A stretch of 64,000 nucleotides of DNA from Agapetus fuscipes. Lineage: Eukaryota; Arthropoda; Insecta; Trichoptera; Glossosomatidae. Where the stretch lies: NCBI GenBank assembly GCA_951799405.1, contig OX637342.1, positions 19,515,298 through 19,579,297 of the forward strand. The letters run 5' to 3'. The notes under the pieces are model-generated. The model worked only from the letters and a program-made list of their open reading frames with translations, was not told the DNA's origin and ran no database searches. Every line of letters begins with the position of its first letter. The first letter of the stretch is position 1. Below are positions 1 through 64,000 of the stretch, piece after piece. Position numbers and translations under genes: made by a program.

Positions 1-175
1 CGAGGTTTGTAAAATCTCCTGTAACTTATAAACTGATGATAGTAGGATAACTGTTATTAACAAAAAATTGAGCCAAATATATTTGTTTTTGATATAAAGT
101 ATAAAAATATAATTATGTTATAAATTAAAAGTTTTTTGGCTAGTTATGTAAAAAAGTGCCCAATGGTCCCCTATC

Positions 176-300
176 TCCCCTACACATTCAGCATTCGTAA
201 GTGCGAACTTACACGTGCCTGTTTGTGGGCATGCATTTGATATGAGTTTTGAATGTTTATATTTCATTGCAACTTAGATTCTAGATTATTATAGATGGTC
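176..300 (+). repeat. LINE 3'-UTR fragment (TTAGA-tail family)
   Basis: The stretch carries the hallmarks of a 3' end seen about 20 times in this window: an 'agcgcgaac/agtgcgaac' motif, a 'tgtttgtgggcatgcat' block, and an end in 'gcaacttagat'. The full-length reference is the RTE-like copy at 19625-20665. It is truncated at both sides. Confidence 0.7.
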
Positions 301-504
301 ATTGAACCCTTCTGTATGCAAACTAGGACTTTGTAATGTGGGTAAACTTTTTAGTTTTATTTTGAAAAAGTAACGACTGATTATTATTGGTTTATATAAA
401 ATTTTAAGAATCACAGCCTTTTTTGTAATTTTAACCCTTTGACTACAAGACCTTGATTATGCCGCTACAGAATCCCTCTTGGAGGTTGTGGGTTGAAAAT
501 GAGT

Positions 505-568
505 CTCAAACTCACACACCCACACACACACAAATACACACATACACGCACACACACACACGCACACA
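505..568. repeat. (CA)n microsatellite
   Basis: This is an imperfect CA-dinucleotide run with occasional C and T interruptions. The antisense reading gives a Cys/Val-rich spurious ORF that should not be annotated. Confidence 0.95.
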
Positions 569-857
569 GTGACTGGAGACCTATAAGAACAGGCAAGACC
601 AAGTTTAGGCTCCAGCCCTCCAAAATAAAGTTTGTTCAATAAATAGTTAAATGTATTTCATTTATTACAGAAAATTATTGTATTTATCTATAGAAATAAA
701 ATTATTATTATTATTACTACCAAGAAAATTACGAAAACATTTTGTATGGAAAAACTTTCACTTTGTATGGTGGCTATACTTTTGATTCACTTTTTGGAAA
801 AAATAATGATGGCAATTTATCATTATTGTTTTACATTTGTACTACATTATTTTTTTA

Positions 858-1480
858 TTAACCCTCTAACTGCCGAGAATTTTTCCATTATTTTTTTCTT
901 TTATATGGCAACTCCCTAAACCGAGACTTTGATGAAGAAATTATTATAATTATTAAATAGCTCTATTTTATAAATGGATTCACAAAAGTTTTAAGAAAAA
1001 TCGTATGAGCCGTTTTTGAGAAAATCGCATTTTAAATTTTCAGCTCTTCGGAAGCCATCTTGAATTTTCAAAAAAGTAAAAAATCTTTCAGGATGAATTA
1101 AAGTGGTAAAGTTGTTCTTTCTGTCAAGTTCAAAACAAATTTAAATATCATGTATTTTAATGGGTTGTTGTTCTATTTTTGTTTTCAAATTTGAGGTCGT
1201 GTAAACGGTGCTTTATAATATTTTTTTCAAAAAATTTTATTTTTATTTTGTAGAAATTTATGTTTATAATATTGTGGAACATAAATTTTTTGTTAACCCT
1301 TTGACTTTCGAGAAAATCACAATCGTTTGTTTTTTTTTATATGGCAACCCATAGATACAGATTAGTAAGAGTATTGCCATTACTAATTTATTAAATTAAA
1401 AAATATTTGGTGGCAATTCTGAAAATTAAAAAAAAAATCTTGGAGCCGTTTTTGAGAAAAGTTCAGTATTATGTTTTTTT
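858..1480. repeat. Two diverged copies of an AT-rich ~430-bp unit
   Basis: Similar blocks occur at about 858-1065 and 1293-1480. Each starts near 'ttaaccctnt.actttcgag', has a 'tttatatggcaac' block, and ends in 'agccgtttttgagaaaa'. A third start-like block, 'ttaaccctttgacta', sits near 431. The family is unknown and no coding potential is visible. Confidence 0.5.
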
Positions 1481-1502
1481 TTTATCGCAGCCGTCCGTAT
1501 AG

Positions 1503-1822
1503 TCCGGTCGATAGCTCAGGTGGTAGAGTGCTTGCATTCCATGCCGAAAGCTCGGGTTCGAATCCCACCGAGGGTGTCAGAAATGATTTCCCGTTTCGGT
1601 GTTTATTTCAAACCCCAAAATAAAATACCGGCAAGGTTTACTCAGCATTCACAAGAAATGAGTACCAGCACTCTCGGGAGCTGGGAAACCTCCACTTCAA
1701 CTGAAGTGGTTGGCGTAAGGCCGGCCCCCTTACCTGTAAAAATAAATAGGTTCAACTCGCCACATGCGACCCCTTCGGGGATAACGCGGCAAGAAGTTAC
1801 ACTATATGTGTAGCTTAGTTGC
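1503..1822 (+). mobile_element. tRNA-derived SINE, family B (fullest copy)
   Basis: The 5' head (about 1503-1577) is tRNA-like. It has an A-box-like 'tagctcaggtggtagag' and a perfect B-box 'ggttcgaatcc', the internal RNA polymerase III promoter of tRNA-derived SINEs. The unrelated body runs through 'ccggcaaggttt', 'cacaagaaatgagtacc' and 'ctcgggagctgggaaacc' to the 3' block 'ccccttcggggataacgcgg' near 1771. Related pieces occur at 2030-2240, 6060, 8150, 18295 and 58860, which supports a dispersed family rather than a functional tRNA gene. Confidence 0.8.
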
Positions 1823-2029
1823 GTTTTTTTAGCCATCTTGGAGATTGAAAGATAGTGTTTTTTGGCATGTCCTGCACCAGGACAACTCATTTCCGTGAAA
1901 ACCTCGAAAAAAAATTCACACCAAATCAAAACATTCTTTATAGCCTTCAGCTATAGCAAGAAAGTAAAAATAAAACGTAGGAAGGGAGGCGCGGAAAAAA
2001 ATTTTTTTTTTTAGGGAGGCAGTACCTAA

Positions 2030-2125
2030 GGGCCTTTCTGACACCCTAGGTGGGAATCGAATCTTAGGCCTCGGCATGGAATGCAAGCATTCTATCAACT
2101 GAGTTATCCACCAAACTATCTATCT
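2030..2125 (-). mobile_element. SINE family B, head fragment
   Basis: The minus strand repeats the tRNA-like head of the 1503 copy, with the shared 'gcttgcattccatgccg' block and a B-box variant 'gattcgattccc'. The body is missing. Confidence 0.7.
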
Positions 2126-2145
2126 CCTGACACAAAATCATAAGA

Positions 2146-2240
2146 GCGGCAAGGTATTCACAAAAAATAAAAACCCCGCATCAAGTTGTGCGGTTGGCCT
2201 ACCTTGGCTCCTTACCCGTGAAAATAAATCATGAGAAACT
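2146..2240 (+). mobile_element. SINE family B, body fragment
   Basis: It matches the body of the 1503 copy in order: 'ggcaaggtattcaca', 'gcggttggcctacc' and 'ccttacccgtgaaaataaat'. It is diverged and lies opposite in strand to the adjacent head fragment, so they are two insertions or a rearranged copy. Confidence 0.55.
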
Positions 2241-2554
2241 TGACTGTTCATTCTCTAGCTTGAAAAGGGCAGAGAAACAAGATGTGGGCGATTATTCCAC
2301 TTGAAATTTCGGTACAAAAAGGGAAGCAAGCTTGCTGAACATGCAGTCAAGATGCAACTTCCTTATTAAAGAAAAAACTGCACGTCTACGCGCATGCGCT
2401 ATCGTGTTACGCATGTAACGTGTCATGTTGACATTCAACAACATGGCGGCGATGAATTTCGGTTGAAATAATAAATGGTTCACATCGTACAATGTTTGGT
2501 TGAAGAGCGCACATTCACACAGATTTGATGAAACCTTCACAAGGACACTTGTTC

Positions 2555-2735
2555 TGGCATAATGCTTGTTCTGGCATAATGCACTCAGCCAATGAATCGA
2601 CATAGATAAAATTGTGGCGTCACATATCCAAGTTGAAAGTAAAAAGCAAACATATATTTTGTAATTGGTTGCCAAGGAATGTTGTCCCATACAAGTGTGA
2701 CATTTATCTGCTTAGAAAAAAGTTCTAAATTCAAA
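2555..2735 (+). repeat. Dispersed ~180-bp repeat (copy 1 of 3)
   Basis: The unit shares 'aaaattgtggcg', 'ttttgtaattggttg', a 'tgtgaca/tgtgatg' block and 'gagaaaaaa' in the same order and spacing with 5500-5675 and 19290-19440. The unit has no ORF; I could not assign a family. Confidence 0.55.
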
Positions 2736-2841
2736 TTCGAACCCATCGGATTCAATTTCATAAATATAAGCGTAGGTTAAAACCATCGATATGAATTTTA
2801 GCTCCATGCATGGAGTTGTTCTTATATACCGATGTCTCCAT

Positions 2842-3273
2842 TTTTTTTTTTTTTTATATTATCAGGATGATTTATTTGGTGAGCGTTGTTTTTGTGTGTA
2901 TCATACCTCAAGAGCTCTCTGCGAGCTTGGTTGTCGCTGTAGTAATCGCCAATTCTCAAGCAAGACCCAGTTGTTGTAAGGTTGGATGGACCTTTCAGTG
3001 ACCGGTCTTTGGTAAAGGTTTATGAATTTTTCAACTCAGCAAAGAGCGCATTCGAAATATAAATGGTATATTTTTTGTGCTCCGCCGGGATTCGAATCCA
3101 CAACCTTCCATTTACGAATCCGAAGTGTTGCCACTGGACTACGAACCGGTCCAAGATGCCAACGACACGCAGTGTACCTGAGCGGTAACCCATCCAAGTA
3201 CTATCCGCGCCCAATGTTGCTTAACTTCGGTGATCTATGGGAACCGGTGCTTTCAACATGGTAACGTCGTTGA
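2842..3273 (-). mobile_element. Composite 5S/tRNA SINE (family A) inserted in the satellite
   Basis: Read on the minus strand it starts with a full-length 5S rRNA-like head (to about 3158). A tRNA-like module follows (about 3150-3078, with 'ggattcgaatcccgg' as B box), then a conserved body ('caactgggtcttgcttgag' region), and it ends in 'aaataaatcatcc' plus a poly-A run. Both junctions fall inside one satellite monomer ('ctcCAT' before, 'CATGCATGG' after), giving a likely CAT target duplication. The 5S and tRNA parts therefore appear to have moved as one unit. Other family-A copies (16075, 26484, 28050) lack the 5S head. Confidence 0.8.
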
Positions 3274-3274
3274 C
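3158..3274 (-). pseudogene. 5S rRNA-derived head of the composite SINE
   Basis: The minus strand begins 'gtcaacgac', contains 'gttaagcaacattgggcgcgg' minus its last base as an A-box/intermediate-element region, then 'agtacttggatgggt' (C-box region), and ends 'cgtgtcgttggc'. This is the full order and length (117 bp) of a eukaryotic 5S rRNA. It is fused directly to SINE sequence with no terminator T-run at its 3' end, so I call it SINE-borne, not a working 5S gene. Confidence 0.85.
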
Positions 3275-3356
3275 ATGCATGGAGTTGTTCTTATATATCG
3301 ATGTCTCCATGCATGGAGTTGTTCTTATACATCGATGTCTCCATGCATGGAGTTGT

Positions 3357-3437
3357 TAATAATAAAAATAATAATAATAATTGGACAATTTGTATACAGC
3401 GCCGTTTAGTGGCACTAGCCACCCCAAGGGCGCTTTG
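3357..3437 (-). repeat. Short insertion in the satellite, LINE 3'-end-like
   Basis: About 80 bp begin with a (TAA)n run followed by 'cagcgccgtttagtggcac'. They split a satellite monomer between 'ggagttgtt' and 'gttcttat', with a 'gtt' repeated at both sides. A simple-repeat end plus a short duplication suggests a truncated retroposon; the family is not identified. Confidence 0.4.
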
Positions 3438-4174
3438 TTCTTATATATCGATGTCTCCATGCATGGAGTTGTTCTTATATATCGATGTCTCCATGCATGG
3501 AGTTGTTCTTATATATCGATGACTCGATGCATGGAGTTGTTCTTTTATATCGATGTCTCCATGCATGGAGTTGTTCTTATATATCGATGACTCCATGCAT
3601 GGAGTTGTTCTTACTCGTATATATCGATGACTCCATGCATGGAGTTGTTCTTATACAACGATGTCTCCATGCATGGAGTTGTTCTTATATTATATCGATG
3701 TCTCCATGCATGGAGTTGTTCTTATATTATATCGATGTCTCCATGCATGGAGTTGTTCTTATATTATATCGATGTCTCCATGCATGGAGTTGTTCTTACT
3801 CGTATATATCGATGACTCCATGCATGGAGTTGTTCTTATATTATATCGATGTCTCCATGCATGGAGTTGTTCTTATATTATATCGATGTCTCCATGCATG
3901 GAGTTGTTCTTATATATCGATGTCTCCATGCATGGAGTTGTTCTTATATTATATCGATGTCTCCATGCATGGAGTTGTTCTTATATTATATCGATGTCTC
4001 CATGCATGGAGTTGTTCTTATATTATATCGATGTCTCCATGCATGGAGGCTCGGAGGCGTTAGAACTGTGAAATGGGCCCCGCATACATTTTAAAATGTT
4101 TGTTTTCTCGGCAAACTTCAATTTTGTTGTGTAGGTATGGAAATTTGTCCGTACACAAATTTGTATGGAATTTT

Positions 4175-4390
4175 GCAGAGCTCCTTGAGGCTGACCCCCC
4201 GTGCTCTAAAAATTAGTTCGCTTTTGCAGGAGTTGCAAGGTTTATGTTCATGTGAGGTTTTGTTTATTTGTATGCACACATGCAGAATGCGTAGGTGCGA
4301 ACCTACATGTGCCTGTCTGTGGGCATGCATTTAATATGAGCCTTAAATGTTAACATATCTTTGCAGCTTAGATTATAGATAGATGTGTTA
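4175..4390 (+). repeat. LINE 3'-UTR fragment (TTAGA-tail family)
   Basis: The stretch shows the family order 'gctgaccccccgtgct', 'ggagttgcaaggtttatgtt', 'gaacctacatgtgcctgtct', 'gtgggcatgcattt' and 'gcagcttagattatagat'. It has no coding part. Confidence 0.75.
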
Positions 4391-4449
4391 CAGTCATCGA
4401 TATAATATGGTTACAGTACCCAAAACTGTCAGTGTGCAACAAGTCGCTC

Positions 4450-4693
4450 CCCCAGTTCTTGTTTATCGTATACGCCAATCTTGTCAAATATGACTTTTTC
4501 ATGCAGTTGATTTATGAATCAAATTCTACACAATCTGAGCTAAGAAAAACCGTAAAATTCGACAATGTAAAAGTTCTTTTAAATATTTTTTTAATAAATT
4601 TCTTGTTTTCATAAGACACATTGGTCCAGTACACATGCAAACATTGCACATGTAAAATTTTCTCAATTCCGTATACGATAAACAAGAACTAAG
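4450..4693. mobile_element. Short TIR transposon (MITE), copy 1 of 2
   Basis: Terminal inverted repeats of about 22 bp, 'agttcttgtttatcgtatacg', bound a 245-bp AT-rich non-coding core. A second copy with the same core lies at 58005-58245 with terminal changes (tatcgtatac to tgccgtatag) that are matched in both of its TIRs. The target duplication is not clear. Confidence 0.8.
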
Positions 4694-5155
4694 GCAGCGA
4701 AGTGTCTGGTTGACAAGTGGCCAGTGGTTAGTGGTTAGTGGTTAGTGGCAGAGTTAGTGATCATTGAGAGTGGCTGCTGGTGACGTGACGGCTCATGGCT
4801 GCTGAGGTCTGTACTGTGGTAGTTTCCACTGTAGGTACCACTGCACCGCCGCCCGCCCAAATCAGCTCCCACCCTTTTTAACTCGCTTAAATAAGCAGGG
4901 GCGCAACAGGTTCTTTCTGCGTACTCCATTTAAGGGCCCTGTCTCATTTTTAAGTCATAAAATTAAATGCTTATCGAATGAAGAATAAATATAAACAATA
5001 AGTTCCTATACCTCGGTGGCACGCAAAAGCGGCGAAATTCTCAAAATATTGAGCCAGGGCCGCATGCAGAATCTCAACATGGCTTCAAGAAACATTGCCC
5101 TAAGTTATTCAAGTTAAAGAGATACAATATACTTTTATTATCTATAATATATACC
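4694..5155. other. No recognised gene
   Basis: It holds a small (GTTAGTG)n run near 4722-4750 and otherwise unique-looking sequence. Near 5000-5095 the minus strand has a short open stretch ending at a GTATAG donor-like site, too short to support as an exon. Confidence 0.5.
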
Positions 5156-5159
5156 TACT

Positions 5160-5360
5160 ATAATATAAGTTGCAAAGATATATTGACCTTCAAAATTCAT
5201 ATTAAATACATGCCCACAAACAGACACGTTTAAGTTCGCGCTTACAAATGCTGCAAGTGTACTAACAAATTAAAAGCCAAACCTCAAATGAACATTAAAA
5301 CTCTGCAAATTTTACTGTACTTCCCTGAAACAGGGCTGACATTGGCCAAGTTAACATTTC
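5160..5360 (-). repeat. LINE 3'-UTR fragment (TTAGA-tail family)
   Basis: The minus strand gives the family blocks 'tcagggaagtac', 'gaggtttggctttt', 'gcgcgaactta' and 'tgtttgtgggcatg'. It is diverged. Confidence 0.75.
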
Positions 5361-5499
5361 TTACTCATATAGTGTATTAGCCTCATACCAATCTATCATC
5401 ATACATAATTTACAAAAATTATCAGCACGTGGACTTTAGTGTCTCCCCTAGCTGCTGTCTAGGGAGGCAATATCAATAGACTCGGGAGTCTGGACAAAG

Positions 5500-5675
5500 T
5501 CCACGGCCAAGAAATTGTGACGAAACATGGCTGGGTTTGCTAGAGAAACGGTTAATTAGTAATTTGTGATTGGTTGCTAAAAACCACAAAGAGGTTAGAC
5601 CTGTGACCTTTGCCGGCCGAGAAAAAAAATGCAAATTTTGGACCGAGTCCTCTTATGAACTGATAGGGCACTTTA
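5500..5675 (+). repeat. Dispersed ~180-bp repeat (copy 2 of 3)
   Basis: It shares 'aaattgtgac', 'aatttgtgattggttg', 'cctgtgacctttgccggccgag' in parts, and 'aaaaaaaatgcaaatttt' with the copies at 2555 and 19290. It is non-coding. Confidence 0.55.
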
Positions 5676-5779
5676 GTCCATAGCAGCACATTGTAAACAC
5701 ACAAGCCCAAAGACAACACTTTCATGTCGATAAATAAGTGATGGTGTCGCCATGTTGACTACTCCTGCATTTCTCCACG

Positions 5780-5870
5780 CAGTGACACAGTGAAGTGGCT
5801 AGCGTCAGTTGCATTAACCAGACGCGGCCCGGGTTCGATTCCCACAATCCCCGACTAATCGCGCACACAT
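5780..5870 (+). mobile_element. tRNA-like SINE head
   Basis: An A-box-like 'tggctagcgtcagttgc' and a good B box 'gggttcgattcccaca' are spaced as in tRNA genes, but no acceptor-stem pairing is evident. It resembles the promoter head of a third SINE family. Confidence 0.45.
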
Positions 5871-6059
5871 CGCGCTTATACATGTTGCGTGCTGGGTACA
5901 TGTGAGCCCTTAAACAGAACAAGGCGACCACTGTTTAGTGTAGTTTGACAGTTCGGTTTATCCAACAGATGATACCTACGGTGAGAGCTTTCATGAAATG
6001 CCACATCGTGCAGAAGCAAAGACGGCCATCTAGGATTTTGTTTAGAAAATGAGATAAAT

Positions 6060-6140
6060 ATATATGATGCAACGCATCTAAGTTGCACACGTAGGTCACC
6101 TTCTAACCGCGTTGTCCCCGAAGGAATTGTATGTGGCATA
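6060..6140 (-). mobile_element. SINE family B, 3'-end fragment
   Basis: It matches the 3' end of the 1503 copy on the minus strand: 'ccacatacaattccttcggg', 'gacaacgcggttagaag' and 'aacttagatgcgtt'. Confidence 0.6.
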
Positions 6141-6536
6141 TGGAACCTATTTTCGGTAGGCAGGCGATTTGCAAAGGTAAAAGTTGCTGGCTTACAAAAT
6201 AGTCGTCTACAGGGCGAAGGGGTAAAAACGCATTTTAAGAAAAAATATCGTTCTTTAATACTTCGAAACAAAAACAAAATATCGATATTTAAAAATATGT
6301 AATTGATTGGAAATTTGTACGTGAAATTCATTTCTCGCATATTACAATGTACTAGGATCTTGACTTGGAAATATTACGTCCAACTGAAATCAGAGCTTTG
6401 AATAATTATAACAATTATTTTGTTTTAATTTAACCCAAGTAAAATTGTACACGTACCTTTACCTACATATTAAATTATTTTGCTAATTCTACCAGGATTC
6501 TACCAGGATTCTACCAGGATTCTACCTAATTCTACC

Positions 6537-7270
6537 GGCTAGGGTTTGTTAAAGTGAATTTGGTTTTATGATTTAGTTTTTTATGTCCATGTATATATTG
6601 TTATTTTTATTCTATTTATTGTTATTATATTGTTATTTAGTTTTTTATGTCCATGTATATATTGTTATTTTTATTCTTTGATTTTAAAAAATGTAATTTG
6701 TCATGTATGTTCCTTGACTTATAGGTTGTTATGCGGCTGACCACCCATAATATAAAAATTGGTTCACTTTGCCAATGTCACCCCTGTTTCAGGGAAGGAC
6801 GGCAAGAGTTGCAAGGCTTATGTTCATTCGAGATTGGGTTTTTATATTGTAGGTCCACATGCGGCATGTGTTAGCGCGAAATTATACATATCTGCTTGTG
6901 GGAATGCATTTAGTATAAATCTTAAATGATATATATCTTTGCAGCTTAGATTAGATTAGATTAGATTAGATTATTCTTTGATTTTAAAAAATGTAATTTG
7001 TCATGTATGTTCCTTGACTTATAGGTTGTTATGCGGCTGACCACCCATAATATAAAAATTGGTTCACTTTGCCAATGTCACCCCTGTTTCAGGGAAGGAC
7101 GGCAAGAGTTGCAAGGCTTATGTTCATTTGAGATTGGGTTTTTATATTGTAGGTCCACATGCGGCATGTGTTAGCGCGAAATTATACATATCTGCTTGTG
7201 GGAATGCATTTAGTATAAATCTTAAATGATATATATCTTTGCAGCTTAGATTAGATTAGATTAGATTAGA
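6537..7270 (+). repeat. LINE 3' UTR with a 300-bp tandem duplication
   Basis: The copy starts at 'cggctagggtttgttaa', the block that follows the RT stop codon in the 19625 element, so it is a long 3'-UTR segment. Bases 6671-6970 are repeated at 6971-7270 with a period of exactly 300; I saw one difference (cattcg versus catttg). Both units end in a (TTAGA)n tail. A smaller ~60-bp duplication ('tttagttttttatgtccatg') precedes them. Confidence 0.85.
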
Positions 7271-7741
7271 TACCAGGAGTATTATCTTATTTTGCATTTA
7301 AACGACGTGTTTACAACATGCAATAAGTGTGTTCAGGACTTCAACTTCAAAAGATGACAGATAAAAAAACTTTGTTTGGATGAGAGACTAGCGCCTCTGG
7401 CGCTCAGATTTGGAAATAATCCGGCCGAACGATGAGGTTTATTTTCGCTCCCTTTTCAATTTTCCGACCTCATTAATGCGTGTGACTATATTTTGTACCT
7501 ACCTCCTGCCTAGTAACTGGCGACATCTATCATTCATTTGTCATAAGCCAACTAAAATAAACTCCAGTCACCGCTTGCAATTGTTTTTAAGTATTAAGTC
7601 GCAATGGCGTCCTTGTCCTTCTGGTGGATTATCCTGTAGAGGGAATGAGACGACGCTATGGAACGTAACAGGGAGCAGCGATTGTGATAATTGTATTTTT
7701 CGTAACGCGCTCCGAATGTACCAGTAGCGGCCTGTTTATAT
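7271..7741. other. No recognised gene
   Basis: I saw no domain, exon signal or repeat here beyond short AT-rich stretches. It directly precedes the solo LTR. Confidence 0.4.
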
Positions 7742-8050
7742 TGATACGGCACACTTTTTTGTGCAGGCCCTGAATTTCGCCATCCGTCGAACTCCTTGAC
7801 AAAACTTAACCCTACACGCTGATTGGCCGGCGTTCGGCAGGACACCGGCCGAGCCGGATTTACTGTAACAAAATTTATGTGTTTTATTGTAATAAAAAGG
7901 GAATAATTCGTCACAAGGTTTGTCGGCCTGTTGGCCCGAAGACCGATTCTGTCTGTAACAACTTGTACTGAAAAGAGAAAAATAAAAAGAAACGAAAGTA
8001 AAACATTCAACCAAGTCTTCCTCATTATTGATTTTGAAGAGAGGGTATCA
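7742..8050 (-). mobile_element. Solo LTR of gag-only family 1
   Basis: This is a 309-bp LTR with inverted termini TGATAC...GTATCA, homologous to the LTRs of the complete element 500 bp downstream. It has the same terminal sequence and the same inner blocks ('cggccaatcagcgtgtaggg' on one strand). It has a 4-bp ATAT on both flanks, consistent with a target duplication left after LTR-LTR recombination. By terminal sequence it is read on the + strand as the family element is read on -, so it lies opposite to the 5'-3' order of the LTR at 8547 as printed. Confidence 0.85.
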
Positions 8051-8149
8051 ATATATTATTATGTAAGGTTGCAATCTACACAGTCTGATAGGCTGTCATA
8101 GAGCTCTACAGACTTCCTTCACAAAAAACGAACGCCTTGCTGAGTTCTC

Positions 8150-8365
8150 CCCGAGGGATCGCATGTTGCGAGTGAACTCATTTATTTTCATAGGTAAGGG
8201 CGCCGGCCTTCCGCTTCAGCTTCCCACTTCAGTTTAGGTGGGGTTTTCCAGGTCCCGAGGGGGCTGGTACTCATTTCTTGTGAAGGCTGAGTAGACATTG
8301 CCGGTATTTTATTTTGGGTTTGAAATAAACACCGAAACGGGAAATCATTTCTGATACCCTCGGCG
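8150..8365 (-). mobile_element. SINE family B, partial
   Basis: The minus strand matches the 1503 copy from 'gggtatcagaaatgatttcc' through 'caccgaaacggg'-type sequence to 'ccccgagggatcgcatg'. The tRNA-like head is lost at about 8365. Confidence 0.75.
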
Positions 8366-8546
8366 GGGAAACGGAGTGCCATTGGCAAAAGTGAAGGATA
8401 TTATAATTTTACTTCTCGATTCACTTTAAGCCCTTGGTGAACCAGTCTAATAATTCAATGAAGATTTAACGACATCAAGAATTAAACGAAAATATATGTC
8501 AAAACAATATCAACCAATAGAAATATCTCCTTCAGTTATCGTTTAT

Positions 8547-8855
8547 TGATACCCTCTCTTCAATAATGAGGAAGACTTGATTGAAGGGTTTTTCTTTACT
8601 TTCGTTTTTTTTATTCTCTTTTTCTCTTTTCAGTACAAGTTACTAACAGAACCGGTCTTCGGGCCAACAGGCCGACAACCTTGTGACAAATTATTCCCTT
8701 TTTATTACAATAAAACACATAAATTTTGTTACAGTAATTTCGGCTCGGCCGGTATCTTGCCGAACGCCGGCCAATCAGCGTGTAGGGTTAAGTTTTGTCA
8801 AGGAGTTCGACGGATGGCGAAATTCAAGGCCTACACAAAAAAGTGTGCCGTATCA
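8547..8855 (-). repeat. 3' LTR of gag-only family 1
   Basis: It is 309 bp and near-identical to the other LTR except in the 'cttcaa..gacttg' segment. This copy has lost about 6 bases there relative to the solo LTR at 7742, while the 5' LTR carries a different deletion in the same segment. Confidence 0.9.
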
Positions 8856-8892
8856 ATTCCCACCGTCTTCTGTTGACAAAACTTAACCCTCC

Positions 8893-10311
8893 TTACGCCC
8901 TCAACCCTTGCCACAGATTTTTCACTCCTGGCCACGGTTCCTTCATCCTTTTCCTTCTCTTCCGATGTTCGTGGAGAGGTGGTGCGCGCTGAAGGCGAGG
9001 AGTCGTATCCGGCGGCCTCGTGTACTGTTCGATCGGATCCTCCTCCTGCTTGTCGGGCGGTAACCTAAGCTGATCTGGGTGCACGTCTCTGCTGGTGCGG
9101 GGTGGCTGTTTCCTGGCCATCCCATGGCTCTGATTACTCTTCGAGACGGAATCCGCTAGCACGAGTTGTCGTCCACTCTGCACCTCCATGCTGACTGGTT
9201 TCAGGTCCCTCTTGCTCGTGTCAAACGTCGAGTCTTCCACTTCGCACACTTGCGGGTGGGCTTCGCGTTCAAAGTACAGCTCTCTCTCCAAAGGGTCATC
9301 TTCCATGTCTCTTGGCAGCACGTCTGCCTCAGGCTGTACAGGCCTCCCATCCTGGCTAGGGCAGACGTGGCTGGATTCTGAAACTTCTGGAGCCAGTGTC
9401 TCTTCCACACGTTGAAACTCCTCGACTGCTCTCAGAGTGTCCTCAGGAACTTTCGCGTTCCTCAGCATGCTGACACTTGCATGCTCCGGTTCACCTTCAT
9501 CCTGGCTTGATTCCGGTTGCGAAGGCTTCCCCTCACGGTCGGGGCAAGACCGGTCGAGATGTGACCCTGAACAGTGCCAATATGACCGTGCGGTCTCTTG
9601 CTCGCTACATGGCCGTGGCTGCCATGCCATTGGACGATTTTTCTGGCCTGGTGACTGCCTTTCGGTCTGATGGTGATAGGCTGCTGGCTGCCAATCCCCT
9701 TGTTGCTGTTCCTGGGCTGGCCATCGCCCTCCTTGCTGATGAGATCCGACGAGTGGATGGTGTTCATCGCTGCTGCCCCTGCTTTCACAGCCTGCCGCAG
9801 CTGCGAGAAGCTTGCTCCAGGAGGCGCTGGCGCTCTGAAGTCTCGCCTGGCACTGCGGCAACAGGAGGTCCATGGTGTGCTGGATGACCTCCTGCTCAGA
9901 GTGCGTGCTGCAGAAGCGCTTGGCCAGCGCTCTCTTCCTCAGGATGAATCCCATTGCCTCCTCCCCGAGCTCCTGCCGTCCATAGAGGTACAGGAAGTGG
10001 CCTCTCTCCCTCCTTGACTTGCTGTTGAATCTTCCCTCCAGGGCACATTCAACCTCCAGCCAGTCTGTCACTGGGAGCTCCGCCATCCAGGCAGCCGCCT
10101 CCCCCCTCAGCCAATCCATTGCCCACATCACCCATTCGCTCTCTGGGGTTGCATTCTCCTTGAAGTACGCCAGGGCTGACTCCAAAAATAGCCCTGGGTC
10201 TTCCTCCGGCTTCCCCGAAAATGGCATGGGGAGCCGTGCCACTGGCGTCCTGTATTCATTGACTGAAGCTCCCTGCTCCATCAAGTCATCACAGGGCCGC
10301 GCAGTCTTCAT
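8893..10311 (-). CDS. Gag-like protein of the family-1 LTR element
   Basis: The ORF gives 472 residues from the ATG at 10311; an in-frame GTG at 10395 lies in the leader only 15 bases from the LTR, so I prefer the ATG. The N-terminal third has the retrotransposon Gag core pattern: a 'MPFSGKPEEDP' entry, helices with 'WVMWAMDWLRGEAAAWM', then 'ALEGRFN'. About residues 242-256 carry a zinc-knuckle-like 'YWHCSGSHLDRSC' in which the first Cys is Tyr and one spacer is a residue short, so metal binding is doubtful. The C-terminal half is charged and low complexity. In Ty3-type elements Gag forms the particle and packages RNA. No pol follows the stop. The long frames on the opposite strand are shadows. 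Confidence 0.85.
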   Translation of the reverse strand: MKTARPCDDLMEQGASVNEYRTPVARLPMPFSGKPEEDPGLFLESALAYFKENATPESEWVMWAMDWLRGEAAAWMAELPVTDWLEVECALEGRFNSKSRRERGHFLYLYGRQELGEEAMGFILRKRALAKRFCSTHSEQEVIQHTMDLLLPQCQARLQSASASWSKLLAAAAGCESRGSSDEHHPLVGSHQQGGRWPAQEQQQGDWQPAAYHHQTERQSPGQKNRPMAWQPRPCSEQETARSYWHCSGSHLDRSCPDREGKPSQPESSQDEGEPEHASVSMLRNAKVPEDTLRAVEEFQRVEETLAPEVSESSHVCPSQDGRPVQPEADVLPRDMEDDPLERELYFEREAHPQVCEVEDSTFDTSKRDLKPVSMEVQSGRQLVLADSVSKSNQSHGMARKQPPRTSRDVHPDQLRLPPDKQEEDPIEQYTRPPDTTPRLQRAPPLHEHRKRRKRMKEPWPGVKNLWQGLRA

Positions 10312-10410
10312 TGTCTTGCTTCTGGTTCTTTGTTGGGCGCCACAAGTCAGTCCTCCGGTACTTGGGTTGTCACTTTCCAAGTGACTTGGCCCCACGTTCG
10401 CGGCGTCAAT

Positions 10411-10718
10411 TGATACCCTCTCTTCAAAATCAAAAAGACTTGATTGAAGGGTTTTTCTTTACTTTCGTTTTTTTTATTCTCTTTTTCTCTTTTCAGTACA
10501 AGTTACTAACAGAACCGGTCTTCGGGCCAACAGGCCGACAACCTTGTGACAAATTATTCCCTTTTTATTACAATAAAACACATAAATTTTGTTACAGTAA
10601 TTTCGGCTCGGCCGGTATCTTGCCGAACGCCGGCCAATCAGCGTGTAGGGTTAAGTTTTGTCAAGGAGTTCGACGGATGGCGAAATTCAAGGCCTACACA
10701 AAAAAGTGTGCCGTATCA
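10411..10718 (-). repeat. 5' LTR of gag-only family 1
   Basis: It is 308 bp with the same termini. On the minus strand the leader immediately inside it starts 'attgacgccgcgaacgtgg', the expected primer-binding-site position, but without a clean TGG start, so the primer tRNA is not assigned. Confidence 0.9.
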
Positions 10719-11763
10719 TTATACCAAGTTTAGTACGGAATAATGAAGCTTACATTCTACGTTATAGTGTTGTAGGTGTTATAGTTATGCTGATCCACAT
10801 TCCCAGATCAACAAAACGCGTTAGCATGAGCTCGGACCATCCATCTTAATTGCGGCGGTAGACCACACTCTACTGTGATGCGCTCCCAAATAGCAATTAA
10901 CCATTACAAAGCATGTCAAGGATTCCTTCACAAATCTCTAGATGCAGTTACGAGCTGCGTTTGGTAACAACAATTACCAGCCAACCCTAATTCAATTAAA
11001 TTCTTATTTTCACACAGAAAATGACGTTATTATTTAAATTAATAAGGAACCTTATTATCTATGTGAGAACAGAAACGGAATTGAATATTTTTAAATAATT
11101 TAATTCGCTGTGCGTTCTTTATTTGAATTTCCTGCGAACCGGAAGTACGGTCAGCGCCCGCCATATACGGCGAGCTGTCAAAATCAGAAACGCGCGCCCA
11201 ACTAAAGTTAAACCGTTTTAGGACAAAATAATATGCAAGATAAATTGACGTAAACATCGTCTATTATTTTTACTTATGTCCTTTATTGAAGCATAAATAT
11301 TGCATTTTATTAAACCCAGAAATGTTTTAAGAAACAAAAAAGGATTTACGACACCAGCCATGTTTATTTACAGATGACAGAATGTACAAAGAGTTGACAA
11401 AAGTAAGCATGGTTTGAAATCTTAAAAAAATATTGGGTATTATTGTAGTTTGCGTACAATTTAGTGATATTTCAAAGATCTATTTGCTGACCACACAAGT
11501 TGAAAAGTGTTGCACCGACAGAAAACAAACAGAACATTGTTGTCATAAGCCTCGGGACAAAGCTAGCTCATTTCAGCAAACATACTTGTCAATGTGGATC
11601 TTTACTTAAAGCATTAAAACCCACACGTCAAGACTTTTCGGGGAAAATCATCGATAACTTATGTCTCAATAACCATCTTTAACTTTAAAAGTGGACAGGA
11701 CATTCGAGACTAACCGTTGACATCCGAGGAGTATAATTTAATTAATAGAAACTCATAGTATAC
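10719..11763. other. No recognised gene
   Basis: AT-rich sequence without a recognisable domain or repeat family. Short open frames here (11039-11257 -, 11500-11682 +) show no domain. Confidence 0.4.
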
Positions 11764-11820
11764 CTGTTCAATGCATTCACTGCCACATCCTGAATCAAAA
11801 TGAGCGTCATCTGTGGGATT
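11764..11820 (-). CDS. Candidate internal exon of an unrecognised secreted-protein gene
   Basis: On the minus strand a strong acceptor (T-rich tract then CAG) is followed by 57 open bases and a GTATAC donor. The 19 codons read 'NPTDDAHFDSGCGSECIEQ', with two cysteines. The exon is phase 0 at both ends, which fits the phase-0 donor of the candidate first exon at 26866-26997. The composition is unlike the surrounding AT-rich DNA and is not part of any repeat seen here. I do not recognise the family. Chance is possible for so short an exon; further 3' exons were not found. Confidence 0.45.
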
Positions 11821-13190
11821 CTGAAAAAAATACAGAATTCTCTTATTAAAATTCGTTGCACAAGTAAGAAAAAAAACACTAAACTGAAAACTTATTTATA
11901 AAGAAATATCATAAGCTCAGCAAGGATCGCATCCCAGCCCTCTGGCTTTGAGCACTTTGAGCGTTTCCCCAACAAATTATCGACTAGACGTAGAAACTAA
12001 AAAATCAATTCATGAAATATTTTTTCCATTGTAAAAATGATATAGGTATACGAGATTACACTAATGATGCAACTAATGCATTAGTCAAAACTGCTGAGAG
12101 CAGATCACAACAAACTGACAGCATGGTGTGTTTTTAAATCAAATTTATCAGAGTACTCGTATATCTTCCATTATAGATGTAACGCAATAATCAATATGGC
12201 TAATAGTGTTCCTTTTTCAAAATGCGGAAAAGGAAGGAAGTCAACTGGTATATTGGTTATTGGGAAACAAAATGCATATCCGGGTCCCATACACAATCTG
12301 TTAAACGGATGCAATTAGTGCAGCCAACCCATCAATGTCAAAAAAAAAAAATTAAGCAGGTAGGTTAAAAAGTATTGTATTTATCGAGTATATTTATTCT
12401 TTTACATAAGTATATGGCGTGGCAGTAAATCGCACGTGAATACATTTTGTTACAGTAACCGAAGCGTGTAAGTGGGAACGGTTTGCGGGCGTCTGGCCAC
12501 CCCTAACAACCTGTTGATTAGTCATGGGAAGATACTTGCAGTGCCTACACATGAGTGAGATTGTGTATAACCTATAAGGCTACCAAGAGGGTGAATAGCT
12601 AATATTAATGCTATCATGATGTACGCACAGCGCACTACATATTCCTGATGCATGTGGGTTTGGAATTTAAGTTCTATAACAGGTCTTAGTATCAACGTGG
12701 TATAGGTACTCAGCCTTCACAAGAAATAAAAACCTACTCCTTCCGGAGCAGAGAATTGCAGATTCAAGAAGAGTGGATAACCTAAACCAATGTAAATAAA
12801 CAGGATCCACCAGACAAGGGCAATGGATCAGGAAGTTGTGTCATGAAGTCGAAAGGTGTTTTGCACGGATTAGCAACCAATATAAAACTATTATTTAACA
12901 TTTTTCCTAGTATACTGGCGTGTGACGTCACATTTTAAAAACGATATAAATTAGTGACCGATCGTAATTAAGTGGTTTACATTTCGAAAAGTAGAGGGCT
13001 CAGTTCCCCAGCAGGACACGAAATATCACTTGAATTTAAAAAATTCTATGTAGGTATGTACCTACTGCAGTTAGACCCATGTTCTACGTACATCTAGACT
13101 GGCCACTAAGTTTTCCCAGCCTTACAGCAACTGGGCTGGGTCTTGCTGACTAGGGAAGTCTAACTAAACATGCAGAGGACTGTCGCGCTG
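11821..13190. other. Intron or intergenic sequence, no gene seen
   Basis: AT-rich. A piece near 12710-12760 ('cagccttcacaagaaat') resembles the body of SINE family B. No other feature is supportable. Confidence 0.4.
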
Positions 13191-13194
13191 TCGC

Positions 13195-13400
13195 TGTTCT
13201 ATTAGGGGTGTCCGGAACGTCTGCAGAGCCACCTCCACTTATTCCTATCCTGACATGCTTCTCTCAGTTCATTCGTATCCACATTCTTCTTATACATTTC
13301 CTTGTTTACATTCACTTAACTTATTTAACAAGACTTCACAATCAAGCCATTTATTTCTCGGTCTTCCCTTTTCTTTGATGTTAATCTCACAAAAACGGCG
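13195..13400 (-). pseudogene. LINE RT-ORF C-terminal fragment
   Basis: The minus strand encodes 'KGRPRNKWLDCEV', the GRPR-x-x-W(x)D motif typical of the C-terminus of RTE-like reverse-transcriptase ORFs. A spacer and the family's terminal block follow, with several stops. It is a 5'-truncated dead copy, related to 21408-21600 and 43445-43620. Confidence 0.55.
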
Positions 13401-14660
13401 AGAAAAATGAAACGGCAAAAACGTTAAATTAAGTACAGGAAGGACATCAAAACACGAAAACAGCCATTTCTGAATTTCCAGAAAAATGAGTAGGTATATA
13501 TCTAGTAAATTAACCATCAGACAATTGTGCGTCCTAATATGCAGGGTCACGGCTAGTAGGAACCGGGATTTTTTAAATAATTAGTCCACTGGTTGACGTT
13601 CCGATCTGTTTGCCACCACTGACTATGTCTCCTCTTCCATGTATTATTATTCCATAAAAGTATCAGTTACAAAGTAGCGGTGTAATGTAACGTATTCGCA
13701 GATAATACCGCAGGTCGAAGGATATTAGGTTGAGATACGAAAGTATCATTTGTAATTTTATGATCTATATTAAATATGCATTTCTTTAATCGTTGTGCGT
13801 TTTGCATTTAGTGAGTTACAATCCTTCATAAGGGAAACTCCTGGAAGCGGACCAGGATCCGGGATAGAAGCGGAGAAGCCAAGAAACAGAGAAAATAGGA
13901 ATTAAAAATAATTGTTTTTTTATTTACAAGATACGCAAAATGTACAATAAACCAAAACCCTTCAATAAATATACGGAGTTTTTCGTTAGTAGGAAAATTG
14001 TGTTTTTCAATCAATCATTGAACGTACTTTTATAAAAAAAAAAACAAAATACTAGCTAAGCAAAGAAATACTCCTAATAAATAATACTTCACAAAAGCCG
14101 GTCAGTTGCATTTTGTAACAGATACATTTTTTTTACAATTACGAAATCACACCCACACACATCCTTGTTCTACACAGGTGGGGCCGGATGTCTCTCAAAG
14201 TTTAAAAAGGCGGGACAACATCGGCCATGCTCCATGGCTTCCCTCGTCATGTCACCATGCCCCTCCACTGCACTTACGTCAGACCGGACCAGCATTTCAC
14301 CTAAAATGTAAGGAAACAAAAACGTTCACTACAGACGCTGTTTTAGTCTCCGTACAGATTTTGGTAAACGTTTCGTCTGTGTTTAGATGTGAAGAGTCAT
14401 ACTTAACCCAGTACACGATACTGTAACCCTACACCAGTGGTTCCCAAGGATTCTACCTAAAACCACCGAAAGAGAAAGCTGATGTTTCTACCTCGGGCAC
14501 GTAATGTGGCCTTGCACACTGGATTTATTGTTCGGTAAACCCGGTAAACCTGACATACAACCAGTTTTTTTAGGAATAAAGGGGATAGTGAATAAACAAA
14601 TATATGGCTCATTTTATATTTTCACAAAAGTTGTTTTCACAAAGATGATAATTGCAAAAT
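13401..14660. other. No recognised gene
   Basis: Mostly AT-rich. A GC-richer patch at 14180-14330 has no domain I can name. Confidence 0.4.
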
Positions 14661-14671
14661 TATGAAACATC

Positions 14672-14935
14672 TTAGTATGGAGAATCGAAACACTTTGAGA
14701 GATGAACTAGCGTTTTCTTCCTGTACATCTTCTCATGTTTCATTCCTAGGATTAGTTGTAGCATAACAGCATTATTCCTCCATACTTTTCTGCCATTCCT
14801 CCTTACCCCGGGAAACCTTTTGAGCTCCTCGTAGAAGGAACAGCACAAATCTGCCCCTAGAATTACCAATATATCCTGTCGGAGCTCTCGGGGCGGTCGT
14901 CCTCGGGCGTTTGTCCACTCAATCATGATTTGCAA
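14672..14935 (-). pseudogene. LINE RT-ORF C-terminal fragment
   Basis: The minus-strand frame includes 'ARGRPPRELRQDI', which resembles the RGRPP-x-x-W-x-D(D/Q)I motif near the end of non-LTR RT ORFs. The rest has lost similarity. Confidence 0.4.
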
Positions 14936-15369
14936 ACCTTCTCACACTATTATGGCCTTAAAAATGCAATTTCCGGTTGAATTTCATGTTTGATTTGATT
15001 TCAAATACCCCCCCCCCCTTTCTTTGCTTGAGAACACGCCATGCTTTGGGAAAGAGGGTGGAATACTATTAACAAAAGTAATTAAAAAGGTCTACGAAGT
15101 AAAATAGTTTGAGTGCCTCTGTACTACACCCTTACTTTATTCTTGTAGAAAGCTAATTTTGTGATCGAAGCAGAAGCAGGTATCCTTTAGTTACCCTTAC
15201 TTGAAAAGATTCCAAATCAAGGCAGCGTGACGTTAATTTTTACTTTCAAGTAATCATGATTGGCCGTTACAGTAGACGCCGAGATGGCTGGGCGGTTTCA
15301 TGTTTCTAGTTGGCTACACTCACACAAAACGTTACTTTTTCTGGGATGACTTCCGCTTTAGAAAAAAGG

Positions 15370-15529
15370 GTTGAAGAAATCTATTAAGTCGTGAAGGTGG
15401 ATGATTTGTTTTGTACTGTTGAAGAAATCTATTAAGTCGTGAAGGTGGATGATTTGTTTTGTACTGTTGAAGAAATCTATTAAGTCGTGAAGGTGGATGA
15501 TTTGTTTTGTACTGTTGAAGAAATTTACT
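15370..15529. repeat. 48-bp tandem repeat, 3.3 copies
   Basis: The unit starting 'gttgaagaaatctattaag' occurs three times without differences that I can see, plus a partial copy. The period is 48 bp. Confidence 0.95.
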
Positions 15530-15734
15530 TTAGATGCACTGAGTTGAGGGTTACATTAATTATAATAACAATAAAGTCGTATGAAAGGATACAGTGAGAA
15601 GCAAGGGTTCTTTATAAGTCAATTTTTGGATGAGTAAAAAGTTGACAGATACATAAAAATAAAATCTTGTAAGTAATGTCTCTACAAATTATATGGCTTG
15701 TAATATAAGGTTATTTTTGCTAGTTCCTAGTAAT

Positions 15735-15805
15735 TAACCTCTCCTGTTGCAGGGAAGGGCGGCAAGAGTTAGTATGTGTAAGCGCGATATTATGAGTGTC
15801 TGTTT
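15735..15805 (+). repeat. LINE 3'-UTR remnant (TTAGA-tail family)
   Basis: Only the middle survives: 'gcagggaagggcggcaagag' and 'tgtgtaagcgcga'. Confidence 0.5.
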
Positions 15806-16074
15806 TTGCTGTTGTTATATTTATCTCATATTTTGCAATTAAAAAACAAAGCGCAGGTGGCGTATTGATGTTTTCAGAAGTTTTTATGCAAAACAGTGAT
15901 TTTTGAATCGATTACGTCAGAGTCACTGGTCGGGAGCTCCCCGCACACACATCAGCACCGCAGTGCCGAGCTGTAGAGACCTATGTAAGCACCTACTCAT
16001 ATTATGTTACTCGCGCTGCCACTTGTAGGTAGATGGCCCTGGGACGCGGGCTTTCCGGTTACTTTATGCATTTT

Positions 16075-16355
16075 TTGGAAGATTTTTTGTTGGTTTCAAT
16101 TTTTGTGTGAATTGCACCTCAAGAGCCCTATACTACCTTGGTCGTCACTATAGAAAGCGCCAATTCTCAAGCAAGACCCAATTGCTGTAAAGCCTGTAAA
16201 GCTGGACCTTTTGGTGACTGGTATTTTTTTAAAAGCAAAAAAAAACAACCCAGCCAAGAGCTCATTTGATTTTTTTTGCGCTTCGCTGCGAGTCGAACTC
16301 ACGTCCTCCGAATCACGAGTCCGTAGCGTTTACCACTAGACTACAGACCTACATC
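16075..16355 (-). mobile_element. SINE family A (tRNA head, no 5S head)
   Basis: The minus strand has 'gtagtctagtggtaaacgc' (A-box side), 'gagttcgactcgc' (B box), the body 'aattggcgctttctatag' and 'gggctcttgaggtgcaattc', and a degraded tail. It is diverged from the 26484 copy. Confidence 0.75.
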
Positions 16356-16539
16356 AAGAAGCTTTCTGACTAAGCGTTTTAGGAAACTAAAAAAGTGAAA
16401 ATCTGTTTTTGGAAATCAATGTAAAATCCGTTGCAAGGATACATTGGAGAGGCGTTGCTTTCAGCTAAGATGAAAGACTGGAGGATTCCAAGGCTTGCGT
16501 GCGGCCTAGCAGGGCGGAGTGCCGTGATGAATGGAAAAA

Positions 16540-16605
16540 GAAGTATCACTCCCACAAGCAGAGACGTGTAAGTTCGCGCTTGTACATGCTGCACGTGTAC
16601 TTGGA
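16540..16605 (-). repeat. LINE 3'-UTR remnant
   Basis: The minus strand retains 'gtacaagcgcgaacttacac' and a 'tgcttgtgggag' block of the TTAGA-tail family. Confidence 0.5.
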
Positions 16606-16754
16606 AAGAAAGGCGAACGGCCAGGTTCCAGGGCAAGGTTAATCACAGGGCACTGATGCGGGCCTGCACTCTGCTACAGCCTGCAGTGGCTCGCAGCCTT
16701 TCTCGGATCAGGGACAACAGTAGTAGTATTACTATCGCTGTTGGCTTTACAATT

Positions 16755-16984
16755 TGTTGTGTATCTTTCTTGACTTATAGGTTGGTATGAGGCTGACCAC
16801 CCATACTGTAAAAAATGGTTCACTTTGCCAATGTCGCCCCTGTGTCAGGGAAGGTCGGCCAAAGTTGCAGGGTTTATGTTCATTTGCGGTTTGGAGTTTA
16901 TTTGTAAGTACTCAATCAGCATTTGAAGCGCGAACTACACGTGTTTGTTTGTGGGCATACATTTTTAATCTTATCTAATCTAAA
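16755..16984 (+). repeat. LINE 3' UTR (TTAGA-tail family), + copy
   Basis: It runs from 'cttgacttataggttggtatg' through 'gctgaccacccatactgt' and 'aagcgcgaactacacgtg' to a degraded tail. It abuts a minus-strand copy tail to tail. Confidence 0.85.
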
Positions 16985-17992
16985 GAGATTCACATTACAT
17001 GCATTCTCACAACCAGACACCTACAAGTTCGCGCTTGCACATGCCTCATGTGAACCTACAACATAAAAACCAAATCTCAAATGGACATACACCCTGCAAC
17101 TCTTGCCGTCCTTCCCTGAAACAGGGGTGACATTGGCAAAGTGAACCATTTTTACAGCATGGGTGGTCAGCCGCATACCAACCTATAAGTCAAGGAACAT
17201 ACACGACAAATAACATTTTTTTAAATCAATAAATAATAATATACATATATGGACATCAAAAATTAAAACATAAAACAAATTTCACTTTAATAAACCCTAG
17301 CCGCCAACATTACAGATAAACCGCCATTTCTTTCTGTCCTTACATACTTCTTTCATTTCCTCCAGAGTCATAACCTTCTTTATACAGGCTCTTCTTTTAT
17401 TATGACTCTGGATATTCCATTCATTCGCAATTTCGGATATTTGGTCCATCCATACCTTTCTGGGTCTTCCTCTACCACGACATCTATCTATTCTACCAAC
17501 ATATTTTTTCTTCGTCAGTCTTTCCTCATTCATTCTCTCCATATGCCCAAACCATCTTCACAAACTTCTTTTAATCTTCACTTTCACACTTTCTCTTGCA
17601 CCACATTCTTCTCTTATAAAATCATTCCTCACCCTGTCACTCCGTTTTTTCCCAATCATACTTCTTAGAAAGTCCATTTCAACAGTATGGACCTTACTAA
17701 TTTCACTTTCATTCACCGTCCAGGCTTCACTTCCATACATCAAGGTGGGTAAAAGTATGCCAATGTGTACCGCCAATCGAGCATTTTTAGATTTAAATAT
17801 TTAAAAAGATAAATGGTAAAACATTGTTTTAATTCACTTTATTCTTTTTTTTTTGCTCGAATATTTTCTTTATTTATTATATTTAATTTATTTTTATATT
17901 TGTTTTGATTTTTGGCGATACAAGCTGTGGCACCCAGTACACACGTGCCCTTCATTATTCTTCTTTCAAGTTCTCCTGTTGAGAACTTTAAG
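16985..17992 (-). mobile_element. RTE-like LINE, 5'-truncated copy
   Basis: The minus strand matches the 19625-20665 element from its 3' UTR (16985-17300) through the RT C-terminus. The homology is broken by an AT-rich insertion of roughly 115 bp at about 17787-17905. After it the match resumes ('gtgtactgggtgccacagc', 17930s). Confidence 0.85.
17297..17776 (-). pseudogene. RTE-like reverse transcriptase C-terminus (broken)
   Basis: Two overlapping frames carry what is one ORF in the 19663 copy. 17776-17558 has 'PTLMYGSEAWTVNESE' and 'MIGKKRSDRVRNDF'. 17542-17297 has 'MERMNEERLTKK' and 'GRGRPRKVWMDQ'. A small indel near 17550 separates them. These are the YGSE-W, RMxGxxxxDRxRN, GHMERM and GRPRxxW motifs seen after the RT fingers/palm in RTE-like LINEs. 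No catalytic domain is present, so the copy is dead. Confidence 0.8.
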
Positions 17993-18294
17993 TGAATATA
18001 TCCTTGCAACTTAGATTATAGATTATAAATGTAATGTGAATTCCCAATATCACATTATTTTGCAACTTAGATTAGCTAAGAGCACGATGAAAAAATACAC
18101 TTCACATGGGCATCGTAAATTAACGAGGGAGGGGGAGGGGGAGGGGGATAATCTTAGTCTTTTTCTTCTTCTTATTGTTATTTAGGATTTTTGTCTTGTG
18201 ATGCAGAAGACCAGCTGCGTTCTTGGTGGGAGAACTGTTAGATGCTGGCCATCTGGTAAACAACGTAACCAAGCTGCATATATAGAACAACTAC

Positions 18295-18365
18295 TTACTG
18301 GCGCCGGCTTTTCGCCAACCATTTCAGTTGAAATAGGAATTTCCCAGCTCCCGAGGGGGCTGTTA
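18295..18365 (-). mobile_element. SINE family B fragment
   Basis: The minus strand keeps 'ccctcgggagctgggaaatt' and 'actgaaatggttggcg' of the family body. Confidence 0.6.
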
Positions 18366-18379
18366 TATTAGTATTATTG

Positions 18380-18535
18380 TAACTATAAACTATGTTGCAA
18401 AGATACATGAATATTTACAAACAGATACGTGAAAGTTAGCGGTTACACATGCCGCATGTGCAGCACGAAAAAAAACAATGCCGCTCTTCCCTGAAACAGG
18501 GGTGACATTGACAATGTAAACCATTTTTATTATGA
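18380..18535 (-). repeat. LINE 3'-UTR fragment (TTAGA-tail family)
   Basis: The minus strand shows 'aatgtcacccctgtttcagg', 'cacatgcggcatgtgtaacc' and the 'tgtttgt' block. Confidence 0.7.
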
Positions 18536-18571
18536 ACTTTATTTGATGATTTACGATCCGAGGTAGCCCCC

Positions 18572-19115
18572 TTGCATCCATGCGGCTGCGTGGTTCCTCC
18601 AGAAGCGCTTCCTCTTCCTGCTCCGCAAACTTCCACAAATCATCGTCCGGGTTCTATAAAAATATTCATTGTTGAAAAAACTGCATTGGCTTCGTTTTCC
18701 GGAGAGGGTGGTCTACCGTGTTTGTCTGATGGTTTACAAAGCTGTCAATGTATGGCTCCTTCATACTTGTCTGACATGTTCTCACGTGTTGAGATAGATT
18801 TGAGACGCCAAACTCTCAGATCTGCGGAGTGTGGGGTGGTTGACTTAGTCCAGCCGTCACGTCAGACACGCACTAATTTTGGGGACCGTGCTTTCTGGTT
18901 TGCGGGCCCAATGGAGTGGAACAGACTACCACCTAATGTGAGGAAGGCAGAAACTGTTGGTGTCTTTAAAGGAGTACTAAAGACGCATATTTACAAAAAA
19001 TCTTATCCGTGATTTGAGAGGGCCCTTGAGGTGTGACACACACAAAAACGGCGCTCTTTTATTATGTGTATACCTTATAAATAAATTATCCTTGTATATA
19101 TATATATATTGAATG
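18572..19115 (+). mobile_element. CR1/L2-like LINE 3' end
   Basis: A 5'-truncated non-LTR element with the RT-ORF C-terminus (18681-19015) and a short 3' UTR. The 3' UTR 'cccttgaggtgtga...cacacaaaaacggcgctc...aaataaattatcc' closely matches the 3' end of SINE family A ('ctcttgaggtgtgattcacacaaaaacagcgctc...aaataaatcatcc', 26720-26775). It ends in a (TA)n tail. Confidence 0.8.
18681..19015 (+). pseudogene. CR1/L2-like RT C-terminal domain, frameshifted
   Basis: One frame gives 'LHWLRFPERVVYRVCLMVYK', and another continues with 'MAPSYLSDMFS', 'RQTLRSAECG', 'GDRAFWFAGPMEWNRLPPNV' and 'VFKGVLKTHIYKKSYP'. These are the consecutive LHWLP, P-YL, R-LRS, GDRAF--A-P--WN-LP and FK--LK motifs at the end of CR1/L2/Rex-type polymerases. 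The frame change near 18750 and the missing 5' part make it non-functional. Confidence 0.8.
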
Positions 19116-19289
19116 TTAGTTTCGCGCGATTGTCCCGCAGGCCACCGGTTAAGAACTGCTGCTCGTTTAGTACTCTTACTGGCTATAGCTGCCTACTGCT
19201 AATGGCTAAATGGCTAACTAGTAACTGCCTGTAACCACGTACTCGTACAGAGAGGAGAGCTCACTCTGCTGGGTAAATAATAATTAGCA

Positions 19290-19440
19290 GTGAACTCGAC
19301 AAAATTGTGACTTCATACCGGCCGTTAGGGTAAAGGCAAATCAATATTTTGTGATTGGTTGAGTCACATACAGGTGTGATGTTTGTCAACCGAGAAAAAA
19401 ATACAATTTTAAACTGAGTGCATTAAGGCAGAAATAACTA
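19290..19440 (+). repeat. Dispersed ~180-bp repeat (copy 3 of 3)
   Basis: It shares 'acaaaattgtgac', 'tattttgtgattggttg', 'caggtgtgatgtttgtcaac' and 'cgagaaaaaaatacaatttt' with the copies at 2555 and 5500. Confidence 0.55.
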
Positions 19441-19479
19441 AAAATATTTTATCTTTAATTAATTATCGGTGTTATGGCC

Positions 19480-19560
19480 GAGGGAGTCAAGTGGCTGATT
19501 TTTCTAACGTATTTAGAATAGAAAAACGTTGGTTCTATCCCCGCTTGGGTCATTTGACCA
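19480..19560 (+). mobile_element. tRNA-like SINE head, degenerate
   Basis: 'gtcaagtggctgatt' and a B-box-like 'ggttctatcccc' are spaced as in a tRNA promoter. There is no cloverleaf support, so the call is weak. Confidence 0.3.
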
Positions 19561-19624
19561 TAACTGCGATCCTGGTTCAACAGATGTCGTTGGGTAATTA
19601 TTCATGAATAATTCATTAAAATAT

Positions 19625-20665
19625 ACAGTAGGTAATGAATTATTAGATTTTGTATTAATGGAATGAATGTTGATGTCGTAAATGAGTTTGTATACCTGGG
19701 AAGTAAGTTTGAAAAAGATGGAAGAATGACCGGTGAATTTGAAAGAAGAGTAATGAAGGGCAGGTGTGTACTGGGTGCCACAGCTTGTATCGCCAAAAAT
19801 CAAAACATATCAAAAAATGCTCGATTGGCGGTACGCAGTGGCATACTTTTACCCACCTTGATGTATGGAAGCGAGGCCTGGACGGTGAATGAAAGTGAAA
19901 TTAGTAAAGTCCATACTGTTGAAATGGACTTTCTAAGAAGTATGATTGGGAAAAAACGGAGTGACAGGGTGAGGAATGATTTTGTAAGAGAAGAATGTGG
20001 TGCAAGAGAAAGTGTGAAAGTGAAGATTAAAAGAAGTTTGTTAAGATGGTTTGGGCATATGGAGAGAATGAATGAGGAAAGACTGACGAAGAAAGTATAT
20101 GTTGGTAGAATAGATGGATGTCGTGGTAGAGGAAGACCGAGAAAGGTATGGATGGACCAAATATCCGAAATTGCGAATGAATGGAATATCCAGAGTCATA
20201 ATAAAAGAAGAGCTTGTATGAAGAAGGTTATGACTCTGGAGGGAATGAAAGAAGTATGTAAGGACAGAAAGAAATGGCGGTTGATCTGTAATGTTGGCGG
20301 CTAGGGTTTATTAAATTGGAATTTGTTTTTGTTTGTAAATGGATATTTTGTATTTGGATATTATTATTTAATGATGTATAAAATGTAATTTGTCGTGTGT
20401 GTGTGTTCTTTGACTTATAGGTTGGTATGCGGCTGACCACCCATGCTGTAAAAATGGTTCACTTTGCCAATGTCACCCCTGTCTCAGGGAAGGACGGCAA
20501 GAGTTGCAGGGTGTATGTCCATTTGAGATTTGGTTTTTATGTTGTAGGTTCACATGAGGCATGTGCAAGCGCGAACTTGTACGTGTCTGGTTGTGAGAAT
20601 GCATGTAATGTGAATCTCCAATGTAACATATCCTTGCAACTTAGATTAGATTAGATTAGATTAGT
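19625..20665 (+). mobile_element. RTE-like LINE, reference 3' half with (TTAGA)n tail
   Basis: A 5'-truncated copy holding the RT C-terminal ORF (19663-20304) and a 340-bp 3' UTR. The UTR ends in 'gcaacttagattagattag'. This 3' UTR is the source of the ~20 fragments scattered across both strands of the window. A short-period tail in place of poly-A is usual for RTE-like LINEs. Confidence 0.85.
19663..20304 (+). pseudogene. RTE-like reverse transcriptase, C-terminal 213 residues
   Basis: The frame is open and gives 'VNEFVYLGSKFEKDGRMTGE', 'ILLPTLMYGSEAWTVNESE', 'EMDFLRSMIGKKRSDRVRND', 'LLRWFGHMERMNEERL' and 'GRGRPRKVWMDQIS'. In this family these segments follow the RT palm (YLGS, LYGSE-W, Emr-LR-m-G, LRW-GH--RM, GRPR--W). 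The YADD catalytic region and endonuclease are missing because of 5' truncation; an in-frame stop lies just before 19627. It is intact as an ORF but cannot encode a working polymerase. Confidence 0.85.
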
Positions 20666-20716
20666 ATGGTTTGTGTATTCACACAGTGAAAATTCATTTT
20701 ATTTAAAATATTTTTT

Positions 20717-20789
20717 TTTTTTTCTTAAACGTAGTTTAATTTTCACAATAAATATTAATGTGAAAATTAAACTACGTTTAAGAAAAAAA
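20717..20789. repeat. Perfect 31-bp inverted repeat with 11-bp loop
   Basis: The left arm 20717-20747 (with 'cttaaacgtagtttaatttt') is the exact reverse complement of 20759-20789. The transcript would form a long hairpin. No TSD or terminator context is evident. Confidence 0.9.
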
Positions 20790-20849
20790 TTAAATATAAT
20801 TAATTATTAATTGATGATATTAATACCGGTTTTTGGCCAGGCAGAATAG

Positions 20850-21407
20850 ATTGGTGAATTGCATTCCTCTTCAAAAATGTATTTAAAAAAAGCATATTCA
20901 GCAAAGGACCTTGCCAAAGTGAACAAAATTTTGTGGAAGATGGTGTATTGGTACTATAAGTCATCGCTGTATGTTTGTTCCCCGTGTGTGCGAGGTAGGT
21001 ACTGCAGCTTGCTTATGAGGATCCCACGGTGTCAACCACTGAACTGTGTGCGAGTAACCGCCAACTCAACTTCACGGGCTTCTCCTGTAGACAGTAGACT
21101 ATGCAGTAGACTACCAACCTGGCGCTCTACCCACTGCGCACAGTACTACTGTCACACAAGTGGACAACTTCACTTTCCACTCAGCCAAAGCGGTCACCAG
21201 AAATAGAACACGTGACAAACCGCCAAGGTTGTGTTCTAGCTTGGGGCACAGGCAAGTGTAGCTGGGAGGTGGGCTGACATTTGATAGCTTTTAATGAAAC
21301 CCCCGCGTGAGTGGAGAGCCTGTCTACCTGTCGGCAAACATTTAGCTTTGTATATTCGATCACATGATTGCGTTTTGGCATTTTTAAAACTTGCCCTACA
21401 CCTACTC
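20850..21407. other. No recognised gene
   Basis: Short frames on both strands lack any domain. The segment at 21100-21300 is GC-richer but carries no exon signals I trust. Confidence 0.35.
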
Positions 21408-21735
21408 GTTCTTTCCAGCCGCCATTCTGCTAGGGGTTGCCAGTACCTTCACAGCTGTGTCTCCACTAAGTTCTGTTCTAGAGCACTTCTTTCATCTTTT
21501 AGACATTCATCACTCTCTTCATGCATTTTCTCCTCCTACAGAATCCAGCCTCGCTTATTTGGTCAATCCCTTTTTCCTCGGTCTTACATACGGCATTCCC
21601 TTGGTACACAATTTTTTTTGTGCGTTTTTTTTTAACTTTTTTCCTAAGAAACGCGCCGTGTGACGTTACAATTTTGTCTATGCCAAGGCATGTGCGGATT
21701 TCTTCGACCAACAGCACGGAGCGCACTGTCCACAC
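21408..21735 (-). pseudogene. LINE RT-ORF C-terminal fragment, decayed
   Basis: The minus strand has the block order of the 13195 and 43445 fragments ('ctgtgaaggtactggcaacc', 'gaagagagtgatgaatgtct'), with residual peptide 'RRRKCMKRVMNV'. It has many stops. Confidence 0.4.
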
Positions 21736-22119
21736 TCCGTCCTCCGCGAGTGTGTGACATGGAGTACTCTATGGTGTGTGACGTGCCGAGGCTCCCAGTT
21801 GGCGAGGACGCTTCAATTGCCGCGCGCCGTCATCATCCAGTTAATTTCTGTGCTGAGAACAAATTTGCGCGGGAAAGGTCAACCTTTGACCGCCGGGTCA
21901 CGACATGGCGACGCCATTCCATGACTTTCTGATTGATTCGAGTTTTGTGATTCTCTCGACCAGCCGACAGTGAATCAGCGCTCGACACCAACGTTACATG
22001 AACCCTCTCTTTCATATTTACAGTCATAGACGTATCCCTGAACATCGGAGCCTAGCTTGTTTTGTAATAGTTATTTATGCGACTGCTAAGTAATGAAGAA
22101 TATAGAAAGCACACGTATT

Positions 22120-22345
22120 ACAATGACTATTTACATACGTGCAGTACAGAGCAGACACGTGTAAGTTCGCGCTTTCACATACTGAATGTGTCGGTATTTT
22201 CAAAGTAAAATAAAAACAAATCGCAAATAAACATAAGCCCTGCAACGCTTGCCGTCTTTCCTACATAGGGATGACATTCGCAAAGTAAACCGTTATTTTA
22301 CAGTATGAATGGTTTTCCTCACACCAACCTATAATAAGTCAAGGA
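22120..22345 (-). repeat. LINE 3'-UTR fragment (TTAGA-tail family)
   Basis: The minus strand shows 'ttccttgacttattataggt', 'ggcaagcgttgcagggct', 'gcgcgaacttacacgtgtct'. It is diverged. Confidence 0.75.
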
Positions 22346-22504
22346 ACTGGTGCATTCTGGTATAACAATCAAGTGAATTTACGTAGGGTCCTTATTTGTT
22401 ATTATTTATGTAATTGTTCAAAGATGACACACGACTGCAAATGAGACAAAAATAAATACCTACTGTAGGCGCAGTGTGGCAGGCGGACATTATTTCATAT
22501 CAGT

Positions 22505-22618
22505 GGGCACAACACTAGCTGCCTACTGTTCAGTGGTGCTGGTCTATGCTCTGTGGGACATCACTAGCTGCCTACTGTTCAGTGGTGCTGATCTATGCTC
22601 TGTGGGACATCACTAGCA
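22505..22618. repeat. 57-bp direct repeat, two copies
   Basis: 'cactagctgcctactgttca' and the following 37 bases occur twice in tandem with one visible change (ctggtc/ctgatc). Confidence 0.9.
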
Positions 22619-22949
22619 ACACATGAAGCAGCAAAAGAGCCATCCACTTATCCTGCAGGTGAAGAAGAAGCAGAGGAACGGAGCGCAAGGTTCATTGTGG
22701 AAATACAAAGCAATGAGCAACTTAAGGATAGAGAACACCTGTGCTCAAAAATATGTTTAAAATGGCGATGAAGTAGACAACATGATAATAAAAGTAAAGC
22801 ATTCTAGTTGCAGACCGACCTTCCGGGAATCCAGGTCACATGCTCAACCACACAAACACGCCTGGTAACCTGAAATGCAGGGCCCACGAGCCATGCATGC
22901 TTCCAGTGCCCACCCATGGCCTGGCTCACTCAGGAGGATGCTGGGAATC

Positions 22950-23215
22950 AGCCTCAAGGACAGGGTTCCTAACCAGGAGATCCGCAGATACACTAGTGTC
23001 ACCGATGTCGCACAGCGCATGACCTGCCTAAAGAGGCGCTAAGCAGGTCACGTCAGGACCACGACAAGTGATCGAAAAGGTTCGTTCAATGGCGACCCAG
23101 GGAGTAGGGAGACCCCGACTGAGGGGGCTGGACGACATCAAGGGAACTGAAGACCGAAAGAGGAAGTTCTATAATCTACGTTGCAAAGATATATTGAAAT
23201 TTAAATGTCTGATAT
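22950..23215 (+). pseudogene. LINE RT-ORF C-terminal fragment
   Basis: The + strand encodes 'GVGRPRLRGLDDIKG', a degraded GRPRxRW-DDI motif, followed by 'ctacgttgcaaagatatatt'. No ORF of useful length. Confidence 0.45.
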
Positions 23216-23441
23216 ATTTCACTAAATGGCGAGGGAAAGATCGACAATGTGGGAAAGGGTCCCAATAGTTACGAATATCAAAGAAGCATTGTTCATATTA
23301 CAGCCTGGATATTGGATAGGACGTAGGTGGCCAGCTACTTAATAATCCAAGATGATCTCGGAGTTATTGTGCCGCTAGCCTGTAGGTAGTACTTAGCTGT
23401 GTGTGAGCAGCACTAGGCCAGCGCACATCCCAGCCAAGCGA

Positions 23442-24257
23442 CACAATAAGCAGGACAAGACACGACTAATCACTAATCAGCGGCCCTGGCAGGGAAGTAG
23501 CGAGCAAGACACAATAAGCAGGACAAGACACGACTAATCACTAATCAGCGGCCCTGGCAGGGAAGTAGCGAGCAAGACACAATAAGCAGGACAAGACACG
23601 ACTAATCACTAATCAGCGGCCCTGGCAGGGAAGTAGCGAGCAAGACACAATAAGCAGGACAAGACACGACTAGTCACTAATCAGCGGCCCTGGCAGGGAA
23701 GTAGCGAGCAAGACACAATAAGCAGGACAAGACACGACTAATCACTAATCAGCGGCCCTGGCAGGGAAGTAGCGAGCAAGACACAATAAGCAGGACAAGA
23801 CACGACTAATCACTAATCAGCGGCCCTGGCAGGGAAGTAGCGAGCAAGACACAATAAGCAGGACAAGACACGACTAGTCACTAATCAGCGGCCCTGGCAG
23901 GGAAGTAGCGAGCAAGACACAATAAGCAGGACAAGACACGACTAATCACTAATCAGCGGCCCTGGCAGGGAAGTAGCGAGCAAGACACAATAAGCAGGAC
24001 AAGACACGACTAGTCACTAATCAGCGGCCCTGGCAGGGAAGTAGCGAGCAAGACACAATAAGCAGGACAAGACACGACTAATCACTAATCAGCGGCCCTG
24101 GCAGGGAAGTAGCGAGCAAGACACAATAAGCAGGACAAGACACGACTAATCACTAATCAGCGGCCCTGGCAGGGAAGTAGCGAGCAAGACACAATAAGCA
24201 GGACAAGACACGACTAATCACTAATCAGCGGCCCTGGCAGGGAAGTAGCGAGCAAGA
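23442..24257. repeat. 68-bp minisatellite, 12 copies
   Basis: Twelve head-to-tail units of exactly 68 bp, beginning 'cacaataagcaggacaag' and containing 'ggccctggcaggg', run without visible indels. The only variation I saw is A/G in 'gactaatc/gactagtc', with the G form in units 4, 7 and 9. Flanks on the right keep part of a 13th unit. There are no spacers between repeats, so it is not a CRISPR-like array. Confidence 0.97.
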
Positions 24258-24619
24258 CAAGGCAGGAGCGAGCGAGGAAAAGAAGCATACAACACAGGGT
24301 GGAAGCAAACATACAAGCTACGTGCAGATAGACGACAAGGAAAAAACACGCGAGAAAAGAAAAAAGTAAGAAAAGAAAGAATCCTGAGACAGCACACGCG
24401 AACAGAAAGAACTAGATACTTTGAAGAAAAGGGCGTGGCTTCAAAAAGTAAGCTTTTAATTAGGTAAGTAGTTAACCTTATCAAATTATTTTTAAAGGCG
24501 GCACAAATTAACAAAATCATTTCTTTAAATTGTTTCCTACTAGGGATTTAGGTAACAATGCTACCCTTTTCTCCCGCAATTTTTTTTCAATATTTTGCAG
24601 ATCATAGTTTTTTATGTCG

Positions 24620-24925
24620 CTGATGTCCAAGAGCCCGCACATATTTTCCAGTGTATCGATGCCACCCGTGAGAGTCAGAAATGCTTTGGATGGTGCACCC
24701 TCTGACGTCAGACCACTTTCGGAGGTCCCAGGATGTGGTGGGCAGACAATGTCGAGGCCGACGTTGAAGTCCTAGAAGAAAGGACCATGGAGGGAAGCAG
24801 CACAAGACTAAGTCCTAGAGGATTGTGATGAGGGAGGCCCTGAGCCTTCCAGGCTTGTGAGCCGGATTAAGAAAGTGCCTATGTGTCCACAGTTACAATC
24901 AAAAAATCTTTGCAACTTAGATTAA
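24620..24925 (+). pseudogene. LINE RT-ORF C-terminal fragment (second LINE family)
   Basis: Shared blocks with the minus-strand fragment 54600-54880: 'tggatggtgcaccctctga', 'gtgggcagacaatgtcgagg', 'gaccatggagggaagcagca', 'gggaggccctgagccttc'. The encoded residues resemble DGAP...GRP...WADNVE of a LINE RT C-terminus. It is followed by a TTAGA-family tail remnant at 24890-24925. Confidence 0.6.
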
Positions 24926-25837
24926 AGAAACCTGTTGATATGGGCGACAACATTTAAAGTAAACAGCACACGTCTATCATGGCCACAATAATTAATCCTA
25001 TCTTACCATACTCGTACATGATTGTTCTGTTCGCAAACAAAGATGCCAGATGACCATCGTGAACAGCAGCTGTAGGCTAGGTACCCATGTCTAATTGTTA
25101 CTTGAATGGCACAAGCGCAAATGTACCTACCAACATCACTAGACAAGTATACAGCTACACGATTAAACTCAACCACAGTATTCTATCAAATGTGTATGGA
25201 AACTGTAACGATCACTGAAGTCGCTGTTTGGTTTGCGATACATTTTTGGTTTTACACTTGGGGTAAAGATCACGTGATAAGAGAGTTCGCTTAACCGACC
25301 ACTCGTAGACCGTTTCATTAATAATAATATTAACTTATTATTTACATTATCTTCATTCACAAAAATTACAAGCGTACCTAGGTCAAAGCTAAAGTAATAA
25401 ACACCTATTTTGATAACGAGAATAACATTTTGTAGTTTTGTTACATAAAAACAAAACATCTGATAAGTAACTGATTTTTTGTAAACGATTTTCTACTTTG
25501 AGCCCCAGAGAATTATGTAGGTCTGCATAGGAGGTGAAGTAATGATTCGCGTAGAGTTGAATTATTGCAATCTCGTTTGCACTGCTGGAAGTAACATGAA
25601 AAGTAGCCTTCCCTCCCAGGTAAAAGTAGCCTTCCCTCCCAGGTAAAAGGTCACAAAAATAGTCCTTCTTGCGTTTTTCTACAAAACATACTGTAAGTTT
25701 AATCATAAAACCATCTACTACATAGTTGTAGATCATGCATGTATAACAAGTAGCTACAACTTTTTTCTATTTCTGAGGTACTTATGCATATTACCAAGTA
25801 ATACAGGCGTCTCTGACGTGTACTCGCGTACTTATAC

Positions 25838-26472
25838 AGGGTGACTGGTAATTCGACCTATTCCTTGAAAGGGGTTATACTAGGGTCTATTTGCAATATT
25901 ATAATATTATTTTAGCTTATTTAACAGTAATTTTAAGAGTTCACTTTTTTTCTCCAGACCAATATTTTTTTAATTAAAATTCACAATTCCCCTTTTGCGT
26001 GTTTAAAAAGGTTTTTTTTGCAAATTTGTCGTAAAAGTTCCAACACTTGCACTATTTTTGAAAGCTTATGAGTTGAGGAAGTTATTTCTGCAGTTTGTAC
26101 GCCAAGTGTGTTATCATTTTTTTTAGTTATCCTCTTTGGACTAAAAAAATTATAAAAAAAAAAACAAAAAAAAAAATTGGGTTGAAAACCTTTTATTTTG
26201 GAGGTTTTGGGATTTTTTTACACGAATTTTAGTTTTCAGTAGTTGTTCATTTATCAACCATAAGAAAAACACTTATTTGTTGCAAAACATTAAGATAAAT
26301 TTTCACAATCATAAGTTTTAGGTCGAAAAATGGTCAATTTTCAAAAAAACTAAAAATTGAAATAACTCGAAAATTAGTGTTGTTCGACCCCTAGTTAACT
26401 GGGTCAAAAATGCTGCAAATACACCCTAGTATAACCACTTTCAAGGAATAGGTCGAATTACCAGTCACCCTG
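25838..26472. mobile_element. TIR DNA transposon, non-autonomous (CAGGGTG family)
   Basis: An inverted repeat of about 50 bp bounds 635 bp: left 'cagggtgactggtaattcga' onward, right the reverse complement ending 'accagtcaccctg'. The interior is AT-rich with no ORF. The flanks are TATA-rich (ttata before, atata after), so a TA-type duplication is possible. A mariner-like origin is a guess from the CAGGGTG end. Confidence 0.85.
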
Positions 26473-26483
26473 ATATATTTGAC

Positions 26484-26790
26484 CATCTGTAGTCTAGTGG
26501 TTAGCGCTTTGGACTCGTAAATGGAAGGTCGTGGGTTCCAATCCCGGCAGAGCACAAAAAATATATTCAATTTATATTTTTAAATGTGCTCTTCGCTGGA
26601 TTTAAAAAATCCATAAACCTTTACCAAAGAACATTTGACCAAAGGCTCATCCAGCCTTACAGCAACTGAATCTTGCTTGAGAATTGGCACTTTCTATAGC
26701 AACGACCAAGCTCATAGAGGGCTCTTGAGGTGTGATTCACACAAAAACAGCGCTCACCAAATAAATCATCCTTAGTAATATTTTTTTTTT
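26484..26790 (+). mobile_element. SINE family A, best tRNA-headed copy
   Basis: The head 'gtagtctagtggttagcgc' (A box) and 'gtgggttccaatcccgg' (B box) is clearly tRNA-derived. The body reads 'gctcttcgctgg', 'cagccttacagcaactgaat' and 'aattggcactttctatag'. The 3' end 'gaggtgtgattcacacaaaa...aaataaatcatcc' is shared with the CR1/L2-like LINE at 18572-19115. Confidence 0.85.
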
Positions 26791-26865
26791 ATTATTAATG
26801 ACATGAATAATATTATGAATCTTAATTGAAAATATCAAATGATTTGGGTTCTAAATGTCACCTAC

Positions 26866-26997
26866 CTGAAACGGGCACTTCAGTACACACTCGTCCACCT
26901 CTGATGCGTGCTGAGCTCCTCGTCCAGTAGAGAAGTGAACATTTCCAAAAAACAGAAAACACAAAATAATGTGACACTCTGATCCCACATAAGCCAT
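26866..26997 (-). CDS. Candidate first coding exon of an unrecognised secreted protein
   Basis: From an ATG at 26997 the minus strand is open for 44 codons and stops exactly at a CAG|GTAGGT donor, phase 0. The peptide starts 'MAYVGSECHIILCFLFFGN', a credible signal peptide with a hydrophobic core at residues 8-18, then 'ASEVDECVLKCPFQ' with two cysteines. A phase-0 exon with Cys spacing of the same kind lies 15 kb downstream (11764-11820), and the two would join in frame. The family is not recognised. A run-on frame into the intron stops after a few codons. Splicing needs RNA evidence. Confidence 0.5.
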
Positions 26998-26999
26998 TT

Positions 27000-27945
27000 C
27001 TACGGGTCACACACACATGGAAACCTCCCTACACACCATCAGTTCAAATTAAAAATGTCAACTAATGAAAGTAATACAAGAAAGCGTTGGCACAATAGTA
27101 AGAACACTTGTTCATTAGTAATTAGTGTTAAGTTTTCATGTTAAAAACACTCGACAACCCACTGACTGAGTGGAAATTAGTGAAGTTCAGATTGCGATGT
27201 TTTTAATTCGTTAAAAAGAGAATTCCGCTCGCGTGTCCCTCGCTGACCGACTGAGATAGCATTGACATTAGTGACACAAATTATATAAACAAATAACAAT
27301 ATTCTGGATAAGCTAATGTTTGCCAACAAATCGTAAAGTTTGTTTTGCAAACTTTCAAACGACAGCACACTTTTCACACAAACTTTCTGTCGCGACTTAA
27401 ACAAAGTAACATTCTTTACGTACTGAATATATTGTTAATATTTAAAATCCCTCCTTATATTTAATGTTAAGGGATTATTTTAATGTTTTGTTTCGTCGGG
27501 GTGAAATTATTTAACAGTGTTGTTACGACACAACCAGCGCGCTCGAGGATCAACAAATAACTGAACAAGCCAACGGAAATGAATTTGATGAGCGTAGGAG
27601 AAGATCGTAGAGGACTACGCTGTGCTACAGGATCACTTGCAATAATAATATCTAATACAATGCTGTATCAGATACAATAAAAAAAAAATCTGTGTTTTTT
27701 TTTCGTGGAATTTCTTATAAAGATCGTGTTTTTAACAATAATAAGTTTATTTCTTGAAAGCAATTTTTTATGTGAGTAAAATCAATCAGTATAAAGGAGT
27801 GCAGAGGAAATTTTAATTTTAATTAGAATTAGAATTCAAATTTTGATTCCAAATTTAATTTTGATATTTAGAATTTATTTTGATATTTAGAATTTCATCA
27901 ATCATCGTTATCTCAATTTTGATTAAGTTTTATTAATTTAATTAC
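27000..27945. other. Upstream region of the candidate exon; no gene seen
   Basis: If the exon at 26866-26997 is real, this holds its 5' UTR and promoter. I see no clear TATA or initiator arrangement. From 27660 it becomes AT-rich with short direct repeats ('gatatttagaattt'). Confidence 0.3.
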
Positions 27946-27949
27946 AAGC

Positions 27950-28430
27950 GGCAGGAGTTACAAAGTTTACGTTCATGCTGTTTTTAGTTTATTTTGTACT
28001 ATACACATGCAGTATGTGTTAGCGCGAACTTACATGTGCCTGCTCTTTTTTTTTTTTTTAAGAAATCCTGTGCGGGAGACTCCCTAGATTCTAAAGACTC
28101 TAGGGGTCTATGACACTTGTTGTAGTGCCGTAGAGGTGTACGAGCTTGGTCGTCGCTACAAAGCGCCAATACTCAAGCAAGACCCAGTTGCTGTAAGGCT
28201 GGATGGATCTTTGGTGACCGGTCATTGGTAAAGGTTTATGAATTTTTCAACCCAGCGAAGAGCACATTCGAAATATAAATGGTATATTTTTGTGCTCCGC
28301 CGGGATCCGAATCCACAACCTTCCATTTACGAGTCCGAAGTGTTGCCACTACGGACTACGGACCGGTCCTGTTTGTGGGCATGCATTAAATATTTGCATC
28401 TTAGGTCTTAGATTATAGATTATAGATTAT
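27950..28430 (+). repeat. LINE 3' UTR split by a SINE
   Basis: The left part (27950-28045) ends 'gaacttacatgtgcctg'. The right part (28373-28430) resumes 'tttgtgggcatgcattaaat' and ends in a TAGATTA run. Removing the insertion and one CCTG restores the usual family order. Confidence 0.85.
28046..28372 (-). mobile_element. SINE family A inserted in a LINE 3' UTR
   Basis: The minus strand starts with the tRNA-like head ('gtagtggcaacacttcgg', B box 'ggattcggatcccgg'), runs through the family body and ends in a poly-T/A tract near 28050. CCTG on both sides is a likely target duplication. It has no 5S head. Confidence 0.85.
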
Positions 28431-28439
28431 AGCAGTGGT

Positions 28440-29760
28440 GCCCAACCGGTAGCTTGCGGGCATCTAGGCGCCCGCGAACAAAATCGGATAAGGACCCATT
28501 GCTATGTCAATAAAGCGAAAGCTGAATTAGAAATCTACTATATTATTATTATTATTATTATTATTCTATAAAATTCAACGGCCTCCCCATACAAAATAAA
28601 TGTGCGTTAATGGATGAAAAACTGAAGAACTCCTGAACAGATGCACGTCATATTCACAACAAATATTGTTCAGAACTTCGGATGTGCTGATGTATGAGAA
28701 AAAAAAATTACGCAGCATTTTAATCTAAGAGTGAAATTATGTTGCTAAATGACGTTATTTTATTTTACAGAAAGTCTCATTATTATCAAACAAAAACTTT
28801 TGTCTCCAAATCAACATTGAAATAATGAAAAATTGAAAAAAAAACACCAAAAAATATTCTCAAATACTGACATGATACCAGATTTTTTAATTTTATTTCT
28901 TATGTAAAACAAATGTTTAAGGTGTCAAATAACACATTTGAGAGAAAAAATTTATATTACAGACTAAAACCGAGAGCAAAATTTTATAAGTAATAACGTA
29001 CAAAATCCGTTTTTTTTCGAATTTTGGCCTAGCACTGCGAGACGTTATTTAAGGTTAAATATTGTTTTCCATTGTTTTTTTTAAAACAAAAACGTGACAG
29101 AGACTTTTGTGCTGTTTTTCAAAGACATTTTGCCTGTTTGCGTATGATAAACGCAGATGAGATAGCTCCATTTGCCCACCATGTGCTATGAACAAAAATG
29201 AGATCTTCATCAGATGCCTTTTGAGATGTTAGTGGTTCAAAGATATGTTTCTGCTAATTTATAATACCATAAAGTTACAACTTTAAGTTTAATTCACGGA
29301 ACTTGAGAAAGTCAGTTTTCCCATCATGCATGATAAAAGAGTTTTTAGAATTTGACGTGTATATCTGCGATTTTGCCATCAATAAGCTTTCTGAATGAGC
29401 AAGCAACTATTTCTTCACTTGGAGGATTCAATTATCATTTTAGGTCCTTCTGATGAATATTTTTAATTAAAATAAACTTCGATAAGTGTCAGAAACGATC
29501 TTTGCAATAGAATGGCACTTACAAATATCATAAATATAACTGAACATAATTAAACTGAAACGTAATAATTATTTTTGAGTACATGTATCTTAAGTCTTAA
29601 GAAGGTTACTGCTGAAAATTTAATTTAAAAAAATACATATTTGTGTAAATCAAGCTAGAACGTATGCTTTAACAACATAATTTGCCAAATTAATAAGTTT
29701 TTTAAGGGAACCTAAGCTCTATAGCTCACGTACTAATCAACCGTGTATGGGATTTTTTTC
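28440..29760. other. AT-rich sequence, no recognised gene
   Basis: It contains a (TTA)n run at 28540-28564. No domain or exon signals were seen. Confidence 0.4.
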
Positions 29761-31735
29761 CCATCATTGAGGTATATATACTAGAGAAGTAACTCTTCTC
29801 GAAACACGTAGCACCCTGCAGTAGGTCAAAAATCGTACTCGAGAAAAACGGCCCGTCCACAGAGTATTATAGGTTTATAGAGATCCCACTGAATAAAAAA
29901 AAGGGGAATGCCCGAATCTTGGCCACCTATAAGTTTTATATGGAAGCTTTTGATAATATTATGGAATGTATAATATCACTTATACCTAAAATTTATTTCA
30001 AATATTTTTTATATTATAGGAAACTAATGGTGAGTTCATGTCAAATAAAAGTTTTTTTTTTGTTTTAAAAATTTATATCTTTTAAAATAAAATATACAAG
30101 TTTACACAAATATACATTCTTAAATAATACACCGAACTACATTTTGGTTTTAAGCTAAATTAAGGTAATTAAGGTTTTGGCAAATTAGGTTAAAATAATG
30201 TAAATCATTTTGAAAGTTTGATGTCAATTAAAGTTTATTTAGAGGCACTAGTATTTTTTAGCTGGAACGTAACAAAAACATGAAGGTTTTTTGTACTTTA
30301 TAGCTGTCTTATATTTGTGAACGAATTTTTTTTGAGGTTACGACGGAAATACGTTGTCCGGCACCAGGCCACCAATACACCATTTTCACGCACTTTTTTC
30401 ACGCACAAAGTATTATATTCTTTTCAAATAACTTTTTGCACAATTTAACGCCGGTGAAAACAGCCAAAAACAGCATTCAACGGTTAAAAAATTACGACCC
30501 CACGCCAATCAAGCGTTATCCGTGGGCGCCATTTTGGCTGTCAAGGGAATATCGGTAATACCAAATAGTAGTTTCCTACTATTATTTTGGACAAGAACCA
30601 ATAAAGCAGCATCTACTGGTAGAGTAAGGAAGCTTGGTGGTCAATAGCGTTGTATGGAAGATTCCTTAGCATGCCCGTCAGTCTCACGCACACAGAGTAT
30701 TATAGGTATATAGAGATCCCACTGAATAAAAAAAAGGGGAATGCCCGAATCTTAGCCACCTATGAGTTTTATATGGAAGCTTTTGATAATATTATGGAAT
30801 GTATAATATCACTTATACCTAAAATTTATTTCAAATATTTTTGATATTATAGGAAACTAATGGTGAGGTCATGTCAAATAAAAGTTTTTTTTTGTTTTAA
30901 AAATTTATATCTTTTAAAATAAAATATACAAGTTTACACAAATATACATTCTTAAATAATACACCGAACTACATTTTGGTTTTAAGCTAAATTAAGGTAA
31001 TTAAGGTTTTGGCAAATTAGGTTAAAATAATGTAAATCATTTTGAAAGTTTGATGTCAATTAAAGTTTATTTAGAGGCACTAGTATTTTTTAGCTGGAAC
31101 GTAACAAAAACATTAAGGTTTTTTGTACTTTATAGCTGTCGAATTTTTTTTGAGGTTACGACGGAAATACGTTGTCCGGCACCAGGCCACCAATACACCA
31201 TTTTCACGCACTTTTTTCACGCACAAAGTATTATATTCTTTTCAAATAACTTTTTGCACAATTTAACGCCTGTGAAAACAGCCAAAAACAGCTTTCAACG
31301 GTTAAAAACTTACGACCCCACGCCAAGCAAGCGTTATCTGTGGGCGCCATTTCGGCTGTCAAGGGAATATCGGTAATACCACACAGTAGTTTCCTACTAT
31401 TATTGTGGACAAGAACCAATAAAGCATTATCTACTGGTATTGTAAGGAAGCTTGTGGTCAATATCGTTTGTATGGAAGATTCTTAGGCATGCTCACGCAG
31501 ACCAGTGAGCGGACGTGACAGGTGCTAATACAATATACTGCTATAAATGGCTAAATATTGTGATTGGAGTTTTCAAACACCTTTGTTTGTGAACTTGATC
31601 AATTATACTACATGCACAAATTAAAAAAATATAAAATCCTAGCACAAATTAATTATTAAAACAATTGTTTAACTTTAAAAATTTCGTCGCTGTGAAGTCA
31701 GCCCGACATATCAAACGCATGAGTAGAGCTTCATA
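29761..31735. repeat. Unclassified repeat with an 833-bp tandem duplication
   Basis: 'agagtattataggt' begins at 29861 and again at 30694; the following ~800 bp are nearly the same, with one ~20-bp deletion near 31140 and scattered changes. The head ('gaggtatatatactagaga', 29770) and tail ('gctataaatggctaaatatt', 31540) recur at 60290-60643, so this is a dispersed element. No transposase is visible. Confidence 0.85.
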
Positions 31736-32565
31736 TTTTTCCCCTACAAGTAGGGGAAAAAATATTAATGAAAATACGAAACAACGTATGAGCTACATTT
31801 TGTGTTTCAATCGATGTTTATCGACTCATGAACTGTTTGCAATTTTAAAAATATTACGCGACCTTATCAAAGTTGCAAATAATATACTTTAATAATTTAT
31901 TTTTGAAATAAAAAAATGCTAAAAAAGTATTTTGTAATTAATTTCACACATTTGACATGGATAATACGATTTTATACTGCCGGGTTGCCGTTGTTAACTC
32001 ATACCCTTTTTAGTAGCTAAATACTCTAGTGTCAAGTTTGCCCGCCGAGAAAAATTAAATTTGGAACAAATATTATGTCGAGAACGTGTAGAATATATTG
32101 TGAGCATATATCTGAATATACTATTGAGTTATGGAATAAACTGTAACTCAATGGAGTATACGGGAGCTCAATGGAATATATTTCCAGAGGAAAATACTAC
32201 AGTTTTAAATTATAGTGGAATTAAGTGTTATTCTAACTTTCCATAGAGCATATTCAAATTATCTGAATTCTTTATCAAACCTTTGTTAATACATTTTACC
32301 ATATAAAAATGTTAACTGTAATGTTAGTTTGGAAATTTCATTTAAATCTTACAACAATTAAATATTATTATTGTAGGGGAATTCTGTATCATAGAATAAT
32401 GAGATCTCAACCCTTTTTGTCGTGTTTGAAGTGTGCCATGTGTTTCGTAAAATTATTGCTATCTCGTTTTAACCTGAGAGTACAGTGCGCGTTATTCGAT
32501 GCAGAAGCGGGATAAAAACTGATTGTCTCCTTGCATCTGCATTAAAACGTTTCCAACGCCTGTGA
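31736..32565. other. No recognised gene
   Basis: AT-rich. A fragment near 32030-32060 resembles part of the ~180-bp dispersed repeat ('gcccgccgagaaaaatt'). Confidence 0.35.
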
Positions 32566-33040
32566 TGGGGCTTCCACACGCTTGCCTCAAACGCCTTGAG
32601 TCAAGGGCTTGCAAGCGCTTGCAAGCTCTTGGAAAACCAAACAGGGTCATCCACACGCTTGTGCGTGCGTCTGTGTGTGTTAGAATAAGCAAGCATGGCG
32701 GACGTCCAGCTTTTAGCTATAACATTTGGATAAACTTATTTTTATTTAAAAAAAAAACAAAACAAAAAGAGAGAAACTAAAAAGAAACGAATAATTCGGC
32801 AAAGACGATGGTGGATGATCAAAATTCATAGAAACCGTACCGCACCAGAATGCGCGCGCACAAGTATGTGTGTGCCTGGCATGCGCATGCGTGAATTCCC
32901 TTTGACTTGCGTCAAAAAACCGACTCTGGTCGGATCGGCGACAAGCTGAGCCAAGGCGGCTTAAGCCACGCCCCCAGCTGAGCCAAACGGCCGTCCACAC
33001 GCTCGACTTGGCTCGACTTGGCAAGCGTGTGGATGCCCCA
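32566..33040. mobile_element. TIR transposon related to the palindromic MITE at 59960
   Basis: Ends 'tggggcttccacacgcttgc' and 'gcaagcgtgtggatgcccca' are inverted repeats. Flanks are TGA and TTA, compatible with a diverged 3-bp duplication of the PIF/Harbinger kind. The 475-bp interior is non-coding. Confidence 0.75.
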
Positions 33041-33269
33041 TTACGCCTGACAGCTAGGGATGAGAACTCACAAACTGGGTTTCCCAAGATGTATGGAATA
33101 TTTTTTAATGAAAAAAATATATTTTTAACTGAAATAAAAGTAATATACAATGAAACGGACATTAATTCAAAGAAAATTGAGAACGAAATTAAATTAATAA
33201 CAAAAAACCATGAGCGCCGAAAAGATAGATGATAACTACATACTACTACAAATACCTTAGTTTTTTCTT

Positions 33270-34458
33270 CGGGACAACTTCGAGATTTTTTATTTCGTGG
33301 CTTGGGAATTTTCACTTAAATTTTTTTTTTTAAATTGATAATAATTTATGTCTTTAATTAACATAATTAGAAATAAAAAAGAAACTTCTATCCGTCCGTC
33401 TTTATAAAAAAGATACATCGAAAAATAATCGGATATTTGTTTTAAAGTTCCAACTTCAAGATTTTTATTTCGTAGCTTGGGAATTTCCACTTAAATTTTA
33501 TTGGCTAAATTGATTAATTATGTCTTAAATTAACATAATTTGAAATAAAAAAGAAACTTGTATGCGTTCGTGTTTGAAAAAAATTACATCAAAACATAAT
33601 CGGAATTTTCTTATAAAGTACCAAATTCAAGATTTTTTATTTCGTAGTTTGGGAGTTTACACTTAAATTTTATTGGCTTAATTGATTAATTATGTCTTTA
33701 ATTAAGATAATTTGAAATAAAAAAGAAACTTCTATGCGTCCATGTTTGAAAAAAATTACATCAAAAAATAATCGGAATTTTCTTATAAAGTACCAAATTC
33801 AAGATTTTTTATTTCGTAGCTTGGGAATTTCCAATTAAATTTTATTAGCTTAATTGATTGATTATGTCTTAAATTAACATAATTTGAAATAAAAAAGAAA
33901 CTTGTATGCGTCCGTGTTTGAAAAAAATTACATAAAAAAATAATCGGAATTTTCTTATACAGTACCAAATTCAAGATTTTTTATTTCGTAGCTTGGGAAT
34001 TTCCACTTAAATTTTATTGGCTTAATTGATAATTTATGTCTTTAATTAAGATAATTTGAAATAAAAAAGAAACTTGTATGCGTCCGTGTTTGAAAAAAAT
34101 TACATCAAAAAATAATCGGAATTTTCTTATAAAGTACCAAATTCAAGATTTTTTATTTCGTAGCTTGGGAATTTCCACTTAAATTTTATTAGCTTAATTG
34201 ATTGATTATGTCTTAAATTAACATAATTTGAAATAAAAAAGAAACTTGTATGCGTCCGTGTTTGAAAAAAATCCATCGAAAAATAACCGGAATTTTCTTA
34301 TAAAGTACCAAATTCAAGATTTTTTATTTCGTAGCTTGGGAATTTCCACTTAAATTTTACTGGCTTGATTGATTTATTATGTCTTTAATTAACATAATTT
34401 GAAATAAGAAAGAAACTTGTATGCGTCCGTGTTTGAAAAAAATTACATAAAAAAATAA
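33270..34458. repeat. ~172-bp tandem satellite, about 7 units
   Basis: The segment 'gtaccaaattcaagatttt' recurs at about 33618, 33790, 33962, 34134 and 34305. Units also share 'tagcttgggaatttccac' and 'aaagaaacttgtatgcgtcc'. The first units (from 33270) are more diverged. Confidence 0.92.
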
Positions 34459-35053
34459 CATTTTGTCAAATATGACAAAATAACTTTATTGCAATATTGC
34501 TGCAAGCTTGCATTTTCATCATGTTTCAAATATGAAAAAACAAGTTTGCTTTTTGTTTGATACAAACTTGCATGACGGGCTGTCAAAAATACGATTAGCA
34601 GTGTTGCCGTTTTATCGATTTTGCTAGAGGTTTCGAGCTCTTTTTTTTTTAAGGCTGTGTTAAAAAAAAAATCCCGTTGTTTTTAAAAGTATGCTTCTGA
34701 TACTTTATGGCCTTAGTAAAAGAGTGACAATAATGAAAATAATCACGCGTGTTAAATAATTTTGTATCCTAATTTTAAAATTGTTTTTTTGTATATAACT
34801 TAAAAATGACGCCCGAATAAAATATTTAAGAAAACTCGTTTTTTTGTATTTTTTTGCTTGCATTTTGTTGTTTTGTATTTTGGAAATATTTTTTTTCTTC
34901 ATAATTATAGAATGATACAAATTCTAGTTTATGGTGTGATTTTTAATAGAATAATGTGAAAAGTTTTTGAGAATAACTGTTGAAAAGAAAGAACTATTTT
35001 CAAGAATTAAATAAGTTGATTAGTTTCAGTTGTTTCATATTATCGCAACATAT
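34459..35053. other. No recognised gene
   Basis: AT-rich. 'tttgatacaaacttgc' near 34556 recurs at 41209, hinting at another dispersed repeat. Confidence 0.3.
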
Positions 35054-35527
35054 TGTTACGAAATTAGGGTTCAATTGTCTTCAAATTAAAAATACACAGG
35101 TCTTCTTCAATAGTTATTTATTTTACACAGTTACAAAATTTATTTTCACACTACTTTCTCGATTATTCTACTTAGTTTCGGTTCACTGATCAGATGGCTT
35201 CGATGTATTTGTTAGTCGCTATGATACTGGCCCGCTCTGCAGGCCATTCGCACCTTTATACTCTGTAGAGCAGTATGATCTAGAACCAAAGTTGCTAGAC
35301 GGTTCCAGAGTAATTATTACTTCTCGACGCTTCACGTACTACCTAGAGATACAACCAAAATCCTACCTACAAATGTAATACAGAATTCCTATAATTATAA
35401 CAAGTACCTACTTAGCCTAGAGAATTCTACACTTATACACAATTATCGATCCTACCTACCTATACCTATGAGGACTCTTATAACTATAACTACCCATACT
35501 TATTTCAATATTTATATTTACATAACA
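35054..35527 (-). repeat. 3' LTR of family-2 copy 1
   Basis: 474 bp. It reads identically to 38444-38917. The minus strand contains a TATA-like 'gtataaagg' and AATAAA-type signals. Confidence 0.95.
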
Positions 35528-36853
35528 CTACCCCCCACCTAGACTGTTTCGTCCCGGAACAGTCTTGACTCTGTGTAGGTAGGGGCATGCTGATCCACGT
35601 CGACACCCTGTGGTCAGGAAGAAGTGGCAGTCCACGGATTTCTCCCCACTGGCTCTCGGCTGCGCTTGCTCGCAGCACACCATGACGCTGATGCCGACTC
35701 CCGAGAACACTGCTTCAATCATACTCCGGATTATCCGCCAGTCTCGATTAGCGCGGCCGCCACCCATCTTCGGTATTGCCAGACGCGCCTGCTGATCCTC
35801 CAACATGTAGTCACGCAGCTCAACAAGGCCGTCCCACAATGCCTTGTAGTCCTCTTCCAGGTTGCTGGAATCCGGGACAACCAGGCAGTATGCTTGTTGA
35901 CGCCCCTTCGGTAGTCTCAGAGCTCTTCCTTGCGGGCTGCTCGAGGGTTGCGGTTCTCCGAATTTGTATCGGAAGACCCGTGCAATTCCTCTAGACATAT
36001 CTAGATCTTCCGGTACACTGCATGCCAGTGTGTGGTCCCCAGTGACCTCAAATAAGTCCTTGTGGACTTCTGTGGTCACCCCATGGCGAATCTTCTGTCC
36101 CTCTTGCACCTTGCTCCAGAACGTCTCAAACAGGGGCGCTTCTTTGGATGCGACGCATTTTTGTACTCTCTGGGCGGGCTGGTCATTGTTTGACCACTTT
36201 GCTCTTTGAGTTGGCCGGTGGTTATCCTTCATTCGAGCTCCCGCCTCCTTGGTGTTGCTGATCTTGGACTCCAGGTTGGCGATGGTGTCCTTCGTCCTGG
36301 GCCCCTGCCCAGCTTCCAGCTGCTGGAGCTTAGTCTTAAGCCCCTTGTTCTGTCTCTCCAGGCTCAGCACAGTCTCGTGCAACTCGTCCCTCTCGGCCTC
36401 CGCCGTTCGCCGGACCCTTTCACTGCTGGCCAAGTTCTTCGTCAGCTGCCTGTTCTCCGTCTCCATGACTTTGACCTTTCTCTCGGCATCCTGGAGCTGT
36501 TTCCTCAGCCGTTTGTTCATCTCCATGGTGGTCTCTACATCCTTGCGGTCGTCTTCCAATTTCTCCGGTCCTTGAGACTTTGGGCACCTCGCGCTCAGGT
36601 GTCCTTGCTGGCCACACGTCCAGCAGTGCGCCTTCTGTCTCGTTGGCTCAAGTTGCTGCAGCACTTTTTCTATTATTTCCTCGGTTGTAGGTAGTTTGAC
36701 CTCCTCTGCCTTGATTGCACAAACCCTGGCGTGGCCCCTGATGGACTGTTTGACAGCCTCAAACTCGAGAGCTTGGCTGAGCGCCTCGTTCAAAGCCTTG
36801 GGATGGGCCAGTTTTACGGCTTGTTGCGTCTCCCATTCATTCCCGCAATCCAT
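35528..36853 (-). CDS. Family-2 Gag, C-terminal part: CCHC knuckle, coiled coil, macro-like domain, CCCH finger
   Basis: After the frame break near 36840 this frame holds: Gag end (residues 7-40); zinc knuckle CWTCGQQGHLSARC (77-90, perfect CX2CX4HX4C); a long heptad-rich coiled coil (about 105-185); a macro-like domain (about 261-394) with 'VHKDLFEVTGDHTLACSVPE', 'MSRGIARVFRYKFG' and 'LAIPKMGGGRANRDW' aligning in order with TARG1/OARD1-type ADP-ribose-binding folds; and a CCCH finger (C409, C417, C423, H427; CX7CX5CX3H). At the aligned position of the TARG1 catalytic Asp I see Ala, and the catalytic Lys is not evident, so binding without hydrolysis is more likely. The last codons are formed by the polypurine tract, and TAG touches the LTR. 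The ATG at 36853 is probably not a natural start. Confidence 0.85.
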   Translation of the reverse strand: MDCGNEWETQQAVKLAHPKALNEALSQALEFEAVKQSIRGHARVCAIKAEEVKLPTTEEIIEKVLQQLEPTRQKAHCWTCGQQGHLSARCPKSQGPEKLEDDRKDVETTMEMNKRLRKQLQDAERKVKVMETENRQLTKNLASSERVRRTAEAERDELHETVLSLERQNKGLKTKLQQLEAGQGPRTKDTIANLESKISNTKEAGARMKDNHRPTQRAKWSNNDQPAQRVQKCVASKEAPLFETFWSKVQEGQKIRHGVTTEVHKDLFEVTGDHTLACSVPEDLDMSRGIARVFRYKFGEPQPSSSPQGRALRLPKGRQQAYCLVVPDSSNLEEDYKALWDGLVELRDYMLEDQQARLAIPKMGGGRANRDWRIIRSMIEAVFSGVGISVMVCCEQAQPRASGEKSVDCHFFLTTGCRRGSACPYLHRVKTVPGRNSLGGG

Positions 36854-37805
36854 TTAGGAACTTGTCCACTGCCAAGCTCTCACAGATGTCGTCGGAGGCT
36901 GTCGGGTAAGCGTCTCGTACCAGGCGGGCGATGTCCATTTCAAACTCCTGGAGGCTCTCGTTGGGCTTCTGCACCCTTGTGTTCAGCTGCGACTTGTACA
37001 GCTGCTCCAGGCACTTGTGGCCATAGCGCATATCCAAGCGCTGCTTCAGCTGCCCAAAGTCACCACGGTTGTCCAGGGGTATGGCCTGCAGAACCCTGAG
37101 AGCGTCTCCTCGGAGCGACAGGCTGAGAACCGAAGCCTTCTTCTGCTGGCTCCAGGCTCCCATCATGGCAGCCGTCTCAAAGAGGGTCAAGTATTCCTCC
37201 CACGACGTCTTCCCGTCGAAGGTTGGGAGGTTGTGCTTTGCTAGGGAAGGGTCATCATCCCCTCTTGTGACCCTGGTTGGAGTTGAGCATCCCTGGTCGG
37301 TCTCGTCGTGAAGGCCGCCTTTGGGGGAGATTCTGGTGGACTCCATCTGGCACTTGTCAGCCAGCTCGGCACGCAGACGGTCCTCCAGGCTTGCCACACG
37401 GGCCTCAATCTCTGACATTGCTCGCGAGCTTTCTGCCACTTTCTTCTCCAGCACGGTCAGGTTGCTGGTCATCTTCTCCTCCAGCCCAGTCATCTTCTCC
37501 TCTAGCCCGGTCAGGTTGCTGGTCATCTTCTCCTCCATGGTTGCCAGGTCCTCCTTCATAGTCTTGGCGTTGTGTGTTAGCTCCTCCTTCATGGACTTTG
37601 TGATGCTGATATTTAGCTCGTCCAAGGCGCGGTCCCCTCCAGACGCCATGACAAAATATGCCGGGTCTTCGCCTGACTGTTCCAAGGCCTCTATGAGGCG
37701 TGCTTGTAAGGCCGCCTTTCCTCCTGAGGTCTCCAGGTCCCTCTCCAGAAGCTCATTTTTAAGCTCTGTGACTTTGAGGTCCTTGACGTTCACTTTGGTT
37801 GCCAT
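36837..37805 (-). CDS. Family-2 Gag, N-terminal part: SAP-like motif, coiled coil, Gag core
   Basis: Start ATG at 37805, 322 residues. Residues 8-42 ('LKVTELKNELLERDLETSGG' and the helix after it) fit a SAP DNA/RNA-binding motif. Residues 62-150 are a heptad coiled coil. Residues 192-322 are a Ty3-type Gag core ('FDGKTSWEEYLTLFETAA', 'LSLRGDALRVLQAIP', 'FEMDIARLVRDAYP'). Compared with copy 2 (61800 onward), a 4-base tandem duplication near 36843 creates an early stop and shifts the frame, so this copy cannot make the whole Gag unless frameshifting occurs. The frames on the opposite strand are shadows. Confidence 0.88.
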   Translation of the reverse strand: MATKVNVKDLKVTELKNELLERDLETSGGKAALQARLIEALEQSGEDPAYFVMASGGDRALDELNISITKSMKEELTHNAKTMKEDLATMEEKMTSNLTGLEEKMTGLEEKMTSNLTVLEKKVAESSRAMSEIEARVASLEDRLRAELADKCQMESTRISPKGGLHDETDQGCSTPTRVTRGDDDPSLAKHNLPTFDGKTSWEEYLTLFETAAMMGAWSQQKKASVLSLSLRGDALRVLQAIPLDNRGDFGQLKQRLDMRYGHKCLEQLYKSQLNTRVQKPNESLQEFEMDIARLVRDAYPTASDDICESLAVDKFLNGLRE

Positions 37806-38443
37806 TTTTTTTTAAATTTACTTCAAAACGAAAATATTTTTAAATTTATTTAATACAAGTTTTGAGTTTTATATATATAGCTGTTTTGAATACGTACTTT
37901 AGCAAAATAATAATTTATCTGATTACACTGATTGGTAGGTACTGTCTTTTAATATTTATTTTTAAATCACCAATATTTTTAACATAATAATGTCTGATAG
38001 TACATAATTATTTATTTCGTCTCAAGTCTCTCCAACACACTTGTAAACGAAGCACAGTTATTCAAAAACTTTTTCTCGATGAATCTGGAACGTTCTTTTG
38101 TAATATTTTTTTTTTTCAAGATTTTTATTTATTTATTTTATTTTTTTAATCACACACAATAATAAAAAAACTATGGTCCAATTTGATGACTTTCTCAATG
38201 CGGTAAAATAGTCATTATGTTATGTCCAGAATTATGTTCCATATGACGTTCCAGAATTTATAAGCAACTTGCTTTTGCGTCTTTTCTTTTAACAAAAATT
38301 TATTTAAACACTTGTTTTCACAAAAGTCAGTTCACACAAAGTTCAATTTGAATAAAGTTCATTTTAACACTATTTAATTTATTTTATTTATTTTTAGACA
38401 GAAGATCTTAATTTTTCTTGACAATTCCGCACCTGACGCCAAT

Positions 38444-38917
38444 TGTTACGAAATTAGGGTTCAATTGTCTTCAAATTAAAAATACACAGGTCTTCTTCAA
38501 TAGTTATTTATTTTACACAGTTACAAAATTTATTTTCACACTACTTTCTCGATTATTCTACTTAGTTTCGGTTCACTGATCAGATGGCTTCGATGTATTT
38601 GTTAGTCGCTATGATACTGGCCCGCTCTGCAGGCCATTCGCACCTTTATACTCTGTAGAGCAGTATGATCTAGAACCAAAGTTGCTAGACGGTTCCAGAG
38701 TAATTATTACTTCTCGACGCTTCACGTACTACCTAGAGATACAACCAAAATCCTACCTACAAATGTAATACAGAATTCCTATAATTATAACAAGTACCTA
38801 CTTAGCCTAGAGAATTCTACACTTATACACAATTATCGATCCTACCTACCTATACCTATGAGGACTCTTATAACTATAACTACCCATACTTATTTCAATA
38901 TTTATATTTACATAACA
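38444..38917 (-). repeat. 5' LTR of family-2 copy 1
   Basis: 474 bp. It reads the same as the 3' LTR. Its inner edge leads into the primer-binding site and a ~640-bp leader before the gag ATG. Confidence 0.95.
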
Positions 38918-39214
38918 ATATTTTTAAAAACAGCGGGATTGTTTTTTAACGGAGTCTTAATTAAATATCGCCACTTTTGGTTTTTGCCAGCGGCAGCACT
39001 GATAGTTGACAGATGGGGACGGGGACGCGTGTGACGCGCGCAAACCCAACCGGTGCAAATCCAGGCAAGTTATTATTATAAAATATTATTTTTGTGAAAA
39101 ACAAATTACAAATACTTTTTGTACAATATACTTAACCAGTGTTATGCATTAGAATTTTTAAACCAGATTTCTTTAGAGATCTGGTTTAATTTTTCAATTT
39201 AATCTCAATTTACA

Positions 39215-39973
39215 AAAAAGGTGATTCATAAAAACTTTATAATTCAGTTAACACTAAACGTGTTTCAAAACATGATCACATTTGTAAACCACCTCCGAGT
39301 AGGTTTATTTTGTTCTAAACTAGATCAACATAAGCAAAATGGCGATCTTCCTCATTTACCAGCCGTAATGTACGAGATAACTTTCAGAATAAAAGATTTA
39401 TGAATGAAATAAGAGTTTCAGCAATTACAGTAACTTTAAAACATTAGAATTTTACAGTATAACAACAAATTGAGGGCATGCAGCAACGAAACAAATATAA
39501 AAACTGTGACAAGAAAAAAAGTGACAGATGCCGCGTCGTGTTATTTTTCAAGTCGCCAATTTTGTAAAACTGTCACTTTTCTTGTAGATGAAGTGTGAAG
39601 GCCCATCTTTGAGATTTTCTTCGTGATGCTACAGCCAAAACCTCAAGCCACAATGAAGTCATGCTTTGAAAAATACTTGTTTCCATTTTTAGTTCATTCG
39701 AAGTCGCAGCCGACATGAGTTTGACAGCTGGAGTGTCGAGAAACGTTCGGGAGGGGGCGTTTACCCGAATTCTTCCGAGCGTCTCCGAAAGTTGTCAAAA
39801 AGCATGCAAAAACCCACAAAAACCTCAAAAAATGTCATAGACACCAAAATACCTACATAAATGTCGAGCATTTCGTATTTTTTCATACAGAAAAAGCTAC
39901 CGGAAGTCTGTTTAAGTAGGATTCGGTAAACCAAAAAAAAAATGTACGTATTTCGCTAATGAATCACCTTTTT
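39215..39973. mobile_element. Possible TIR element
   Basis: A perfect 15-bp inverted repeat ('aaaaaggtgattcat' and its complement) bounds 759 bp without an ORF. No clear target duplication; the call rests on the TIR only. Confidence 0.35.
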
Positions 39974-40689
39974 ATTTATTTTGGTTTAGCGGGCTGGTAC
40001 AGATTTAAATTGGTTTCTGAAAATCTCGCACTAAACAGGTATGGGCGGAATCTAATGAATAACACTGAACGTGTTTAAGAGTTAAGTCTAGTTTACGTAT
40101 TTGTTCTTATACCTACAGACAGAACACACAACAAGAGTACCTACTGATATAACCTCAATAATTCACATGTTTGTTCCTAGCTATATTTTGAAATTCTATC
40201 AATTGTATGTATTTGTGCTGTAGACGTTGTGATGCATTTGGTGCAGGTCACATAGCTTAAATCAAACTTTTTGATTGACGGCTTCTGAAATACTCTTATT
40301 TTACAAATTGATTTTAAGTAGTTATATTATGTTATGTCTCAGAAACTGCAATTCTCGGAAATGTCCATATATATGGTTAATTTGGTGGCCTTTATATTTT
40401 TATGTGTTTCCATGCATAGCTCCTTACAGGGCAATCCGATCTTGGTATTTTATAATATTTGCTTTAATAATTTCTAAGAAAACGGAGTACCGTGGAACAA
40501 ATTTCTAAAAAGAAAATTAAAACTGTTTATAATGAAATCAGTACTTAGTGTATATTGCATCCTTAATTATAAATGTTTTGTTAGTATATAATTACTAAAA
40601 ATAGCCTTGTTTTTTGTTACAGAGCCGAGAGACAAAGCAACGGGGCCAGGGGAATAATGTACCTGAGTGTGACTAGAAACATATGGCAA

Positions 40690-40990
40690 AGAAGATATAA
40701 CTTCGTATAAGCTGTACCAGGACGCTGATGTGGTCCGCTCAATAAAGGTCAACATACTGCATTGGCTGGGGTACATTCAGCGAATGGACCATCATAGCCT
40801 GGAGAAGACGATTGTGATGACGAACCCGGAGGGACGGTGGACAGTGAGAAGACCACGTTCAAGATAGCTGGATGGAGTGGTGGCGGATTGTCGTGCAGTG
40901 GGAATGTGGGACTGGAGGAGGAAGACGTTGGATAGACAGCGCTGGCAGCGGTTGCTGAGGTTGTGCCAATGATGATGATGATGATGATGT
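40690..40990 (+). pseudogene. LINE RT-ORF C-terminal fragment with (ATG)n tail
   Basis: The + strand gives 'ILHWLGYIQRMDHHSLEKTI' and 'GRWTVRRPRSR', i.e. the LRW-GHV-RM and G-R--GRPR-RW motifs, then stops. It ends in 'atgatgatgatgatgatg', a simple-sequence 3' tail. It is a dead 5'-truncated copy. Confidence 0.65.
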
Positions 40991-41145
40991 GACTATTATA
41001 AAACTTTGTTACTACTATAAGCAAACTGTAAATAAAATAAAATAAAAATATTTCATCTTTTTATTTTAATTTTGTTTTTTTAAATATTATAATATCAAAA
41101 AATATATATAACTTGCAGAAGCAAACATTTTGCAGGTTTGTCATA

Positions 41146-41191
41146 ACAAGCTTGCGGGAACTTTGTTATGACAAAGTTCTTGCAAGCTTGT
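41146..41191. repeat. Imperfect 21-bp inverted repeat hairpin
   Basis: 'acaagcttgc.ggaactttgt' pairs with 'acaaagttc.tgcaagcttgt' over a 4-base loop with one mismatch. It lies in an AT-rich stretch with no other feature. Confidence 0.75.
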
Positions 41192-41449
41192 TGCTGGGAA
41201 ACTAGAAAGTTTGATACAAACTTGCCTCAAGTGTATATACTTGCCATGGTGAACTTGCAGCAAGCCTTCACTTTTGACACATCAAACTTGTTGCAAGTCA
41301 GATTCAAGTTTAAAATGCTTTCTGGGATAGCATTTAAAGGAGAAACCCTTTATACTCCTGGAATAAAATTCAATTTGAAGGATCGTATAAATATGCATTT
41401 TTTTCTGGATGTATTATTTGACTCGCGTGAAGTTTAAATTTTTTCATTT

Positions 41450-42671
41450 AGTTCATTTTGAAAGTATCCTATAAAAAATAGGATTTAAAAAAAACCCCTC
41501 CTCCCTCAAATCATGTAGGTAAGATGATAGTTCAATTCAAAATCACAATTAGTTTTTTTACATGTTTATTGCTTTTATCTTGTATTTTATTTATATCGAT
41601 GTTTTATCTCGTTCTTTTTATAGATTTTGTACAAACGTTTAATTTTTTAATCTTCGATTTTGAATTTTAAATAAATATTTTTTGAAAAATTACTTGGAAT
41701 TTATTGAATAAATAGGAAATAATAGCCGTTGAAAGTATGTGTAGAAAATGCAGATTATTATTTTATAAGCACTCTATGATAAGCACGCTCGTCAAATAAA
41801 TTATGATACAAAATGAATAAAATTTCAAAGATGGCATTGTTTTGCAAAAGTGCTATCTACACATTTTTTGTAAAAGCTTTTCAATAAAAAATTGCAAGTA
41901 AAACAGTTTCCTGTAAACTTTTGTTGTAAATGTTGGCGACATCGACTTTCATTGTCTATGGTTCTTTTAGTGCTGCCAATGTAGAAAGATTTACTCTGCT
42001 GAAATGTCAGATAGAGTTAAAAAAAAGTGTTCGTTCAAGATTATGATCATTTATCATTCAAACCATAGTGATCGATTTATGTTAATGAATCTTCATTGAA
42101 TTACAAATCAAAATCAGGGAACTCATCTGAGTATTAATGGTATTTGTTGTTGAATTTCTATGAACCTTCACTTAACCATGATTGGAAGGAAGATGTGACA
42201 TTTTCGTTCACCTGGCCACATTTATCATTAGTTAAAATCGAGTGACGGTTCGTTAGTTATGTCAAATTAAAATAATCTTATTTTTTTATCTTTCTCGTAT
42301 TATGAATTAAAACTGTTCGTTCATAGTTATTAAATATAATTTCCCTTTGTAACCCCATCACAAAATCTCACCGTCACCTTCCAATTTATGCACCACCATC
42401 AATATCACAAAACATTTAAAAAATAAATATCGATTTTGTTTACAATCCATCTCACTAATGCATTACAACATGATTATCAAATCAATTAATCCACAAAAGT
42501 AAAACAACTAATTAATTTCAATGTGAACAACAAGGATAAATAATATATTTTTGAATGAACGTGTAAAAAAATGTTTTTGAAGTACAGGTAGATAATATGT
42601 AAGAAAAAAAAGTGTTAAATTCTATAGAATGTAGTTAGATGTATCTAAATTAAAAATTAGTTGAAATAGTG
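41450..42671. other. Upstream of the Popeye exon; no other gene seen
   Basis: This AT-rich kilobase would contain the 5' UTR or preceding intron of the Popeye gene. I see no upstream coding exon. Confidence 0.4.
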
Positions 42672-43208
42672 ATGTTTTTTTTAAGTGCCTTGTCCGTGGC
42701 TGTTACAGATAGTATCGTGAACTCTTCTCTAAGCCATGACAGGGGGTTCTCTTCCTCCCCCAGCCCCGCCAACACTTCTGACTTCTCGCCTTCCAGCTTA
42801 GAGGACTTGTTCACGTCCACAGAGATGGGGCTCGTAGACCACTCCTCCTATCCTGCGGCGCCGATGGAGAACTGGGGGAACGATACGTCGCTAGATAAAA
42901 TATTCAACTCCGCTGTGTTTGGCGTGACCTACTGCACTAAATGGAAGCAAGCAAATCACATATATTTCCAGCTGGCCAATGCGTTCTTCTTCTTGTCCTA
43001 CCTGGCCCCCAGCGGCACGTACGGCTTGCTGTTCCTGCGCTGCACGCTCATGGTCGGCTGTGCGTTTGTGGCGCTGTGGGCGTGGACCATAGAGTGCTTC
43101 TTCGATGCTGTTGTGTGGAATATTGTGTTTGTGGTGATCAACTTCGTGCACATCTCCATCTTGCTGTTCTACCTCCGGCCCATCAAGTTCTCCAAGGAAG
43201 TAGAGGAG
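42672..43208 (+). CDS. Popeye domain-containing protein, first coding exon (partial gene)
   Basis: The exon starts at the ATG 42672 (the codon before it is GTG) and ends at a consensus donor GAG|GTGAGT after 179 codons, phase 0; the frame beyond the donor is intronic and stops soon. An acidic, Ser-rich N-terminus with NxS/T sites is followed by 'YCTKWKQANHIYFQLANAFF' and three hydrophobic helices (about residues 95-165), then 'LRPIKFSKEVEE'. This is the Popeye family pattern: extracellular N-terminus, three membrane spans, then the cytoplasmic cAMP-binding Popeye domain, which must lie in later exons. POPDC/Bves proteins act in muscle and epithelial membranes, bind cAMP and modulate TREK-type channels in vertebrates. 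High GC and codon order differ sharply from the flanking AT-rich DNA. No downstream exon was seen up to 64000. Confidence 0.9.
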
Positions 43209-43444
43209 GTGAGTCCCTACATAAGCTTCACTTCCTTCTGTGTCTAGAAAATAAATATAATGCAAATCTTGTATTAAAAGTAAGTCAGGTGTGCAGGAAG
43301 TACAACATGGCTCAAGATTTGCTGAGCTCAGATCAAGGTCTGTGGGAGACTCGCGTCCTGAGCAGACAAGACACTATCCTTTCACATGTGCTTATATGTT
43401 GTCAAAAAATTAAGTGACTAATTACAATTTGTAACTCTGTCATC

Positions 43445-43875
43445 GTTCCGCTGGGGGCAGCCAGAGCCTCTGTAGAGTTGCCCCCATTTCTTCTCTCCTC
43501 GCATACTCCTTTCAAATCATTCATATCCATTAAATTTTTTATACATCTCCTTTTTTTACATTCACTCTACATATCCAATTCTTTAACATTTTCTCCCATC
43601 AGATCAAGCCACACCATAGCACGACAACCCGGGTGGGTCACGGTCTCTCTGATCAACTACAGCCACCGCTGCTTATCAAATACCTTCCTCCTCCAGTCCC
43701 ACGCACCTACCGCAGGACATTTCACCACCACTCCATCCAATCATCTTAATCGAGGTCTTCCCACTGTCCTGCGCCCCATTGGGTCCATCATCACAATATT
43801 TTTTTCTACAATGATACATTTGCTGGATGTGACCTGGCCAATGCAGTCTACTAACTGTTACCTCCCATTCCATGT
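43445..43875 (-). pseudogene. Two adjoining LINE RT-ORF C-terminal fragments
   Basis: 43445-43620 matches the 13195 and 21408 fragments in block order. 43620-43875 encodes 'VSRLHWPGHIQQM' and 'DDGPNGAQDSGKTSIKMI', a decayed LxW-GH--RM and G-R--GRP-KR segment. Both have lost the RT core and lie in the putative Popeye intron. Confidence 0.5.
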
Positions 43876-45385
43876 CAACATCTCGGTGAAAGTCATTACT
43901 TCAGAATCACACAGATTTCAGCCAAACCAAAGGCCATTATAAAGCTAGCTGAGTTTTGCTTTTTATTCTTCAAAGCCACATCAAGGTGCATTAAAAGGAC
44001 GCCCTCAAGTTAGTTGTTAACTTTTCCAATATGTCCTCCTCTATTTTATGTGAAAGTAAAGTGACGAGTTTTACACAGCACAGTTCAGTGCTTGCTGTTC
44101 TTTGCTCAAGTCTGCCGGCCTCTCGTGCAAAACTTTAGTTTGACTCTTCCACTTTGACTTTTTGTTTGTGGTAAACTTGGGAAAGAATCAAACTGAAGCT
44201 CTGGGAAACTTTTTCCTTGACGGATTATTTTCCTTCACTCCGGGACAAAGGCATCCTCACTTCTTTGTAAAAAGCTACTAGGTATTTGTTGTTTTTATTT
44301 TTGTTCATCGTTTGATTTATATTTTGGTTGGTAGCTGGACTGAATACGATGGTTCCTTGTTTCATGATCCTGGAGTGGTGAAGATAAACTTTTGAATGCT
44401 CCACATGTGCAACTCATTGGCTGACGTCTGAGAGCGTTTTCCTTTAATCTTATCAGCTGATTGTAATCGGCACTGAAGACGCTTCATGTGTGTAATACTT
44501 TCGGATAATGTAGATTATGCTCTTTGAAGTGCTATTAATTCATAAACTCGCGCTGTAAATGAGTCGCTTAAGAACCAGAGGCGGCAATCTAGGATTATTT
44601 TCATACGTGAGATAAATGCATGGTCACCCCGGAAGTCACATCCTCATCACTTCCATATATTTTTATAATTTTCAAAAATACTCCTAGAATGCCACCTCTG
44701 ATTCTGTTCGACTCAAATAGTATTTTTTTAAATGAAATATTTACTGTTGCAGATATATGTGTTATCATATTTCTTGTCTGTATCTATTAATCCTTCTCCT
44801 GGCAGCGCGGCTCAGCCTGCTGTGTGTAATGTACGTGCACTCAAAGAGAAAAATGTATTTTTACGTAACATGCACAACCTTCTGATGGCGCAGCAGCCAC
44901 ATCTCTCCTGGGCCTCCTGCTCCTCCTGTCCTCAGCGGCGGACTCCCACTGGTCCCCTGGAGAAGCTCCTCTGCACCTCCCTCCCTCCTGGGCCTTCTGC
45001 TCCTGCTGTTGGTTGTTGTTGATTGTTTCGTTGATCTGTAAGGCTTACCATGTGTTGCCTACCTTGTAGGTACATGTGCCTGTATAGGAGCATCAGCTAG
45101 TTTTGACCTCGCCATGAAGCGCCTACTTGCCATTGGCAGCAGAGACTTGTACATTAGATATTCCTTTAACATAACTGCGGCAACGCTGTAATGCCATCTG
45201 TGTTTAAACACTTGAAGGATATAATTTAAGCCTATCTAGCAAGCGATGCTATGGAATGTCCTAACTTCCTAAAAAAAAGGAAAACGACTTCTTCTAAGAA
45301 TCAAAGTTGAAACATATCATGTGCTTTGGTACTCTGAATGGGTAAAGTTGTGGAATCTCGTTCAAAGCGCGATGAAGGGTCTTGA
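43876..45385. other. Putative intron, no gene supported
   Basis: A GC-rich patch at 44880-45010 with two similar 'tcctgggcc(t/c)tcctgctcc' stretches is open in two frames. One frame is leucine-rich like a signal peptide, but it lacks a start and splice signals I can defend. Confidence 0.35.
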
Positions 45386-45586
45386 TTGCTTGCTTGTCTC
45401 ACAATCATAGTTCGCTGTACCAACTCCGTTCGCAGCATCAGAGCAAAAGGGGAAACAGCTGATCTTTTTTATTATGGCGAACCAATGGTCGCTCGGCATA
45501 TTTTGGCACGAAGCTTAGAAGTAAGTTTGATTTTACAGGAACCGGAAATTTTTCACGCGGTTGTCGTCCCGTGGCTGAAATGCTAA
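45386..45586 (+). other. Unrecognised ORF
   Basis: An open frame of 66 codons includes 'CTNSVRSIRAKGETADLFYY' and 'MVARHILARSLEVSLI', with less AT-biased codons than the surroundings. An acceptor-like 'cacaatcatag' and a donor-like 'gtaagt' lie inside the region, but in another relation to the frame. It may be a decayed transposase or chance; I cannot assign it. Confidence 0.25.
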
Positions 45587-45749
45587 TGGAGATTCATTTT
45601 GGTTCTGAAGCGATCAGGTCTTCCTCAAACATAGGTGGGAATAGAAAACAACCGAGCAAACATCCTACTTCACAGGTTGTGTGTACATCTCGGGGAGTGC
45701 TTGTATCAGTGTAAAGGGAGTTCCTGTAGCGACGTTGCCGCTGCGAGCT

Positions 45750-46160
45750 GTTAATGGTTGCGCTGTGTAAGACGTCGTGTCCCAGTGGAGCGCCCCTGCT
45801 GCGCCCCCTGCGGCCCACCCCCCTGGTAACCTCCCTATGCGCCGCTTTCGGTGAAATGTGCTCCGGCCTACTTTCTCCCTGCCCCGCCCGCGCCGCGAAA
45901 ATTGCACAATTAGGCATCGCCATCACAGTATTAGCGCTGTGTGGAGCACGCTGCATAGAAATGCAGTGTTGGTTGCGCCACTCACCGTCACGTGTCGGGT
46001 GTCGGGTCCGTATATTAATCGGAGGTTCCAATGGCAGAACATTATGTATGAAGCTATTCACACTTGTCGGAACCCGATTTTGTCCGAAATGCTATGCCAC
46101 TGGAACCTCCGATTAATATACAGATCCGACACCCGACAAGTGGGAACGAGCTCTAACACT
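45750..46160. other. GC/CpG-rich island with a 44-bp imperfect hairpin
   Basis: 45775-45960 is markedly GC- and CpG-rich. Next to it 45993-46036 ('tgtcgggtgtcgggtccg' onward) is inverted at 46095-46138 with few mismatches and a 58-bp spacer. Whether this is a small foldback transposon or a regulatory island cannot be told from sequence. Confidence 0.6.
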
Positions 46161-46720
46161 CACCTTAGGCTGCCCTCGAGCAGGCGGGTGCAGAGGGTGT
46201 AGGCAAATATATTTCAGAATAAATATTTGCCCATTCCTTTAAAACAACTCATTTTAAATTGACTTAAGTGCTAAAGATGGCTCCAATCAAACTTAAATTT
46301 TCAACATAAAGTAATTTGAACATAAAGCTTAAATGGTTTTTACCATATATTGCCTACCTATTAGGCGCATGTGCCTGTATGGGATGCACGCCCCTGCCCT
46401 CGAGCTTAAGGCCCATTTACATTTGTCACTTTTGATGATCATCTTGGAGGAATCATCGAAAGTGACAAGTGTAAATTGCCTTTCATTGTGATTTCATCCA
46501 AAGTGTACACTTAAGATGAAGGATGAAATATTTCGACCCCCGTCCTACTTTTGATGAAAGAGTCGTTCCTCGAAGCGATGATTCATCGAGAGTGAGGGCC
46601 CAATGACAAATGTAAACACTTTGTTTATTACGTTTGTTCACTTCACAAACACCAGTTGATTGTTTTGGGTTTTGGTAGTTTTATTTGATTTAAATATTGT
46701 GCATACCTATCATCGTGGTA

Positions 46721-46987
46721 ATGTCATTCAAGTGGCAAGATAAACACATGGAACTATTTCTAGAAACTTACCAGCGGTATGAGTGCTTGTGGAATAATAA
46801 ATGCAGTGATTACAGCAAAACTAACCTACGGGAAAAAGCGTACTCCTCAATGCTGGCCGATTTAAATTTGCCTGGATTAACTGTACTCGACATCAAGGCA
46901 AAAATAAAAACTATTAGAACACGTTATGGGGCAGAACTTTGCAAGATAAAAAATTCAGAAAGAAGAAAGAAGAAAGTTTTATTTTAG
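46721..46987 (+). CDS. MADF/Myb-like DNA-binding protein of the Harbinger element (truncated)
   Basis: The ATG at 46721 gives 88 residues. 'FLETYQRYECLWNNKCSDYS' and 'LREKAYSSMLADL' fit the MADF domain (an aromatic-spaced three-helix Myb/SANT-like fold). 'LDIKAKIKTIRTRYGAELCK' is its last helix. In PIF/Harbinger elements such a protein partners the transposase for nuclear import and TIR binding. The C-terminal region is lost at the deletion junction, ending in a Lys-rich 'ERRKKKVLF'. Confidence 0.85.
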   Translation: MSFKWQDKHMELFLETYQRYECLWNNKCSDYSKTNLREKAYSSMLADLNLPGLTVLDIKAKIKTIRTRYGAELCKIKNSERRKKKVLF

Positions 46988-47297
46988 GGCTTAAAGCTTC
47001 TCGGAACCAAGTATCTTTTTTTCTTATCAACGGAGTTACTTTGTCTAGAAGATATGCGAATTGCTCCTCGTTCATTCTTAAATGATTTCTATACACCTCA
47101 GGATTTTCCTCTGCCCATTCTCTTAACAGGGTTGACGAAGCTCCCAGATTTGTCCTCCTTGAAACCCATGGCTTCACCCACCAACGTCTTTGAACACGTT
47201 TACGTGATATAATAGCATTCAATTCATGCAGCAGTCCACGTGAAATTAAGGCAATGCCTCTGCGTATAATTTTTTGATTTCTTCTTGAACGAGACAT
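46914..47297 (-). pseudogene. Harbinger transposase, N-terminal ~105 residues
   Basis: From the ATG at 47297 the frame reads 'RRWWVKPWVSRRTNLGASST', 'LLREWAEENPEVYRNHLRMN', 'EEQFAYLLDKVTPLIRKKDT' and 'WFREALSPKIKLSSF'. That is the HARBI1-like N-terminal helix-turn-helix region in the usual order (RRWWVRPWL; F.nhLRM....F..LL..v.P.I...DT..R..i....rL). After about residue 110 it runs into unrelated sequence at the internal deletion, so the DDE catalytic domain is missing. Confidence 0.88.
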
Positions 47298-47739
47298 CAC
47301 TTTTCACAGACACGAACACTGTGCACGAGAGGTGAAACCAGCAAACTGTAGAAAATATGTAAACGAGGATGATCACCCTGGATGATTTCACTCTGAGTGA
47401 TTCACTTTGGATGTACCTCAAAAGTGATATAATGTAAACCCTGCTTTAGATTGGTTTTTATTTACGCCCCACACTTGCATAGACTGCGGGGGCGGGTTAC
47501 TAAATAGTGTAATCTACTAGATGTGAGGACAAAGGTACAAAACAATATAATAAGACTAGGGGCTCCGCCCCTGGCTGCTACACAGCCCAACCCCTTAACA
47601 TTAGGCAATGTGTATATTGCACATAGTTTTCTTGCGTTAAAACTTGTTATATTAGAGAACATGTAAAATAAAAAATGCAGTTTTTGTGAAAAGTCTTTTA
47701 ACAAAAGAAAGAAAACTAAAAGCAAATAAGAAAACGAAA

Positions 47740-47835
47740 CCAGTTTTAATTTGCTCCATCATAGTCCTTGACTTATATGTTGGTATGAGGCTGACCACCC
47801 AAACTGTTAAAAAACGTTGCACTTTGCCAATGTCA
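47740..47835 (+). repeat. LINE 3'-UTR fragment (TTAGA-tail family)
   Basis: It contains 'ccttgacttatatgttggtatg', minus the ends, then 'gctgaccacccaaactgtt' and 'tttgccaatgtcaccc'. A fragment of the RT end ('aaggacagaaagaaatggcg') follows at 47875. Confidence 0.75.
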
Positions 47836-47924
47836 CCCAACAAAAGAAGAGGGAGGAAATGTAAGAATTATGTAAGGACAGAAAGAAATGGCGGTTGATC
47901 TGTAATGTTGGAGGCTATCTATCT

Positions 47925-48170
47925 ATAATCTAAGCTGCAAAGATATGTTAACATTTAAGACTCATATTAAATGCATGCCCACAGACAGGCACATGTAGGT
48001 TCGCGCCTTCACATTTTGCATGTGTACATACAAATAAACAAAACCTCACGTGAATATAAACCTTGCAACTCCTGCCGCCGTTCCCTGAACCGGCATGGCA
48101 TTGGCAAAAGTGAACCGATTTTTACAGCACGGGTGGTCAGCCTCACACCAACCTATCAGTCAAGGAGCAC
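47925..48170 (-). repeat. LINE 3'-UTR fragment (TTAGA-tail family)
   Basis: The minus strand gives 'ctgataggttggtgtgaggc', 'gctgtaaaaatcggttcact' and 'tgtgggcatgcatttaatat'. It is tail-to-tail with the preceding copy. Confidence 0.8.
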
Positions 48171-48284
48171 AAAAAATGTAAATGATTTACAAAAATTCTT
48201 ATTTACTTATACACATAACAGATCCAAATTAAAAGAAAGTAAAATTAGACTTAATATTTAAATTAAATTGAAATTCGTTTTGTT

Positions 48285-48600
48285 TTTAGTTTTGATGTCC
48301 ATACATATTATTATTTGTTGATTTAAAAAAATGAAATTTGTCGTGTATGTTCCTTGACTTAGTATGCGGCTGACCACCCATACTGTAAAAATGGTTCACT
48401 TTGCCAATGACACCCCTGTTTCAGGGAACGACGGCAAGAGTTGCAGGGCTTATGTTCATTTGAGATTGGGTTTTTATATTGTAGGCCCACATGCGGCATG
48501 TGTTAGCGCGAAATTATGCGTGTCTGCTTGTGGGAATGCATTTAATATAAATCCTAAATGATATATATCTTTGTAGCTTAGATAAGATTAGATTAGACCC
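48285..48600 (+). repeat. LINE 3' UTR (TTAGA-tail family)
   Basis: Almost complete UTR, from 'gttttgatgtccatacat' to 'gataagattagattag', with a small deletion at 48361 after 'ttccttgactta'. Confidence 0.85.
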
Positions 48601-48880
48601 CTGTTCCAGGGAAGGTTGGCAAAATTTACAGGCAAAAGTTTGTTTGTGGGCATGCATTGTATATGAGCTTTGAATCTTTATACATCCTTGCAACTTAGAT
48701 TATAGACCTCTGTGTCAGGGAAGGTCGGCAAAAGTTGTAGGGCTTATGTTCATTTGAGGTTTAGTTTTTTTTTTAAGTAGGTACACATTCAGCATTTGTA
48801 AGCGCGAACTACACGTGTTTGTTTATGGGCATGCATCTGAGAGCTGTAAATGAATATATCCTCTGCAACTAAGATTACAG
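48601..48880 (+). repeat. Two further 5'-truncated LINE tails
   Basis: 48601-48705 and 48706-48880 each begin near the 'ctgt.tcagggaagg' block and end 'gcaactnagattatagat'. Three tails therefore lie in direct series here. Confidence 0.75.
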
Positions 48881-49595
48881 ATTTAAATCCATTTATATTT
48901 TTTTTGTTTGTTTTTTTGATTTGTACCTATCAAATAAAAAAAAATATCGTATAAAAAAAAAACTTACGAATTTTGCCGCTAGATGTCCATATAGACTTTT
49001 TACATTTTCCATACATTTTCCTACATTTCAATACAAAACAAAAAGACGTCTAAAAAAATTAAGCGGCGTTTTAAAAAATACTTTTTTCAGAAATTATAAT
49101 TAGGTACTTCTACTAAAAACTACTGTTTTACGAGGTTTATTTTTTTTTTTGTAAATATTGAAAGAAGGTATATTATATTGGAGTGTGTTTCTCAAACACA
49201 TACATGAATGGTACTGTTTTGCAGCATATATACAAAATTTGATTTTCCATACGTCGAGAATGTATTTCATCTGCTGTGATGGCATTAATTTTGTAAATCG
49301 AATTCCAAACGATGGACGACCATGAAGGGTAATATAATAAAGGATGGTTTGGGCATTTGGAAATCATAGATTTTATTTTATTTTTTATTTTATTTCATAG
49401 GACAACAAACAGCGTTACATAAGAAATATAATAGTAGCAATTACAAAAAAACATGGCCAATTATATGTTGCCACGGATATAAAATTTAGGAAGTTGGAAA
49501 TAATTACAAGATGTTAATTACAAGTAACTAATTACAAGAAAAAAAAAATACTGCTCTCAAAACAGAATATGATGTAAATTTAAAAATAAAGAAAA
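48881..49595. other. AT-rich sequence, no gene
   Basis: Probably includes the 3' UTR of the minus-strand LINE RT fragment that follows. No other signal seen. Confidence 0.4.
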
Positions 49596-50564
49596 TCAGT
49601 TCTCCCTGAGTGAAGCACCCACCGCTTTGCGAAAGTGCGCCGTCTCTAAATGAAAAATATCAATGCTACTGAAACACTTGTTATAAGTTTCACACACCCG
49701 GTAAATTGGCGCGCTCTGAGCATAGTTAGTGCGACACACAGGGAGATGAAAGAGTTGGTCTACCGTGTGCCTGGTTCTGCGAGTTGGAATGTTGAGGGAT
49801 AACATACACAAGATATCAGGGTTATCAATTTTGTTGTGCAAAATGCCGTGGATTAACATCATGTCGCAAACAACACGCCTATCCTCTAGAGAGTCCAGCT
49901 TATGATAGTCAAGGGCTGACTTGTAATCAGGAAAAGATAAGTTAAACTTATAATTTATGTGTTTTATAAATCTTTTTTGTACTCTCTCGATACGTTTTAT
50001 ATGCACCGCATAAGAGGGGGACCAAACAGGGGACATGTACTCAAGAAGTGAGCGAACCATTGTTGTGTAGAGAACTTTTAATACCGTAACTTTTTTGAAG
50101 GGTTTGCAAGTTCGCAAAATGAACCCGAGCACCCTGAATGATCTCTCCAAGACATTGTCAATATGATTCACGAAGGTGAGTTTGCTATCCATTATGACAC
50201 CCAGATCACGTACCCGGTCAACAGACTCGATAGGAAAATTGTTAATATAATAAATATGATTTAAGGGTGAAAGTTTACGTGAGAACGAGACCTTGTGACA
50301 TTTGCTAACATTAATGGATAGTCTATTGGCAGCACAATATTCTGAAAGCCGATCGAGATCTAATTGAAGTATTGCACAGTCAGATGAATCAGAGATTCTC
50401 AAAAAAATCTTCATATCGTCAGCAAATAGGAGATGCTCTGCATGAAGAAAACAGTCACCAATATCGTGGATATACAAAGTAAAGAAAAGGGGTCCCAAAT
50501 GCGATCCCTGGGGAACACCGGAAGGAATGGTGACAAAGTTTGATTTGTTGCCTCCTATTACCAC
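49596..50564 (-). pseudogene. Non-LTR reverse transcriptase, palm to C-terminus (5'-truncated LINE)
   Basis: The frame carries 'VTIPSGVPQGSHLGPLFFTL' (RT motif 4, GVPQGS), 'HLLFADDMKIFL' (catalytic F/Y-ADD), 'LSEYCAANRLSINVSKCHKV' and 'IESVDRVRDLGVIMDSKLTF' (D-LGV-D---F), then the thumb/C-terminus 'LLEYMSPVWSP' and 'RIERVQKRF'. These are CR1/Jockey-type features. It remains open at least 80 bases upstream of 50564, with no ATG; the fingers, endonuclease and ORF1 are absent. The reading frame is intact for 322 residues, implying a young truncated insert. Confidence 0.9.
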
Positions 50565-50799
50565 TGCCTGACGATGATGAACTATGGAAATATTAATTAA
50601 GAGGCGAGGCGAAAGGGGAAGACTTGAAAAGGGTTTATCAAGTTTGTGGAACTGTGCAGATTTAAGATAGAGTGAATGTAAATGAATGAAATGTATGAAG
50701 TGAGTTATGGAGATGAATGGACTGAGAGAAGTGTGTCAGGTTAGGCATAAGTGGAGGAGGCGCTGTAAATGTGCACGATATACTTGCAACTTAGATAAT

Positions 50800-51025
50800 G
50801 AATATAACTCGGAGAAATGAAAGAAGTGTGTAAGGACAGAAAGAAATGGCGGTTAATCTGTGATGTTGGCGACTAGGGTTTTTAAATTTAAATTTGTTAT
50901 CTGTTAGTTTTTGATGTCCATACATATTATAATTTGTGACTTTAAAAATGTAATTTGTCATGTATGTTCCTTGACTTATAAGTTGGTATGCGGCTGACCA
51001 CCTAATCTAATCTAATCTAATCTAA
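50800..51025 (+). repeat. RTE-like LINE end with (TCTAA)n stretch
   Basis: It starts in the RT ORF end ('gtaaggacagaaagaaatgg'), passes the stop region ('gttggcgactagggttttt') and the UTR to 'gcggctgaccacctaatcta', then a TAATC run. The UTR is cut in the middle. Confidence 0.75.
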
Positions 51026-51164
51026 AAAATTAAAATCGAAACCGGTCGTACATTATTAAATTTTACTCGCCCCGTAGCCTTATACAATTTGTTTTTATTT
51101 TTAATTTTTTAAAAATGAAAGGTTACAAAGTGAATGCCTCATCAATTAATGATAATCTAATCTA

Positions 51165-51405
51165 AGCTGCAAAGATATATATCATTTAAGATTTCTATTA
51201 AATGCATTCCCACAAGCAGATATGTATAATTTCGCGCTAACACATGCCGCATGTGGACCTACAATATAAAAACCCAATCTCAAATGAACATAAGCCTTGC
51301 AACTCTTGCCGTCCTTCCCTGAAACGGGGGTGACATTGGCAAAGTGAACCATATTTTACAGTACCTATGGGTGGTCAGCCGCATACCAACCTATCAGTCA
51401 AGGAG
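51165..51405 (-). repeat. LINE 3' UTR (TTAGA-tail family)
   Basis: The minus strand is a nearly complete tail, from 'ctgataggttggtatgcggc' to 'atatctttgcagcttagatt'. Confidence 0.85.
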
Positions 51406-52655
51406 TAGTCAATTATTATGGTTCTTATTTGCTAATGTCATCTCTGTTGCAGTGAATGTCGGCGAAGTGGCAGGGTTTATGAAACCTTCGGAATGGTTTG
51501 TTCATGATGCTGAAATACCGTAGAAAGTTTATTTTCCACTGAAGCTGCCTGAGCCACAGCAGCGCGTGCCAGGGTACAGCTAGTAGTTTATATTATGGCC
51601 TACATTTTTCGGTAAAACGCTGTGGTCGAGTTGACACGTGGAGGTTTATACTTGGGGTGATGTACATCAGCTTTAATATTCATGGCTTTAACCACTGGAG
51701 GAGAGGGAGGTGAGATGGCCGCATGCATACTGCAGGGAAACAAAATAGCTTACATTATTTATTGCGGCCTTGCGGAACATGCAATGTATTCAAAGTGAAA
51801 ATAGAAACAGTTCACGGGTCAACGACAGGCTGAACATTGTGGAGCATTTGAATCAGTCGCGAGCATTCCATAGAGACACATGAATGGTTTATTAAAAAAA
51901 CGTTGAGTACTTTATTCTATAATACTCTAGAATCTCAACTGCAAAGATATTTATTTATTTATTTTAAGGAGAAAAAACAGATACAGACACAATAACAAAG
52001 ACAAGAAAAATGTAAACATCGGCCTTATTCATTAGATTGGTTGAACCCATAGATAACGGAATAACTTCTTTTTGTGATCTGTGGTTGAACCCAAAACCGG
52101 AGTTAAACCAGCTTATTAGTATGGGAAAACCGACCTTATACTGGTTTAAAAATTAAAACCTTTTTATGAATAAGGCGGAAACAGTAGAGTGCCTTAATCC
52201 TAAAGAATTCCCACAGATATGTAAAAAAAATAAAATAGCTGACAAAAAAAATCGATGAAGTAATAATTAAATCAAATTAATAACAGAAATAAAAATAAGA
52301 GGAAAGAAAAAAAAAGTGAAAAGAGAAACTAAAAATAAACAAAAATATATAGAAAAAAGAAAACCCAATCAAGATACGAGTACAATGGATGGCAAGGACA
52401 TTTTATAAATACTCTTTAATAAGTCAGATCTAAAGGAGTACTTCCCTTTATTAAATATATCTAATTCACTAATATATATATATTATAGTCACTGCAAATT
52501 CTATACATAGGAGCTCTTTTACCTGAGTTTGTTTGACATTTGGGCAGAAAAAATATTTGTAACGAACGGGATGCACTTCTTGGTATGCGAAAATTAATCT
52601 GACATATATTTAGATATTATGATACAGATATTATGTATATATTCAGAATTCATGC
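51406..52655. other. No recognised gene
   Basis: 51420-51500 retains a weak LINE-tail remnant ('gcagtgaatgtcggcgaagt'). The rest is AT-rich and A-rich. Confidence 0.35.
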
Positions 52656-52659
52656 TAGA

Positions 52660-52860
52660 ATCATTGCCCACAAGCATAGTTCACACGTAGGTACACATGC
52701 CGCATGTGACCTTTCAACATAAAAACCAAAATCTCAAATGAGCATAAGCCCTGCAACTCCTGCCGACTTTCCCTGAAACCGGGAAGGCATTGGAAACAGC
52801 GAACTATTTTTTACAGCATGGAGATCACCGTCATACCAACCTATTAGTCAAAGAACAGAA
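52660..52860 (-). repeat. LINE 3'-UTR fragment (TTAGA-tail family)
   Basis: The minus strand has 'gactaataggttggtatgac', 'ggcaggagttgcagggctta' and 'gcggcatgtgtacctacgtg'. It is diverged. Confidence 0.75.
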
Positions 52861-53089
52861 AGTATCGGAATGTGGTCTTAAACAAGGAGCTTACACAAAA
52901 TTAATTAAAATAGATTAAAAGGAGACATCTGCCAATGCGAGCTCACTTATATAGAGTAGACCTTAAAGTGTGACGTCACTCACAATGCAGAAACTACCAT
53001 TTCAATGTCTTTTCATATTCTCCAAACTTTAAATCCGTCTGCAGTTCATTCGTCCTACATTCCTGTCTACCACATTATATTTGCAACTT

Positions 53090-54590
53090 AGATTGCGAAA
53101 GCATACTTATACAGCGCCCAGCTGGCCTCTCACAGAACCTAATCCTTATTTAGTACAGTGGATTAATGCTAGCTCAGTAGATGCGAGTTCTCACGGCGTC
53201 TTGTTGGGCTTAATGGGAAAAAATCTCTGGACAAGTTTTCCATTTAATTTGCTCCATAAATACTAAACTTACATAATAATGGCTGCTTTAAATAAGGCAT
53301 TAGATACAAGCACAGATCATGGATACAAGGTAATAAATACTAAACCAAGCCTGCAGTTTGATTCTATATGCCAAGCGAATAACTTTCATACGACCCATAC
53401 CCGACCATATACGATCAAAACTGATTTAAGTGCCTAACTCAAGCGCTACACTAACTCAAGGGTCGACATTCTGGAGCGTTTTGTTTCACAAAGAGCACTA
53501 AAGCAGTAATCAGCCAGTGCCCAACCCCCAGAAGATGTACGGGTTTGTCATTGGCTCTCGAAAAAACCCAGCTCTGTGATTGGTCAGTAACTTCCGACCG
53601 ATATTCGGCGTACTTCACTCTTATCATTGCCGCTTCTTTCAAATTTCAATGTCATATCAGCTGTGCATAAAACTTGACAACAAATAAGTACGTATAACGC
53701 ACTTACTAATTTAAGTAAACCGTAAGTACGAATTTGTTTACAATTTCTATTAGTTTTTAAAAATACATTTATGTAATATCCAATGTAAAGTGTTTTGATC
53801 GATTTCAGCGCCAAAAAGATGTTGTTTTCTCCAGCGGAAAAGGAGCTGCTGGTGGCTCTGATTAAAGAAAAACTGTAATAGAAGATAAAATAACAGATCG
53901 AAGAAATTGTTGGCCTTGCAACCCTCAATGAGCAACGGTAAAACTGTATACAGAACGACGCATTTTTTCAAACTAAAACGTCTTCTAAATTCTTCCTCTT
54001 CGTAAAACGTAAATGGGTCTTTACAGTCTCTGATATATTTTCTTGGGACACTATTTTTGAACAAAACAATGTTATTATTCTCGTTGAAGTCAACTTCATC
54101 GTAAGAATTAATTATTTTATGTAAATAATTCACAACCAAACAAAAAATGTGCTGATGAAATGCGGCGGAATATTTTGACAATTCATCTGTCATTGCAGTA
54201 TGGTCCTTGACCATACCGGAGAACAAACCCAATTCTGATGGTCAAGCAATGTAAATAAACTCGTCAAAACAATGTTAATACACTCATAAAAATCATGTTC
54301 ATAGTAAGAATTCATTTTTTCATGTAAATTCACAATCAAACAAAAAATGTGATAACAATGAAATATGACGGAATATTTTGACAGCGCTTAAGCGTTGGTT
54401 AATATACGTGTCGACCTTACTTACCTAAGTGCTAGTTTTTGGAGCGCTTGAGCGCTAATTTTACCTTAAGTATTGTTCTTGAAATGAATTTCCCCAATCT
54501 AAGCGCTAGTTTGCCCTTAAGTAAGTGCCAGTTTTGATCGTGAATACGGGGGATAGTCCGTAAAAAAATTGAAGAATAAAAAACTGGTTT
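53090..54590. other. No recognised gene
   Basis: Partially repeated internally: 'atgtaaattcacaa(t/c)caaacaaaaaatgtg' occurs near 54118 and 54330. The 160-residue minus frame at 53750-54232 is open, but I see no domain. Confidence 0.35.
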
Positions 54591-54599
54591 ATACCCTAC

Positions 54600-54880
54600 T
54601 TTACTTTTTTACTTTACTTTCTTCGGCTCATAAGACTTGAAGGCTCAGGGCCTCCCGCACCACAATCCTCCAGGACTCTCTGTCTTGTGCTGCTTCCCTC
54701 CATGGTCTCCTTACTCACAGAACTTCGGCGTCGGCTTCAACGTTGTCTGCCCACCGCATCCTGGCCCTGGGACGTCCGAGTGGTATAACACCTGAGGGGG
54801 CACCATCCAAGACTGCTCTGATGATCCTGGAGTCCTCTGCACGTGCTACATGCCCGGCCCACTGGAGTTTTCTTGATTTT
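54600..54880 (-). pseudogene. LINE RT-ORF C-terminal fragment (same family as 24620)
   Basis: The minus strand encodes residues resembling 'LQWAGHVARAEDSRII', then 'LDGAPSGVIPLGRPRARMRW' and 'ADNVEADAEVL', the GH-AR and GRPR--W-D-VE motifs of a LINE RT end. No RT core. It lies just upstream of the Penelope-like ORF. Confidence 0.7.
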
Positions 54881-55114
54881 GGTTTAAACACTGCGAGTTA
54901 AATTTTGTATATTAAAAAAAAAAACACTTTATTTTTACAAAAATACATGTTAATATTATTACAGCTATACACCATGGCGTTTATTAATGCCCAAAAATTA
55001 AATCATGATGTATGTACATGCAAGTAACAAAATTAATAACACAAAGTAGAAATAAAAAGTAAACCCTTACATACTCGTAGCTACCATGCACGGTAAGCTT
55101 CAGTTTGTAGCAAA

Positions 55115-57448
55115 ATGTATGGCGGAGACTGCACAAACACAAACAAGTTTAACATAATAAACGAGTTGACGTTCCAAATTATAAAGTTAGTCAAGGAATC
55201 TTCTTTAAGGATTAAGGAAGAAATTAAATCACTATATAGGACCCGTGATACCTTAAAATCCCTACTTAAAGTTCTTCACTGTGAACTGGTACATGTGCTG
55301 CACCGTGTTGAATGGGAGATACTAGATGATAAAGTACGACATATTACCAGTCTGGAAGGTTTTAAAAAGAAATCACTACTAGACAAAAAACTTAACATCT
55401 TACTGTCTAAAAAACAAACTAACACAAGACCTAACCACACAACACATACAGGTTCAAAGCACCAGTTCAGCGAACGAGTGGTTAACTTATCACAACATAC
55501 CTTTACTGAAGAAGAAACCAAGCTACTCAACCAGGGACTTAAATATAACATATGCGACAATAGTGAAAAAACTATTATGCAATTAGCAGTAGACATTGAC
55601 GCAGCAGTAACAAATGAATCCATGGCAGTGAAATACAAGTGCGCAGATGAAATAAAGAAATCAACAACAGGAAGAAAAATGTGTACCAATCGAGAATTGA
55701 GAGTAGCTTACAACATTCGACAAACTCTCAAGGACAAACAGCTCACTCTTACAAGATCTGACAAAGGAAATAGCACCGTAATCCTAACAAAGTCTGATTA
55801 CATAGACAAAGTGGAAGACTTCCTAAAGGACAATAATTTTGTAATATTAAACAAAAATCCCACAAATAATTACCAAGTGAAAGTGAAACAAGTAATTAAG
55901 AACTGCCCTAACATCAACAAAAATGTCGGGATTTCCCTAACATTAATGAACCCCCAAGCACCAAGACTGTATGGACTTCCCAAATTGCATAAAACACATA
56001 TTCCCATAAGACCTGTTGTATCATATGTCAGTGCCCCCAACTATAAACTTTGTAAACATCTTAACTACCTTATAAACTCTTCAAAAATTTTCAACCCTAC
56101 TCACACGATAAAAAATAGCATAGAACTAATTAACTTACTTAAAAATCTAACTGTACCCTCAAACTCAAAACTCATTTCTTTTGACGTTGTTAACCTATTT
56201 ACCAACGTTCCCGTACCTGATTCAAAAATTATTTTCAACGACTTACTGTATGAATCCGATTTAAGTGATGATACGGTGGAGGAAATGATGAGAATCTTCA
56301 ATGTTTGCACAACGCAAAATTATTTCCAATTTAATGATAAATTTTACGAACAGAAAGAAGGTATACCCATGGGTTCACCAATTTCTCCACTATTAGCCGA
56401 TATGTTCCTCAATAAATTAGAAAAAGACCTACTTAGTTCAAACCATCCCCTAGTTAAACATATTTTTAAATGGTATCGATATGTAGATGACATATTTTGT
56501 ATATTTAATGGCACCGATAGACAACTTGACACTCTCCTTTCCCAAATTAATACTCTACACAACAAGATTAAATTCACACTTGAGAAAAACACCGATAATA
56601 ACTTAAACTTCCTAGACATCTCTATTAAAATAAAAAATAATAAACTAAATTTCAACATCTATCGTAAACCAACACACACTGACACTGTAATCCCGTTTCA
56701 CTCCTCCCACCCCACCGCACATAAATTAGCTAGTTTCCACTCAATGATCAACAGACTTCTCACAATCCCACTCAATAATAATGATTACAATCAGGAACTG
56801 TCAACCATCAAACTAATAGCCAGCAACAATGGATATGAACACAAACTAATAGACAAATTACTTAATAATAAAAAACATAAAATACTTACCAAAAGATATC
56901 TGTACTCTGGACTCGATAATAATATCACAGAAAATAAATACTGGAAAAAAATTGTATACACAGGCCCATTATCCACCAAAATTTCAAAAATACTCCCCAC
57001 CAATATTAAGCCCGCGTTTTATACAAATACGAACTTAAAAACTATCCTCTTTAACTCAAAAGATAAAATAGACTACATGATGAAAAGTGGAGTTTACGAG
57101 ATCTCTTGTGGAGATTGCGATCTGAAATATATAGGTCAAACTGCAAGAAACCTTAAAACTAGAATTCAAGAACACCGCCGTTGCCTAACAAGCAACGGTC
57201 ATTCTGAATTCGCCAACCATATAATAGAGTCTAACCATTCCTTTCATACCCACACACTAAAACTCCTTCACTCCATTCCCTACAAAGGTAAAATCATGAA
57301 TAATTTTGAAAACCTAGAAATCCAAAAAAATATTAATTCAGTAAATAACCTCTTAAATAGTATTATATTTCCTAACACTTCTCCCCTACTTTCTATGTTT
57401 CCTACTACACCCCGCCCACATAACACTCCCCCCCCTCCCCCTCAGTAA
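55115..57448 (+). CDS. Penelope-like element reverse transcriptase with GIY-YIG endonuclease
   Basis: A single uninterrupted 777-residue ORF, near the usual PLE length. The N-terminal region includes 'VVNLSQHTFTEEETKLLNQG'. RT motifs follow in order: 'LTLTRSDKGNSTVIL', 'APRLYGLPKLHKTHIPIRPV', 'LISFDVVNLFTNVPV' (motif A Asp), 'GIPMGSPISPLLADMF' (motif B), 'FKWYRYVDDIFCIF' (catalytic YVDD). The C-terminus has 'SGVYEISCGDCDLKYIGQTA' plus 'RIQEHRR', a complete GIY-YIG nuclease core preceded by a Cys pair. PLEs copy RNA at sites cut by this nuclease. The ATG at 55115 follows an in-frame stop at 55094. A hammerhead-like motif lies 50 bp beyond the stop. It seems competent on sequence alone. Confidence 0.95.
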   Translation: MYGGDCTNTNKFNIINELTFQIIKLVKESSLRIKEEIKSLYRTRDTLKSLLKVLHCELVHVLHRVEWEILDDKVRHITSLEGFKKKSLLDKKLNILLSKKQTNTRPNHTTHTGSKHQFSERVVNLSQHTFTEEETKLLNQGLKYNICDNSEKTIMQLAVDIDAAVTNESMAVKYKCADEIKKSTTGRKMCTNRELRVAYNIRQTLKDKQLTLTRSDKGNSTVILTKSDYIDKVEDFLKDNNFVILNKNPTNNYQVKVKQVIKNCPNINKNVGISLTLMNPQAPRLYGLPKLHKTHIPIRPVVSYVSAPNYKLCKHLNYLINSSKIFNPTHTIKNSIELINLLKNLTVPSNSKLISFDVVNLFTNVPVPDSKIIFNDLLYESDLSDDTVEEMMRIFNVCTTQNYFQFNDKFYEQKEGIPMGSPISPLLADMFLNKLEKDLLSSNHPLVKHIFKWYRYVDDIFCIFNGTDRQLDTLLSQINTLHNKIKFTLEKNTDNNLNFLDISIKIKNNKLNFNIYRKPTHTDTVIPFHSSHPTAHKLASFHSMINRLLTIPLNNNDYNQELSTIKLIASNNGYEHKLIDKLLNNKKHKILTKRYLYSGLDNNITENKYWKKIVYTGPLSTKISKILPTNIKPAFYTNTNLKTILFNSKDKIDYMMKSGVYEISCGDCDLKYIGQTARNLKTRIQEHRRCLTSNGHSEFANHIIESNHSFHTHTLKLLHSIPYKGKIMNNFENLEIQKNINSVNNLLNSIIFPNTSPLLSMFPTTPRPHNTPPPPPQ

Positions 57449-57498
57449 TTCAAATCCTCACGTCATAATGTATTGTATTTGTATGTTAGTTTATATTT

Positions 57499-57543
57499 AC
57501 ACCTGAAGATGGGAGGTATTGCTTCTCCCGAAACCGGTAGTGT
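57499..57543 (+). ncRNA. Hammerhead-like ribozyme motif of the Penelope-like element
   Basis: Elements in order: stem I 'acac', core CTGAAGA (57503-57509), stem II gggag/ctccc with a 9-base loop, GAAA (57530-57533), a minimal CCGG stem III, T-A at the expected cleavage site (57538-57539), and 'gtgt' completing stem I. This matches the compact type I hammerheads known from PLE terminal repeats. One extra T between the core and stem II is unusual for canonical hammerheads. Activity is an inference. Confidence 0.65.
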
Positions 57544-57605
57544 TTAAAAATAATAAAAGCTCATGTGAATTGTAACAAATAAGTTTTTTATTTTAATCTA
57601 TTAAA

Positions 57606-57821
57606 ATGAACTTTCACGAAGTAACTGCCAAAAACCTAGATAATATAAGGAATCTTCTTGTTAATACCGGTATCTGGTCAGGTAAAATAGGTAGGGGAAT
57701 TTCTCTTCACAAATCTATTCAAAAAATCTATATGAATATTAAAACCAGTAAAAGCGACTGGCCATCCTCAAAGATTCTGAGTACCCTGCTTGCAAAATGG
57801 CTAAAGCACACCGTCATATAG
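57606..57821 (+). CDS. Hypothetical 71-residue ORF beside the Penelope-like element
   Basis: An ATG ORF downstream of the hammerhead, lysine-rich and without a domain I know ('IWSGKIGRGISLHKSIQKIY'). In PLEs the ribozyme lies in a terminal repeat leading to the next copy's 5' region. This could be the 5' coding start of a second, truncated tandem PLE copy, or an accessory PLE sequence, or chance. Confidence 0.35.
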   Translation: MNFHEVTAKNLDNIRNLLVNTGIWSGKIGRGISLHKSIQKIYMNIKTSKSDWPSSKILSTLLAKWLKHTVI

Positions 57822-58004
57822 AGCCCGCGTCCTGGAACAAATGTGCTTCCACAAAATGATTACAAGTAGGTACCTACTCCGTTTTTTCGTGATCCGATTT
57901 TAATCTCAAGGGTCTCTGAGGTAGACGCGGAATTCCCACATTTATTTGTGTGAGCGCCGCAGATCACATAACAAAGGCAGCGCCCTACACCGCCATTTCG
58001 CTCC

Positions 58005-58245
58005 CCCAGTTGTTGTTTGCCGTATAGACCAACTTTGTCAAATATGACTTTGATGCAGTTGTCTTAAGAATCAAATTCTACACAATCTGAGCTAAGAAAA
58101 AACGTAAAACTCGATAATGTGAGAGTTGTTTTAAATATTTTTTAAAGCAATATCCTGTTTTTATAAGACACATTTGTCCAGAACACATGCAAACATTGCT
58201 CATGTAAAATTAGGTTAATGGTCTATACGGCAAACAAGAACTAAG
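58005..58245. mobile_element. Short TIR transposon (MITE), copy 2 of 2
   Basis: TIRs 'agttgttgtttgccgtatag' (left) and a matching complement ending 'aagaactaag' bound the same core as 4450-4693 ('tttgtcaaatatgacttt', 'ctacacaatctgagctaag'). Confidence 0.8.
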
Positions 58246-58855
58246 ACATTTTGAAGGATTTGTCGCTCCGAACTCGATGCCAGCAGATGGATTTCGTTTC
58301 ACAAGATTTTCATCTTTTCCCCTCTATTTTAATATTCAGTGTACATCATAATGGAAGCATTGCTCTGCCTGTTACTGTGGCCAAGAAATGAGAACCCTGC
58401 ATTGTCGCTACCCGGTGTGAACGGAACATCGCTTTAACGGATGTGACGCCATCTTTCATCATAGCAGAATCATGTGAGTCTATCGGTTGTTCTCCCTGTA
58501 CCCCGTCTTCAATGCTGCAGCCAAATTACTCTTGGGGGGACGGAGCCCTGACCATGTCTCTCCTCTGTTGCAGCGCCTTCATTAGCTGCGCGTCCTAGGG
58601 AGGGTTGAGCACAAAATATGTGTCGGTTGTAGCGCCCTCAGGGGAGCTGCCCCGACCTACTTGTTGGCGACGCCGTCCATCAGCTGCCATCGCCATGCCG
58701 CCGGAACAGCGCGGGCTACAGGGCCAGGGCTTGCACTCCGGCTGGTCTATAGTCCATCCTGCTGGAGCGTTGGCAGCTTCGGGAGGTTACGTAACGCATT
58801 ACTTTAATGAAAGTCGTTGGGGTGACTAATACCATTACCAACTGAACGGCAACGC
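58246..58855. other. GC-richer sequence, no assignable gene
   Basis: 58490-58790 is GC-rich and contains 'cgccctcaggggagctgccc'. Short frames have no recognisable domain, and I see no pair of splice sites. Confidence 0.35.
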
Positions 58856-58859
58856 AAAT

Positions 58860-59095
58860 AAGCTACACATATAGTATAACTTCCTGCCTGCATTATCTCC
58901 GAAGGGATAACATGTGGCGATTCGCGACCTATGTACTATGTAGAGGACCGGCCTCACACCAACCATTTTCAGTTAAAGTGGAGGTTTCCCAGCTCCTGGG
59001 GGGGAAGGGGGATTGGTTCTAATTTCTTGTGAAGACTGAGTACACTTTGCCGGTATTTATTTTGGGTTTGAAATAGACACGCAACTTAGCTACAC
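58860..59095 (-). mobile_element. SINE family B, headless copy
   Basis: The minus strand matches the 1503 body and 3' end ('gctgggaaacctccacttta', 'gcctcacaccaaccatttt' on +, 'ttatccc' and 'ctatatgtgtagctt'). The 3' terminal block is present and the tRNA head is absent. Confidence 0.7.
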
Positions 59096-59454
59096 ATATA
59101 GTGCATTTTTTTTAAATAAAAGGTTATTAAAAAATATTTGTCAGAAAAATACCTGTATAGGTATAAACACTCGTGTAAGAAATATCAAATGAAAAATGAG
59201 ATATCAAATAAGTAAGAAGAACTTTTGCAGCTTATTTGAAAGAAAATAATAATTAATGTGAAAGCTTCCTTGCATTTTTTACAAACAAAGATTCCAAGAA
59301 AGGAAATATTTTTATCTTTTATTATTTTGTCCTCTCACTGTTTGTCTTCATTCAAGTCTTCGCAATTTTTCTGCAGTGCGGTGTATAAGGGAAAAAGGCA
59401 AAGATGAAAAACGGCCAAACAGTGTACATGCAGCTGGCTGAACAATATAATATC

Positions 59455-59800
59455 TATACCCGTATGTCTACGACCAGCAAACAAATCTGACCGGCAGAAC
59501 AAATATCTATAACAGGCCGGACAATACACAACCGATCGAACGATTAGTCGGTATACGACTAACCGAACATAATATCTGTGACTGTTAGAACATCTACGAT
59601 CAACAGAACAGTATAACCTGTGACCGGCAGAATAATATATCTACGATTGATGAAACAATTTGTCTACGATCAATAGAACAATATACCTAAGACCAACAGT
59701 TATACTTATGAAAACATTATATCTACCGATAGGCCGAACAATATATAAGAATTAGAGTATCCACGACCGATTGAACAATGTACCACAGGCTGAACAAAAC
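59455..59800. repeat. Degenerate ~23-35 bp tandem array
   Basis: A phrase like 'gaccggcagaacaatatat' followed by 'ctacgac/ctacgat' recurs about ten times with many changes. The array drifts into 'gaccgatcgaac' variants by 59880. It has no ORF consistent across units. Confidence 0.6.
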
Positions 59801-59959
59801 GTGTAAGGAACCGATCAGAAATTTTGACCGGCTTATTGATAAGCTAGTCGCAAAGGTGACCGATCGAACAAAGAACGATCGGACGAATCATCTGAAATCG
59901 GTTGGACAAGAACGACCGCTCAAGCAATGGTCGCACGGCCGACGCTACGCTACGTATCA

Positions 59960-60246
59960 TGGGGCTTCCACACGCTTGCCAACCCATCACAAGTCAAGCG
60001 CACAGTGTGTCGTCTAGAACATGCTAGCTGGACAAAATTTTGTCTAATGGACTAATTTTGTCCAGCTAGCATGTTCTAGACGACACACTGCACACTTGGC
60101 TTGTAGCTAAGCGCACAGTGTGTCGTCTAGAACATGCTAGCTGGACAAAATTAGTCCATTAGACAAAATTTTGTCCAGCTAGCATGTTCTAGACGACACA
60201 CTGTGCGCTTGACTTGTGATGGGTTGGCAAGCGTGTGGAAGCCCCA
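59960..60246. mobile_element. Palindromic foldback MITE (Harbinger-like TSD)
   Basis: Arms 59960-60090 and 60116-60246 are perfect reverse complements over 131 bp around a 25-bp loop. TCA flanks both sides (59957-59959, 60247-60249). Each arm contains its own inverted repeat ('cgtctagaacatgctagctg' and complement). The ends 'tggggcttccacacgcttgc' are shared with the 32566-33040 element. It is non-coding. Confidence 0.95.
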
Positions 60247-60289
60247 TCACGGAAAAGCGTCGATCGCTGGCGCAGTATTCTCCAGCGCG

Positions 60290-60643
60290 CATTGAGGTAT
60301 ATATACTAGAGACGCAACGTTTCTCGAAACACGTGGCACTCTGTAGTTTGGTTAAAAGTCTTACTCGAGAAAAACCCGATTTTGAGGCTCGTCAGTCTCA
60401 CGCAGACTTACACAGCGAGCGGATGTGACAGGTGGTAATACATATTGCTATAAATGGCTAAATATTGTGGTTGGAGTTTTCAAACACCTTTGTTTGTGAA
60501 CTTGATCAATTATAAAACATGCACAAGTTAAAAACACATAGGATCCTAGCACAAATTAATTATTAAAACAATTGTTAAACTTTAAATATTTCGTCGCTGT
60601 GATATCAAACCGACATATCGAACGCATAAGTAGAGCTACATAT
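60290..60643. repeat. Fragment of the 29761-31735 repeat family
   Basis: It shares 'gaggtatatatactagaga', 'ctcgaaacacgtggcac', 'gctataaatggctaaatatt' and 'tttgtgaacttgatcaatta' with that locus in the same order. It is interrupted at its 3' side by the family-2 gag element. Confidence 0.8.
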
Positions 60644-61116
60644 TGTTATGTAAATATAAATATTGAAATAAGTATGGGTAGTTATAGTTATAAGAGTCCT
60701 CATAGGTATAGGTAGGTAGGATCGATAATTGTGTATAAGTGTAGAATTCTCTAGGCTAAGTAGGTACTTGTTATAATTATAGGAATTCTGTATTACATTT
60801 GTAGGTAGGATTTTGGTTGTATCTCTAGGTAGTACGTGAAGCGTCGAGAAGTAATAATTACTCTGGAACCGTCTGGCGACTTTAGTTCTGGATCATACTG
60901 CTCTGAAGAGTATAAAGGTGCGAATGGCCTGCAGAGCGGGCCAGTATCATAGCGACTAACAAACACATCGAAGCCATCTGATCAGTGAACCGAAACCAAT
61001 GGAATAATCGAGAAAGTAGTGTGAAAATAAATTTTGTAACTGTGTAAAATAAAAAATTATTGAAGAAGACCTGTGTATTTTTAATTTGAAGACAATTGAA
61101 CCCTAATTTCGTAACA
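60644..61116 (+). repeat. 5' LTR of family-2 copy 2
   Basis: 473 bp, TGTTA...TAACA ends. It has a TATA-like 'tataaag' at 60911-60917 and AATAAA-type signals after 61020. It differs from the copy-1 LTRs at a handful of sites (for example the 'ctggcgactttagttctgga' segment). Confidence 0.92.
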
Positions 61117-61118
61117 AT

Positions 61119-61136
61119 TGGCGTCAGGTGCGGAAT
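61119..61136 (+). other. Primer-binding-site candidate
   Basis: 'tggcgtcaggtgcgg', beginning TGG two bases after the LTR, is complementary to a tRNA CCA end. The tRNA is not identified. Confidence 0.65.
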
Positions 61137-61799
61137 TGTCAAGAAAAATTAAGATCTTCTGTCTAAAAATAAATAAAATAAATTAAATAGTGTTAAAATG
61201 AACTTTATTCAAATTGAACTTTGTGTGAACTGACTTTTGTGAAAACAAGTGTTTAAATAAATTTTTGTTAAAAGAAAAGACGCAAAAGCAAGTTGCTTAT
61301 AAATTCTGGAACATCATATGGAACATAATTCTGGACATAATTCTGGACATAACATAATGACTATTTTACCGCATTGAGAAAGTCATCAAATTGGACCATA
61401 GTTTTTTTTATTATTGTGTGTGATTAAAAAAATAAAATAAATAAATAAAAATCTTGAAAAATATTACAAAAGAACGTTCCAGATTCATCGAGAAAAAGTT
61501 TTTGAATAACTATCCTTTGTTTACAAGTGTGTGAATGTACATTAAGTACCTACCTGTGTGTTTGAAAGACTTGAGACGAAATAAATAATTATGTACTATC
61601 AGACATTATTATGTTAAAAATATTGGTGAATTAAAAATAAATATTAAAAGACAGTACCTACCTACCAATCAGTGTAATCAGACAAATTATTATTTTTGCT
61701 AAAGTACGTATTCAAAACAGCTATATATATAAAACTCAAAACTTGTATTAAATAAATTTGAAAATATTTTTGTTTTGACGTAAATTTTGAAAAAAAAAA

Positions 61800-64000
61800 A
61801 TGGCAACTAAAGTGAACGTCAAGGACCTCAAAGTCACTGAGCTTAAAAATGAGCTTCTGGAGAGGGACCTGGAGACCTCAGGAGGAAAGGCAGCCTTACA
61901 AGCACGCCTCATAGAGGCCTTGGAACAGTCAGGCGAAGACCCGGCATATTTTGTCATGGCGTCTGGAGGGGACCGCGCCTTGGACGAGCTAAATATCAGC
62001 ATCAACAGTAACCTGACAGGACTGAAGACTGAGATGGCTGACAACGCCAAGACCCTGGAGGAGAAGATGACCGACCTGAAGGCGGAGATGGCTGACAACG
62101 CCAGGACCCTGAAGGCGGAGATAGCGGATAGTCTCACAACCCTGAAAGGAGAAATAGAGGAGAAGATGACAACCAACCTCTCGGCCCTGAAGGGGGAAAT
62201 GGAGACTCGGATGTCAAACCTGGAAGACCGTCTGCGTGCCGAGCTGGCTGACAAGTGCCAGATGGAGTCCACCAGAATCTCCCCCAAAGGCGGCCTTCAC
62301 GACGAGACCGACCAGGGATGCTCAACTCCAACCAGGATAACAAGAGGGGATGATGACCCTTCCCTAGCCAAGCACAACCTCCCAACCTTCGACGGGAAGA
62401 CGTCGTGGGAGGAATACTTGACCCTCTTTGAGACGGCTGCCATGATGGGAGCCTGGAGCCAGCAGAAGAAGGCTTCGGTTCTCAGCCTGTCGCTCCGAGG
62501 AGACGCTCTCAGGGTTCTGCAGGCCATACCCCTGGACAACCGTGGTGACTTTGGGCAGCTGAAGCAGCGCTTGGATATGCGCTATGGCCACAAGTGCCTG
62601 GGGCAGCTGTACAAGTCACAGCTGAACACAAGGGTGCAGAAGCCCAACGAGAGCCTCCAGGAGTTTGAGATGGACATCGTCCACCTAGTACGAGACGCTT
62701 ACCCGACATTCCCTGATGACATCTGCGAGAGCTTGGCAGTGGACAAGTTCCTGAACGGATTGAGAGAATGGGAGACGCAGCAAGCAGTGAAGCTGGCTCT
62801 TCCGAAGACGTTGAACGAGGCGCTAAGCCGAGCTCTCGAATTTGAGGCTGTCAAACAGTCCATCAGGGGCCACGCCAGGGTTTGTGCAATCAAGGCAGAG
62901 GAGGTCAAACTACCTACAACCGAGGAAATAATAGAAAAAGTGCTGCAGCAACTTGAGCCAACGAGACAGAAGGCGCACTGCTGGACGTGTGGCCAGCAAG
63001 GACACCTGAGCGCGAGGTGCCCAAAGTCTCAAGGACCGGAGAAATTGGAAGACGACCGCAAGGATGTAGAGACCACCATGGAGATGAACAAACGGCTGAG
63101 GAAACAGCTCCAGGATGCCGAGAGAAAGGTCAAAGTCATGGAGACGGAGAACAGGCAGCTGACGAAGAACTTGGCCAGCAGTGAAAGGGTCCGGCGAACA
63201 GCGGAGGCCGAGAGGGACGAGTTGCACGAGACTGTGCTGAGCCTGGAGAGACAGAACAAGGGGCTTAAGACTAAGCTCCAGCAGCTGGAAGCTGGGCAGG
63301 GGCCCAGGACGAAGGACACCATCGCCAACCTGGAGTCCAAGATCAGCAACACCAAGGAGGCGGGAGCTCGAATGAAGGATAACCACCGGCCAACTCAAAG
63401 AGCAAAGTGGTCAAACAATGACCAGCCCGCCCAGAGAGTACAAAAATGCGTCGCATCCAAAGAAGCGCCCCTGTTTGAGACGTTCTGGAGCAAGGTGCAA
63501 GAGGGACAGAAGATTCGCCATGGGGTGACCACAGAAGTCCACAAGGACTTATTTGAGGTCACTGGGGACCACACACTGGCATGCAGTGTACCGGAAGATC
63601 TAGATATGTCTAGAGGAATTGCACGGGTCTTCCGATACAAATTCGGAGAACCGCAACCCTCGAGCAGCCCGCAAGGAAGAGCTCTGAGACTACCGAAGGG
63701 GCGTCAACAAGCATACTGCCTGGTTGTCCCGGATTCCAGCAACCTGGAAGAGGACTACAAGGCATTGTGGGACGGCCTTGTTGAGCTGCGTGACTACATG
63801 TTGGAGGATCAGCAGGCGCGTCTGGCAATACCGAAGATGGGTGGCGGCCGCGCTAATCGAGACTGGCGGATAATCCGGAGTATGATTGAAGCAGTGTTCT
63901 CGGGAGTCGGCATCAGCGTCATGGTGTGCTGCGAGCAAGCGCAGCCGAGAGCCAGTGGGGAGAAATCCGTGGACTGCCACTTCTTCCTGACCACAGGGTG
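61800..64000 (+). CDS. Family-2 Gag, copy 2: SAP-like, Gag core, CCHC, coiled coil, macro-like (3' end outside window)
   Basis: One frame is open from the ATG at 61800 for 733 codons to the window edge, without the break seen in copy 1. Order: SAP-like 8-42; coiled coil 62-150; Gag core about 193-360; CX2CX4HX4C knuckle 394-407; coiled coil about 420-500; macro-like region about 578-711 ('SRGIARVFRYKFG', 'AIPKMGGGRANRDW'); start of the CCCH finger at C726. Only about 25 residues should be missing. It matches copy 1 closely except in the first coiled coil (78 versus 79 residues, mostly different). Function in particle assembly and RNA binding is inferred from Gag; the macro-like part suggests ADP-ribose or nucleotide binding, with the catalytic Asp position changed. 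Confidence 0.9.
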   Translation, partial: MATKVNVKDLKVTELKNELLERDLETSGGKAALQARLIEALEQSGEDPAYFVMASGGDRALDELNISINSNLTGLKTEMADNAKTLEEKMTDLKAEMADNARTLKAEIADSLTTLKGEIEEKMTTNLSALKGEMETRMSNLEDRLRAELADKCQMESTRISPKGGLHDETDQGCSTPTRITRGDDDPSLAKHNLPTFDGKTSWEEYLTLFETAAMMGAWSQQKKASVLSLSLRGDALRVLQAIPLDNRGDFGQLKQRLDMRYGHKCLGQLYKSQLNTRVQKPNESLQEFEMDIVHLVRDAYPTFPDDICESLAVDKFLNGLREWETQQAVKLALPKTLNEALSRALEFEAVKQSIRGHARVCAIKAEEVKLPTTEEIIEKVLQQLEPTRQKAHCWTCGQQGHLSARCPKSQGPEKLEDDRKDVETTMEMNKRLRKQLQDAERKVKVMETENRQLTKNLASSERVRRTAEAERDELHETVLSLERQNKGLKTKLQQLEAGQGPRTKDTIANLESKISNTKEAGARMKDNHRPTQRAKWSNNDQPAQRVQKCVASKEAPLFETFWSKVQEGQKIRHGVTTEVHKDLFEVTGDHTLACSVPEDLDMSRGIARVFRYKFGEPQPSSSPQGRALRLPKGRQQAYCLVVPDSSNLEEDYKALWDGLVELRDYMLEDQQARLAIPKMGGGRANRDWRIIRSMIEAVFSGVGISVMVCCEQAQPRASGEKSVDCHFFLTTG

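Follow-up and report, generated by a model that had tools for sequence, protein, structure and literature searches.

A TARG1/OARD1-type macro domain in the Pol of a Ty3/gypsy retrotransposon and in the Gag of its pol-less relatives in Agapetus fuscipes

Why would a retrotransposon without a pol gene carry a macro domain, the fold of the ADP-ribose hydrolase TARG1/OARD1, at the end of its Gag? The question is raised by a 64,000-nucleotide stretch of the Agapetus fuscipes genome (contig OX637342.1), referred to here as the window. A sequence-only reading of it had proposed a pol-less LTR element in two copies, with a macro domain fused to Gag, changed residues at the catalytic positions and an architecture that the reader did not know as described. 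Copy 2 lies at the end of the window and is continued by the genomic stretch L041; L050 and L051 are stretches of an autonomous copy. The features of copy 2 are as follows.

60640-60643, no strand: target site duplication ATAT, with its partner in L041
60644-61116, plus strand: 5' LTR, TGTTA...TAACA, 97.5% identical to the copy-1 LTR
61119-61138, plus strand: primer-binding-site-like sequence, 2 nt past the LTR
61800-63998, plus strand: Gag open reading frame, still open where the window stops
61818-61925, plus strand: SAP domain (Pfam SAP, E 2.4e-08)
62355-62950, plus strand: capsid-like region (approximate), aligned with the L051 Gag and named by place and homology
62979-63026, plus strand: CCHC zinc knuckle (zf-CCHC, E 0.0015, under the curated cut-off)
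63045-63413, plus strand: coiled coil of the pol-less copies, with no counterpart in the autonomous copy
63418-63998, plus strand: 3' module, equal to the 3' end of Pol in L050, the identity starting at 63418 on the left
63519-63935, plus strand: TARG1/OARD1-type macro domain, Gag residues 574-712
63729-63731, plus strand: Pro codon where TARG1 has Lys84 (Gag 644)
63852-63854, plus strand: Ala codon where TARG1 has Asp125 (Gag 685)
63975-63998, plus strand: first part of the C-terminal CCCH zinc finger, the remainder lying past the window

With L041 added, the copy-2 Gag has 758 residues from its Met and includes the CCCH finger; its stop lies at the 3' LTR, which differs from the 5' LTR of the same copy at 2 of 473 positions. 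The order of domains is SAP, capsid-like part, CCHC knuckle, macro and CCCH finger, and coiled coils are also present. No Pfam capsid match above the cut-off was obtained in the capsid-like region. The coiled coil of the pol-less copies matches Myosin_tail_1 (Pfam, 2.4e-11; PDB, 0.0014), but a captured piece of myosin is not claimed, as coiled-coil composition may explain the match. Two 143-nt arms (97%) separated by 3 nt form a near-perfect inverted repeat shortly upstream of copy 2, at 59959-60247.

Copy 1 is located at 35054-38917 on the minus strand and is 3,864 bp long.

35054-35527, minus strand: 3' LTR, an exact repeat of 38444-38917, with ATAT flanking both sides
38444-38917, minus strand: 5' LTR
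36837-37805, minus strand: first Gag open reading frame, with the frame broken in the capsid region
35528-36853, minus strand: second open reading frame, with the remaining Gag, coiled coil, macro domain and CCCH finger
35669-36085, minus strand: macro domain, identical in DNA to that of copy 2
35573-35641, minus strand: CCCH zinc finger (zf-CCCH, E 5.6e-04; at 20.2 bits it is just under the cut-off of 20.5)

The two LTRs of copy 1 are 474 nt long and identical to each other, the duplication is the 4-nt ATAT, and a primer-site-like stretch lies 2 nt past the LTR. The second frame ends in a stop codon inside the polypurine stretch that abuts the 3' LTR. The proposed pol-less LTR element is therefore borne out for both copies, by the LTR pair of copy 1 and the LTR of copy 2 at 60644-61116. 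Conservation of the macro region, also part of the earlier proposal, goes as far as it can: 549 nt at 35606-36154 (minus) show zero differences from copy 2. Gag-only non-autonomous LTR elements include the TR-GAG type, and the copies fit this class in having an LTR pair, a duplication, a primer site, a polypurine stretch and Gag, with no reverse transcriptase (RT) or integrase. Tandem repeats of about 172 nt (33500-34486) adjoin copy 1, and the product of a frame at 42669-43247 resembles a Popeye domain protein.

The assignment of the macro domain depends mainly on comparison with human OARD1. In a phmmer search of window 63450-63998 against the PDB, five OARD1/C6orf130 sequences were matched with E values of 1.7e-10 to 2.0e-10 over about 132-133 residues, and the next-best match had an E value of 0.62. 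The motifs named from the sequence are found in the copy-2 Gag (DLFEV at 583, SRGIA at 604, AIPKM at 676 and GGGRANRDW at 681). The loop residues common to the window domain and human TARG1 are taken to be ADP-ribose contacts. The catalytic columns were assigned by residue number along the human PDB sequence, on the assumption of the standard human N-terminus. With this placement, the reported loss of both catalytic residues is confirmed: Gag 644 is P at K84 and Gag 685 is A at D125. Changing either residue is reported to inactivate TARG1 (PMC8501950, PMC5725667). A structure model built from 14 aligned sequences has a macro fold of TARG1/OARD1 type and agrees with the phmmer match to OARD1; it replaced a single-sequence model (pLDDT 61) with which a Foldseek search returned no macro match. 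Pfam Macro was absent from the full copy-2 protein even at E 10, and the trimmed window domain did not match PF01661 at E 1; five of seven clade members did at E <= 1 (best 1.2e-05). Judged by its sequence, the window domain is a member of the macro fold family but not an expected TARG1 enzyme. It is predicted, with somewhat better than even confidence, that the macro domain of the window lineage binds ADP-ribose without hydrolysing it.

The origin of the domain is indicated by the autonomous copy. The L050 frame of 1,422 residues encodes, in order, an aspartic protease, RT, RNase H, integrase and its C-terminal module, the macro domain and the CCCH finger. L051 holds the 5' LTR and a Gag from SAP to CCHC, and Pol lies in a different, overlapping frame. 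The LTR pair of this copy is 99.8% identical over 521 positions. Its LTRs, Gag and Pol order of protease, RT, RNase H and integrase place it in Ty3/gypsy; a Pfam scan of Pol found no chromodomain at E <= 0.01, so that it is not classed as a chromovirus. Pfam did not name a Macro domain in the L050 Pol either, though its macro part is identical to that of the window. Between window 63418 and the end of the window, 583 nt of copy 2 recur in L050 without a difference, and this identity starts in the linker behind the integrase. Neither L050 nor L051 has a match for the interval before 63418, including the coiled coil at 63045-63413. The earlier claim of a macro domain fused to Gag thus stands as far as the fusion itself is concerned. 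It is not an invention of Gag, however, as the domain stands behind the integrase in the Pol of L050 and of relatives elsewhere. It is close to certain that the macro domain belongs to a Ty3/gypsy Pol, behind the integrase, and highly probable that the Gag fusion is an internal-deletion derivative that lacks protease to integrase.

The analysis covered one autonomous copy, L050, which could itself be a recombinant. When its RT piece was used as a query, the best 137 of 2,034 candidates, none of them outside scaffolds C1-C9, matched it at 100%, and 103 of these 137 scored matches lie in a frame of 1,422 residues. From this frame length we infer that these copies carry the macro domain. Other autonomous copies probably have a slightly different macro domain, because only one frame of 1,422 residues occurs among the 150 best macro matches. 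Eight of the 137 scored RT matches are in open frames of 1,834-1,861 residues, as if Gag and Pol share one frame.

The genome searched comprises 618 Mb, and the macro search scored 150 of 1,085 candidates, so the counts are lower bounds. These best 150 matches are all at least 99% identical, and 77 tie for the top score at 100%. Their open frames are 744-834 residues long in 131, 1,422 in one and shorter in 18. Two macro matches, G000:C33:10381840 and 10385344, lie 3.5 kb apart on one strand in equal frames, like a tandem array sharing LTRs. The first scaffold of the genome starts with CCTAA repeats, which are presumably of the arthropod telomere type. Twenty copies, chosen by macro identity, were fetched, and in 15 of them both LTRs lie inside the stretch (the other five were not counted). 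The LTR pairs of these 15 have 0 or 1 mismatch each, one pair has 3 gap columns, and the LTR is 44 nt longer in five. The primer-binding-site-like letters of copy 2 are shared by 11 of the 15, with variants in the other four. Each of the 15 measured insertions (among L031-L049), like copies 1 and 2, is flanked by a 4-nt target duplication that fits NTAN; in the window it lies at 35050-35053 (copy 1) and 60640-60643 (copy 2).

Diversity is distributed unevenly along the element. Silent diversity (piS) is 0.122 in the SAP part (18 of 20 sources usable) and 0.103 in the capsid part (14 of 20), versus 0.005 in the coiled coil (16 sources) and 0.003 in the macro domain (20 sources). Amino acid diversity is smaller, at 0.006 for SAP and 0.012 for capsid, and piN of the macro domain is 0.000. 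The profile along the element was made from 14 copies, with the shorter L044 left out. Low macro diversity alone proves nothing, because the copies were chosen by macro identity, and selection is not claimed from it. Copies 1 and 2, neither of which was picked by the macro search, show no difference across the 549 nt of the macro stretch, versus 2.5% in the LTR. The diverse 5' parts and the near-uniform macro domain within the same copies suggest that a young 3' module has recombined with 5' parts of greater age.

Relatives were found in other genomes. A query with the Pol end gave 39 proteins, of which P0002-P0033 (32 proteins) match the macro domain and P0034-P0040 do not. All 32 carry the domain behind integrase sequence, and the longhorn beetles Aromia moschata and Molorchus minor are among the named sources. 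Those that have RT to integrase and the macro domain come from sources coded lgn, ena and jgi. The full-length macro relatives are 76-88% identical to L050 in RT, 67-78% in integrase and 36-45% in the macro domain (P0029, cut short in the macro domain with 56% over 41 residues, is left aside from this range), and the macro-less P0034 is 64% identical in RT and 50% in integrase. That macro identity falls far under RT identity may be due to an arms race or to weak constraint. The catalytic Lys and Asp are both kept in all seven relatives that have RT, integrase and both columns visible. Among all 34 aligned rows, many of them near-identical, Lys is present in 29 and Asp in 28; the P and A pair is restricted to the window and P0001, P0008 has R for Lys, and the others are gaps. 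No CCCH finger match was found in P0007, P0025 or P0027.

Two trees were compared. In the enzyme tree (12 rows, four without the macro domain) the eight macro bearers group together with support of 99/100, and L050 pairs with P0002 (100/99) and P0025 with P0027 (100/100). The same pairs are recovered in the macro tree (85/91 and 88/88), which has 14 rows with human OARD1 as the sole host gene and in which other branches are mostly unresolved; the L050 branch is long, 1.22 versus 0.39 for P0002. The two trees would agree with a single capture and later descent. The proteins from beetles are gene models. Capsid, integrase tail and macro domain, but no RT match over 21 residues, are seen in 20 of the 32; P0026 additionally has the integrase core. 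They are not claimed as independent pol-less families, because masking of transposon domains in gene models could have removed RT. A query with Gag residues 560-733 found no other Gag-macro fusion at E <= 1e-3 among 818 candidates. With the isolated macro domain as the query, one match was obtained among 151 candidates. This was P0001, which may be from the same species and which, by comparison with L050, also begins in the integrase tail. No relative was confirmed in the viral contig and genome contig collections. P0010, a macro-bearing piece of Pol with Gag after it, has the powdery mildew Erysiphe pulchra as its stated source; the record possibly holds insect DNA.

What could the domain do for the element? 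In the explanation preferred here, an autonomous parent would carry the macro domain as the post-integrase end of Pol, and an internal deletion would have removed protease to integrase and left the macro domain and CCCH finger fused to Gag, with the coiled coil apparently taking the place of the lost pol stretch. The LTR ends are retained in the pol-less copies, as are the primer site and the polypurine stretch, and enzymes of autonomous copies would do the copying; mobilisation by such a partner is suggested by the similar LTRs and 5' region. Relatives with Lys and Asp may erase ADP-ribose, for example on proteins or on DNA ends at breaks, and the window lineage, having lost the pair, would read it instead. 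The domain may then act as a tether that holds particles or integration complexes at host targets carrying ADP-ribose. Chromodomains at the same post-integrase place have been linked to targeted insertion. The NTAN preference at all measured insertions requires no macro domain, however, which speaks against the need for a tether, and a tether as the benefit to the element is proposed tentatively. The explanation as a whole, from a Pol-derived domain fused by deletion to a tether that binds without cleaving, is considered evenly balanced. A wider account, in which an insect Ty3/gypsy clade captured a TARG1 macro domain behind the integrase as a module for ADP-ribose-guided integration or against PARPs, the window lineage turned from eraser to reader and its Gag-only parasites bear that reader in the capsid protein, is speculative.

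The domain may have no job at all in the pol-less copies, the deletion having joined Gag to a 3' end that is kept for the polypurine stretch inside it. The overlap of the Gag stop codon with the polypurine stretch, abutting the LTR, is what such a passenger would look like, and selection for a job in Gag cannot be read from the macro module because the fetched pol-less copies are too young. The frame of 744-834 residues is nevertheless open through the macro domain in most of the best 150 matches, young as these copies are, and persistence of the fold and catalytic pair at 36-45% identity indicates that the domain is constrained in the Pol of the wider clade. A jobless domain is judged somewhat unlikely. 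A role in counter-defence, in which the domain, in the manner of viral macro domains, removes or masks ADP-ribose that host PARPs attach to the proteins, RNA or cDNA of the element, draws on the TARG1 fold, the pair kept in seven of seven relatives and the fast change of the domain in the clade. According to published work, TARG1 takes off Asp/Glu-linked ADP-ribose (PMC10933786) and also acts on ADP-ribose on DNA (PMC8501950, PMC5725667), and a coronavirus macro domain damps the innate response (PMC10499221). The window family, however, is without both residues, either of which inactivates TARG1 when changed singly (PMC8501950, PMC5725667), and the post-integrase place is that of chromatin readers. 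Counter-defence is considered doubtful. A new capture by Gag from a host OARD1 gene, apart from the Pol-borne domain, was the picture given by the sequence-only reading and would suit the many Gag-macro copies, but it is contradicted by the linker behind the integrase that copy 2 and L050 share, and P0001 likewise begins in the integrase tail. Such a capture is very improbable.

If a Pol-derived reader of ADP-ribose is true, the ADP-ribose system, a battleground between animals and RNA viruses, would be tied to LTR retrotransposons. The clade offers a natural comparison of eraser and reader, because the relatives keep the catalytic pair and the window lineage has lost it. The family, being young and rich in copies, could reveal through its natural insertions whether integration is guided by ADP-ribose.

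In the open-licence literature searched, no report was found of a macro domain that follows a Ty3/gypsy integrase or is part of Gag. The suggestion that a Gag-macro retrotransposon is undescribed holds to that extent for Ty3/gypsy and for Gag. It does not extend to retroviral elements in general: macro domain open reading frames are reported in fish endogenous retroviruses, after Basta et al. 2009 (PMC4977317). The fish elements resemble the present one in having a macro domain within a retroviral element, but, as described, the domains there are additional open reading frames of vertebrate retroviruses, whereas here the domain is part of a Ty3/gypsy Pol or Gag.

Human TARG1/OARD1 (C6orf130) shares the fold, the alignment and the loop residues taken as ADP-ribose contacts with the window domain. 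The window family differs in having P for K84 and A for D125, in lying within Gag or Pol and in the CCCH finger that follows. Chromoviruses are Ty3/gypsy elements with a chromodomain at the integrase C-terminus. Like L050 they have a Pol with an added domain past the integrase C-terminal module, but L050 has a macro domain and CCCH finger in its stead. NADAR is a different domain family from macro. Gypsy families of Ectocarpus are reported to carry NADAR or Tudor domains (PMC12477816), and so share either an ADP-ribose-related domain in Pol or a reader behind the integrase; there, NADAR is at the Pol N-terminus and the host is a brown alga, not an animal. TR-GAG and similar Gag-only elements share the LTRs, primer site, polypurine stretch and Gag without pol; the window element adds the Pol-derived macro-CCCH module and the coiled coil, and the TR-GAG papers found are on plants. 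Since added Pol domains (chromodomain, NADAR and Tudor) and fish macro reading frames have already been reported, the macro domain of this gypsy element is best seen as a variant on a known theme.
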